The position numbers were made by a program, and so were the translations under genes. The notes beneath the pieces were generated by a model. That model had not been told where the DNA came from. It saw only the letters and a program-made list of their open reading frames with translations, and did no database searches. 64,000 nucleotides of DNA from Antedon bifida (taxonomy: Eukaryota > Echinodermata > Crinoidea > Comatulida > Antedonidae), in contig OY727100.1 of NCBI GenBank assembly GCA_963402885.1, positions 16,709,395-16,773,394 of the forward strand, in the 5' to 3' direction. This document shows positions 1 through 64,000 of this stretch, piece by piece (positions within the stretch are counted from its first letter, which is position 1; every line of letters begins with the position of its first letter).

Positions 1-65
1 GATAAATAGTAAGAGAATATATGTAAAAGTTATTTTAACGGATCGGATGAGTCGCCATCTAAATA

Positions 66-345
66 CTTGGTTCTCATTACGTTTCGTTTCCACTATAGAC
101 GCAACGCAAGGACGTAAGCGCAACGTAAATGGTTTAGACAATCAGAGGCGATGGATTATTCGAACTGTCGCTTGTCATTGGTCAACTCGTTTGTATTACG
201 TCTGCGTCAGTGGGAACCAAGCTTAACGCGATGACGTAAGCGCAACGCAAGTGAATTGACCAATGACAAGCGACAGTTTAAATAATCCATCGCCTGTGAT
301 TGGCTGAACGTTGCATTATGTCAAGTAACGGTGGGAATAAGCTAT
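66..345. mobile_element. two adjacent copies of a MITE-like family (AAGCTTGGTTCCCACT ends)
   Basis: The segment contains repeated words such as gacgtaagcgcaacgcaag, a centre reading ataatccatcgc, and an end reading agtgggaaccaagctt at about 208-223. A second partial copy follows at 233-345. The same family occurs in cleaner form at 58528-58683, where both inverted ends are visible. The compact inverted structure without coding sequence suggests a non-autonomous DNA transposon. The superfamily is not identified. Confidence 0.6.
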
Positions 346-2458
346 ATCAAGTATAATGCCACGAAATGATGTATGTTTCTTGAATACCGTTTTTGACAGA
401 GTTAACCATTATAAATTTAACATTGTGTCGAAAAATGATAATAAATCAAGCTATTTTTTAAACAAGTGGAATTCATGTATCGGAATGTAGCGCAGTAATG
501 TGTAATGACGTCACTGGCAATCATTACACATTATATTATTTAGAAGTTGCAAATAACGATACATTGGAACTGAAAATAACGAGAGAAAAACATGCACACA
601 TTGATAACAGAAATGTAAAATGAGGTAGGACTTAATTGGGAGAAAACATTAAAATCAATAACAAGCAACAGGTCAGACAAGTAAATGTTTCCAAAACAAA
701 TCTATCAAAGTCAACACGACAGATTGGTCGTCTTTTTGACGTCATCATACGATGGGTTTCTGTCTATTTTTAGCAAATAATGTACTATAAAGATTTAGTC
801 TGGGTTTCAGACGGAGTTTTGACTTAATATTAGTTAAAAAATAAACATTTTAGTACATGGCGTTTTATATATATACTACTAAACTCAGACAAACATCGAA
901 AAGCCTCGAAATAACTATAGATTAGATAAAAATTATACAAATATGAACGAAAATGTTAATTAAAAAGATATTATGTCTCTGTGAAAACTATATGTCCACA
1001 CTATGATAAGTAGGGTTTAGTATCGTAGCAAATCCCCTAATACAGCGTCTCTTATTAGTCTATTATTGAATTGGATGATTGATAGATCAGGTATTTATTT
1101 TTAATAACAGATGAGTATTATATAATATATATTAAACCATATATTCGACAATAAATAATAACAACGTAATCAATTTAAAAAATTATGCCATTTCCCCTCT
1201 TCGGCGCCAATAATCTTTTCACAAAAAATCGTCAAAACCAAGGTTTAGCTACACAGTAAATATATTGTTTGTGAAATTAGGTTGTAAAGTGTTAGAGTAA
1301 ATTCAATGAAAACACATGATTTGTAACTAAATCTTACACTGGCGAGAAAGTAATAAATTAGACAACAAACGCTAACATTCATCCAAAATATCCGGTATTA
1401 ACGTATCTATTACATTTCAAAGGAATATAATCCATAACGGATCTTCCACTGTGCTTCATTATACTAGTGAATAAACTGCGAACAATACAAAAATCACTGA
1501 CGCTAAAATTAGCCTACCCCTCAGGACGGCGGACGGTTAAAATAGTAGTAAATCCATATTTTATCCTAAACATGCTATGTGACATTTTAACGTCATATAC
1601 ATTACAAATACATAGCTAGATATTCCTAATATAGTAACTTAACAATTGGACAACATGTGGCCAACGGGGGACAAACCCTTCCGGGGGTTAAACAAAATAG
1701 TGATGTAGGCCTAGAAATATAAAGTGCAGAATTGCCAAAAGAAAAAGGTATAAAATTAAATATAAAATAGTCAAATGAATTCATTCGAAATTCAATCAAT
1801 AAAAAAACTTTCTAATTTGGCTGCAGGCGAGCTTGCTGGACTGACGACTGTAAAAAAACTGTATTAAATTTTGGAAGAAAGACTATAAACACTAAAATAA
1901 CAAAATTGGAATATTCACCAACGCATATGCAAACGAAAATTGCATATAAAAGTACATAATAAAGTGAAATTTTGTAATCAAATAAGGACACAAGACAGCG
2001 TTCATAACCCTCACAGCAGCACCCAATTCTCTGTATCATGACACTATCCAGTATCATAGGCAAACTCTGAATTACAGTGTCACATATGCATCACATGGCG
2101 CTTGTATCATGCTAATGATTGTTACAGGTTAGGGCTATTACTTATATTATGACACTGTATTATTTAATTTGGATGATACTGGTTATAGAATAGTACCGAG
2201 AATCCGGGTTACGTCCAGCGTGTGGCACACGTGACGTCTGAAGCAGGTGTGAATTTGATAGACACTGACAGAATACATTTTTCATGAAAATCTGTCAGCA
2301 ATATTTATTCACAGGGGACAAAAATACATGAGTACAACAATAGGTTGATAATACAAGTGTTGATATTATTGTAGGTTATCAATTATAGTAGATATCATTA
2401 TGTTGTGTACGACCCCAGGAGGATTACAGAAAACAACAACGTTTACGGTACCATGTTT
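346..2458. other. AT-rich stretch without a recognised gene
   Basis: Both strands are broken by frequent stops and the short open frames show no recognisable protein family. Nothing resembling an exon with good splice sites was recognised. Confidence 0.5.
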
Positions 2459-2622
2459 AAGCTCTGTCTACACTATCAAACTAGTTTGAAAAAAGTGTGA
2501 TGTGCCCAAATATGGTAGTGATATGCACAAAGATGGTAGTGATATGACATTATCAAGTCCATATATGGGCACATCACATTTGTTTTGTCACATAAAGTTT
2601 GATAGTGTAGACAGAGTTTTAG
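2459..2622. mobile_element. foldback MITE, family A
   Basis: The left end reads aagctctgtctacactatca and the right end reads tttgatagtgtagacagag, so the termini are inverted repeats. Inside, tgtgatgtgcccaaatatgg is mirrored by ccatatatgggcacatcaca, so most of the element can fold into one long hairpin. About twelve relatives occur in this window. There is no coding capacity, so it is taken as a non-autonomous DNA transposon. Confidence 0.8.
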
Positions 2623-5115
2623 GTACAGGAATGAACTTATTAAAAGGCCTGCAAATGATTCGTTATAATGATTCACTTCACTGCTAAAATATCACTATCC
2701 CATCGTAATAAAAGTTGTCAATTACTATTATCTAAATCAATTAATAATGACTGAAACCACTTCACTATAAATGGCGTTGGCAATAAGGAAATTGCCGCCC
2801 ACAGTTGTCGCAATATGGTGACAATATCTCACAGTCAGCGGCGTACAGTCACCCGCCAGAACCCGTCAACAACACCAATGTTCGCACTGTCAATTTCATG
2901 TCAATAATACGCTAACAAAAGTTTTGCTTTCTTCCGAGTTTGAGGTCAAAGTTGACACTTGACATCAAATCGGAAACACTTAGCAATGATTTGTAGCACT
3001 TGCTTGTACGAGCCAATCATTAGCTAATTAACAAACAGTGAAACTACTTCGGAGTTTTCCTCACCCCCTTTCAAAATGATACCTAGAAATCCGCTCGAGG
3101 CCTGGAGCGTCAAAAACACTTTACACAATACTTCACACCTACAGAAGTTTGTTTATCCGTTAAGCAAAATTAGAAAAGATATGGACCTAAATACTAAATA
3201 TGAAGTAAATGGTGAAGACTGAACAGATATTATTAATTCATGGTAGAATTGTTTTATAAAACATATACGAGAAAATACAACAATACTTTCCTATATTAAA
3301 GGTACACAAGTGCAGACATGTAAACCAACGGAACAATGATATTTCAATACTATAATATTTAGGCCTACTGTAGTTTTTAAGTATGGCCTTTTTATAGGGT
3401 TGGGGTGGGTGTATTAAACTAACAGTATAAAGTCTCGTTTGTAAATTACACAGGGTTAGACGAACTTCGCTCAAATGGAATTAGGTCTAGGATCGTGCGC
3501 ACCCCTTCCATCTTAATTCACACCACTACCGTACAGAGGTGAATGTACGTCTGTAATCCGACATTCGTGCCTAATGTTTTGTATTTTGTAATACATGACA
3601 GTGACTTCCATTAAACGTTTAGACACCAGTTGACGGGTATAGAACGATCAAAATAAAACTCATTGCTATACAATGATATAATATGAACTTTGAAATTTAA
3701 AAAAAGGGTCAAATTCGCCTCGTGCGCATCAAGCAACCCTCGTTTACTTAAGTTTTCATGACGGGTTTAATCTATAGTTGAATCAACATGGTTGAATGTA
3801 AGAAGTCCGTAGACACACTTCATGTGTACAGGCTTTGTTATGTTCGATAATCAAAGTGTTTTGAATATCGGAATCTGTACAAATATGAACAGCAATTGAA
3901 TTCGTTCATCTCAATAAAACGGCATTTAAAAACTATACTGTGGATATTGGTATACGCTACAATCACGTATACAAATTGTAGAAACATTCGCAAAAAGGTA
4001 ATTATTTTGGAACGTTGATGGACAAAAATAAATTGAACACACTTTGTCAATTTACTGTATGTTAATTAAACAATACCAATGAACGATATAAACACAATGT
4101 AGGCCTAACTACTACTTACTTACCTTGTTATATTTCAACTATAACAATATCGCAATAGTGAGTACAAAATTCCCTTCGTTCGATTTAAACAGTCCACTTT
4201 TTTTACTCGCAGATCTCTAAAAATGTTTAAGACTCTTCGTTACTTTGACTCGGCTAGGCTGTGATGAACATAGAAATATCAAACCACACGAATTATTACT
4301 ATATACCGTGGAAGAGGAGCGCCGTGGGGGCGGTTACTTACGCAAAAGTGGCTTCAGTATTGACGGTTCGGCTCGATTTGTTAACTCTGGAGCCAATGCC
4401 AAGTTCATTTAGATCCCCTTGCCAAGAAAATTTCGACACCGAGTTCATTATCCAATCAGATCTTCGTTCTCATTACTTGTTTGGCTTTCTCTCGCCGTGA
4501 ATGAAAGTGTAGTAAATAGTCAATCAATCAGAGCGATGACGTAACTAATTAATTACCACTTTAACGACAATTATGAACCTTTTGTGCACTCTTTTTGAAA
4601 GTTACTTAATGAGTCACATGTCAAATTGATAAACGTCACATTTCACATGTCATTGACCCCTCATGTCATATTTCATAAATTATTTCTGAAAGTTATTTCT
4701 ATTAATACACCGTAACGGTACCTTTCTAGTAATTCGACAGTCACGGAAATTGAGCTAATATGGTGTTGAAGAAGACAAACTTACTCACTGGAATAAAAAT
4801 AATAATAATAATAATAATAAATAATATATTTATGTATGTATGTTACGTGTCCTAAAAAATTATGAATTTTTAAATTATCATCATTATTATTATTTCATAA
4901 TTACAGTATTATTATAATATTATTATCAAATAATAAAGCAACATACTAATTAATTCAATCGATTCAAACTTCTATTTTAGAATCTCTGGTCCATGGATAA
5001 TAACATATTAAGTTTAAATTAACCAACATTTAAAGTATGAGTGACGAATTACCATTATGACGCACTCTCATCTCAGAATGCCATTTAATCTTTCCTCTTT
5101 GACTCATATATAAAG
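2623..5115. other. no gene seen; AAT microsatellite
   Basis: AT-rich sequence with an (AAT)n run at about 4796-4823. Open frames are short and unrecognised. Confidence 0.5.
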
Positions 5116-5260
5116 TATATCAAAATTTATGTGATAACAAATGTGATGTGCCCATGTGGACATGATGTTGTCATATATACCATATTTTGGCATATAACTA
5201 CCATGTTTGGGCACATCACACTTTTTGTCAAACTGGTTTGATAGTGTAGACAGAGCTGAA
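5116..5260. mobile_element. foldback MITE, family A (left end worn)
   Basis: The internal arms (aatgtgatgtgcccatg and tttgggcacatcacactttt) and the right end (tttgatagtgtagacagagc) match the family. The outer left end is degraded to a short tttatgtgataacaa. Confidence 0.7.
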
Positions 5261-7249
5261 GACATTGTCTACTAACAGTTAGAGTAATGCAAACATATTT
5301 TGTTCTCTAATTTTATGTTTAATACAAATAATATATAGTACATAACATAAATCATACATAGGCTACTCCGTACACTTCTGCTTTACCAGATAAGATTTAA
5401 TTTTACTATTCTTGCCAAAAAACAAATTTCTTATGGTCAATGTTAAATTTAGTATAATTTTGAATTTCTTTTGGATAACATTTAATTAATGTTACCGTAA
5501 TTGATCTTTAAAACCATACAATTATTGATAATAATTTTTTTAATTCGGGTTTAAGCCCGTGTATGTAAGTTTATCAGTGCCAGAATAAATTTGGAGTGCG
5601 TTTACTTCCCATGAGATTATCAAGTATTGAGGCCACCATGAATTAAAACCACAATATTTTCATATTAACTGAAAATATGTCTTATTAAACGCAAACTTAA
5701 TTGGTATTGGAGGTGGGCCAATATCAAACCAGAAGTCAACGAGAGTGTGAAGTAAGAGTCAACATGCCTACAGTCATATTCTGACTGTAGAACAGGATGG
5801 TACACACATTACTATTATGTAAATTCAAAAGGGTTTTCTCTGAAAAAGTGTGATTGCCTTATATATTTTGACAAAAGTTTGTATATTCAGAAGAGAATTA
5901 CATTAAGTAAATCATAATTATTCGTCATCAATTTTAAGCTGTTTATGGTAAAACAGTAACTTATATTCCCTTCCTTTTTTCCCGACAGTTTGTTTCTTTT
6001 ATTTTCATCTAAACTAAACCATACAAACAGGAAAAAATGACTATAACATTATTCAGAAACAGGAATTTAAAATTCAATTCATATACATTCATTCAATAAG
6101 GTAGTGAAATAAAATTCTATAAATTAATATAATTTAATGTCACACTATAAACATTTTTATTTTATTTATAAATGAAATGTTTACCAATTGAAATGCCAAT
6201 GCAATACAATAATGTATTATGTTTATCATTTTTGAAAATTATTAATGAATAGTCATAATATAATATATTATATAATACATATTATAGTTTGAAGATAAAA
6301 TTGACTTGCATACCTATAACAGCATCTATCTATAATTAACTTAAAGGACTTCAAATATTTTTCTTTTACTGTTTGAATTGTTTAGGTTTTGTTCTGTATT
6401 ATTGTTAATTCTTGAGCTTTTAATAACTATGACACCAAGACCTACATAAATTCTTCTGATCTAGGCCTAGATATTAACTTTATCTTCTGTAGCCTACTTT
6501 CGATAACGCGATCGACATCCCTCAATAAATCGCACCACAATAAGCCTAGATCTAAATGCAAAACAAAACGATTCCAACGTGGGAGATAGTCCATAAAAAA
6601 TAAAACCTTAGAAACCCATAGTAGAAGAAAATCAAAAGCGAATAAAGGGATTCTAATTCTATGGGTGGGTGCTTTTCTATTAAAATACAAAGACTAATGT
6701 TACATGTTTGCTAGGTTACATTACAAATTTGCAATAAACACACACAAAAACACCTGATATTAGTATTATAAACTGTCTGAGAATACAGATTGGCCTACAG
6801 ACAGTTAATAACTACCGCTCTCTGAGGAAAATCTTAAACCTCATGTTTTTCTCAAGCTTGTTAACACAGGGACGCAAAAAGTGTGCGCAAAATGCAGTCA
6901 AAGTAATACCGTAACTGATTTTGCGTCAGAAAATCTAGTTTTAAGAACTTTGATTATTATTTACCTAATACATTTGAGAATATTTGTAAATCCATCTCAG
7001 AGAACAACTTTATAAAATAGGCCTACATAATTTTTTCTACGTGTTTCAAGAATTCCGTCTTCTTCTCCGAAGGTTTATAACTATGGTTTTATGGGGATGA
7101 TACCAGGGGCTAGCAGGAACATCAGCCAGAATTTGTGTAAATTCGAAAAAGTGCGGTCTTTATACGTTTTTAGAAGTAAGAAGGAAGACTTGCATACATT
7201 GCATTATCAGCCGAAACTGACTTTTTACTCTATACCAGTTTAATTAGTG
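5261..7249. other. AT-rich stretch without a recognised gene
   Basis: No family-like reading frame and no coherent splice pattern was recognised on either strand. Confidence 0.5.
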
Positions 7250-7717
7250 ATTCAGATTGAAATTTCAGTTATAGAACACAGATAGTGAAGTATAAGTTCA
7301 AAGGAGAATACTTTCACTACACCATGAGTGTAAACTTATTTAACTTCAGATTGAAATTTCAGTTATAGAACATAGATAGTGAATATAGTTCCAAGTAAGA
7401 TTGACTTTCACTCCACCATGAGTGTAAACTTATTTAACTTCAAATTGAACTTTCAGTTATAGAACCAATAGTAAATATTGTTAAAATGTTAGCACTTAGG
7501 GTTCTTCAAAGATTGACTTTCACTCTACTATGAGTGTAAACTGATTTAACACCAGATTGAAATTTCAGTTATAGAACATCAATAGTGACTAGTTAAAATG
7601 TTATCAGTTAGGATTCTTCAAAGGAAGATTGACTTTCACTCTACCAGTATAATTACTGATTGAAATACCAGTTTAGTACATCATTAACAGTGAATATAGT
7701 TTTATCAGTTAGGGTAC
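7250..7717. repeat. tandem repeat, about 94-112 bp unit, 4-5 copies
   Basis: Each unit starts near cagattgaaatttcagttat and ends with gactttcactctaccatgag followed by tgtaaacttatttaac. Starts fall near 7254, 7348, 7441, 7553 and 7660. The units differ by small insertions, so the array is not recent. Confidence 0.75.
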
Positions 7718-10700
7718 TGTTTAGTTTGGCACGTTTTGTTTTGTCCGTACTTTGTTTTCTAACTTGAAGACCTTGATCTAAAGTTGTGTGTAAATATAAC
7801 AAACTTATAAATAGTGCAGTGTTGGTAGCTGCTCCCAATCAATTTGAAGAAATAGCACTTTATGTTAATGATTTTGTTTTTGCATAAAAATAAATTCGAA
7901 AAGAAGAATTTTGGAAATTTAATAACGTTGTGAAAGTTCTGAATGAATATATGTGAGTAAATTTAAAATATGTTTACTACTATAACTATACGGGTAAACA
8001 TTTTGAAAAGCAACATCATTTATTAAAAACATTTGATTAACCAAAATTGCTGATCAATCAGACTTCGGGGTAGGAAAGGAAACAAAGGGTGGTATTCAGT
8101 ATAGCATTTGGCAAAAATATTCTGTGAAAATGTGATAAAACATTAACAAAAATACCAAATATAACTACTAATACCCTAGAAGCATGTAGGCCTGATGTAA
8201 GTAATATAAAATGAAGATATCGGAGAGTTCGAAGTGTGTTCTATCAGCCAACAAACTTTACTTAAGGGACGGTACTCTATATAAACCAAGCAGGCTTATG
8301 AGCACGAAATCCGTGACAAACGATTACCCTCACGCTAGCCTGACAAGTCACAATCTACCACCTCATCTTCAGTAGAAGTACGATAGTTTAACAAGCACTT
8401 GAAAAGAAAAAACTAACATTATCAATTTGACACCTGATACTAAAAACTATAATCAATCAAAGAGATAATAATATGTTTGGATATCACACTCTTTTTACGT
8501 TATATGTAATAGAATGATTACCATCAGGGTAAATGCAGTAAGGTACCTACGTGCGTTTACAGGGGTGTGAAGTGAATCGTGAATATCTTGACGACTTTGT
8601 ATCGACAGTTTGAACGATAAGGGAGAGGGCCCTCTCATCGCTTTCCAATTTAAAATAGTATACTGTACATCATTTTTCATCAATTGCAAGATAATTTATT
8701 TTATTCTAAATGCATGCTAAATTGATACAGTCAAAGCTATTTGTATAGACATATACTTATTAATACAGTTATTCTAACAAACATACTTTTTAACTTTTCA
8801 GCAATATCTCCAAAAACAATTTAGGCCTATTTGATTCGTTTTTATAATTAAACTGTATATGTTTATGTTGTTGTATGCAAACTTTATACTATTTATATAC
8901 ATTAAATGCAACAGATTGAGGCTCCTCCTCTTTATTCCACCTCATCACTCACCTTCGCAAAAAATAGCTGAAATACAAGATAATTAATATATAAAATGTA
9001 ATTAAGAATATTAATCTTACTTTTATATACTTTGGCGCCGATAAGCTCCCAAAATAATTCCAAAATTGGTGGTGATTATAATAAAATCCAAGCTATAAGA
9101 TCCAATGTTCAACAGAAACGTTCCGTACAAAATCTGACGAAAAATACCGAATGAAAACGGTCAAGATGGAACGAAAATTCGGTTTAAATCGGTAAATTCA
9201 GTAACCAGTCTCACACCGGTGGTATCTGTTGTAGGCAAGATTTGCGTAAGCGTTAATTCAGCACAAAGTGATATCACGTTAGGTTATGACGATGGGTATA
9301 CGACGGGTGCTGTGTACAGGTGAGAGACAACGTGTCGGAGGATTAAACAAACGCGACTGGTTGGTGTCACTAGAATACGTACGTAGGCTATTGAGTGTGC
9401 ACGAACGATTTCAGCAGCAACACTCTTCAATTTGGCGCAAATTCTGTGGCAGACAAGAAACTGAAATATTTCAGCGATTTATCTGTCTAACCGTAAGTAC
9501 ACGCGACCTGTACCGGTTTATTTTAACCATCCAAATGTGACGGCCGGAAGCATTCAGTAAAGCCACAATACTATGAGAAGTTACTCTTGCGTGTTAGATG
9601 TAAATGGTTGTTGTAGTAGTAGTAGTAGTTTGATCAGGTCGTGTGTGTTGTCAATATATCCAGATACGATTCATACAATCTGATTGACTATGATAATCAG
9701 AAAGCTCCTGAATGGTGTCAATTCCGACCAATAAGAAACCACCTTTGATATCCGACATGAGACACAACCACGCGGCACGTCTCGTGCGTTTTTTTAGCAT
9801 TGCTTGTGATGGACAACGGAACAATTATCAATATCATTTTATCATTATGAAAAATGATTACTATGACAAATTATCAACATGACTAATTATCAATGTGATG
9901 ACAAATACTAATCTGGGCTATTTCTCACAAATGACGCAATATGATGTAGGCCTACGTTGTAACGAATTCTTAATATCTTGAATACCTTTTATTAAACTGC
10001 TGTGTCATCTTCTCTTGTCGATCTCACAGTTAGTAGGACTAATCTAAAGTAGGCTAATAACGAAACATTTACTATTTTTGCTATGGCAAACCAAAATCAA
10101 AATCACCGAATGGACGGATAACCATTCCAGTTTGAAAAAAGTCTTCTGATGGAAATAACGACTAAATAAATCAAACAAAACACATAATTTTTCTTAGCAA
10201 CGTTTTCATTTTGCAAAAATATTGATAACAAGTCTGACACTGAACATATAGAAACAAATGTTAACACTTATAAAAGAATCAGCCTATTTAATGTATGTTC
10301 CAATCAGAATTTTACAAGAACTTCAGGTTTTTCTTTATATGAGGGTTATTGCCATTTTTTGGATAGCATAACATAAAATAACACCAAAATGTGAATGTAC
10401 TATTACGTATAGTTTATAATATAACTACGGTGAAAAATTAAAATAATCATTGTTGAAAAACTCACAAATATTTTCAACTTTCTAAAGATAAAAATCCAAT
10501 CTAAATAATTATTGGAAAATATTTTACACGTACTTTTTAGACAATAAAAAGTGCAAATCAAATTTGTCTCAAAATTACCCAATTTATCAAGGATACTTGC
10601 CGGTACTGTGAAAGGACTGACCGATATAAAATCTCAATTGTTCCGATTATACACAATAAAAAACATAACTTTACAAATTGTAGTCTGCGTACCAATTCAT

Positions 10701-11699
10701 GCGACATTGTTCGCCAAATTTTGTTTTGATTGCCCTTTTTATTTTCTAACTATAGTGTTTTTTTTTCAAATTATATCAGATTTGTTTTGCAAAAGGAATT
10801 TCCAGACGAATTGTAGCAAACGATTCATTTTTTATTTCAAGTATAATCTATAGTATAATCTTTATAGATTAGATCTTTTTGCTCTGATTAATATCAACGA
10901 ACAAACATCCTCGTGTCTCAATAATAGTTACATAAATGGAACAGTTAAATAAGTGACATATTGAGAAATTAAGTCATGACAAATCGGTATAAAACCTTTT
11001 ATCATTAGTACATACAAATAATTAATTTTGTTTTTTCAATCTTTAAAACTCTTCCAATTAGACTAAAAATCATTCATTATTTGTTTAATAACATACCTAC
11101 TTTTCAAAGCAAACTTTAATACATTGATTCGCTGCTTCTATTAATATCGAAGACTAGAGTGAAGGCGCGCATATATGAAAGTTATAGACAAAAAGCTGAA
11201 CGCACAATAGGACTTTACAACGTGCAATAGAACTACTGCTGAACGGCACGTGATACGAAACTAACCAATCAAATGTCAAGGATGCATAAATCACTTAGGC
11301 CTACTCATTTTACAAATCCCATTCCCATTACAATCTGTTATAGCGTCCAAGAGCTTCAAATGGCAAAAATATCAAAAACGCGGGAAAGTTTATCAGCAGA
11401 CGGGTATTGACTGAAACACAGCTGCGTATAATAGAAATGACGCTAATTGGTCAATTGGTCACGCACAGGTTAAATTGGGTCTTTATCAGTTACTATAAAC
11501 ATATTGGAATCTCAGGTAAATATATAACGTGTCGGCGAATCAAAGGTTATGCCCACCTGGCTCTAGAATTTATCAGATTATTTATCTGTTAAAAAATGAT
11601 GCAAAATTAAATCCTTTAGCTGGGTCAAGATAATCAGTAACTAATGTGAAATAAATGGTTATGATACAAGTGTCTGAGAATAGATTACCGTTATAGGAA
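7718..11699. other. no gene seen
   Basis: AT-rich sequence with a short (GTA)n run near 9612-9630. The open frames at about 9286-9540 and 10551-10853 have no recognisable family and no supporting splice context. Confidence 0.45.
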
Positions 11700-11791
11700 T
11701 CCATCGTTTTTTCGCAAATTGTAATGCAAAAGATAGGACAGTCCTTCATTTCACCATTTTATTTCAAAAATCCTGGATCCGCCACTGATTC
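11700..11791. mobile_element. hAT-like transposon end fragment
   Basis: The sequence aaaatcctggatccgccact at the right side is the widely seen transposon end CAGTGGCGGATCC in reverse complement. The preceding cagtccttcatttcaccatt matches the reverse complement of the copy at 54314-54420, so this is a dispersed repeat. Confidence 0.55.
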
Positions 11792-12345
11792 TCACTGCGC
11801 ATACAGGTATAAGACGATTTCCACCATAACAGGTCTTTGGGAGAGAACGACGCTCGATCGGGCGAGTTCTCAGTTGCCCGAATTATCAAACCGAACGCTC
11901 GCTACAGTTAGCCTATATAAAACTAAACACATCGATTTCGTCCTACAGGTCATTCACCTCAGTCCTTGTCGGCCTACATTATAAATAAGAATACAGAACG
12001 AATGTATTACATAATTACTCTAATCTATTAATTGATTCATGTATCCAAAATGACACCACAATCATATAAGCATATATACCAGACTAATTTGTTCCAACAT
12101 CCGACTGCAAACCAAAGTGTAAATATTGGTTCGCACAATGAATTATATTGGCCTCTGGTCTTTAGTGTTTATACAAGATGTGACCTTTGTATCATACGAA
12201 ATTTATAATTGAATCTTATTAAAAAATATCTTTGTCTATCAATCAGGTTTGTTAGTTATTGACATCATACTTTTGTTCAATGTTGGATGAATTTACTACA
12301 ATAAAAATACTACTGTTTTGATCCTTAGTCAATAGTCTAGTCCAC

Positions 12346-13030
12346 CAAACTTGATAGCGGTGCCACATGGTCACAACCTTGCGGTGCCACATCGTCACAA
12401 CCATGTGGTACGATATTGGTACAACCATTCGGTATCACATTGTCACAACTATACGGTACCATATCGTCACCACCATGCAGTACCACATCGTCACAACTAT
12501 GGTACCACATCGTCACAATCATGCGGTGTCACATCGTCACCACCATGCAGTACCACATATCGTTACCACTATGCGGTACCAAATCGTCACAACTATACGG
12601 TACCACATTGCCACAACCATGTGGTACGATATTGTTACAACCATGTGGCATGACATTCTATACGGTACCAGATCGTTACCACTATGCAGCGCCACGTCGT
12701 CACAACCATGCGGTACCACATCGTCATAACCATGCGGAACCACATCGTTACAACAAATATACGGTATCATATCGTTACCACGTCGTCATAACCATGCGGA
12801 ACCACATTGCCGCAACCATGCGATACTATATTGTTACAACCATGTGAAATCACATCGTCATCATATATGCAATATCCAAATAAACACATCGTTACAATTA
12901 TTGGGTACCGAAAACCACTTCATCACCACCTAGTACCCCAGTATATGGTACCCAAACGACCTTATCGTCACCTACGGTGCTCAATTGACGACATAATCAC
13001 CATTATACAGTACTCAAATGATGTTTCGTT
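12346..13030. repeat. degenerate 24-bp minisatellite
   Basis: The consensus is near GGTACCACATCGTCACAACC plus ATGC. Units are regular from 12346 to about 12860 and decay to the right. The unit length is a multiple of three, which explains the several overlapping His/Thr-rich open frames here. They are not taken as genes. Confidence 0.85.
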
Positions 13031-13780
13031 ATTATCTCACACGATACCGATTGACCATTATTTTGATTCAAAATGAAAGCCACATAGGCTATAGCCATTA
13101 TGTTATAATAACAGCTAAAATCTCTAATGAAAAATATAACAAAGTAGAATGAACCCTTTTTAGTAGAGAAGCCAGACTGATATATCGATTCTTATCGCAC
13201 TGTTCAAACGTCATTATAGCAATTAAGGAATGCAGCCTTAGGCCTTATGATTCGGGTTATTTGTTTTATAGTAGCGTATCCTACAATATTTACTTTTTGC
13301 CTCTTAGGCCAATAAATGCCTTTACAACATTATGGGACATGCGCATTATGGTAGTCTTGGTTTAACACTGCGGGACGGTTTTCCACAGCTTACTAGGCCT
13401 ACTTCAGCTAATAAGTAAACAGTCTGAGAGCTTTATCAGGACCATCAAATGAAGACAGCATGCTCATGGAAAAACAACACTAATCCTAACACTAACTTTT
13501 AATATAACCAGCTATGAGCAATCTCCTGTCTTCATTTGTACGGCCCAATATTTAAAATTCTCAAATAATAATGTTCGATAACATACTGTAGCTGTCACAT
13601 TATAGAACTATAGACCTACTTTCGCAAACCTATTAGGAGTAAACATTATTTAACCCCACAAGTCTAGTACCACCTGAGTACACACTGTCATCCATCAATT
13701 GGCGAGTTATATAACATTGACATTGTGCTCAAGTTAGGGCTATCATGCGCTGTACATACTTAGGGTTATGAGTGGCATAC
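13031..13780. other. no gene seen between two satellites
   Basis: Unique-looking AT-rich sequence with no recognisable coding frame. Confidence 0.5.
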
Positions 13781-15084
13781 AGATGCATGACGTATCATTC
13801 ATGTCAAGATTGACAACATACATTACTGCAGTACGTATGTATACACACGTAAGATGTATGCTATAACGTGACGTATCATCCACGTCAAGATTGACAACAT
13901 ACATTACTGCAGTAAGTATGTATACGCACGTAAGATGTATGCTATAACGTGACGTATCATCCATGTCAAGATTGACAACATACATTACTGCAGTACGTAT
14001 GTATACGCACATAAGATGTATGCTATAACGTGACGTATCATCCACGTCAAGATTGACAACATACATTACTGCAGTACGTATGTATACGCACGTAAGATGT
14101 ATGCTATAACGTGACGTATCATCCACGACAACATACATTACTGCAGTATGTATTTATACGCACGTAATGTGTATGCTATAACGTGACGTATCATCCATGT
14201 CAAGATTGACAACATACATTACTGCAGTACGTATGTATACGCACGTAATGTGTATGCTATAACGTGACGTATCATCCACGTCAAGATTGACAACATACAT
14301 TACTGCAGTACGTATGTATACACACGTAAGATGTATGCTATAACGTGACGTATCATCCATGTCAAGATTGACAACATACATTACTGCAGTATGTATGTAT
14401 ACGCACGTAAGATGTATGCTATAACGTGACGTATCATCCACGTCAAGATTGACAACATACATTACTGCAGTACGTATGTATACACACGTAAGATGTATGC
14501 TATAACGTGACGTATCATCCATGTCAAGATTGACAACATACATTACTGCAGTATGTATGTATACGCACGTAAGATGTATGCTATAACGTGACGTATCATC
14601 CACGTCAAGATTGACAACATACATTACTGCAGTACGTATGTATACGCACGTAATGTGTATGCTATAACGTGACGTATCATCCACGTCAAGATTGACAACA
14701 TACATTACTGCAGTACGTATGTATACACACGTAAGATGTATGCTATAACGTGACGTATCATCCATGTCAAGATTGACAACATACATTACTGCAGTATGTA
14801 TGTATACGCACGTAAGATGTATGCTATAACGTGACGTATCATCCACGTCAAGATTGACAACATACATTACTGCAGTACGTATGTATACACACGTAAGATG
14901 TATGCTATAACGTGACGTATCATCCATGTCAAGATTGACAACATACATTACTGCAGTATGTATGTATACGCACGTAAGATGTATGCTATAACGTGACGTA
15001 TCATCCACGTCAAGATTGACAACATACATTACTGCAGTACGTATGTATACGCACGTAATGTGTATGCTATAACGTGACGTATCA
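13781..15084. repeat. 81-bp satellite, 16 units, with 405-bp higher-order repeat
   Basis: Each unit starts gacgtatcatccacgtcaag and contains acatacattactgcagtacg and cacgtaagatgtatgctata. Unit starts step by 81 from 13789 to 14995. One unit, at 14113, has lost 9 bp. Variant sites (cacgtc or catgtc; tacgtatgtatacacac or tatgtatgtatacgcac; aagatg or aatgtg) show that the five units from 14266 to 14670 repeat in the same order from 14671 to 15075. Because 81 is divisible by three and the unit lacks stops in one minus-strand frame, long open frames arise there as an artefact. Confidence 0.95.
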
Positions 15085-15230
15085 GCGACACGTGTGTAAT
15101 GATATATAATCAAATGTGCATCAGTATGTGCGACAATACGATATGCGGTTTAGTGAGATATTTATCGTCGGACCTTGTGCTTACAAAAATCAATTTACAT
15201 TTTTAATGGCCCTGATGGCACAATTTTGTT

Positions 15231-15525
15231 TAAAGATGTATTGTCCCCCAAAAACATGAAATTAATTAAATCAGACTTTGAATAGGTTATTTTGTAGTTG
15301 TTTTTACTTATAAAATAACATAATAAATGGTTTAATTCAACCAAAAATCAATTGGCTGGCAGCCAATTTGACCATATTTTGCTTTAAATTACAGTTTTTT
15401 CAGGTAAATAATTTTTTTTTCGATCCAATTTTTGGTCAAAGTGGATAACTATTATGTGACATTAAAATGGCATATTCAACAAAAAAAATTTAAAAAAATA
15501 TTATTCAGGGGACAATACATCTTTA
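15231..15525. mobile_element. MITE-like element with AAAGATGTATTG ends (family C)
   Basis: Left end taaagatgtattgtccccc and right end ggggacaatacatctttaa are inverted repeats. A second copy of nearly the same length lies at 48215-48502 and shares internal words such as aatcagactttgaataggtt and gtggataactattatgtga. No coding capacity. Confidence 0.8.
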
Positions 15526-15946
15526 ATTTTTATTTAGAATCAGGTGTTAATCTTTAAAGCTATACAATAAAACTTTATATTTCAAACACCCACGTTTGGG
15601 AATATTTAGCAAGTGTACCATATGGTTAAAGAGTTTGAAAACCGACAAGATTACGAACAAAAAAAAGAGTGTGTACCAACGGCATCCGAGTCCGTTAAAA
15701 CGGCGACATTTTTGTGGCCTACCTAGCATAACTCTGTTTTATTGGTTGACTTTTACATCTAAAATTATAATCTCATTCATTGAATTTTCCGGAAGTAAGT
15801 GAGTTTTTATAATCTAGTTTTAACTGTGTGGTTTTGAGTTGACTGAGCCTACTATTCCGGTCTTCTATATCCATATTCTATCTGACCTTCTCAGAGTCCT
15901 GTGTTCGACATTTTTTCGACATGTTTCAGATAATAAACTATATTAT
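15526..15946. other. no gene seen
   Basis: Short opposing open frames overlap here (about 15547-15802) with no recognised family. Confidence 0.4.
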
Positions 15947-16082
15947 GAAAGGCCCAGTTATCTATATTGTTACGCTACCTGCATACCAAAGCAAGTGGGT
16001 TCGGTTTGAATCTCGGCTTGATACCCTTTCTCATTCTCAAATATTTCCTCTCATCTTCATTGTTTATAATCAATTTCCAGTT
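15947..16082 (+). mobile_element. degenerate tRNA-derived SINE copy
   Basis: The stretch aligns along its length with the tRNA-like element at 39162 and its tail: gaaaggcccagt against gaaagccccagt, ctgcatacc against ctgcatatc, gaatctcgg against gagtctcgg, then ctcattctc and a matching downstream tail. Shared head and tail in two unlinked places is what a SINE family would show. Confidence 0.55.
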
Positions 16083-16841
16083 TTTTTATTTTCACGTGTA
16101 GCGCATGTGGGTGTGGGTCATTACTACGTCATTAATGATACAATTGATTTCTTTAATACTAAGCAACCAACCATACTTTCTTACTGTAAGTATCGTCCTT
16201 AGGCCTACACACGCACTAATACATTTAGAAAACAACGAATTATTTAAAAAAAAACACATTATTTCAGTAATGAAGAGCATCATTATTTTCCGGCTTAACT
16301 TTACGCGCCGCCGAACTGTAGCCCAGTTAATACTGCACCGTCACTAACGAACAACAGGGTTTAAGCGCAGTTCCCAGGTCTCCGAGTCGCCGAATTAGCC
16401 ATGGCTGCTTGTTACCCCGTTGTCTACTAAATTGAGCGTAATGTTTACGGAAATTTCCATTCGATTTGTTTACTGACTTTAAATGGATAGTTTACAGAAC
16501 ACTTACTGAAGCAGTCCACCGTGGACTATTAGGACTAGCATATTATTTACATTGACAGTTATATATAAGCCTGCATCTATTTTGAGATTGATATAAGTAT
16601 TTTTGTTATTGTGTCTGAGATTTGTAGCTTTTGATAATTGTTCTAATATTCTGGGTTTTTTGTCCGCATGATCTCACATAAGAGCCAACGAAAATCTCGT
16701 CTTGTAAAAATGCAATTCAATATATCCGATTATCCCCCACCCCCACAACCTACAATTACGCACAAGTGGAAAGAGGCTACTATTGCACGTACCAAAATAC
16801 CTCCCCTAAAAGTTAATATTTACTCATCTTGTTGAACACAT
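16083..16841. other. no gene seen
   Basis: Overlapping short open frames near 16092-16347 have no recognised family. Confidence 0.4.
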
Positions 16842-16990
16842 TAAGCTCTGTCTATACACTATCAAACTTTATATGACAAAAAATGTGATGTGCCCAAATA
16901 TGGACATGATGATGTCATATCACTACCATATTTGGGCACATCACACTTTTACTGTCAAACTAGTTTGATAGTAGGCCTATAGACAGACCT
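16842..16990. mobile_element. foldback MITE, family A
   Basis: Left end taagctctgtctatacacta, internal arms aatgtgatgtgcccaaatat and tttgggcacatcacactttt, right end tagtttgatagtaggcctat followed by agacag. The right end carries a short aggcct insertion compared with other copies. Confidence 0.75.
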
Positions 16991-18660
16991 TACGGTTGTA
17001 CATTAGTAACTTAGTAACTATATCTTAGCACGATAGTAGCTTTCATGGTAACTTTTTATTGCTCTGCGAAAATTCGTATGAATTAAAAGTTTGCTCGACC
17101 GTTTTTGGTGTATTTTATGTACAATACAGAGACATAGAGGTATGTCAAGTTTAATAGAAATCTTTCCAAGAATTGGTTGTAGTATAAAACACCAATTAGG
17201 TGATACCTTCAGGAACAACAAAGTGTCCTCTTAATAAGGATTGTCTTCTGAATAGCGGTTGGTGAAGAGTTAAAATATATTGCATATCTTCTTTGACTGG
17301 AAGGTAGGGTGTCCCAAATGAGGAGTTCTACTGTGAATATGCTGCTCTGAATTACGAACTTTCTCAGTTTCGTTTTCAATTGAAAGATAGGTGGTGTACG
17401 TAAATTAGAGACTTTTATACCTAATAATTGTTTTCTTCAATAGTAGGATATGGTGTTATATATTTGCACTATTTTGTTTATGAGTATCGATCCAGACTCA
17501 GAATGGGGCATTAAACACAGAGGCGGCGTGGGAAAGAACAGACCAATACTATGTTTACACTTTACTTTCTAGTAGAAACGCAACCATCCAAAACAAAACA
17601 TCAACACGCCAATAAAGACATTCGTGACAAGGTATTGTTGAAATATATAATAATTGGACGGAAAATATGATAAACAAGTTGTTTTTATTGTTGCAAGTTA
17701 CAAATTTTGAATAGATATTCGTAGGTGGTGTCCTTCGGTAGTTAGCAAAGAAACAGATTATATTATTTTCATTGCGTGATTATCATACCGTCTGACACTT
17801 TAACACTAACTTGACCTATTCATCGGACTTACAACTGAGAATAGGGTATTTTCCTATTTTATAGTAAAAAACGATGACGTAAGAATGTATATATAATAAT
17901 ATACAACGAAATCATGTCGCATGAACACCAGAGAAACGCGTTACCGCTTCTTAGAGTTGACGCGAACATAACGTAAAGAACACCAGTTTAGCTTAACATA
18001 ATTATCAAACTTACTTAAGTTGACGCAAACCCTGAACTCAAAAGGTTTTGTTGTTGTTGTTAAGAACACTAACTATAAAACTTACGACTACGAAAAACAA
18101 TCTAAAAAAAAAAAAAAAAAAGGACAATACAATAAATTTGAAATAACATAAGAATAAAGAAACTGAACTTTAAAATGGAAAATGGTAATACAAACGTTTT
18201 TATAGTATTTTAAAAATATACGATGATGTGTACCGTAATGTTTTAAAACTATTTTCACATTTCAAAACGATAAATGATAATTCCCAGTACGATATTCCTC
18301 AACAATGTTAGACATTCCGATAAAAACAAGGCAATAGACACACTCGTTGGGTTCCCTTTCACACTCTTTGTATCAATTCTTGAGTGTGAACAACATAAGA
18401 AAAAGTATGATACAGTAACCTCCCATACATCGACGACGACGACGACGACGACGGAGAAAAATCCCACGTGTTACCAGGATTTGAAACAACTTACCCGGTG
18501 ATTCGCAACTTAGATATTTCTGTTAGTTCTTTTAAACCCCAATTATTAAATTATCTCAATATTTATTTTTAAATAATTTTGATATTGAAAATGTGTGTAG
18601 TTGGTCGCTTTCTTGTAGATGCTTTAATTGTAGAACGTAATATTATTTTTTTATTTATCT
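16991..18660. other. no gene seen; simple repeats
   Basis: Contains a poly-A run near 18103-18121 and a (CGA)n run near 18433-18454. No recognised coding frame. Confidence 0.45.
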
Positions 18661-18800
18661 CTTTCTTTCTGTGCTCTGTATGTTCTGGGTTGACCAACTA
18701 GCATAGGTGTTCAGCACCTGTTTGGTCTTTCCTAGCCTTATATTTGGTTTGTCTTCTTTGTATTGTATATGGCCGAAAATTGAATAAATAAAATAAATAA
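18661..18800 (+). mobile_element. possible LINE or SINE 3' tail
   Basis: A non-AT-rich segment (tgttctgggttgaccaacta and ctgtttggtctttcctagcc) ends in gaaaattgaataaataaaat followed by more AAATA units. A short conserved-looking body ending in a simple repeat is typical of non-LTR retrotransposon 3' ends. No second copy was found in the window, so this is a weak call. Confidence 0.3.
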
Positions 18801-19692
18801 AAACGGTCTCTGAAAAAATCCACTTATTTGGGGCATTTTATATTCAATATGGACCATTTTTATTGCAAGAATACTATAACACAAAATGTTGTCTTTAAGT
18901 CAATTGCCACAATTACATCAATAATATATAATACATAAATAATAATTGCGAACATTTTGAAGCCAAGGAAATGGAAAATAACACGAAATATCGTCAAGGA
19001 CACATCCTATATGCCTATTACCAAGTTACGAGCTAAAGGTGATTTTTTTTCCAAAGTTGCCAAGTCCTTTTAAAGATATATTAGAAAATGTTTATCATAT
19101 ACTTCAATAATTTTATTTTGTTTATTTATTCGACTATAATATTAATACAATAAGATACAATGCAACATATAATAATATTGTGCAGGAGAAAGTGCATTGC
19201 TGTCTAACTCAAATTAGCCAGCAACCCTTCGTATTTAGTATATACATATCAAAGTAAAATTTCAACAATTTCCAATATCGAATGATCTCTTGGTCCCGCA
19301 ATTACCTGATTTACTACCGTTAAAGGATACCACGGATACTAAGGCTTACATTTCTAAAGCTATAATTACGGATCCTTAAGGTATAATTACGGATACTTAA
19401 GGCTAAATTAATTCAAGAGTTCCGGTTTGCTATATATCTTTAATACATGTTCCGGGGGGGTCCTTATGGTATCATCCGCGCTAAGCAAATATTTCGACAT
19501 ATGCCAATTAAAGGCTTAGTTTTTGTGAGTTAAACGTGTTATACACGACTTAAATATCCTCGTGCGACCCCTGTTTGAATGACGTATGTCATATATGACT
19601 GACAGTTTCCGAAAATGACGTCACGTCTTGAGAAAAATGATTGAACGTTTCTGATTGGTTGAGTGTTTGTTATAGTTTTCTCCGTGGTTATA
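18801..19692. other. no gene seen
   Basis: AT-rich. A short local duplication is visible near 19365-19405 (ataattacggat followed by cttaagg). Confidence 0.4.
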
Positions 19693-20237
19693 ATGGAAGG
19701 TGTTTCTTGTTTTCTAAAATGTGTGACAATCAAATGGAAAACTGTGTTAGCGGGTCTTTGTGCCGAAATTATTTCCTCTCATGTGTTTTTCTTTGAAACA
19801 AATCTTTCAAAACTCTACAGAAAATATTCACAAGGAAAATTAAAAAATGTTGGTATCCAGGAATCAAGACCCTGCTGCCCTGTATGCACGTGGAGTTCTC
19901 TTATGGTATGCCGTATGCAAACACAGTGAGTCATACAACTACATTATATTAAGCCAAATCTAGCACCAATAATAAACCACAAACTCTCTCTGAATAAACA
20001 AAAATATTGAGTTAAAAATTAATTTACGTTACTATTATTTTCCTCAGGGGAGGTTGTGTTTTCTTTGGAACCCGACGACACCTAACGATACCAAAACATC
20101 AGTCAATAACACGTGGAATACAATATAAGGAGTGTCACTCATGGGCCATCTGCAGTGCAGGCCTTTCTTCGCCGTCAATAGACAGGGTAGAAATCATTGG
20201 CCTAGGGATTAAAATCAATGTTTACTACAAGTTTTAA
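19693..20237 (+). CDS. hypothetical two-exon small ORF (weak)
   Basis: An ATG at 19693 opens a frame that stays open to a good donor (aaacaca then GTGAGT at 19926). An acceptor (tattttcctcag) places the next exon at 20048, and phase is kept through to a TAA at 20235-20237. The joined product would be 140 aa, with several cysteines (CCPVC near the end of exon 1, two more after GG in exon 2). I recognise no family, and there is no clear signal peptide or membrane span. The joined open frame could be chance. It is listed because both splice sites and the phase agree. Confidence 0.2.
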
Positions 20238-20800
20238 TGTTTACTTACAACGTTTGGGTTTACACAGGCTTTGAATTCTATACCTGTCACTTTTACACCG
20301 GTGTTGTATTTTAACTTTCGCGACACGCAATTGCGACAAAACGCCAGCTAATAATGCGTTACAATAAACATAAAATATGATAAGTAAACGCGATTTGCAT
20401 CATCAGTACATCAAACATCGATAGAGAAACAAAGAAAATGCCATTTCCTCCACGTAGGCCAAGCCATGCCCCACGGTAGCATAATAATTTCACACAAGAC
20501 AACAACAATATTTGAAATTTAAGAAACTTGACAATATTTTTATTGCGTAACTAAATAAACTATAGAGCAATTATTAATTAATATTTTGAATACAAAAGTT
20601 ATTGAATATTCATCAGCCTTTATAACAGCATTGTCATTTTTTTCAGTAATTTGCCTTTGGATTTATATATATATGAATTCTACACCTTTAAACCCGTATA
20701 AAAAAAAACAATAAACACTAAAACAGTTATATTATTGTTTTATTTAGTGATGGTTTTATTAACCATTTAACTGGAGAGTAAGTGTGAAGTCTATGGGCCC
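20238..20800. other. no gene seen
   Basis: AT-rich sequence between the weak ORF and the minisatellite. Confidence 0.4.
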
Positions 20801-21255
20801 TAATTGGAAAGCATGGCCTCTAAATTGGAGAGTATAGCCTCTTAATCGGAGAGTATGGCTTCTTAATTGGAGAGTATGGCCTCTAATTGGAGAGCTGAGC
20901 ATAGCATCTAAATTGGAGAGCACTTAGTGGAGAGTGAGAGTAGTATCTAAGTATATATTGTCATCTCTCACTAGAATAAGTATTCTCTCGCCAAAGAGAA
21001 CAATATCTAATTATTAGAGTGTGTGGTCTCTAATTTGAGTGCGTTATGTGTTCTTGGAGAGTGTTGTCTCAAACTAATTGATGTGCAGTATCTAACTGGA
21101 GAGCATGTTTTCTAATTTGGGTGGGGCGAGTTATCTAATTTGAGTGCGTTATGTGTTCTTGGAGAGTGTTGTCTCAAACTAATTGATGTGCAGTATCTAA
21201 CTGGAGAGCATGTTTTCTAATTTGGGTGGGGTGAGTTATCTAATTTGAGGAGTTA
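20801..21255. repeat. 'ctaattggagagtatggc' minisatellite and 105-bp duplication
   Basis: From 20801 to about 20935 units of about 20 bp read cctctaaattggagagtatg with variation. From 21031 a longer unit (taatttgagtgcgttatgtg through aatttgggtgggg) is repeated once more starting at 21136, giving a 105-bp direct duplication that is nearly perfect. Confidence 0.8.
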
Positions 21256-21890
21256 ACTCAAGGGTAGACCTGTATTAGGAAAAAAAACTTAATTAAATTA
21301 AAACTTATTTATTAAATTAAATTATTAGAAATCCCAAAAATAATATATTGAAGAAACAACTACTGTAATATTAAAGTACTTTTAAAATAATGTAATTGAA
21401 TTATATAAAATATATTAATTCTGAAAACGGAACCAACTGTAGGCCTACGTCTACAGTAGTAAAACTATTAAAAAATATATCTAATAAAAATCTCTGAATT
21501 AACAATAATAATAAACAAATATTATAATAGAATGTATGTAATACATATGGAAATATTGTTTATAAAAAATTATTAAGTTTAACATAAGCCTAAAAGGTGA
21601 GATTGGTATAATATTATATAAGAAAGTATAAAAATAGAGTTGTATATAGAAAAGAATCAGCATTTATAAAAATATATATATTTACTTGTACTAGAATATA
21701 CTCTGTTTAATATGAGGATTTCTGGTTGTTATAATAGTTTGGTTGTATAATTGCAATACAGAACAATTGCAATGCCCTTTTTCTATAATGTTCAACAGAT
21801 GAATAAGTTGTTATTTTGTGACTTTGTTTCACAAAAATGAGACAAAATTACACATTTTATAATGGAATAGTAGGTGGACTGTAGTATTTA
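21256..21890. other. AT-rich stretch, no gene seen
   Basis: Very AT-rich with no recognisable frame. Confidence 0.5.
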
Positions 21891-22740
21891 ACAATCTCTG
21901 TGATTGGTCAAATTTGAACATTTTCTGACAAACGCATTGTATAACAGTCGCTATGATTGGTCCAGAATTGTTCATAGATTATTCAAAAACTATGATAAAT
22001 TTGTACTATAGCCTGTTTCAATTGTTCAATTGAATACAAGATATCGGAAGATATAAAACAAGGTATTCCACTGGTCTAATGTGTCACAAGGATTGATGTA
22101 GCATATAACAAGCTTCTCGATTGGTTTAGCTTCTTGCTACTGGATATCCGGCTTTGAAACAGCCTCTGCCATTGGATAGCTGGATGTATTGGCAACTATG
22201 ATTGGCCAGAAGTTTTATCAACTAAAAATGTTTAGAGAACAGTCCAGACATTTTCGCCGATTGAAAATAACTTAGGAAACAAATTCTATGATTGGTCCAA
22301 ATAAGTTTCACAGGATAAGCTTATAAAACAGTCAATACGATTGGTACAGAAGTTTCACTGATTGAGAAAAGCTTAGGAAACAAATTCTACGATTGGTCCA
22401 AATAAGTTTCACAGGATAAGCTTATAAAACAGTCAATACGATTGGTACAGAAGTTTCACTGTTTGAGAAAAGCTTATGAAACAACTTCTATGATTGGTCC
22501 AAAAGTTTCACAGGATAAGTTTATAAACCAGTCAATATGATTGGTACAGAAGTTTCACTGATTGAGAAAAGCTTATGAAACAACTTCTATGATTGGTCTA
22601 AAAGTTTCACTGATCAAAAACAGCTAAGAAACAACGTTTATGATTGGTCCAGAGGTTTCACGGATTAGAAACAGCTTATGAAACAGCAGGAAGTTTTACT
22701 GTTATAAACATACATAAACAGCCTCTATGCTTGGTGCAGA
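21891..22740. repeat. degenerate tandem repeat rich in ATTGG (inverted CCAAT)
   Basis: The words gattggtcc, agtttcac and agcttatgaaacaac recur every 45-60 bp. A longer unit of about 115 bp (tctatgattggtccaaataa ... gaaaagcttaggaaacaaat) is clear at 22290-22520. It lies just downstream of the ANO10 stop codon, so part of it may be transcribed as 3' UTR. Confidence 0.7.
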
Positions 22741-22818
22741 AGAACAATGCAATCACAAGTATCAGAATACGGCAACACATTGAAAATAAAATCCAATCTT
22801 ACTTGTTTCCTTAACTTT

Positions 22819-25800
22819 TCAATCCGTTTTTTTCATAGCTTCTGCTTTCTGTAAAAAATAAATAAAATGTAGCAATGTGTATATAATTCTTGTGTGTAAA
22901 TTCAACACAGTGCAAGGACATCATAAGTATGTGTTCATACAGTAAATACTAAATTTGTATACTGATTGATATTTACAACGTAATTAAGTTGACCTTATTA
23001 CATAATTCTTGTGTGTGAATTCAACATAATGCAAGGACAACATAAGTATGTGTTCACACAGTAAATAAACCGAACCTGTATATTTATTAATATTTACAAC
23101 ATAAACCTTGAACCTTATTACATAATTCTTGTGTGCGAATGCAACCTAGTGCACAAAAATAAGCCTGTGTTCACACAGTAAATACAAAATCTGCCCATTT
23201 CAACAGAAGCCGTATACACTGTTTACATACTATTCTACAAATTTACACTGTGATCATCAATAGAAGCAGTAATAATGGAATTCACATTAAACTTGACTTA
23301 AACAAGGTCAAAGGACAAACACCATACAGCAGCATTCAGAGGTTGTGTGTAAACAGTCTCAACGTGAAGAGAGATGTTTGTAGAAAGGACAATGCGACTT
23401 TAATTGATCCTTCTAACAAGGAGGGTTAGTAGTTTTTAAATCTCATCGCAAAAGATTAAAAGGGGGTAAAACTTGACAAGGGAAATGTTTGGCTCATATT
23501 GCCATTTTTTATAATTTGATGATTTTAATTTATGCTTGGTTTTATTTTATTTTGGCAATGAACCAAGCCATGATCAGCACACTACGAGTCAATTCCCTTC
23601 TCTCTTCACACATAAGCAATTTATGCACACCAGGAGCAACGGCTTTATGTCCCATCAAAGCATCTTACTTAATGATACAAGCAAAATGACACGGACAATT
23701 TTTGAACCTATGCATCTCACACGCTAGTCTATTACACTATCGCTTTCACCCAAAATAAAATTTTACTTTGCTTTTTTTTTAAACTAATTTCTGTATGCAT
23801 CAGAATTTGTAAAGCATTTTTGAAGTTATATGTTACCTTTTGTAAAAGTGCCTGTTTTGATTGAAACTCCTCTTTGGCTAACTCTATCTCAAGCCATTCT
23901 GGTAGATCTGGTATTAGTATTGCAATTGCTGCCTTGGCTCCAAGAAATAGATGCTGTAGAGAAACAATGTTTTAAAGCTGTAATTACAGTCTTTCACATG
24001 TTTAGCACATGAACAAAGAATGTATCAAGTGGTTAAGGATTTTAAATGAAGCCCTGTAAATGCCTTCATGATCGTATGGTAGTAGGTCTAGTAGTAGGTA
24101 TGATCGTATGGTAGTAGGTCTAGTAGTAGGTATGATCGTATGGTAGTAGGTCTAGTAGTAGGTATGATCGTATGGTAGTAGGTCTAGTAGTAGGTATGAT
24201 CGTATGGTAGTAGGTCTAGCAGTAGGTATGATCGCATGGTAGTAGGTCTAGTAGTAGGTATGATCGTATGGTAGTAGGTCTAGCAGTAGGTATGATCGTA
24301 TGGTAGTAGGTCTAGTAGTAGGTATGATCGTATGGTAGTAGGTCTAGTAGTAGGTATGATCGTATGGTAGTAGGTCTAGTAGTAGGTATGATCGTATGGT
24401 AGTAGGTCTAGTAGTAGGTATGATCGTATGGTAGTAGGTCTAGTAGTAGGTATGATCGTATGGTAGTAGGTCTAGTAGTAGGTATGATCGTATGGTAGTA
24501 GGTCTAGTAGTAGGTATGATCGTATGGTAGTAGGTCTAGTAGTAGTAGAAACAAGGAGCAACCATATTGGCCCAGCCTTTTACATTGCTGAGCAAAACTC
24601 CTAAAGTTCTGTCTACACTATCAAATTCGTTCCTGCCAAATTGGGTGTTTTATATGACAAGTACCCTGGTATGTGTAAACTCCTGAGTTTTGCTAGGTAA
24701 TGTGAAATGTGGGGTACAGTATATGTTTTAATGATAACCCATTTGTTTGGCCCTAATGGCAGTTCTACTGTATAAACAAAATAAGGACTATTTTAAAGTT
24801 CTGTCTACACTATCAAACTTTATGTGACAACAAAATGTGATGTGCCCATATATGAACATGTCATATCACTACCATATTTGGGTATATCACTACCATATTT
24901 GGGTATATCACTACCATATTTGGGTATATCACTACTATATTTTGTCATATCACACATTTTTTTGTAGACAGAAGTTTATGACAACCTTGCACTTACCTCA
25001 ACAGCTACAAATATAAGCACTTGCTTAATGAGCGATATTTGCGGCAACAGATCTTGGATCTCTGGTGACATGCCAATCAAGGCACAGTTAGTAACTACAG
25101 CCAACACACTCATTATCTCAAACACTATCTGAAATTTTACAATAAAATTTAATGACAAAAAACAAGAAGATCGACGTTTCAGAACCATCATGGAACCATT
25201 TTCAAGATCAAGTGATTGAATTATACAAAAACAACAAACACCAATGGATGACAGGAAATACTAATTAATTGGTTAATTAACATCAAAGAAGGCCTACTAT
25301 ACTATCTGAAAAGATAACAATCATTATATAATTGCAATTCGTCTAATGAGAAGTTCTACTGTATATGTTTTACTCATTACTGTATTGAAAAAAAGGAACG
25401 GTGGGTTTAAAAGGGCAATGTTGTACATAATACAGATTTAACTTAAACTTACCAACCAAGTGCCAATGTCTCCCGCTGGCCTGGAGAACGGACGTTGTAA
25501 AACTCTGCAAAACTTGAACGCATCTGATCGAATCTCAATCAAGTTGTTTGCTAAGGCAAAGCAGGCAGCAAGAGGATAGACAGCGGAGAATAATGAAATG
25601 TAACCAAATTGTAGAAATAATTCTAAATAATCATCAAATGTACCCTGTAAAAAAAAATTTAATTACAAATCTAAGCTCTAATCTCTCTGCCAAGTGGTCT
25701 CAAGTGGAATAATGTTACCAATGGTGTACAGCTCTGTCTACACTCTGTCTATACAAACTTAAGAAAAAAAAGTGATGTGCCCATAATGAACATGATTATG

Positions 25801-28800
25801 TCATCACTACCATATTTGGGCATATCTCTCTGGCTAGGCTAACAACTTACAAGGAAATGGCTAGGGAAGGAAAACCCCCGAAAGTAACCCATGATGAGTA
25901 GGCCAATACCCTGCTCATCCATTGAATTGGATTACAGAAAGTCAAACCCGGAATTTGTGGCAGTATGACTAGGGGAGCTGTAGCTTGGTGGTTAACATGC
26001 TTGCCTTCCAATCCCAAGGTCCAGGGTTTAATCCTGACCTAGTGCCAGGGTTGTAACTCATGACTCTTTCAACTCCACTCTCTAAGCCTCAAATGAGTCT
26101 TTATTAGCACGATCAAACATAAAATAGTTTATCCAGCCTGTAAATTGGTAATTACTTGATGTTGGATGCGAATGAAATAAAACAATTTTTTAAAAAGATA
26201 GTGAAAGCAACAAGGAAGCTAAAAACACAAAGGAGAAAACTTGGCAAGAAGGTGAAGAATACTGGTTAGCACTTGGACAGAGGAACTTGCCCAAAACCGT
26301 GTGAGGTGTGTAGTTGATGGCCTATGCACTGCTGGGTATAACATGGCACAAGTAATTACTATTCTACCAACCTCATATTCGTCCATTTTACTCTCTCTTA
26401 GAGCTGGATGTTCTTCAGACTTGTCGTGGGAATTCGGTAGAGCACCCTTCCTAATGAATCGAAGCACCAAGTACGGGATAACTGTTTCGATCATTTGATC
26501 GATCACTTGAGAGACAATCAACAAACTTGCTACATACTACAAAAAGAAGAACAAATTATATTGGTTTGTCTCCTTTCATGTCATATTCATTTATACACTT
26601 ATAATTATTTATTCATTTCAATCCTGACCTAGCGCCAGGGTTGTAACTCACGACTCTTTCAACTCCACTCCCTAAGCCTCAAATGAGACTATATAAGCAC
26701 GATAAATTATAAAATAGTTTATTCATTCTGTGGTGAGTTTGTGCTCGCCTATTGGATGCGTATGAAATAAAATTTAATATATAAATATTTATGTGCAATA
26801 ACATCAACAACTGACATACCTGTCTAAGTAACTTCATATCCCTGATGTAAAATGCAACATAGAACAATGACATGAAACAGTTGCAGAATTCAAACTGAAA
26901 TGAAAACAAATTATGAAATGAAAGTAAATTATTTACATTAGAGGAAGGAGTGAATGCAATAACATCTAATAATGTGTTAGTTAAGGTTAGTCAGTTTGAA
27001 ACACAAGCAATGTTAGATTAATGGATGGATTGACAAATAGAGTGAATGGTAGATTGATTGAAAGTGAAAGATTGATTGAAAGACTGAAAGATTGAAAGAT
27101 TAATTGAAAGACTGAAAGATTGAAAGTGAAAGATTGATTGAATGACTGAAAGATTGAAAATGAAAGATTGATTGAAAGACTGAAAAATTGAAAGTGAAAG
27201 ATTGATTAAAAGACTGAAAGATTGAAAGTGAAATAATGATTGAATGATAGCATTAATAACTGTTTGAATGATTGGATCATAGAGTTAAACTGAATAAAAG
27301 ACTGGATTAAAACATATATTAAATGATATATTTAAATTAATAACTTATATTGGATTGAAATATAAAGGATTGAAATATAAATGATTGATATAAAGGATTG
27401 AAATATAAAGGATTGGAATATAAATGAGTGAAAGCTACTGGTGAATGAATTGTTTGATTACTGAACACATGTAAAATAAAAGCAAAAACAAAATCACAGC
27501 ATACCACAACAAGTTTCAAGATAAGATTGTTTGCATAGGATGATTCTAAACGATGGTTCTCTACAAAGAAAAAACAAAGTTACTAATATTAATAGCCACC
27601 TAATTCTTAAGCTCTGTCTACACTATCAAACTAGTTTGATATGCCCAAATATGGTAGTGATATGCTCAAATATGGTAGTGATATGACATCATCATGTCCA
27701 TATCAATATTATTATGTGTATGTAATTGTAAAGGTAGTACAATGGTTTTTTCAGGCTCTGCCTTAGTTGTATGTCCTCCATCTTAATTTGTATTTTATGT
27801 TTGTTATGATGGAAATAAAGATTGATTGATTGATATATGGGCACATCATATTTATTTCTTGCATAAAGTGTTTTACTTAGTGTGGACAGAGCTTTACAGA
27901 AGCAGAATTTGGTTGACAATGTGACAAATTTGTTCTTTCTCTTTCAGATTTTCTCCAAACTGATTCAAAAGAAAAGTTTTGAATTTTTCATCATAACTTA
28001 CCCCAGTCGTTCAAGTACCGTGCCAACTTGCGATAAAGTTTGTTGCAGATGACGATCAAGATTGAGTAGACAATACTTGGAACTTGAATCATAACCTTGC
28101 CTTCAGTAGTGGTTATATCGTAATGTTTTAACACCACCTTCTCAAAATGAAACGACATCAACATCATCCAAAATGCACCAACAAGACATAGAATTATAAT
28201 AGGACAAGAAACAGCGTATTTTTTTAATGATCTCTTCCATTTTGGATAATGCGGTTCCTCACGTTTCGTCACCGGGTTGATCCAGACCTCACCGGTGTAT
28301 GACGGACGGGCTTCCTCAAACTTAACCATCCCATACGTGCCCCAACGAAATGCGGTTTCTGCACTTTTACGTTTCCATATCTCTAGAAAACATGTGGTCC
28401 AGACGAGGTTGAATACGGCAAAGAGTCCGTAACTGTGGCTGGCCCGTCGTTGACCTCCGAAGAAGTAGTAAATGATGCCGAAAACGGCAGGAAATACGAG
28501 CATTCTCGTGTAGAAGCCAAGGAACTTGAAGTATATTGCAACTGTCTCTCCAAAGTAGCGACGAATCATGTCTATGATAACAATTTAAACAAATTGAAAA
28601 TAACAAAGGACAGATTAACTGACGACACAAAAATTTAAATATTAATACTGAATATGATTTACAAACATACATAGTTACTTCATCGTGTTTGTAATATACA
28701 AACTTATGATGGTTACCTATAGGCTAAAGTTAACTTTGCTGATAACTGAAATAAAAACCAATCTATCATTCAATATTAATAATCATTTTTGGTTAAAGTG

Positions 28801-30689
28801 AATAACTAATAATTATGCCCAAACTACGATACAGTAAATATTAGTAGGCCTATTTGTATTGTATGTATGTTTAGGCCAACTACTCAAGGAACTTGTTCAA
28901 CCACAAGGGCGCTATTGTACATAAAGTGTTACATGCGTCACAGACTTTTGTATGATCTTTGCTTTAAAAAAATGTAATATAAAGGGCGCAATTTACCATG
29001 TGGTTGTTTGACGATATTCTTTAAACTTTGATACCATGCTTGACTGAGCTCATCTAGTTCACCCAGCTGATGTAATGGGTACAGTCGGCTTACGATTCCT
29101 AAACTCATACACTTGATGACTGAAAAATGCAACAAAAACAACAATAACGTCATTCTAAAAGTTTGATATCAAATAAAGAATCTAAAAGGTCAGCAGGTCA
29201 CTTCCTGTAAGAAATCTCTTTGAATTTCTTTAAGCTCTCCACTGAGTAACCTTGGACTAATTCATCTGAATTAGTGGTTTACCCAAATGTACACTATAAA
29301 AATCACAATCACATCAGACCCTAACTATCCCGATAATTTTAATAAGAGTTTTTCCTCAGACATTTTTAGTCATACTCCACCTTTTGTGAAAGGTCGAAAC
29401 ATTGAGATGAGGTGAAAAAGAGAATTTTCTGTCTGGAAAATGGCTATAAAATTCTGATGCCAAAGATTGTTAATAGCACACTATATGGTTGATGCATTAT
29501 AAAAAAAAATAGTACCATGTTTTCATAAAATATCCAAATATTTTATTATCATTTTGATTCCCAAGTTGGAACCTGTTACATAAAATAACTTCCAGAAGTC
29601 AACTAGATATGTACAACAATTCAGTTGAAGAAAGCAACCTTTAACTCTGTCTACACTATCAAACGTTATGTGACAACAAAATGTGATTGTGCCCATATAT
29701 GGACATGATGATGTCGTATCACTATCATATTTGGGCATATCACTACTATATTTGATCATATCACTGCCATATTTGGGCACATCACACTTTTTTGCTAGTG
29801 TAGACAGAGCTTTAGGGTGTTCTTGAACTCACTGGTTTTCTCAGACCTGTACACTTTCTCTTTCGTTCCTGGTATGACCTCATCATCATGTGACACCAGG
29901 TTGCAGATGATGTAACTTATTATTCTCTGCTGTTCTGCTGTACTTAAAAATTCAGCTTCTGCCAATGAGACAACAAACTTATATTATAATAAATATTAAT
30001 ATTTTAACATAAAATATTTTATTATCATATTTAAATAACCACTTGTTTCTAAAGAGAATAGTATTTATATAAAAAAAGTTTTATACATTCAATTTTAGCA
30101 ATTTGTTTTGTATGCTTTAATAAGTGTTATTGAGAAGGCATTGAAGGAGATTCTGCGCACAAAGTTTGTGGCATCTCCCAATATAGCAGATAAGGCATAA
30201 CTTTTTTTCACACATAATCAAAGCAGTTCAGTCCCTTATCATGACAACATTTAGTAGTCAATGGGTTAGTCTTATGCTTGAGCGACACAACCTGACACAA
30301 TTCTTACCTCCTTGGTCGAATTGATCCTTGTGTTTGATTGTGAAGTCCGCAAGAGTGCCATCTTTACATCTTTTCTTTAAGCACGCTTTCTCAGCTCCTT
30401 CAAGCATTCGTTCTTTTGTGACGCCTACGTAGACTATAATGTCTTTCTTCTTTTCGGTCTGTGTTACTCGAACGTTCACCCCAGCACCATTTTGGCTCGG
30501 TGGTAGAGCAAGCTTGTTCAATACCCATTCTTTTGTTTCCTTTTTAATGCCGGAGCTAAATTCTAGTACACAAAGTTCCGCAAAAGGAATTTGCAAGGAA
30601 AACCGCCGCCCATGAATGAGTTTTGTGGTTTCTTCTTCATTGTCATTCAAGCTATAGCTTTTGTGATGCTTTGCTTTGTCGTTGTTCAT
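22819..30689 (-). CDS. ANO10: anoctamin-10 (TMEM16K), 11 coding exons, 655 aa
   Basis: Exons on the minus strand: 30308-30689, 29833-29958, 28997-29119, 28002-28571, 27505-27560, 26820-26894, 26372-26536, 25453-25644, 24997-25128, 23837-23953 and 22819-22848. All phases join, giving 655 aa; vertebrate ANO10 is about 660. Landmarks shared with ANO10 are [13 protein letters not shown] (about 213-225), a WRWGT-like [49 protein letters not shown] (500-514), [12 protein letters not shown] and IPDLPEW near the end. The family consists of multi-pass membrane proteins of the ER; ANO10 is a calcium-dependent lipid scramblase. Acidic residues E536, D540 and E607 lie where the calcium site is expected. 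The donor of exon 7 is a weak GTTGGT, fixed by phase and alignment. An ATATTTGTAG acceptor just upstream of the ATG suggests a 5' noncoding exon. Confidence 0.95.
22868..23190. repeat. three tandem units of about 110-115 bp in the last ANO10 intron
   Basis: Each unit contains ataattcttgtgtgtgaatt, a cacagtgcaaggaca-like word, and gtgttcacacagtaaata. The third unit is shortened. Confidence 0.7.
24068..24549. repeat. 32-bp minisatellite, about 15 copies, in an ANO10 intron
   Basis: The unit atgatcgtatggtagtaggt followed by ctagtagtaggt repeats head to tail with a strict 32-bp step and only rare substitutions (tag to cag, gtatgg to gcatgg). Near identity means recent expansion. There are no unique spacers, so it is not a CRISPR array. 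Confidence 0.95.
24795..24975. mobile_element. foldback MITE, family A, with internal expansion
   Basis: Left end agttctgtctacactatcaa and right end tttttgtagacagaagt. The internal word atatcactaccatatttggg is present in four tandem copies, a local slippage expansion not seen in other family members. A fragment of another left end occurs at 24605-24630. Lies in an ANO10 intron. Confidence 0.75.
25731..25840. mobile_element. truncated foldback MITE, family A
   Basis: Left end agctctgtctacactctgtc and internal aagtgatgtgcccataatga are present. The element stops after catatttgggcatatc, so the right end is missing. Lies in the ANO10 intron between exons 7 and 8. Confidence 0.6.
25975..26195 (+). 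mobile_element. tRNA-derived SINE (second type) in an ANO10 intron
   Basis: The head agctgtagcttggtggttaa resembles a pol III A box and cagggtttaatcctgac resembles a B box. The body (cagggttgtaactcatgact, caactccactctctaagcct) and tail (ttggatgcgaatgaaataaa) recur at 26619-26775. Two copies with matching tails support a SINE family. Confidence 0.6.
26619..26775 (+). mobile_element. 5'-truncated copy of the same SINE
   Basis: It starts at aatcctgacctagcgccagg and runs to ttggatgcgtatgaaataaa, lacking the tRNA-like head. Short divergence from the copy at 25975 (catgact to cacgact, gagtct to gagact). Confidence 0.65.
27020..27440. repeat. gattgaaag / ataaaggattgaaat simple minisatellites
   Basis: Units of 8-30 bp built from gattgattgaaagactgaaa run from 27040 to 27240. 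A second set built from aaatataaaggattg lies at 27355-27425. Both lie in the intron between ANO10 exons 5 and 6. Confidence 0.7.
27609..27893. mobile_element. foldback MITE, family A, split by another insertion
   Basis: Left end aagctctgtctacactatca and right end agtgtggacagagctt are present, with the internal arm divided by about 130 bp of foreign sequence (27704-27834). Without the insertion the element has the usual length. Confidence 0.75.
27704..27834 (+). mobile_element. nested retroposon-like tail inside the MITE
   Basis: The inserted segment ends in tatgatggaaataaag followed by four ATTG-type units (attgattgattgat), as expected for the 3' end of a CR1/RTE-like LINE or its SINE. The MITE sequence resumes directly after it (atatgggcacatca). 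Confidence 0.5.
29642..29813. mobile_element. foldback MITE, family A
   Basis: Left end actctgtctacactatcaaa and right end gctagtgtagacagagcttt, with internal arms tgtgcccatatatggacatg and catatttgggcacatcacac. Lies between ANO10 exons 2 and 3. Confidence 0.75.
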
Positions 30690-31334
30690 GATTTTAAGGC
30701 CTACAAATATTTCAAAAGAAAGCTATGTAGAACATTATTTTATTAGATGCTTAATTAATAAAAGCATGGTCTAGGCCTACTGTTATCTCTGTAATAAGAC
30801 TGCAATTCAAAATCTGTAAGTATATTAATACAGCTTTTGAATGAATGTATGTATTAATTACAATTTTAAAAAGTGATAGAAGTACAGAAACTAGCATAGG
30901 CCTAGCCTGATTTTTTTATTAGGCCAGGGGTAGGATGATCCGCCTATATCCTTGCCTACAGTAGCTAGGCCTAAGGAGGGAATTTGGTACCCTCAATCGT
31001 CGGCCCTCTATGCCGCGCCTCTCTCTCTCAGAATCAGCCTACCGGTGGTCTAGCCTACCTACCGACCGGTATTTTATAGGCCCTAGCTAGGCTAGTCAAG
31101 AAACAGAAAGGCAACATAGGCCTAGGCCTAGGGCCTAGTCAAAATTAACAACATCTGTATATATATTTACTTGTTATTTAATTCATCAATTCAATAATCA
31201 TTGAAAAAAAGCTGATTAATTATTGTAAAATTAAAGAAATACCTAGTAGGCCTAGTTAGTAGTACTAGTAGTAGGCCCAGTAGACACAAATACAGCACAC
31301 AGTTAGGCCTAACACAGTCAACAAGTAGTCGTCG
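30690..31334. other. 5' flank of ANO10, probable promoter region
   Basis: Contains many aggcctag words and locally GC-rich text near 30960-31130, unlike the surrounding AT-rich DNA. The promoter and any 5' noncoding exon of ANO10 should lie here, but I cannot place a start site. Confidence 0.35.
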
Positions 31335-31800
31335 CAGAGCGTCATTCTGACGACTGGAGCATTCTCTACTTCTCTACGGAGCGCCATTTATGCCTTTATT
31401 AACTTCAATAATACAAATAGTACTACGGTAACTGCTCAAGTGGATCCAATTTAGCACCAGGGTAGCACAGTGATATAAAATAGAAATAAGTCACTACTTT
31501 TAATATCGTTTCGTATGTTAATACACTGTGCTCAAGTGGACCCAAGTTGACGCCAGTGGAGCACAGTGATAACAAATAGAAATAAAGTCATCGTATAGGC
31601 CTACACTGTGCTCAAGTGGACCTAATTTGAAGTCGCTTTAGTTTCAATATCTTTTCTGTTAATACACTGTGCTCAAGTGGACACAATTTAAAGTCACTTA
31701 AGTTTCAATATCGTTTCGTATGTTAATACACTGTGCTCAAGTGGACACAATTTGGCACCAGGAGAGCACAGTGATATAAACTACAAATAAGTCACTGAAT
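31335..31800. repeat. left inverted-repeat arm plus tandem 'ctgtgctcaagtgga' units
   Basis: The words cactgtgctcaagtggaccc, gcaccaggagagcacagtga and taagtcact recur about every 65-125 bp. The outer part (gagcgtcattctgacgactg, ctacggagcgccatttatgc) is repeated in inverted orientation at 38877-39064, on the far side of the 1.8-kb array. Confidence 0.75.
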
Positions 31801-32802
31801 GTTAATATCTTTTCGTATTTAAAACATCGAGAAAAATACTTTTGGAAATACTTCAAAAATATTTCAAACTTGCTATATATGTTAAATATCGGTTACTCCA
31901 TCCTTAATGCAAAAGAAAAAGTTTCAAGTCATATCAGTGATTTCAATAACTTGAGTTTTTCTAAGATAAATACTTATTTAGTGTCCCCGGAAAGTGCACA
32001 TATTCATTCATGATATGAAATTAAATAGTAAGTCTCCAGTACTAGCCCACCGTTGGGGCAGAGCTAATAATGAAAATAGAGCCAAGAATTGCACTTATAC
32101 TTATTACACTATACATAATCACCTAAGATAATTATGATAATGTTAAAAGAAATTAGTCTAAGCTTCGAAATTGGTCTAGAAATCGGCATCTTTGCAAATG
32201 TTCTATATTTTATCTTATTTCACTCTCCATTAACACCATACAAAAACCATTGGAGACAAACTATCTGTTTAAAACATGTTTATTCTGGGACATACATACA
32301 CAACTACCATAAACGTTTATTCGTAACATATTACAATACAATATCTTGCATGAATCGGACATTTTCGCTACCAATGTAGCAACATTGATTAACAAAATCA
32401 AAATGTTTAACAGTGTGGCGTGTTGACCGCGAATGACTAACAATACCATCTTTACCACTACACCTGCACAACCATTGCATAACAACGCACGGCATACCAA
32501 ACCGTTTCGTAGCCTACACCTGCGATGAAAATAATTAATTCAATTTCTTTTAAAATTGAGGGCGGCAAACATAAAATTTACGAGATCGAATACAGGTTGA
32601 AAAAAAAATTTAATAAAAAAAAAGATGTTAAATGTGCTCTCCCTGCCTCAGCACTAAGGCCCTGCCACAGCCTTTTGGGGTCGTTTCCAGCACATCACCA
32701 GATGCATTGATGTTGTCGCCTCATGATGTGTGGTGGAAAGGGGGACGTATAATTCTGTGAACCCCAAACACAGTGGTCGCATACCTTTAACTCTATTCCA
32801 CC

Positions 32803-32874
32803 GACCAGCATGGGAATCGAACCCACGACATACGTGTTGTCAACACGACGCTCAGGCGACTGAGCTAACTGATC
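32803..32874 (-). tRNA. tRNA-Val(GAC)-like sequence, array copy 1
   Basis: On the minus strand a full cloverleaf can be drawn: acceptor GATCAGT with GCTGGTC (two wobble pairs), D stem GCTC/GAGC, anticodon loop TTGACAA with anticodon GAC, T loop TTCGATT. The B box GGTTCGATTCC is perfect. The D loop (AGTCGCCT) lacks the usual GG, and a GAC anticodon is not the normal eukaryotic valine form. It may therefore be a tRNA-derived repeat, not a working tRNA. Confidence 0.4.
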
Positions 32875-32973
32875 ATTTTGGTTTCAACAAGGTTCATAGG
32901 ATATTTATGACGTAATGATGAATTACGTAATACACGTATAAATAGACTATTATCAGCTGTTCAGTCATGTAAT

Positions 32974-33050
32974 ACTACGGTGGCCTAACGGGTAATGCTC
33001 AGGTTTGAGTGCTCTCAGCTCTAGTAGATTGGGTTCGAACCTCTACGGAT
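32974..33050 (+). ncRNA. second pol III-like module, array copy 1
   Basis: An A-box-like GTGGCCTAACGGGTAATGC is followed about 40 bp later by a perfect B box GGTTCGAACC, then by a long T-tract that would end pol III transcription. A clean cloverleaf cannot be drawn, so it is a tRNA-like relic or a small pol III RNA. Equivalent modules begin at 34801, 36623 and 38304. Confidence 0.35.
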
Positions 33051-34629
33051 ATTTTTTTTTTTTTTTTTTTTTAAATAAATATTGTTTTTCTTTGATTTTG
33101 AAAGAGAGATATTTTAAGGGTTGTAAATATCAGGCCTAAACAAGTGGACCTTTTTTAAAAATCAGAAACAAAGTTGCATGGCATTATTTTCCATTAAATA
33201 GACTGCCATAAAACTTCGAAAAGAAGCCCATGTGCTTCTTCATTTTTAGTACTCTTGGGTGGGCTTCTTTTCCACATGCAAACTAAAAGAGAAGAGCTGC
33301 TATAGGTTCCCGCCCGGAAAATGTTTTATTTACATGATTTGAACAATCTTCTAATGTAAAGATTAACAACATCAACATTTAACAGTGTGGCGTGTTGACC
33401 GCGAATGACTAACATACCATCTTCCCCATAATACACCTGCACAAACTCATTTGCATAACAACGCACGGCATACCAAACTGTTTAAAATAGAGTAGAGCTA
33501 CAAGGTCCCCGGAAATGACATCTATTATTTTTTTCAAACAACATGTATAAGAATCTTCAGTACCCCACCATGCTTAGGGCTGAGCAAAGACAATTTTGAA
33601 AAATAGAGCTGCATAGGCTCCCGCCCGAAAAAAATGGCACTTAACATGATTTGAAATTATATGAAACAAACTATAATAAGACTCACACCAGGACAATAGA
33701 GCTTGTCCCCGGAAAGTGCACCTATTCATTGAAATATGAAATTAAATATTAAGTCTCCAGTACTAGCCCACTGTTGGGGCAGAGCTAATAATGAAAATAG
33801 AGCCCAGAATTGCACTTATACTTATACTTATTTCTATACATAATCACCTATGATAATTATGATAACGTTAAAATTTCAACTATCCAGATGCGACTTGAAA
33901 ATTTTAGATTGGGTTTTCTACTTTAAAACTCCGAACTTCGTATATGCCTAAGGCCTAGCCCGGCGGCGAAATTAGTCATAAGCTTCGAAATTGGTCTACA
34001 AATCGGCATCTTTTTTGCAAATGTTCTATATTTTATCTTATTTCACTCCCCATTAACCCCATACAAAAACCATCGGAGACAAACTATCTGTTTAAACATG
34101 TTTATTCTGGGACGGTGCCGCCATACACACCAACTACCATAAACGTGTTTCATAACATTATTACAATACAATATCTTGCATGAATCGGACATTTCGCTAC
34201 CAATGTAGCAACATTGATTAACAAAATCAAAATTTAACAGTGTGGCGTGTTGACCGCGAATGACTAACAATAGCATCTTTACCACTACACCTGCACAACC
34301 ATTGCATAACAACGCACGGCATACCAAACCGTTTCGTAGCCTACACCTGCGATGAAAATAATTAATTCAATTTCTTTTAAAATTGAGGGCGGCAAACATA
34401 AAATTTACGAGATCGAATACAGGTTGAAAAAAAAATTTAATAAAAAAAAAGATGTTAAATGTGCTCTCCCTGCCTCAGCACTAAGGCCCTGCCACAGCCT
34501 TTTGGGGTCGTTTTCAGCACATCACCAGATGCATTGATGTTGTCGCCTCATGATGTGTGGTGGAAAGGGGGACGTATAATTCTGTGAACCCCAAACACAG
34601 TGGTCGCATACCTTTAACTCTATTCCACC

Positions 34630-34701
34630 GACCAGCGTGGGAATCGAACCCACGACATACGTGTTGTCAACACGACGCTCAGGCGACTGAGCTAACTGAT
34701 C
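34630..34701 (-). tRNA. tRNA-Val(GAC)-like sequence, array copy 2
   Basis: Same fold as in copy 1, but the T stem is perfect (GTGGG with CCCAC). Confidence 0.4.
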
Positions 34702-34800
34702 ATTTTGGTTTCAACAAGGTTCATAGGATATTTATGACGTAATGATGAATTACGTCATACACGTATAAATAGACTATTATCAGCTGTTCAGTCATGTAAT

Positions 34801-34877
34801 ACTACGGTGGCCTAACGGGTAATGCTCAGGTTTGAGTGCTCTCAGCTCTAGTAGATTGGGTTCGAACCTCTACGGAT
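34801..34877 (+). ncRNA. second pol III-like module, array copy 2
   Basis: Same boxes and T-tract as in copy 1. Confidence 0.35.
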
Positions 34878-36451
34878 ATTTTTTTTTTTTTTTTTTTTTA
34901 AATAAATATTGTTTTTCTTTGATTTTGAAAGAGAGATATTTTAAGGGTTGTAAATATCAGGCCTAAACAAGTGGACCTTTTTTAAAAATCAGAAACAAAG
35001 TTGCATGGCATTATTTTCCATTAAATAGACTGCCATAAAACCTCGAAAAGAAGCCCATGTGCTTCTTCATTTTTAGTACTCTTGGGTGGGCTTCTTTTCC
35101 ACATGCAAACTAAAAGAGAAGAGCTGCTATAGGTTCCCGCCCGGAAAATGTTTTATTTACATGATTTGAACAATCTTCTAATGTAAAGATTAACAACATC
35201 AAAATTTAACAGTGTGGCGTGTTGACCGCGAATGACTAACATACCATCTTCCCCATAATACACCTGCACAAACTCATTTGCATAACAACGCACGGCATAC
35301 CAAACTGTTTAAAATAGAGCTACAAGGTCCCCGGAAATGACATCTATTATTTTTTTCAAACAACATGTATAAGAATCTTCAGTACCCCACCATGCTTAGG
35401 GCTGAGCAAAGACAATTTTGAAAAATAGAGCTGCATAGGCTCCCGCCCGAAAAAAATGGCACTTAACATGATTTGAAATTATATGAAACAAACTATAATA
35501 AGACTCACACCAGGACAATAGAGCTTGTCCCCGGAAAGTGCACCTATTCATTGAAATATGAAATTAAATATTAAGTCTCCAGTACTAGCCCACTGTTGGG
35601 GCAGAGCTAATAATGAAAATAGAGCCCAGAATTGCACTTATACTTATACTTATTTCTATACATAATCACCTATGATAATTATGATAACGTTAAAATTTCA
35701 ACTATCCAGATGCGACTTGAAAATTTTAGATTGGGTTTTCTACTTTAAAACTCAGAACTTCGTATATGCCTAAGGCCTAGCCCGGCGGCGAAATTAGTCA
35801 TAAGCTTCGAAATTGGTCTACAAATCGGCATCTTTTTTGCAAATGTTCTATATTTTATCTTATTTCACTCCCCATTAACCCCATACAAAAACCATCGGAG
35901 ACAAACTATCTGTTTAAACATGTTTATTCTGGGACGGTGCCGCCATACACACCAACTACCATAAACGTGTTTCATAACATTATTACAATACAATATCTTG
36001 CATGAATCGGACATTTCGCTACCAATGTAGCAACATTGATTAACAAAATCAAAATTTAACAGTGTGGCGTGTTGACCGCGAATGACTAACAATAGCATCT
36101 TTACCACTACACCTGCACAACCATTGCATAACAACGCACGGCATACCAAACCGTTTCGTAGCCTACACCTGCGATGAAAATAATTAATTCAATTTCTTTT
36201 AAAATTGAGGGCGGCAAACATAAAATTTACGAGATCGAATACAGGTTGAAAAAAAAATTTAATAAAAAAAAAGATGTTAAATGTGCTCTCCCTGCCTCAG
36301 CACTAAGGCCCTGCCACAGCCTTTTGGGGTCGTTTCCAGCACATCACCAGATGCATTGATGTTGTCGCCTCATGATGTGTGGTGGAAAGGGGGACGTATA
36401 ATTCTGTGAACCCCAAACACAGTGGTCGCATACCTTTAACTCTATTCCACC

Positions 36452-36523
36452 GACCAGCGTGGGAATCGAACCCACGACATACGTGTTGTCAACACGACGC
36501 TCAGGCGACTGAGCTAACTGATC
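36452..36523 (-). tRNA. tRNA-Val(GAC)-like sequence, array copy 3
   Basis: Identical to copy 2 over the cloverleaf, 1822 bp away. Confidence 0.4.
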
Positions 36524-36622
36524 ATTTTGGTTTCAACAAGGTTCATAGGATATTTATGACGTAATGATGAATTACGTCATACACGTATAAATAGACTATT
36601 ATCAGCTGTTCAGTCATGTAAT

Positions 36623-36699
36623 ACTACGGTGGCCTAACGGGTAATGCTCAGGTTTGAGTGCTCTCAGCTCTAGTAGATTGGGTTCGAACCTCTACGGAT
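36623..36699 (+). ncRNA. second pol III-like module, array copy 3
   Basis: Same boxes and T-tract as in copy 1. Confidence 0.35.
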
Positions 36700-38132
36700 A
36701 TTTTTTTTTTTTTTTTTTTTTAAATAAATATTGTTTTTCTTTGATTTTGAAAGAGAGATATTTTAAGGGTTGTAAATATCAGGCCTAAACAAGTGGACCT
36801 TTTTTAAAAATCAGAAACAAAGTTGCATGGCATTATTTTCCATTAAATAGACTGCCATAAAACCTCGAAAAGAAGCCCATGTGCTTCTTCATTTTTAGTA
36901 CTCTTGGGTGGGCTTCTTTTCCACATGCAAACTAAAAGAGAAGAGCTGCTATAGGTTCCCGCCCGGAAAATGTTTTATTTACATGATTTGAACAATCTTC
37001 TAATGTAAAGATTAACAACATCAAAATTTAACAGTGTGGCGTGTTGACCGCGAATGACTAACATACCATCTTCCCCATAATACACCTGCACAAACTCATT
37101 TGCATAACAACGCACGGCATACCAAACTGTTTAAAATAGAGCTACAAGGTCCCCGGAAATGACATCTATTATTTTTTTCAAACAACATGTATAAGAATCT
37201 TCAGTACCCCACCATGCTTAGGGCTGAGCAAAGACAATTTTGAAAAATAGAGCTGCATAGGCTCCCGCCCGAAAAAAATGGCACTTAACATGATTTGAAA
37301 TTATATGAAACAAACTATAATAAGACTCACACCAGGACAATAGAGCTTGTCCCCGGAAAGTGCACCTATTCATTGAAATATGAAATTAAATATTAAGTCT
37401 CCAGTACTAGCCCACTGTTGGGGCAGAGCTAATAATGAAAATAGAGCCCAGAATTGCACTTATACTTATACTTATTTCTATACATAATCACCTATGATAA
37501 TTATGATAATGTTAAAATTTCAACTATCCAGATGCGACTTGAAAATTTTAGATTGGGTTTTCTACTTTAAAACTCCGAACTTCGTATATGCCTAAGGCCT
37601 AGCCCGGCGGCGAAATTAGTCATAAGCTTCGAAATTGGTCTACAAATCGGCATCTTTTTTGCAAATGTTCTATATTTTATCTTATTTCACTCCCCATTAA
37701 CCCCATACAAAAACCATCGGAGACAAACTATCTGTTTAAACATGTTTATTCTGGGACGGTGCGGCCATACACACCAACTACCATAAACGTGTTTCATAAC
37801 ATATTACAATACAATATCTTGCATGAATCGGACATTTCGCTGCTACACCTGCGATGAAAATAATTAATTCAATTTCTTTTAAAATTGAGGGCGGCAAACA
37901 TAAAATTTACGAAATCGAATACAGGTTGAAAAAAAAATTTAATAAAAAAAAAAGATGTTAAATGTGCTCTCCCTGCCTCAGCACTAAGGCCTTGCCACAG
38001 CCTTTTGGGGTCGTTTCCAGCACATCACCAGATGTATTGATGTTGTCGCCTCATGATGTGTGGTGGAAAGGGGGACGTATAATTCTGTGAACCCCAAACA
38101 CAGTGGTCGCATACCTTTAACTCTATTCCACC

Positions 38133-38204
38133 GACCAGCGTGGGATTCGAACCCACGACATACGTGTTGTCAACACGACGCTCAGGCGACTGAGCTAACT
38201 GGTC
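38133..38204 (-). tRNA. tRNA-Val(GAC)-like sequence, array copy 4
   Basis: This copy has the best acceptor stem (GACCAGT with GCTGGTC) and T loop TTCGAAT. The fold survives in a unit that is otherwise diverged and partly deleted, which hints at constraint or at recent origin. Confidence 0.45.
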
Positions 38205-38303
38205 ATTTTGGTTTCAACAAGGTTAATAGGATATTTATGACGTAATGATGAATTACGTAATACACGTATAAATAGACTATTATCAGCTGTTCAGTCATGT
38301 AAT

Positions 38304-38380
38304 ACTACCGTGACCTAACGGGTAATCCTCAGGTTTGAGTACTCTCAGCTCTAGTAGATTGGGTTCGAACCTCTACGGAT
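38304..38380 (+). ncRNA. second pol III-like module, array copy 4
   Basis: The A-box region is changed (gtgacctaacgggtaatcc) and the T-tract is shorter. The B box is intact. Confidence 0.3.
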
Positions 38381-38772
38381 ATTTTTTTTTTTTAATTGAA
38401 AATAAATATTGTTTTTCTTTGATTTTGAAAAAGAGATATTTTGAGGGTTGTAAATGTCAGGCCTAAACAAGTGGACCTTTTTTAAAATCCGAAACAAAGT
38501 TACATGGCATTATTTTCCATTAAATAGACTGCCATAAAACCTCGAAAAAAAACCCATGTGCTTCTTCATTTTTAGTACTCTTGGGTGGGCTTCTTTTCCA
38601 CATGGAGTTCTTTTCGAGATTACTTTTGCAAACTAAAAGAGAAGAGCTGCTATGTTCCCGCCCGGAAACTGTTTTATTTACATGATTTGAACAATCTTCT
38701 AATGTAAAGATTAACAACATCAACATTTTAAACATTGACTCTGCTAAAGGGAACCCAAAGGATATTATATTG

Positions 38773-38880
38773 TTTGAAGTATTGCATGGCGAAATCAAAT
38801 GTTGATATAAAGTGCGGTACACCACGTATTATTAGTTCTCGACGTTTCGATCAATATGCTTTGATCGTCCTCTGGTGCCA
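38773..38880 (-). mobile_element. dispersed repeat fragment, Penelope-like in style
   Basis: In reverse complement it reads ccagaggacgatcaaagcat then gatcgaaacgtcgagaacta, a style common at the ends of Penelope-like and similar elements. The adjoining part (ttgcatggcgaaatcaaatg, ttgatataaagtgcggtaca) recurs at 39536-39606. No coding frame remains. Confidence 0.4.
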
Positions 38881-39064
38881 AATTATGTCCACTTGAGCAC
38901 AGTGTATTAACATACGAAAACATATTAAAATGCAGTGACTTATTTTTATTTTATATCATTTGATCCACCGGACCAGTTACCGTAGTACTATTTCTATTTC
39001 TGAAGTAAATAAAGGCATAAATGGCGCTCCGTAGAGAATGCTCCATCGTCAGAATGACGCTCTG
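38877..39064. repeat. right inverted-repeat arm of the 31-39 kb block
   Basis: Reads as the reverse complement of the left arm: tggtgccaaattatgtccac, cttgagcacagtgtattaac, taaataaaggcataaatggc, gagaatgctccatcgtcaga. Together with 31335-31800 it encloses the 1.8-kb array. Confidence 0.8.
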
Positions 39065-39161
39065 AATATACCTCTCGCAGACGACGAAAAAGTTAATATA
39101 TGTACCACGCCGAGAATGTTAAAGAGTCGCTATCCAATCGAGTTTGAACAATACCATGAAA

Positions 39162-39233
39162 GCCCCAGTGGTCTAATGGTTAGGACAACTGCATATCAAG
39201 CAGACGGTCCGAGTTCGAGTCTCGGTTGGGGCG
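39162..39233 (+). tRNA. tRNA-Asp(ATC)-like sequence, probably a SINE head
   Basis: A full cloverleaf is present: acceptor GCCCCAG with TTGGGGC, D arm GTCT-AATGGTTA-GGAC, anticodon stem ACTGC/GCAGA with one mismatch, loop ATATCAA with anticodon ATC, T stem CCGAG/CTCGG, and TTTTT at 39236. Against a working tRNA are A32, the mismatch, the unusual ATC anticodon, and a degenerate copy with the same downstream tail at 15947-16082. Confidence 0.45.
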
Positions 39234-39535
39234 ACTTTTTCTCATTCTCACAGATTTCCTCATCTTTATCGTTTGAAATTAATTAATTAAATTTCAGTAT
39301 ATCACCGGACGGTTTAGAATTAATATTCTTTGCCTACTGTGTTTATAATATATTATATATATATTTTTTTACATTCAAAGAAGTTATTTAGGGAATGTGT
39401 ATGTACTGTCACTATTTGAATGCACAGATCAGTACATAATTACTCTTTATATTTCATTTTCATTGAGAGCTTACTTTTATGGGTTATTTTAATTTTTTTT
39501 TTCTTTTTTTTGTTACACATTTAGCTATATATTGT

Positions 39536-39606
39536 TTGAAGGTTTGCATGGCGAAATCAAATGTTGATATAAAGTTTGCGGTACACCACATGTATTAGTT
39601 CTGAAA
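39536..39606. repeat. second copy of the 38.77-kb dispersed repeat
   Basis: Shares ttgcatggcgaaatcaaatg and gcggtacaccac with the copy at 38773 and is shorter on the right. Confidence 0.6.
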
Positions 39607-39755
39607 CATTTAGCTATGTTATTATTAGCTATGTATGTTTGCATGTTAGTGTATTCAATTCCATTTATTATATCACTTTCATTCAATTACACAAAAATAA
39701 ACATTAAATTATAACTCATCTTTACTTCTTCATTTTAATTTCATGATACCGTAAC

Positions 39756-40910
39756 TTATTTTTCTTTATCATTGATTTCATCTGAGATGTCTTGAATAGT
39801 AATGGGAATTTTATCATACCCCATTAAATGAGCATAGTCATTTGGATTACTAAAACTTTCAACGTCCACCATAAACGATCTACCGTTCGCTTTAAACGTT
39901 GTGAAAATATTTGCCACACTAGGTACGAGAATGTCCTTCTGGTGAAATACATGCTTAACGTCCTGCAAAATAAAATTGATTGTGTACGCCGTGTAAATAT
40001 CTGTATCGTAGTTCAAATACATTCTAGTTACATATCCTTTTGTGAAGTAGTGCAAGAAAAGAGGCGTGAAGAACATAACAGAGGCCACTGATCCTGCGAC
40101 TAAACCGAGAATTCCAAATCCACCAGTGTCGTCATTTAGTAACAGCGTTGGAAAAATTGCTAAGCTGCAAAGGCTTGTTGATACAGAGAAAAACTTGACA
40201 AATCTAACTCGTTTTGTAATTTGGCCATCATAGATTTGGGCTCCTTGCTTAAGTTCACGTTCGGACATTGGTATGCATGAGCAACGGTAACTTGTGCTGA
40301 TTGGGCGGATGATCTGTTGACCATTTTGTATCACTACTGATGATTGAACGATTTTCCGGTGAATTGTATTAAACTTTCTTACCGAAGATATATTCTGTAA
40401 AAAACAAACATATGACAGTTTACTACGTTCTTTTAGTAATAACTGACTGTATCAATTAGATAAAGAGAGGTAGGCAGTGTAGGCCTAGGCTAGGGTTTTA
40501 TTATATTAATTATGACATCCCTGGCTGGCTGCCAATTGGCATTATTTAGCCTAGTAGTAGGTCTAGGCCTATATATTATTAAATAAATTGTATTATTGTA
40601 CATACATACTCATTAGCTAGTGTATAAATGAAACAAAACCTGACGTTTACATTTTAAAGGAAAGAAAGCCTCACAAACCAAACAGAACCCATTCAATTAC
40701 ACTGACGGTATTATCCATATGACCTAGGCCCTAGGCACAGGCAATGTGTATGTCCTGCCAATCTCCTCCGGTGTCGGGCTCTTTTCCACACGCTGACTGT
40801 ATGATGAACAGTCTGTGAGCAACGGAGCTAGGGGCCTAGCCCAATACAACATATAATAGTACAGTACTTACTTGTTTTATACAGCCAACACGCAGCAAGG
40901 CGGTAGACAT
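39756..40910 (-). CDS. TMEM70: TMEM70-like mitochondrial inner-membrane assembly factor, 2 exons, 225 aa
   Basis: Exon 1 is 40872-40910 (ATG, 13 codons, donor GTAAGT). Exon 2 is 39756-40394 (acceptor TTTTTTACAG, stop TAA); phase 0 joins them. The N-terminus is basic and hydroxylated (MSTALLRVGCIKQ then NISSVRKF), as expected for a mitochondrial presequence. The body has the family features: YDGQITKRVRFVKFFSVSTS before a first membrane span (about 82-99), a second span (about 107-130) ending in FLHYFTKGYVTR, then a matrix tail with VFHQKD, FTTFKA and HLMGYDK. TMEM70 helps assemble ATP synthase (subunit c ring) and complex I. Vertebrate proteins are about 260 aa; this one has a shorter presequence. 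A reading that starts at 40334 would use GTG and ignore the intron. Confidence 0.9.
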
Positions 40911-42395
40911 AATTGGAATTGACCTACGAAAGGATGACTGACAAATATTTATCATCTTTTTCAAGTAAATTATGTGTATTTTTTAGCGAAGTGCCCGACA
41001 CGATGAATCTCGAGCGTAAAAAATACATAATGAGGATAGAGGGCAGTATATCAATTTGTTTTGCAACCAGCACACTTATCAGACCTTTTCTGTGCTTTAT
41101 TAGCATATTGTGTACAATGAATTGCGTTTACCTCAATAAACCAATAACTACATTATTTTTGGTGATGAGAAACATTTTATTCAGCATAAAAAATTCAAGT
41201 TTATTAGCATGTGCTATATCTAAATAAAATGCAAGTAAAACTATAAAACTAGTCAACTTTTAAAACTTGTTAGAATAGTAGTGTGTTGTAAAAAAACTCA
41301 CTAACTTTAATTTGACTGGCACATCATTGCTTTTATTTACAATAATATTGTACCCTACAGTAATGTACTATAGTATAACAATAATAAAATGTGCACAAGG
41401 AGTGGGGTGAAACCGCAAAAGGGGCAAAACTCCCCCAAACATTAGAACTACGCAGTGCTATTACTTGTAAAGCAGAACCATGCATTATTGCACTAAAAGG
41501 GCAGTAATGCATACAGTTTTGTACATTCATAACTAGTAGCCATACATTCATAAACTTTGGAAGCAAAAATCAACCTTTTTAAAATAATTCTGGCACAAAA
41601 CAGAATGGCATACAACACCAAGATATAAACTTATTCTAACATACCTGTCACAATTTCATACTGTCTTATTTACAAATGTACATAAGTTTCTAAATATCTA
41701 ACAACCATAAACACATGTTGGCCAACCAGGCCACTATAACTTATAAGCAATGTGTGGGCAAACCAATGCCAATAAATACAAACTTACAGCTAGATGCAGT
41801 ATGTACAAATGTATTGTAGTGTAAAATTCTGAAGCTTTTAAGATTGTAATGATATATTACATCCTGTAGTAACCATAGTTAACACAACAGTTAATAAATA
41901 CTTAGTTTAAAAGCCTGATAAGCAATATATTGTATGGTGATATATAATATCCACACTGCAATTGTTAGTTAAGCTCTGTCTACACTATCAAACTTTATGT
42001 GACAAAAACATGTGATGTGCCCATATATGGAAATGATGATGTCAGATCACTACCATATTTGACCTAACACTACCATATTTGGGCACATCACACTCTTTTT
42101 TTGGTCAAACTAGGCCTTTCTTTATGCCAGTTTCAAGTTGTCCTGAGGAATTTAGTGAAACAATCACTAGTATGATCACTATTTTTGTTTAAACAGTTCC
42201 TTTCAGTTTTGAACCATAGTCTTGTTTAAATCCTATTAAAAACTACTGTATAATACAGTATAGCTGATTTACAAAAATAAATACAGGTAGGTTTTAACAC
42301 CTATTTTAAACGTAATATCTTCATTCAATCTAATTTCTGACAATTTGAGTTAAGTGTCCTTATTGGTAGCTCACTGCTATTTGCTGTAATCCATA
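40911..42395. other. TMEM70 upstream region and MAF1 3' flank
   Basis: No further gene is seen. TTTATT words (AATAAA on the minus strand), for example near 41334, may end the MAF1 transcript, in which case a family A MITE (41970-42116) lies in its 3' UTR. Confidence 0.4.
41970..42116. mobile_element. foldback MITE, family A
   Basis: Left end taagctctgtctacactatc, arms atgtgatgtgcccatatatg and catatttgggcacatcacac. The right end is cut short after ggtcaaacta. Confidence 0.7.
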
Positions 42396-45300
42396 CTAAC
42401 TGACAGGCGTCGACCTAACAGAAAAATAAAACATTTCAACAAACATTTATAAATGTTTTTTAAACAAACTTACAACACAAAATTCAACATACCTTGAATA
42501 CCTATGTTGAATTTTGTCTGTTTATTTTATATTTTTTATCAGAACTTTAATTTGAACAAACATTTTAGTAACCAAGAAATAGAAAGAAAGTATTTTGAAT
42601 GTAAGAAAATAAATAATTTAAATTTTGTGTAGAGAAAAATATATTAATGTTAGATACAGACGACACCTGAGAATATTATATCATTTCAATTAATTATTTA
42701 TTATCATCTTGAATAATAAATAAATTGAAGCAAATACCGTATAATATATAATAAATAATAATATATAAATAATAACTTACCTTTGTCTCAGATTGTAACC
42801 ATCATAATCCTCGGTTTCCTCCATGTAAATATCATCATAATCCATGTCCGTTTGCAGGTCAAATCCAATCCCGGAATCACCAATCGCAATGGCAGATTTG
42901 CTACAAAGACAATGTACAAATACATAATAATGAATCAGTTTTACACAATATAAGGAAATTTTATTTAAAGCTTAAAGCCTTGTCTACACTATCAAATTAT
43001 ATATGAAAAATGTGATGTGATGTGCCCATATATGGAAATGATGATGTCATATTACTAGCATGCAATATCACTACAATATTTATTCACATCCCACTTTTTT
43101 CACACTAGTTTGTAGACAGAGCTTTAGAAACAAAACAAAAACAATCTCACATGGGTGACCCCAGTACCTTACTTAGCTACAGTAGTCCCAACATAGCCCT
43201 ACAGATCATTTTGTGAAGACCTCTTAAGACTGGACTTTGTCTGACCTCTAATTGTGCGACCTGTCCGGCATGGGTGACCCTACCAGTAGCTTGCTAGGCT
43301 ACCGCCGGCATAGCTCTACAGATCATTGAGATTCACAAGCTTCTCCACCTCGCCAAGGTGCCAGTCATATGGAGAAGTATCATGTACAGACAATTTACCA
43401 TCAAGTCATTATTACTATTTCTATTCTACCCTATGATTATATTTTTACTATTTACAGTAACACCATCCATTGTTCAATTATTTAACTTTATAATTATATT
43501 ATGCATATAAACGGCCATTATCAAATTAATCAATTGGTGTACAATAGTAATACAATATTTTGGCATTTATATATTGAAGTTTTAGTATTTTATTCAGACC
43601 CAAAAATAAATTTTAAAATTCTATTACATTCGATAAAGCTTACATGAAACAAAGACATATAGAGACAATGGCTGGCAGTAGGAAATTCAACCAATAATTA
43701 AAAATAATGAAAATATATAAGTTAGTTAGTTAAAATTACTATCTTATTAAATTTATTCATTTACATTGGAACTATAACTATCAGATCAATAATCTAAATT
43801 AAGCTGTTTACTACTGTACACTACTGTACTACAGTACTATGGTCATTTAGTTGTTTTGAAATACAGGACCAAAGCTAGGATTAAACTCAGGGTCCTGGAA
43901 TTCAACGATAACAACAAAGCATCGATTAAATATTAAAGTTAAGTAACACAAATGGAAGTTTACACAACAATAGACAAAAAACACAACACAATGGGTATTA
44001 AAATGGATACCTGGTGGCTCTACATGTAACAAATAAAATTCGCTTCAGCTTCTTGTTGTAGAAGAAGTAATTGAACGACCAAAGAACACCCTCTTCACCA
44101 AATGGATCCGATTCAAGATCTGTGTTGTAACTAAACATGCAAGAAAAAAAGTAAAAATTAGTTAAATATAATTCATGACAACCCAGAATCAAAATATTAT
44201 AGCATAGAAAACTTTAAAAACAAGACAAGTTAAAACTGATTGAGTTGAACATTACAATTGTTTCTTCATCAAAATTTGCCATGTGTGAACATCATACAAT
44301 AGATTTTAAATATCCATGGCATTCATAAATAAAGTTGTTAATTTGAATATTATGTATTGTCAAGAGTATGGGTGTGGGTAGGAAGATTGTTTTACAGTAC
44401 TGTTTGGTTATGGAGAGGCTTCTCAATCTTTCTGTAGGGTGGGTGATAGGTGAAAAAATATATGCCATGTGGAAGGCAAAGATTGCAAAGAAGAAAATGT
44501 TGCGGTCATCTCGATATCCTCTGGCCAGATCAAGTACTGTACCTCCATACCTCCATACAGTGCAAAGCCAAGGGAAACATGTAATAATACAGAACAAGTA
44601 TTTCCTCTTTATTTTTTTTTTATTTCCTTGTTAATCAATCACTTTAAAATTAATAAACAATAATTACCTGTATATCTCGCATTCATTGAGAACAATCTCA
44701 TCATTAATGGCAGACCATAGCTTGGTTTTAAGCCCAGCATACATATCACCAAGGACAGAATATAGATTACTGTCAACTGCATTCATTATCCAGTGTGAGC
44801 TTGGTTCTTTGCTGAATTCACTGCTTTTCGCATCACTAGATAACAAAAATTTGAACTTTAAACTCTATTTTACTATAAAAGCAATACAATCGTTTGGAAA
44901 TGTGCTAAATTTAGGAAGTAATAATGAATTGTTTGGAAATTGAAGTTGTATCACCAACATTTTGTTATCACCTTTGCTATACCGATAATAGAGTAAGGTC
45001 ATCTGGATAATTTAGAGTAAATTTTATCTACTGTACGTTATACAGTATTTCCAGAATATAATGTTTAGCATAATGCACACTTTGAAAGTTACACTAATTG
45101 ACATCCCCATTAACAACCATTATCCCCCCACCCTTCATCTCAAATTATACCAGTGCAGTAGGCACAGCAACATACCTGAAATCATAGTCGGGATGAAAGG
45201 AAGCGTTTAGCGTTGCTATCAGGTAGTATATCATCCTACGACTACAGGTGTGACACAGTGGGCCTGTTTCCTCTCCTCCGCTGCTACTGCTGGTGCTTAA

Positions 45301-45822
45301 CATTTGACCTGGGCCAAGATGAAAGCCTGACTGAGGAGGTGACAACGCCTGCAAATCGTTTGGTGACTGACCGTTCTCACTGCTTATCATCTTGTATAAA
45401 CGCTTATCATTACCGGCCATCTTACAGGAATAGCTTTCCACTCTGCAAAATTAAAAATACTTCAATTAAGAAATTCATATTTTTAATTATATCAAATCAA
45501 TCAATATCAATTCTTATTAATAAAAATTTAGCTTTAAAAAATTACATAATGGATAGGCATTCAGTATTCTCACAGCAACAGTGTACATACAATGCTAAAT
45601 GAAGAAATATATTATAGATGGAAATGGAATTACAAATCAGGTTACTCAAAAATACTGACTGTAGTTTTAAGGTTGAAAATATATAATTGTATTATTATTC
45701 AATTATTAAGAAATTGATAGAATACAGAAATGTACATACTTTCCATAAATTTTACAATCACCAGTCTCCACGGTCAATGCTTCACTGATTGCTTCAAGTT
45801 TTGAGTTGTCTAAAAGCTTCAT
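42396..45822 (-). CDS. MAF1: MAF1 repressor of RNA polymerase III, 6 exons, 258 aa
   Basis: Exons on the minus strand: 45740-45822, 45176-45442, 44668-44835, 44011-44130, 42781-42900 and 42396-42414. The product starts [20 protein letters not shown] and keeps the MAF1 signatures [75 protein letters not shown]-like [20 protein letters not shown] and KKLKRILF. The acidic tail follows ([19 protein letters not shown]). Human MAF1 is 256 aa. MAF1 binds and represses RNA polymerase III under stress or low nutrients and is controlled by TOR phosphorylation. All five introns interrupt codons after the second base. The last exon is only 19 nt (ends STPVS, stop) and is the least certain part; its acceptor TTTTATTTTTCTGTTAG is strong. 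The gene is divergent from the HOIL-1-type gene. Confidence 0.95.
42974..43126. mobile_element. foldback MITE, family A, in a MAF1 intron
   Basis: Left end gccttgtctacactatcaaa, inner part atgtgatgtgcccatatatg, right end tagtttgtagacagagcttt. Copies of the arms are more worn than in most members. Confidence 0.7.
43147..43378. repeat. GC-richer duplicated segment with a hairpin, MAF1 intron
   Basis: catgggtgaccc ... catagccctacagatcattt is repeated as catgggtgaccc ... catagctctacagatcattg about 115 bp later. It is followed by cttctccacctcgccaaggt ... tggagaag, whose ends can pair. Its base composition differs from the flanks, so it is probably a transposon fragment of unknown type. Confidence 0.5.
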
Positions 45823-47482
45823 TTTGCCCTTGGTTCTTCTCTCTCTTCTTTTTATACTGTGTTTAGTTGTTGGATCACTAACTCACCGTGAATTTATTTT
45901 TTTATACAGTAATTCACACAGATTATTTTCGATTAAATTTCGTTCAAATTCTTTACAGAAAAATTGTGTTGAATTTAATATTAACAACAATTACTAATGA
46001 CAATGTTCGATATTGTTGAAAAACAACTATACACCATTTCAAAACTGTTTTGTTTGAATGAACTTGAAGCTAAGCTGTCCTTTTGTTGAGAAACAAGCGC
46101 CATCGAATCAAAAGCCTCTTTGTGTGCGGGAGAACCGAGGGACAAACACCAGGAAACGACCTTGTTGACTGGCCTACGTACGAGCCTGGTAAAAATATAC
46201 AACAAAAATGTATAGACTTTCTTGACAAATACAAGTAAAACAACTCAAATCTTACATAAGATGTTTTGGTTTGTGTTGATCTAATCTAAACCACGGAAAT
46301 CCGTTGATAACATATGCATAAACACGACTACTTTCTAAACTTTCTCAAGAAAGCTTTTACGTTTTGGAAAATTACAGCTGAAATGTTGACATTTACCTTA
46401 GTTTTGAAGTCCATTTTTAAACGATTATTTCACATAAATCTATTGCCATATATAAGTATTTTATAATTATATATTTGAAATAACATAAAGTATAATAATT
46501 TTAACTAAAATAAAGTTAATTATGTAATTCATTATACATTTTTTATTATTCAAATTGATAAAATTGTGGGAAGTTTGATTAAAATACTATTTGAGAATAA
46601 GGTAAGTCTATGTAAACAACCCCCTCTATAATTACGATGAGTCATCAGGTCACGTGCCACACACAGAGTACAGAAATTAAAAATGGGGAAAATCCATACT
46701 CTATTTTTTGTTTACGTTTGATGACACTACGATTTTTTTTAGGTAACCTCCCTTGATTCTGATAAAATATTCGACTACACAGACTGTATATGTAAGCTAG
46801 TCCAATTTATGTGTAGCAGACTCGTCTAATAATTGTAATTTACTTTTTGTTATTTCATCATGTGTGTGTCTTCCTTCTACTACTTACTAAACTACTCTAG
46901 CTAGTACAGTACTACTAGTACTGTCTATTATATATTATCTGTACTGTTGTTCTGTAGCTATTGGTTGGTCTAGCTATCAAATGGTTTCTCCTTCCTATTC
47001 TATCTACTGGTTTACCTATACATACATTACATGTATACGAGTATAAACAGGCCTAGATATACAGCGCCAGTGGAGCTCAGTAGACTGTAGTAGATCAGTT
47101 ATTAGATCAGACATTCTGTATGAAAGTCTAGTGGGTAAATATCTTGGCTACAACACGGGATGGAAAATACATTTTCAGTTTATTAGATATAAACGCGAAC
47201 CTGTCCATTAATTTATATTCGGGGTCTCATATTCTTTGGCCAATATTTGTAATGCATTTCAGATATTATACCTTGGTAGAACAGTAAACTTCAAGTACAT
47301 GATATTGTTTACGTCAATTTATTTGTACATGTTAAGTTGACGAACAAATATTTACAGCATTTTAATGTTTCTAATTTTGAAATTAATAATTTTCTACAAA
47401 CTCATAATTTAACTTTTACATTTGAACATCTTTTTGTATTCAATATATGTTGCTTATCATAATTTCATTTTTATTCTCTCAG
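45823..47482. promoter_or_regulatory. divergent promoter region between MAF1 and the HOIL-1-type gene
   Basis: The two start codons point away from each other across about 1.67 kb. The coding exon of the plus-strand gene begins after an acceptor (ttattctctcag at 47482), so a 5' noncoding exon must lie to the left. A possible donor (gagcctg then GTAAAA) is at about 46190. No start site can be fixed from sequence alone. Confidence 0.45.
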
Positions 47483-47491
47483 ACTTTTACA

Positions 47492-50400
47492 ATGCTTGAT
47501 GAAGAATATAGCGTTCTCGGATCTGCTCCTGGTGTACTGTATCTTAATCACGATACAAAAGGGTGGATCCGAATCGCACCATGTGTATTACAGTTTCTAG
47601 ATGTATCAAAAGGCTTTGTACTGAAAGCAGTACATGACAAAAGTGTTAGTACAGTAAAAAAATGTTTAATTGTTATAATAATAGAAGTGTTCATTCAAAT
47701 GTACCAATGCATTAAAAAATGGAGAGGGAGCAGAGACATGCCTGCAACACTTCAGCTAATAAGATATGGCAGTTTCAAATCATGCCCACGCTTACTCGGT
47801 CACCCACCACTACACCTGTGTGGCAGCGTGTTTGGCGTAAGAATGCAATAACGTGATCCTTGTATGCTAAATTTTAAATCTTTTATTTACAAAGATTTTA
47901 TTTATTTATTTTCAATAACCATAGACTGGAGTATTCGTGATGATTTAGATCATTGTTTTTTATCTTGGAAAAAAAATATCGTAACATTTTGAAATAAAAG
48001 AATAAAATGAATATTGCATTTCAGGTACTTCTTTACTCGCCCATGTCTAGCCTAAGTTTTAAGGTTGTTAGTACCTCCGTTCATGAATTTATATTACCTG
48101 ATAAGAAGCAATATCAAATGGAATATGAGAAAGTTACGGACGCCTCAAACTTTGGAACACTGCTTGGCAATGCGACGCATGAACAGAGGAAATCAGGTAG
48201 AGCATAGCAATGTGTAAAGATGTATTGGCCCCCAAAAACATGAAAAATGAAGATTAATTAAATCAGATTTTGAATAGGTTATTTTGTAATTTTATTAAAG
48301 TTAATCACTTGTTTTCACTTCAAAAATGAAAAAATAAATGGTTAAGTTCAACCAAAAACCCATTGGCTGGAAGACAATTTGACTATTTTTTCAGGTATAT
48401 AACTTTTTTATATCCAATTTTTGGTCTTAGTGGATAACTATTATGTGAAATTGAAATGACATATTCAAAAAATATTTTTTCAGCGGGACAATGCATCTTT
48501 AACTTTTTAAACCTTTAAATCGAGTGGCTCAGTAGTTACACATATTACCTATGAACCCTCATTGTATATCACATTACAGGTTGAAGTGGGTTTAGGGTTA
48601 GAGAGTTACTGTACAACGTATCTTCCCCTTGTTTTCTAAATTCTGAATATCTCTCTTGGACTAACTTGAAATAAGTTATATCTACATGAATGTTACAATT
48701 TATTGAAAAGGACTTTAAATAGTTAAATACACATGGCATTTCCTGAAAAGTAGGGTGATTCCCTACGTATATCCTGCCCAATTCAGTTCCTGTCATGAGA
48801 CTGGAATAAAACTCAGTCACCAACTTGCAAAATGGCATATGTGTGATTAAGTATCAAGTCAGTTGACTTAAATAACAAATTCAACCCATGTTTTTTAACA
48901 TTATGTGAGACAGACCAGGAAGGAAATATATTTCATATCATAACAGCACAAAAGAAATTGATTGATTCTTAGCAATCGATGCTGCGTGGGGCCTTCTCAT
49001 TGTTATGCTAATAACATTATTCAGTTTGAGGGGAAAGTCCAGAATTAAAATAGGGAATTTCCAACAATGTAAATTTGTATATCAATTCTAATCATAGCAT
49101 TTTGGTTGAAAGACAGTGAAGGATTCACAGTTATGTGTTAGTAAATTCAACCCTGGTGTACCAAAAGGTTTTAGTTTTTTAAATTCAGGTTTGTTTAATG
49201 TTATTTAAGAGGTAGTTGCAATTCATATCGTAGTATATATTTTATCAATTATGTTAATACAGTAATCCTTATTTATACCGTAATTGTTAATACTAAAATG
49301 GGCCTACTGTGTACATTGTATGATTCTGTTCATGTTCATTACTGTAGGGCACAAACTGTACATGACCAAATATAGTCCCAGGGGGCCTGGATATGAAATT
49401 TGGCGAAAAGGGTTGGGATTATATTTGGGTGGATTGCATGGATTTACCAAATTAACCTAAAGTTTGTAGGACATAGTGATTAGGGGGTGGGATTATACTT
49501 GGGCGTGGTATTATACTCAGTCAAATACTACGATCCTATACAGGGGGCACCCACCTTTTAAGAGGACAGTTTGATAGGTCCCAAGGGTGTCCCCTTAATA
49601 GGAGTTCTACTCTAAAGTATTTTAATGATTGTACAATAAATCTGATTACTACAACCTTATTTTTAGCTTTTGAGAGGGGTCACGTCGAGATGGCTGCACA
49701 GCGGCACATCAGTGGTGGAGACTCGTCATCGGGGAAAGGCGAATTACTAGGTATGACAAAATATTACACTGTGTAACTTCTAATTTCCTACTCTAGTCAA
49801 AAAGTTTAGAAATTTAGTTTTTCAACACCAAATAAAGAAAATTCTTAATATTTTGAATTTAAAACAGTAATATTTTTATTGTAATGTAATGATATAGATT
49901 TATAATTGAGAAATCAACCTTTGTATTACAATTCAATTGAGTTCACCAATTTGCCCCAGAAAGGTCCAGTGAAGAAATTGTCCAGATGTTTTAATGTCCA
50001 TTAGTCCATAATTAAATCCAAAAAGAAAACAGTTGATTTGACCATATGATCTTTCACATCATAAAACTATTAGATATTGACAGTTTTAAGCAGAGATTCG
50101 ACAGGGCCAATTCATCATTGTAACCCCCCCCCCCCCCCCCCAGATAAAATCAATCACTTCCATCCTAACGTACCTGGACAGACTTGGGACCAATCATTAA
50201 GCTCACAGATTATGTAATGACATATGCTAATGAACTGAAGCCGATATACCCCCAAGTTTGAGAATAGCCCAAACACACCTCATAGACACTTCTTCGAAGA
50301 CACACCTTACTGACACTTCCTCAGAAGCACATCTACAGCCACACCTCACTTACAGCATCACTTATACTTTGTTCCTGTTTCTGTATAATTATATTGTATC

Positions 50401-53400
50401 ATGTATTATAACGTATTATTGAATAAACAACTATGATATTCAATCAACCAAGCGAGTAGTCTTTAATACAGTAAAACCTCCACACATTATATTACATTAT
50501 AAATTAAAAGACAAATTACTGAAAATATGACAATGCTGTGGGTAAATAATCCAGAATACAATTTTTATCATGACTTTTCATTGCCTTTGTATTGTATGTA
50601 ATGTACAGTAAATAAATAAATGAAACGAAAATAAAACTTTAAATTTTTTTTAAATTTGTTATAGACTCTCTTGCAAAGGAATTAATGGTCAGCATTAATG
50701 AAGGTGATCAGCAAAAGGCTGGAGAAATAGCAAAGAGACTAGCACAAGAAAAGGCTTGTTTAGCTGTTAGCCAATCTGCAAATACAACAAATATCTCAAA
50801 GACTGATAATAGGATCATGTTAGTTTACTAACCTTTTTCAATTTTAAATTCCCATAAATTGGTTATTTGTGAAGAAAAGTTGTTGTGTTGATAAAACAAG
50901 TACAATAAGCTCTGACTACACTATCACATTTTATGTGACAAAAAAAATGTGATGTGCCTATATATGGATATGCTGATGTCATATCACTACCATATTTGGG
51001 CATATATATTCTACATTTGGGCACATCACACTTTTTTGATAGTGTAGACAGAGCTTTCATTTAAAGTTTGAATCAAACAGAACTCTTAATTCTCTTAAAC
51101 AAAATCACGTCCTAATCAAAATCTTAAGTTGCGAGTCATGCAGTAACACACAAACGTAAAAGAAATACAGTAGTAAGGTAAAATGAGTGAATTGTGAATA
51201 GAGAACAGAACTTTACCAACTAACCAACAACATACTGGCGGGTCAATTTACATCAGTGTTGCGCATAATTTATAATTGCATACTTTATTGATATTAATGT
51301 TAAATATCCACTGCACCAAATATGATGATAAAGAAGAGAAGCAACAAGAATTGAAATTCATTTTCATATTTTTAAAAATTGCTTTTTTTTACCAGTCTTA
51401 GGATTTCAGTTGAAGATCGTTTTAAATCATCAATAAAAATAACATTGAAGGTTAAGCCATCAATATCAATCAAGTCATTAAAAGAAAAGGCAAGTATATA
51501 TATTTCAACATAAATAGATAAAAACAAATTATGACTATAGCAGCCCAAAGAGTTGAGTTGCAGAAATAATAAACAGCAAATTTACAACATAAATAAAAAC
51601 ACAATATACAAAAAGCGCAGTCAAGTAAAAAATATAAACAGTATGGTTTAATGGTTCTGGTTGTTCAAATGAACTAAAAACTTCAGAGTATGTCTGGCTC
51701 ATATGCACTATAAAGAACCCAAGTATCTTTCAGAAGACTAGTATTTTCCCTGGTCTACTGTTCCATCTTACTACTTAGCCCCTGTTGTTCATTGTTGATG
51801 GACACTATGTATGCAGTGAGTCATGGAGAACCTTAATTTGAATTTCATCAACTGAGGGTGAATAGTAGAAAACAAACAAAACAAGCAATCAGGCTGTATA
51901 AAGAAATAGATACAGTATATCAACCCATAGTAATAAAATAATCTGCTAGTTTAATTACTTTACCTCTGTACCTCCATTTTTTATTTCATACATATTATAC
52001 CAGTTACAGCATGGATAAACTGTATAATGTTTATAAATAAAGTCTAATTTGATGTTTAGTGAGTGGAGTAGAAACAGTTGGTTATATAATGTGATGAATA
52101 AACACATTTGTGTTTGTAGCCATAAAGTTAAAACCCTAGTATTGGACACTGGACCTTGGAGGCAAACCACTCAACTACCCAAGTGCAGCTACTGTAAATC
52201 TACAGTTTACGGGTATTAAGCACCAATGTGCATACATAGATAACAGCAATATCTTCCATTGACAATCTCTCTCTAACCACTGTACTATTTTTTTTTTCAC
52301 AGATGCATACAGATTACAACTTTCCACCAGAAGTTCAAAGATGGATTGTGGGCCATCGAATTGTGAGGGATGATGAAACGTTACAAGCGTTAAGCATTGA
52401 CCAATCAGGATACATGGTCTTTCTTTATTTAACACAAAAAGAAGAAGCACCAAGAAACGCTATTGAAAATCCTGGTTAGTATTTAATGAATAAGAATTGG
52501 AAAATGAATAGGAATTAGAAAATGAATAAATTGCTCTCAACTTTTTCATATGGATGTCTCAACAACTATTGTGTAGAATATTATAAATTAATATATTTTT
52601 CTTACACAGAAGCAGCCGAAAACTTGATAGATGATTCAATACAAGTCGCCTCTAGTTTGGCTAGTGTTCGACCTAAACCTGCTCCCAGGCCTGGTTTTCA
52701 ACCACGCAGACAACATGTTCCCTTTGAAAATGTTCAGAAACTTGTCAGAGATGTTATGCAAAGTAAAGAGCCAGTCTTGCCCTCTGCTTTAGGGAAGAAA
52801 TCTGCATTGGATGTAAGTATTCTATTTAAAGTCTTACAAATCTATCTCATTATTTCAAATGGCTATCCTTTCTCTTATTCAAAATGACAGTATATATACC
52901 TGCATCCTTACCTCCATATAACCATGATATAACTATCCACATCCAACTATCGTGCTTGAAATATCACCATTACTGACTGTGGAGTACAGTACTATACAGT
53001 ATATCCAGCCTATAGTGTCAGACAAAATGGAATTTATCGAGGGTGCTCTTTCTAGTTGTAGTTACATTCACAATATTACATACATTGAAACATCACTAGC
53101 AATGTAACTTTCTCTTGTCAGGTCGGCTGGCACTGTGAAGTCTGTACGATGGTAAATGCTCCTCGTAGACCAAGCTGTCACATGTGTTCAAACCCGAGAC
53201 CTGATAACTATGTGCTACCGCCGATTGATTCGTACGAGTTGGATGCGGTTGAGAAAAGGCTAATAGAAGAAGAAAAACAACATGAAGATGTTATGAAACA
53301 GGTAAGTGCCTAAAAAATTAAAATATCTTGATTGTCAAAATTGTAAGATCATTCTTTAGTAGAGGATCTCATGCCGGCTGACAAAGTATCACTATTCGGC

Positions 53401-54208
53401 TTGCTGCGTGCTTTGCGACGCGATGTCAAACTTCAATGAATTGGTAAAGCTATTTATCAAACTGCTGAGAACTATTGAAGTAACATTCTGGTAATATAGA
53501 GTAAGCTCTAATGTAGGTGTTACTTCTCTTCTAGTTGGTTTAAATACTCAGTCCGTCCTCCTCCTACACCCTTTATCCTCTAATAATAAAACTAAATACA
53601 ATATAAATTTCCAAATTAGAACTAAAATATTTTTAAATTTTTTTATTTTTAGGATGATCTGCAAGGGTCTGGGTTACTAGTGGGAGGAGGAGACGGGAGG
53701 ATGATTCATGAACCTCAATCACTTATATCGTTCCAAGAGGATGAAAATAACTTTTAAAATATTAACAAAAAGTTTTAAAAAAGTAACACAAAAGTAAAAC
53801 AAAACTATATTACAGCAAAGTTAGAAATTTTGATAATCATACTTAGAGAAATTACACATTGCGCATGTATATATTTCGTAAATGAGTCAATAAGATGTTA
53901 AAGCTTTATTGGGCGTTAGTTTTTATTTATTTTGTGTCATCATAAAATGAAATTAGGTTTACAGCAAGCGGTAGTTTTTCTGGCAGATCATTTAGTGACG
54001 TGTATGTTGTATAAATAACATTATTGTAAAGTTATGTATCGGGTAATATTATTAAATATTAAAACGTTCTGTCAAACAACTTTTTGTTGGAGAGTTTGCT
54101 ATACAAGTTACATGGAGTACATGAAAAGTAATCTCACATACTTAGAATGACAAATTTGTACACGGCTTTTAATGTCGAACCCGTAGCATGCATCTCACTT
54201 CTTTCTAT

Positions 54209-54239
<31 letters not shown>

Positions 54240-57200
54240 TCCTACCTTAGAAATAATATACCATTTAACATTGGCATAGGGCAAAAACACTTTACCTTAG
54301 CTTGGGTGGCTTACAGTGGTGGATCCAGGGCCTAAAAATAGTGAAATGAAGGACTGGGCTTAATTTGATGTCCTATCTTTTGCATTATGATTTTGCGAAA
54401 TTTAGGGTGGATCTACCCCTGGGTTAGAATTTCTTCTATTCCTGTAAAATTAATATTAAGTAGTTGATATTTTATCAAATTTGGGAGAATTAACATTCCA
54501 TTAAGAAAAAAAAAATCATTGAAAGTGTAGTTGTAAAATTATTGAATAATATAATTACCACATTATTATTATACGGTACTTGATTATGTGTTGTATGAAG
54601 CAGTATATTAGACCAAAACAAAACAGCAAAAATAAACAATAACTATAAAAGCAAATGAAATTGTGTAGTTTACATATTGTGTATTTTTTTTTATATGGCT
54701 GTTTTTTTTAATGTAAAATTAAAATCATCTTGTCTGCTGTATATTGAAGGGACAATAAAATAATTTATATTCATGTAAAATATTTTGAAAAATAGATAGA
54801 GGAAGCCGATCGACAGGCAGCTGTTTTAAATTTTGAGCGTCTGCAAGAATACGACCAGTTGGACGTAATACCAAATAACGAAGCTTTTACTTGCTTGATA
54901 TGTTACGATGACTTGGAAGCTGGAGAAGGCATCACTCTGCGGGAATGCCTACACTCGTTCTGCAAGTAAGATTACAGAAGTTAAAATATACGTAATAAAA
55001 TCAATAAGGTTTTGTGGTTAATATGATTGGTTCTGATTCCAAAGGTTGGATTTCGGAATCATTTCTCATGAAAACAACTCCACTCCCAAAGACTTTTTAA
55101 AAGATTTTATATGTGTAGAGTATTGTATTCATTGTTGTTCTATAAACATGGCTGACACTTTCAAGAAGAATAATTAATGAATTCACTTATAGTTATTATT
55201 GGCAACCAGTGGTAATAATTATTACTCCATGGTTAAACACAGGGGCCCCATAGCTTATGAGGCCCTTGAGGCTATGGCTAAGAATGCCAGAGGCCTCCAG
55301 CGATGGAGGGCCACTTAGATTCTCTAAATTAGGGGTGTTGATAACTAAATGTACAGTATATACAGTAATGAATGAAATGAACACCACTGGCAATCTATTA
55401 ATTTATTTATTTTATTCATTGTTTAATTTGATTACATTTTTTAGAGAGTGTCTAACAGGACATATTTCTGTCTGTGAAGAACCTGAAATCAAGTGTCCAT
55501 TTCAGGACAACGAATTTTCTTGCGATGCTTTAATCCAAGACCGCGAAATCAGAGCAGTAAGTGGAAATATTAAAAATACAAACAAAACATAGCAAGTAAT
55601 AATATAATATATATATATATATATAAATCCAAAGGCAAATTACTGAAAAAATGACAATGCTGTGGGTATCAGTGGCTGGATCTCAATGGAGATACAAAAA
55701 AAAAGCGAAAAGCTAAATCAAAACGATAAAGTAAAACAGCCAGAAAAGTTAGCAGAGCTTTCGGGCAACACTAGCCCTTCATCAGTGTATATATATATAT
55801 ACATTAATAAAAAAGAAAAAAAAACTCTATTATATTACTACTACTGATCTCAGGATGGCATTCCACCTGAAGAGCATCTTTGACTTATATAAGACATGTT
55901 TATTATTATTCTGTATGATCTTAGAATGATAGTGAATTACTTACTTTTTTCAGCTTGTTGACGATGAGCAATATCAAAAACACCTGCAGCGTTGCCTCGC
56001 AACTGCCGAGACTCAAGCTGGCAACAGTTTCCATTGTAAGACCGTGGACTGTCATGGCTGGTGCATATACGAAGACGACGTCAACTTCTTCCCTTGCCCG
56101 ATCTGCGGAAAGAGGAACTGTTTGACGTGTAAAGCCATTCACGAAGGAATGAACTGTAAAGAATATCAGGACTCGTTGCAAATAAATGCTATGAATGATA
56201 AAGCAGCTAAGCAGACACAATTGATGCTGGATGTAAGTTGCAAGTTGCTGCTCAAATCAAACAGTGAGAGGGAGGTCTATTCAAACCACACAATGAAATA
56301 AAATATGTAAACCTGTCCATGATATCCTACAATAGTACCATGGTGTGGTATCTGCTTGTGTACCACCACCGCTCCCTCCTCCCCATCCCCTTCTATGATG
56401 GTGCTTGACAAAAATACAATTATTACTTGTACAGTTTGAGTTTACATTTTCCTAAATGATTGTAAAAGTATAGTAGTACAGTAAGTGTAGCTATTGTTAC
56501 CAAAAAAAGTTTTTTCAACTCCTTGGTGTCATCTCCCATAGGCATATCCAAAGAGGGAAAGCTGGCCTGGGACCCACTAAATATTGAAATCTGCAATACA
56601 GAAGATAGAACATTAGGTTTAGTTCAGCACTTCATTGTACTATTTTTAGGCCCCTGGGCTCCCCCTTTTTCAAAATGTTGGATCCTCCACTACCTCCCTG
56701 TACAAGACAGATCAAATTACAAATGAAAAAACCTATCAAATTTGTATTCATCAGAATGTATTTTTAAAATTGTATGTTTTGATTTTTAGGAAATGGTTAG
56801 AAATGGAGATGCCATGCACTGTCCAAAATGCAAGATCATTGTACAGAAGAAGGACGGTTGTGATTGGGTGAGATGTACCATGTGCAAGACTGAAATATGC
56901 TGGGTCACTAAGGGACCAAGATGGGGTCCAAATGTGAGTGGACACTATACATTCATTATAGCTATAGGCCTACCTTAAATACTATATATATATATACTAT
57001 AAGTTAATAAGGGGATATAAGATGTCAGTGGCCAAGTGGCACACCATACGTTCTTGAAAAATGTTGAACAATGCAGGTTTTCTTACTACCCAATGAGCCA
57101 AATCTATCAGGTTGATATTTAACCAGTTGTATAAAAGACATGTGCACTCTTTAGTACATTTGTTTTCTCTTTACCAAAACATACAGATTGTTCACTAATT

Positions 57201-57434
57201 ACTAACAAACCAACAATAATTACTACCTAATTAATACTCTATGTACTCTATGCCCACTTCTATTATTATGGCTAAGTACTGTATATAAAAATCAATAAAA
57301 ATATAAAACTTCCAAACAATATTGATAATTGTATGTTATATTCTTATTTTCAGGGCAAGGGAGACAAATCAGGAGGATGTCATTGTCGAGAAAATGGTCG
57401 TCTTTGTCGGCCAAATTGCCAGAACTGTCATTAG
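47492..57434 (+). CDS. RBCK1: HOIL-1/RBCK1-type RBR ubiquitin ligase with SHARPIN-like N-terminus, 13 exons, 668 aa
   Basis: Exons: 47492-47653, 48025-48196, 49667-49750, 50665-50818, 51396-51489, 52303-52474, 52610-52812, 53122-53301, 54796-54965, 55445-55556, 55954-56232, 56790-56933 and 57354-57434; all phases join. Order of domains: PH-like fold (about 15-105; [20 protein letters not shown]), LUBAC-tethering segment (140-176; [20 protein letters not shown]), ubiquitin-like domain (190-275; [12 protein letters not shown]), NZF finger (C352, C355, C366, C369), RING1 (C440-C490), IBR (about 529-590), RING2 with catalytic C618 in QKKDGCDW and a C-terminal CQNCH. Human HOIL-1 (510 aa) lacks the PH part, which is typical of SHARPIN. 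In mammals HOIL-1, SHARPIN and HOIP form LUBAC, the linear-ubiquitin ligase of NF-kB signalling. The intron after 51489 uses a GC donor (AAG then GCAAGT). Confidence 0.93.
48215..48502. mobile_element. MITE-like element, family C, 19 bp after an exon end
   Basis: Left end taaagatgtattggccccc and right end gggacaatgcatctttaa. Matches the element at 15231-15525. It begins 19 bp after the end of coding exon 2 of the HOIL-1-type gene, leaving the donor intact. Confidence 0.8.
50117..50471 (+). mobile_element. possible solo LTR
   Basis: Begins TGTAAC followed by 18 C and ends in ctttaataca, so it has TG...CA borders. It contains attgaataaacaactatgat, like a polyadenylation signal near an LTR end. 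No target-site duplication is evident. The fragment just after it (gacaaattactgaaaatatg, acaatgctgtgggta) recurs at 55635. Weak call. Confidence 0.3.
50908..51056. mobile_element. foldback MITE, family A, in the HOIL-1-type gene
   Basis: Left end taagctctgactacactatc, arms atgtgatgtgcctatatatg and catttgggcacatcacactt, right end tttgatagtgtagacagagc. Lies in the intron between coding exons 4 and 5. Confidence 0.75.
53653..53757 (+). CDS. alternative terminal exon giving a 441-aa SHARPIN-like isoform
   Basis: After the NZF exon (donor at 53302) an acceptor (tttattttttag) opens a phase-0 exon of 34 codons ending in TAA: it starts [13 protein letters not shown] and ends FQEDENNF. If used, the protein stops after PH-like, tethering, ubiquitin-like and NZF parts, which is the domain order of SHARPIN, and loses the whole RING-IBR-RING. 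Tandem ATTAAA signals at 54051-54063 followed by a T/G-rich stretch could end this transcript. Skipping it joins the NZF exon in frame to the RBR exon at 54796. The exon is supported by splice site, phase, composition and polyadenylation context, but not by transcript data. Confidence 0.6.
   Translation, partial: DDLQGSGLLVGGGDGRMIHEPQSLISFQEDENNF
54051..54063 (+). terminator. tandem ATTAAA polyadenylation signals
   Basis: ATTAAA at 54051 and again at 54058, followed by actttttgttggagagtttg about 15 bp later. The position is about 300 bp after the stop of the alternative terminal exon. Confidence 0.5.
54314..54420. mobile_element. hAT-like transposon fragment
   Basis: Begins cagtggtggatccagggcct, a variant of the CAGTGGCGGATCC end, and matches 11700-11791 in inverse orientation (gtgaaatgaaggactgggct). 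Confidence 0.55.
55620..55790. repeat. dispersed repeat with 'gagctttcgggcaacactag' motif
   Basis: Carries aatgacaatgctgtgggta, shared with 50505-50540, and gagctttcgggcaacactag followed by cccttcatcagtg, a style seen at the ends of Penelope-like or related elements in marine invertebrates. AT microsatellites flank it on both sides. Confidence 0.4.
56630..56700. mobile_element. hAT-like end fragment in an intron
   Basis: ttaggcccctgggctccccc ... atgttggatcctccactacc resembles the GGATCC-containing ends elsewhere in the window. Confidence 0.35.
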
Positions 57435-57830
57435 TGCATGACGTTTTAACTCAACTAGAGTGTCGCTAAATTCAGATAATTTAATTTCAATCATTTATAA
57501 GATTTACTGTTTGTTTGTATTTTAACTTATTAAATAAGTTTATACAAATATAAATATAATAATACAGTAAAATACTTTTTGTGTAGATAGTTAATTTTTC
57601 AAATTCATTTAATTTCTGCGAAAATTGTTTCAGCTTAACTGAACTAGACGGTCACTAAATTGTAACATCATTTTCGTTCAGATAATTTAATTTCAATGAT
57701 TTACCAGATTTACTGTATGTTTGTATTTTAAATTAATAAATATAATAATACAGTAAAATACTTTGTAAGTAGATAGTTAATTTTTAATTTTTTTAATTCA
57801 TTTAATTTCTGCGAACATTTTTTTACTACT
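57435..57830. repeat. direct duplication of about 185 bp in the 3' flank of the HOIL-1-type gene
   Basis: Two consecutive blocks share gtcgctaaattcagataatt or its variant, aatttaatttcaatgattta, aatataataatacagtaaaa, gtagatagttaatttttaat and aattcatttaatttctgcga. The second block contains the likely polyadenylation signal. Confidence 0.75.
57735..57740 (+). terminator. likely AATAAA polyadenylation signal of the HOIL-1-type gene
   Basis: First AATAAA after the stop at 57434; the equivalent position in the preceding duplicate block reads AATAAG. Confidence 0.45.
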
Positions 57831-58527
57831 TTGATACAATTATGGGATGGGAATAATTTGTTTAAATGTGGTATTCAGTTATGTTACAATCAGAATGTGG
57901 AGAAACTGCTTCCAAGAACAAGTTAAAATTGTATGTAATCATTATTATTAAAAGACAGATCTAATTGCCCCTATAAAGGAATAACTTTGGGCTAATTAAC
58001 AATATCCTCTTAATAGGGATTAACAATATCCTCTTAATAGGGATTAAGTTGACAATAGTGTTAAATTTATTGCTTCTGCTTTGTTTTTAGACACAAGTGT
58101 AGTCCTCTAAACGAGGGCTTGCACTGTATGGCCATAACTTAAAATTATTCTGATCATCTCGATACAAATAATTTTACTGCATGTATGTAATAATGATTGT
58201 TAAGTTATCAACTTTATATACATATGTTTGTTTCTTCTTAAATTAAGCGGAAATATTATATAGAGAACATAAAGAAAATAAAAATAAAATAACACAAATT
58301 AGATTTATAAATTATTTTATATATGTTATGTTTAATTTTTCTTCTCAAGAAATGTTTTAAAAAAATAAACAAAAATTATTATTTTATCTATTACCATAAA
58401 CATTATTGACCTATTAATAGTGAAAAATATTAATTATTCCTTCACAATACAGGAACATTTGCATTCAAAATATATCTTTTGGAAGAAGATGACTTTATCT
58501 AATTTTAATAGGAATATTATATAAAGC
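57831..58527. other. intergenic, no gene seen
   Basis: AT-rich; ttaacaatatcctcttaatagggat is present twice in tandem at about 57997-58043. Confidence 0.45.
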
Positions 58528-58683
58528 TTGGTTTCCACTAGGACGTAACGCAAGGACGTAAACGCAACGCAAGCGTGTTGACCAATGACATGTGTCAGTT
58601 TGAATAATCCATCGCTTGTCATTGGTCAACTAACTTACGTTGCGTTACGTCCTTGTGTTGCGTCTCTAGTGGGAACCAAGCTT
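58528..58683. mobile_element. MITE with AAGCTTGGTTCCCACT ends, full copy
   Basis: Left end aagcttggtttccactagga and right end ctagtgggaaccaagctt are inverted repeats. Inner arms acgcaaggacgtaaacgcaa and acgttgcgttacgtccttgt also mirror each other, so it folds almost end to end. Related copies lie at 66-345. Confidence 0.8.
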
Positions 58684-59242
58684 AACATTAGCGCAAGAAA
58701 CATATTGATGTTTATATGGATGCCTTCGGGCAAAATATTGAGGGTTTCAAACAAACAGACAGACGGACAGAGAGGAAAGTTATGTTTATTTTGTGACGTT
58801 TCATGAGTGGTCCCCAACTCGCCACAGGGACACACTTGGTTGGAGGATGGGGCATCTTTCAGTTGAGTCCGTGTAATGTAATGATGTTGTGTTGTATAGT
58901 AGTAGTAATAATGATGATGTTCTAACGGTCCTTAATTGGAGGTAATAGTTACAAAAATAATGTACTTTAATTGCTGACCAAAACGAAAATATATTTAATG
59001 GAAATAGTAGATACAAAAGTATGCCTATAACCAGGACTTTTTAAGGGGTTTCCCCAGATAAAACATTTTGTTTTCTTTTCTTAACCTTTAAAAGGAGGAG
59101 CCGGTTCGACCCGCACCTTTTTGTTAATCTGCCTATAATATCATAATAATTAATATCATGGTCTTTAATTGGAATGAACAGGCGTGTATGACCACAAAAC
59201 TTCACGGTAAATATAATTTACAATACTCTTTTCTTACCATAG
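58684..59242. other. intergenic, no gene seen
   Basis: No recognised frame or element. Confidence 0.4.
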
Positions 59243-59404
59243 TGATGGGACTTACAGAATCAATTCAGAATGTTCACAGCATAATAGACTGTCAAAACAG
59301 CCTTTCATGTATTTCAAGGATTAACAGACATTATAAAAGCATTCTTAGTTCGATCTATGCGACTGTCATGCAAATTTCATTTACGTCTCAAAGGAGCTGT
59401 TTTA
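59243..59404 (+). CDS. candidate upstream exon of the membrane-protein gene
   Basis: An acceptor (cttttcttaccatag) precedes a frame that stays open to a donor (ttttA then GTAAAG). Both borders are phase 1, matching the phase-1 acceptor at 60228, so the exon would join as ...RSCF-K-YQCGHT. The encoded stretch contains DCQNSLSCISRINRHY, a cysteine pattern faintly like GFR-alpha/GAS1 repeats. That family link is a guess. Confidence 0.35.
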
Positions 59405-60227
59405 GTAAAGGACAAAACAAAGTAACTATGCAAACTTAAGTGAACCGCTGCTGTGAATTGGGTACCTGTAATTTTAGGCCTACGAATATTTGATGGAGAT
59501 TAGTTACAGGCCTACATATGTAATAAACGATTCATTGCGATTATTTAAGTTCTGAAATGTGATGTAAACCAACTTAGACCAACAGGTAAGAATATAAAAA
59601 AGTACCGTGCTTAGCTAGCTTTTCATTAAACCGAGTTCCATGAACTAACTTTAAAAAGTTTAAATTAATTTAAGCATGGAGGCTGTTAGTACCCATTTCT
59701 CCATTCTCTAAGCATTCAAATAAATACGACATCGTGATATGGTTAAAAATTGGTAATCACATTTGTCGATCTATAATCATCCTAAACACATTGGCGTCTA
59801 CAAAAGGCCTATTGATTGAGTATGTATAATATAAGGTCATGTTTCATATGAATAACAGTTTAAAAAACAATGTCTGCTATACGTTGTTGTAGCTTTACAA
59901 ATGTAAACTTTACTTACCCTGTTCATCATGGGCAACTCGGCTAAACAACAAAAATAATGTATAGTCCTTCGTATTTCCACGATAGCAGTGCCCAACTAAT
60001 TCTTCCACGTTGTAGGGTTATTTCCATAGAAGAATATTATATAGATTATATTATAGCTTCATAAAATTCGATTAATTAATTCATACATTCTAGTAAACCT
60101 ATAACTTATAGGTCCATGGTCCAGTCCATGGTCAAACAATACAAGGCAAGTTACTTTGAAATGGTGCATTAGAAATCGCTATTTCTTCTTACACCTTTAT
60201 ATGCAAATTAGATTTTACTTTTTTTAG

Positions 60228-61905
60228 AATACCAGTGTGGACATACCTTGCTATGGTGCTGCAGAGGATGCACCTGCAGATATCAATTAGAAGTCTGGCG
60301 TATCGATGCAAGACAACGCCGTGCCATCCTTAAGACATCAGTTCACTGTACGGACACTGTGCATTGTCCTATCGATGTTATTATTACAGATCGGGACAGT
60401 TAGGGCAGGTAGGCTAAAGAAGACCGTGTTTTGCATTAAGCTCTGTCTACACTATCAAATGATAGTGATGTGTCCAAATATAGTAGATATATATATATAT
60501 ATATAGATTCGACATCATCATGTCCATATATGGGCACATCACATTTGTTGTCACATAAAGTTTGATAGTGTAGACAGAGCTTTAATGTACGAAAAAAGGA
60601 TTCTGTAAAAAAAACTACTTTACTAGTATTGCTGTACTATACTGTACCTAATATTAGTAGGTCGTTTAATAAAAGATGTCAATATCTTAACCGTTTATAT
60701 ATTCCTTTACAGCACCAACCATCATTAGTGTTAGTGTACAGGTAACTACTGTGGTTACAACCTCACCACCAGCGACTGTCAAGACATCTGATGATGACAC
60801 TTCTAGCGAACACTTCTTTTATGATATTCCACCGGCAGCTTCTACTATCCTCATTACCGTTTTTGCGGCAATATTCAGTTACGCTCTGTCCGTTGCCATT
60901 AAGTTGCTCTGCCCAGATCAATGTGATCACCATGGCACGTGTTCCGCCACAAACACTGCCTTGTGTTGCAGACGATACAGAAGGACTGTCAATCCGATGT
61001 CTAAGTGTAGCGACACAGAAGCTAAATCATCGTATCGGCGCCAATATCCAAAACCAGTCGACGGAATACCGTATGGAAGACCGGATTACCAAAAGACCGT
61101 ACAAGAATGGTTGGAGCAAGTGGACCACACAATCGGTGTCCCGGATGAGACATTACAAGGAGTTTCAGAAACGGACGTTAATCCTGACAATATGCCATCT
61201 GTTCGGTACGATCGAGAAACTGACCAAGCAGTTATCGATACAAAGAGAATGCCATATACAAACACTGATGATACAAAAACATTGTCTTCTCATTTCAACA
61301 ATAGTGAGGAATGCACAGAGAAAGACACACAGAAACTTGATAATTTATTCATTGTGATACCTGCTGCAGGAATAACGGAAGCAGATAAAATGAAAACAAA
61401 TATAGAAAAACATACATTTATTGTGCAAGCAGAAATAAATGGTTGTGCACCTAGTTATGAGATAGCGTCAGCAAATAAAACGACGTCACAGTCAGAAAGA
61501 GATATTGAACTACAAGCAAGGCGTGGTAAAGACTGTGAAATACACCGTTCTCCAGATACATCTCCAGATAGTCTGAAAGAGAAAGAGCCACTGTTGTCTC
61601 CTTCTCATACCACCAGTACCTCGCTAACACCAACGTCCGCTGCTTCACCTATCAGTCGACCTTCAAGTATGGCATTAGAATCAATACATACGGACAGCAC
61701 ATCCATCCAAGAGGAAAGTACAGCAGACGATACACGACAATCTGGTAATCATCCAGATGTCGTGGTGACGTCATCTTCCGCGTACGCTACAGACATTTTG
61801 AATCATGATTATGAGTGTACATCACCTGAAGAAACAAACGAAATTGGTGACATTCAAGAATATATTTTAGACGGTGAAACAACTGATAAGGAGACTGATG
61901 TTTGA
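60228..61905 (+). CDS. 3' part of a single-pass membrane protein, family unknown
   Basis: Exon 60228-60398 (acceptor actttttttag, donor GACA then GTTAGG) joins in phase 1 to the terminal exon 60713-61905 (acceptor ttcctttacag, stop TGA). The first exon encodes a cysteine-rich ectodomain piece (YQCGHTLLWCCRGCTCRYQL). It is followed by a Thr/Ser/Pro stalk (VTTVVTTSPPATVKTSDDD) and one hydrophobic span at about 60838-60909 (STILITVFAAIFSYALSVAI). A cysteine-rich juxtamembrane segment (CPDQCDHHGTC) comes next, then about 310 residues of polar, acidic, Ser/Thr-rich tail with no known domain. The tail has EKEPLLSP and a C-terminal acidic end. The 5' exons and signal peptide are not identified. The terminal exon continues upstream of the first possible internal start, so the gene does not begin there. 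I do not recognise the family. Confidence 0.7.
60438..60583. mobile_element. foldback MITE, family A, in the intron of the membrane-protein gene
   Basis: Left end taagctctgtctacactatc and right end tttgatagtgtagacagagc, with an internal (AT)n run at 60488-60506. The flanks read gcat-taagc and gcttta-atgt, so a TA- or TTAA-type target is possible. Confidence 0.8.
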
Positions 61906-61931
61906 TTTCGCCTCTATCGGGTTATAAACTA

Positions 61932-61937
61932 AATAAA
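61932..61937 (+). terminator. likely AATAAA polyadenylation signal of the membrane-protein gene
   Basis: Lies 27 bp after the stop codon; another AATAAA is near 62105. Confidence 0.45.
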
Positions 61938-62470
61938 ATTAATTTGCATTATTTTATTCGTAATAACAATGCATTTAGGCCACACGTAACACTATAAAAA
62001 TACCCATTGGGTAAATGGTTAAACGTGGTGTTATTTACACTGTAACTTGCACCTGTAACATTATAAATTTAATTGAATCATTTTATTGTTTTAAATAGAG
62101 TGGAAATAAACTATTTTGAATTGAAGCACAAATTAGTCATTTATAGTTTGCTTTCCCGATCTAAAAAAACACGTCTACGATTTTGCACCAAGTATACAGT
62201 AGCACCTCTATTTAAAAGACACCTTCGATACCCAACAAAGTGAACTGAACATCTCCCCACATATAAAAATCATTCAGGCACCGATGTATTCTTGTATATA
62301 AATTTATTATTCAAAGCGCATCCACGTACATATCAACGAATATAATAATTCGTAAATCCTGCAGCCCCAACCCAGACATTGAATATAAAACAGTTGAAAT
62401 ATACCTACAATTACTGATGTGGTGGTTTATAATCTTCATTTAGTATAATGCATGTCTAAGTGGTCTTCTA

Positions 62471-62622
62471 AAGCTCTGTCTACACTATCAAACTTTATGT
62501 GACAAAAAATGTGATGTGCCCATATATGGACACGATGTCATATCACTACCATATTTGGGTATACCACTACCATATTTGGGCATATTTTTTGTCAAACTAG
62601 TTTGATACTGTAGACAGAGCTT
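62471..62622. mobile_element. foldback MITE, family A
   Basis: Left end aaagctctgtctacactatc and right end tttgatactgtagacagagc, arms atgtgatgtgcccatatatg and catatttgggcatat. Confidence 0.8.
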
Positions 62623-63635
62623 AATGTGAAATTCAATAGTTTAACCAAACGGTTCAATAAAAATAATAGTTGAGAATAGTAACAAAAATATAATAATTAG
62701 ATATTATGGTTGACCGACCTTATAAAAATAAGATTGGACGTTTTTTCAATCAATCTAAATTAAATATTTATATATTGCACATCAAATTAATTATACTTAA
62801 TTCAATCAAGTATTCAATCGAAAAACCAAGCTAAATAAAATAATCATCCATTATTTGGTCCATAAACCATCAATGATTTGATAAATCCACTAATACTTGA
62901 ACTAATCATAAATCTAGATAACCAATTAAACGATCAATAAACTATTAATCAATACATTGATTAATAAACCAATTGTTCGATCAATCAATAACTTTAAACA
63001 GACAATCTAAAATCAATATATGATCAATCAATTATTGATCCATTCCTTATATTCAGAGTTCTGTTCTTTCACAAAACCATTTCAAGAATCCAAAAAACTA
63101 ATAATTATTATAAGCTTTATATGGTATCCTTAATAATTGAAAAAAAACCCCCAAAATATGTTGATTTATATAAAATTCAAACTAAAATATTATATACAAC
63201 GCACAGAGATAACATCATGTACGTGAGTACTGTATGATTTCTGAAAAAAAAACCATTTAAACTACACACCACACAATATGTTTATAATTCTTTAGTATAA
63301 AACACATGTAAAAAATAAAATATGTATTTAAAGTGTTTTTGAATAAATATGTAATTATCAAGTGATTTGTAAACAATTCATAACAATATCAACATTAGAG
63401 TTTAAAAAAAAGATGAAGCACCAATTATAGATTCAAGTAGAAAAAAAAAACGATATAATTCATGATTCCAGTTAATTTGTTTAAAAAAATAAACATTTTC
63501 ATATTTGAATACTATAAAGGACCAAATATGACATGAAAAACTTGCTTTTATTGATTTTGATTTTTTTTGGCATCAGTACTACTGTGTTTACAACCATAAC
63601 AGGCGAATCCAAATACTAAATTTTGATAATTGCAA
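62623..63635. other. AT-rich intergenic, no gene seen
   Basis: Rich in atcaatc-type words between 62740 and 63060 without strict periodicity. Confidence 0.45.
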
Positions 63636-63727
63636 TGCAAATGATAGGACAGGCTAAGATAGGTTAAGTTTAACACTACATTATTAAAAATGTTTAGGCC
63701 CTTTCAAAATTCTAGATCCGCCACTGC
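63636..63727. mobile_element. hAT-like end fragment
   Basis: atgcaaatgataggacaggc and attctagatccgccactgcg match the left and right parts of the fragment at 11700-11791. Confidence 0.5.
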
Positions 63728-64000
63728 GCTCCCATATGTATTCATTAACTTCGCTGTAACTTCAGTTGCTAAGGAAACACACACTGTAAAAAGAAATTTA
63801 AGTCACACTGAAAAAAATGATTATAGTCCAGTACTGAATGAATTGCCTTGTGCTCAGATAAATCAATTTGTAGGTGGTTTTACATTTTTTCAAATTGGTA
63901 TAAAATATTCAATTTCTATTAGTGTGAATTTCAGGTGGGAATTGACCTATGACCTACAGATCTAGAATCATACCACTTGACCACAATTAAGTTTATTTTC

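Follow-up and report, generated by a model that had tools for sequence, protein, structure and literature searches.

A crinoid gene combining HOIL-1 features with a putative SHARPIN-like head, a probable pre-duplication relative of two LUBAC subunits

Introduction

The need of LUBAC, a ubiquitin ligase of immunity, for two look-alike accessory subunits, HOIL-1 and SHARPIN, has been studied in mammals. Such subunits attach to HOIP by their UBL/LTM regions and stabilize it. Vertebrate HOIL-1 (RBCK1) contains a LUBAC-tethering motif (LTM), a ubiquitin-like domain (UBL), an NZF and a complete RING-IBR-RING (RBR) region with a catalytic Cys, a Zn2/Cys6 motif and a terminal His, and vertebrate SHARPIN has the order PH-LTM-UBL-NZF. 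Mammalian RBCK1 also has a splice form without the RBR, RBCK2. HOIL-1 is described as making ester bonds with ubiquitin (PMC6613137, PMC9527308), and one review passage gives LUBAC expression as restricted to chordates (PMC4765238). In the mollusk Aplysia californica, one gene (LOC101863809) is listed for both HOIL1 and SHARPIN, and one of its four isoforms, which is without the RBR, is termed there a possible functional analogue of SHARPIN (PMC9334734). Drosophila LUBEL, a linear-ubiquitin ligase from an invertebrate and a member of the HOIP family, is said to need no regulatory subunits (PMC12778051). Here, we describe a gene in an ambulacrarian, the crinoid Antedon bifida, that is probably a single-copy pre-duplication relative (pro-orthologue) of both vertebrate HOIL-1 and SHARPIN.

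Results

We analyzed a 64,000-nt stretch of contig OY727100.1 of A. bifida (the window, to which all plain coordinates refer), with the gene at 47492-57434 on the + strand. Thirteen exons splice in frame to 2007 bases and exactly 668 aa, the length of the product in the initial annotation. The introns have GT-AG borders in 11 of 12 cases, with GC-AG at intron 5. The exons are as follows.

47492..47653, +: exon 1, aa 1-54, opening part of the putative PH head of SHARPIN type; donor in doubt
48025..48196, +: exon 2, aa 55-111, remaining half of the putative PH
49667..49750, +: exon 3, linker
50665..50818, +: exon 4, LTM (aa 142-176)
51396..51489, +: exon 5, beginning of the UBL; its donor is GC
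52303..52474, +: exon 6, remainder of the UBL
52610..52812, +: exon 7, linker
53122..53301, +: exon 8, NZF with the sequence that follows it; donor 11.78
54796..54965, +: exon 9, first RBR exon (RING1); acceptor scores low, 2.31
55445..55556, +: exon 10, second part of RING1
55954..56232, +: exon 11, IBR region, from the alignment to HOIL-1
56790..56933, +: exon 12, RING2 with catalytic Cys618
57354..57434, +: exon 13, completes the Zn2/Cys6 motif and ends with the terminal His668

The exon 8 donor has the top donor score of the gene. For exon 1, the donor at 47653 has a score of 1.11, against 4.64 for an alternative in-frame donor at 47644, whose use would remove three residues. An acceptor-like site at 47483 (score 4.83) makes an upstream exon possible.

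Most of the protein could be assigned to known domains. In a Pfam scan of the full protein, the UBL (aa 205-267; E = 8.1e-8) was the only domain to pass its curated cutoff; the NZF (aa 350-375; E = 1.3e-5) passes in its single-exon frame, and the LTM match (aa 142-176; E = 3.1e-4) lies below the LTM cutoff. RING families matched at aa 439-483 and IBR families at aa 590-636. The RBR (aa 401-668) is of the HOIL-1 type, its best PDB match being HOIL-1 8eaz at 342 bits. The catalytic Cys618 is present within KKDGCDW, a pattern match locates the RING2 Zn2/Cys6 motif C-x19-C-x-C-x6-C-x3-C-x2-C at 631, and the protein terminates in CH, with His668 as the last residue. The spacings of Cys618, the 631 motif and His668 match those of C460, C473 and H510 as given for HOIL-1 (PMC9834252). 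The LTM, UBL and NZF parts and the full HOIL-1 RING-IBR-RING that had been read from the letters alone were thus recovered, the LTM with a match under its cutoff. Together, the LTM and UBL align with HOIL-1 (5y3t_A) at 71 bits in one comparison and 74.7 bits in another, and with SHARPIN (5y3t_C) at 54.5 bits.

In HOIL-1 5y3t_A the LTM lies in the first 40 residues, whereas the crinoid protein has about 140 residues ahead of it, with a weak match to the SHARPIN PH family. Sharpin_PH (PF16764) was the sole Pfam family for aa 1-111, at an E value of 0.048 and 13.9 bits against a cutoff of 27, with the match mostly in exon 2 (aa 50-110). The E value was 0.066 for a 108-aa form of the head and 0.09 and 0.12 once the LTM part was added, with unrelated families alongside at 0.12 to 0.22. 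Head pieces of 104, 101 and 90 aa had no Pfam match, Sharpin_PH being lost on trimming, and the family was not listed up to an E value of 5 in the scan of the full 668 aa. The 111-aa head had no PDB match up to an E value of 10, and the 108-aa form had a single one, to an unrelated chain (E = 0.46). Pairwise scores against the SHARPIN PH were equaled by shuffles in 62/3000 and 18/3000 cases; hhalign against the human SHARPIN PH gave a probability of 0.63, but 9 of 300 shuffles scored as high, so this comparison adds little. A genome search with the Sharpin_PH family (threshold E = 0.001) returned nothing and is uninformative, since it missed even the gene's own exons and gave no match in 14 controls either. 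Of the SHARPIN PH-like N terminus proposed in the initial annotation, what stands is that no other Pfam family matches aa 1-111; the match is below the cutoff, and the fold was not confirmed. From its sequence, the head is likely a PH of the SHARPIN type.

Next, we considered whether the genome holds a hidden second SHARPIN. Searches were run exon by exon, scoring the best candidates only. Their queries were two pieces of the gene itself (PH and LTM-to-NZF), two families (LTM and Sharpin_PH) and human SHARPIN, and none of them revealed one. Neither piece found a second gene, and the LTM family search found no second LTM, exon 4 being the only match in the genome. The two best genome matches of human SHARPIN were the UBL and NZF exons of this gene, and its other two cover an NZF alone. 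Within the searches made, there appears to be no second HOIL-1/SHARPIN-like gene, apart from a possible very diverged copy. Parts of HOIP were present, namely UBA_HOIP at C13:731197-731478 and, on the same strand, LDD at C13:710148-710736, together with a weak OTULIN-like match. Unlike the case described for Drosophila LUBEL, the crinoid genome has both HOIP parts and an accessory gene.

To place the gene relative to its vertebrate counterparts, we compared the three sequences. HOIL-1 and SHARPIN share 65/135 identities, more than either shares with the crinoid gene (46/134 for HOIL-1 and 43/135 for SHARPIN). Sites shared by one pair alone number 34 for HOIL-1 and SHARPIN, 16 for the crinoid gene and HOIL-1, and 12 for the crinoid gene and SHARPIN. 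Human SHARPIN scores 107 bits against HOIL-1 5y3t_A, and the crinoid LTM-UBL is further from SHARPIN than that of HOIL-1 is. A phylogeny was built from six UBL sequences and rooted on ubiquitin, a remote outgroup; vertebrate HOIL-1 and SHARPIN grouped together, with the crinoid gene outside, in 74% of 200 bootstraps. SHARPIN is therefore nearer to HOIL-1 than the crinoid gene is, which is not the pattern of one-to-one orthology with HOIL-1.

The gene could instead be an ordinary HOIL-1 orthologue if the duplication were older than the lineage, SHARPIN had been lost or missed, and aa 1-111 were unrelated or lineage specific. The higher score of the LTM-UBL against HOIL-1 (74.7 versus 54.5 bits), the sub-cutoff head match and the best-candidate scope of the genome searches would fit such a history. 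We nevertheless consider it rather unlikely, given the identity counts, the rooted UBL tree and a head whose sole family is the one found ahead of the LTM in SHARPIN. A still less probable explanation is an annotation artifact, in which exons 1 and 2 come from a neighboring gene and the HOIL-1 gene begins at exon 3 or 4. At 0.118 and 0.200 per codon, these exons have the lowest and third-lowest codon scores among the 13, with exon 5 (0.177) between them, and their donors are weak (1.11 and 1.91; exon 3 has 1.90), but exons 1 to 4 lie on the same strand with agreeing phases, and the match of aa 1-111, though weak, is to the domain preceding the LTM in SHARPIN. Least probable of all is a secondary fusion within this lineage that placed a SHARPIN-like gene 5' of HOIL-1: parts of both share one reading frame, but the gene has a single LTM, UBL and NZF with no second set, its UBL falls outside the vertebrate pair, and the Aplysia gene is likewise listed for both subunits in the published description. 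The initial annotation had left an unsplit ancestor and a fusion side by side; from the searches made, one gene appears to stand for the vertebrates' two, and an undivided ancestor is favored because the rooted UBL tree and the site counts put the crinoid gene outside the vertebrate pair.

We also observed a candidate exon that was not part of the initial annotation.

53653..53757, +: candidate alternative last exon; continues the frame of exon 8 for 34 codons to a stop

Its acceptor (13.29) ranks first of 387 unused AGs and exceeds the leave-one-out scores of all 12 used acceptors (1.60 to 13.09). The codon score is 10.9 in the right frame and negative in the five others; a frame at least as long is opened by 34 of the 322 other AGs. 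Poly(A) signals 3' of 53757 are variants only, up to an AATAAA at 54631. Use of the inner donor at 53679, whose score of 3.43 exceeds those of 3 of the 12 used donors, would turn the exon into an in-frame cassette of 9 codons, which seems less likely than a last exon. The weakness of the exon 9 acceptor alone is no sign of regulation, as that of exon 4 (1.60) is weaker still. Ending at 53653-53757 would give PH-LTM-UBL-NZF without the RBR, a possible SHARPIN-like short form.

Discussion

The crinoid gene resembles HOIL-1 in its LTM, UBL, NZF and complete RBR, and SHARPIN in the order of its parts, with the PH match below threshold. Its full-length product differs from SHARPIN in having an RBR with catalytic residues, which the candidate short form would be without. 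That form would also resemble RBCK2, a HOIL-1 product halting before the RBR; RBCK2, however, has no PH part, and its genome also carries SHARPIN. In the published passages on Aplysia LOC101863809, the likeness lies in one gene for both subunits and an isoform without the RBR.

We propose that the protein would join HOIP through its UBL and LTM and that its NZF would read linear ubiquitin. The HOIL-1-type RBR would attach ubiquitin, probably by ester bonds by analogy with HOIL-1, and the probable SHARPIN-type PH head may serve dimerization. Given the single LTM found, pairing would have to take place between copies of that same LTM. In the version that we favor, transcripts of the gene would also end at 53653-53757, and long HOIL-1-like and short SHARPIN-like forms would pair. 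A later duplication in the vertebrate line would have been followed by loss of the PH from one copy and of the RBR from the other. It is conceivable, and we suggest it tentatively, that a pre-vertebrate gene made both LUBAC accessory subunits as splice forms pairing via the same LTM, and that SHARPIN and HOIL-1 are such splice forms fixed as genes.

The idea of one gene for both subunits is not wholly new, as the published Aplysia description is a precedent (PMC9334734); among the papers listed from the literature searched, which covers few subscription journals, it was the only one of this kind. If the proposal is true, a single gene with both parts and a possible switch would provide a testable origin for SHARPIN and would predict a self-pairing LTM. 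With such a simpler LUBAC, it would also become possible to separate the role of the PH from that of the HOIL-1 ligase activity.

A single locus for a HOIL-1-type ligase

The 13 exons of this gene, on the plus strand at 47492-57434, join into 2007 coding bases and a 668-aa protein, the same length as in the initial annotation. Introns are GT-AG in 11 of 12 cases (intron 5 is GC-AG), with consistent phases across all. The exon 1 donor at 47653 is weak (score, 1.11); an alternative in-frame donor at 47644 scores higher (4.64), and its use would drop three residues. Because an acceptor-like site (4.83) lies immediately 5' of the first ATG, the gene may have a further 5' exon, and its initial residues should be taken as provisional. 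We scanned the whole protein against Pfam and compared each match with the cut-off of its family.

Pfam matches in the full-length protein (plus strand)
aa 142-176: LTM, 21 bits (cut-off, 27.5)
aa 205-267: ubiquitin (UBL), 32.4 bits, the sole match over its cut-off
aa 350-375: NZF, 24.7 bits (cut-off, 27)
aa 439-483: RING families, below cut-offs
aa 590-636: IBR families, below cut-offs

Scanned in its single-exon frame, the NZF reached 29.9 bits, over the cut-off. Among solved structures, the best match for the C-terminal 268 residues was HOIL-1 (8eaz; 342 bits). The catalytic Cys618 is present with a Trp two positions after it, Zn2/Cys6 spacing runs from Cys631 on, and the protein ends at His668; the distances among these residues are those of HOIL-1 C460, W462, C473, and H510, as numbered in an excerpt of PMC9834252. 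The HOIL-1 half of the SHARPIN-HOIL-1 combination proposed in the initial annotation stands.

Genome searches (315.6 Mb, 27 contigs) with the PH piece, the LTM-to-NZF piece, the LTM family, and human SHARPIN found no second SHARPIN gene; they were run exon by exon and scored the best candidates only, a scope that a very diverged SHARPIN could escape. The LTM family had one match, exon 4 of this gene (E = 0.003; 26.3 bits, below cut-off), and lone weak LTM matches mean little by themselves because two bacterial controls also matched (E up to 1). Two of the four PH matches up to E 5 were this gene, the others lying at E 1.59 and 4.82. The 23 matches of the LTM-to-NZF piece at a limit of E 1 divide into six within this gene (E 5.7e-9 or better) and 17 outside it (E 0.047 or worse). 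With human SHARPIN (four matches up to E 5), the best two were this gene's exons for the UBL (E 0.001) and the NZF (E 0.0014); the third and fourth (E 0.0037 and 0.022) span the NZF alone. This gene and its single locus stand.

HOIP, the LUBAC partner, is represented by a UBA_HOIP match (C13:731197-731478) and two LDD pieces on the same strand (C13:710148-710736). Two more LDD pieces on C1 mark a second site of this HOIP family (23352959-23353356, minus strand); with cysteine-rich RING-like frames nearby, a second HOIP-like gene may be present in the genome. The C13 stretch of the HOIP UBA match (728801-738700) also contains three or more cysteine-rich, B-box-like frames that are nearly identical (CVLCGV..CQQCGDARCVQCDAKWHRHK). 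The OTULIN family matched weakly on C12 (27.2 bits, E 3.1e-4; cut-off, 27), with five internal stops. We also recorded the following features.

13788-15084: tandem repeat, 81-base unit, 16.1 copies, 94% matches; the unit, divisible by three, may explain long minus-strand open frames here
24068-24545: tandem repeat, 32-base unit, 14.9 copies, 98% matches
27991-28584, minus: frame matching anoctamin (PF04547; E 2.8e-55)
39756-40451, minus: frame matching the TMEM70/186/223 family (PF06979; E 2.1e-29)
60691-61905, plus: 404-aa open frame, no Pfam family at E 0.01; Ser/Thr-rich by eye, one hydrophobic stretch near the start
Contig C27 (15,844 bases): mitochondrial COX1; in code 9, its AAA codons fall on Asn at two conserved sites, as expected of an echinoderm or a near relative

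The putative PH head

Scanned alone, aa 1-111 returned Sharpin_PH as the sole Pfam family up to E 5 (E 0.048; 13.9 bits against a cut-off of 27; spanning positions 57-119 of the 121 in the profile). When all 668 aa were scanned, this family was absent at the same E limit. With the LTM part attached, Sharpin_PH came at E 0.09, beside two unrelated families (0.15 and 0.22). The 108-aa form from the shorter splice gave E 0.066; once the LTM part was attached it stood at 0.12, alongside unrelated families at 0.12 and 0.14. For head pieces of 104, 101, and 90 aa, Pfam returned no family. A PDB search with the 111-aa head was empty up to E 10, and the 108-aa form found just one chain, unrelated (E 0.46). 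Compared with the human SHARPIN PH, the local score was reached by 62 of 3,000 shuffles and the end-to-end score by 18 of 3,000; in hhalign, which aligned a core of 25 residues, 9 of 300 shuffles scored as high. Like that of SHARPIN, the head sits before the LTM, and length and order fit. From these sequence comparisons we judge the head, the putative PH half of the proposed combination, to be probably a SHARPIN PH.

Undivided ancestor or fusion

Over LTM-UBL, human HOIL-1 and SHARPIN are identical at 65 of 135 positions, HOIL-1 and this gene at 46 of 134, and SHARPIN and this gene at 43 of 135. Of the positions that align across the three proteins, 30 are identical throughout, 34 are common to HOIL-1 and SHARPIN alone, 16 to this gene and HOIL-1 alone, and 12 to this gene and SHARPIN alone. 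A maximum likelihood UBL tree (six sequences, minimal taxon sampling, a remote ubiquitin outgroup) recovered HOIL-1 and SHARPIN as a pair that excludes this gene, with 74% support over 200 bootstraps. Bit scores are in line with the tree and site counts: human SHARPIN scores 107 to HOIL-1 5y3t_A, while this gene scores 74.7 to that chain and 54.5 to SHARPIN 5y3t_C (polyubiquitin chains outscore these two solely through summed repeats). This is the pattern expected if the duplication came after the split from the vertebrate line; accelerated evolution of this gene could produce an identical tree and site picture. The suggestion of an unsplit ancestor or a fusion was right in its main line, with the undivided ancestor ahead of fusion.

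A candidate alternative last exon

The most useful new point is a candidate exon at 53653-53757 (plus strand), in the intron 3' of the NZF exon, whose donor (53301; 11.78) is the highest scoring in this gene. Its acceptor, 53653, ranks first among 387 unused AGs in the introns (13.29; runner-up 49189, 12.5) and exceeds the leave-one-out scores of all 12 used acceptors (1.60 to 13.09), including the exon 9 acceptor with which it would compete (2.31) and the still lower one of exon 4 (1.60). It opens 34 in-frame codons before a stop, a length matched by 34 of 322 other AGs and unremarkable by itself. Codon scoring trained on this gene gives the correct frame 10.9 and the five others values below 0; 5 of 6,091 overlapping intron windows of equal length were open and scored as high. 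Variant poly(A) signals follow (AGTAAA 53793, CATAAA 53941, TATAAA 54010, ATTAAA 54051/54058, and more beyond), the earliest AATAAA being at 54631.

Splicing from a donor inside it (53679; score 3.43, better than 3 of the 12 used donors) would instead make the exon a 9-codon cassette. Used as a last exon, it would yield a predicted PH-LTM-UBL-NZF protein, arranged like SHARPIN, that ends in a tail of 34 aa. RBCK2 is a mammalian RBCK1 splice form without the RBR. The single-gene reading has a mollusc precedent in print: the portion of PMC9334734 on Aplysia LOC101863809 lists it as one gene for both HOIL1 and SHARPIN, with one of four isoforms lacking the RBR and suggested as a functional analogue of SHARPIN, which makes the candidate exon more believable.

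The PH of SHARPIN dimerises, according to an excerpt of PMC9084887. With one gene only, the LTM would have to self-pair, as long-long, short-short, or long-short; we favour the last because it would restore the vertebrate trio. Two observations, the donor within the candidate exon (53679) and an acceptor at exon 4 that is weaker than that of exon 9, slightly lower our confidence in the two-form reading that follows. Tentatively, and at somewhat under even chances, one pre-vertebrate gene may have made a long HOIL-1-like and a short SHARPIN-like form that paired via the same LTM.
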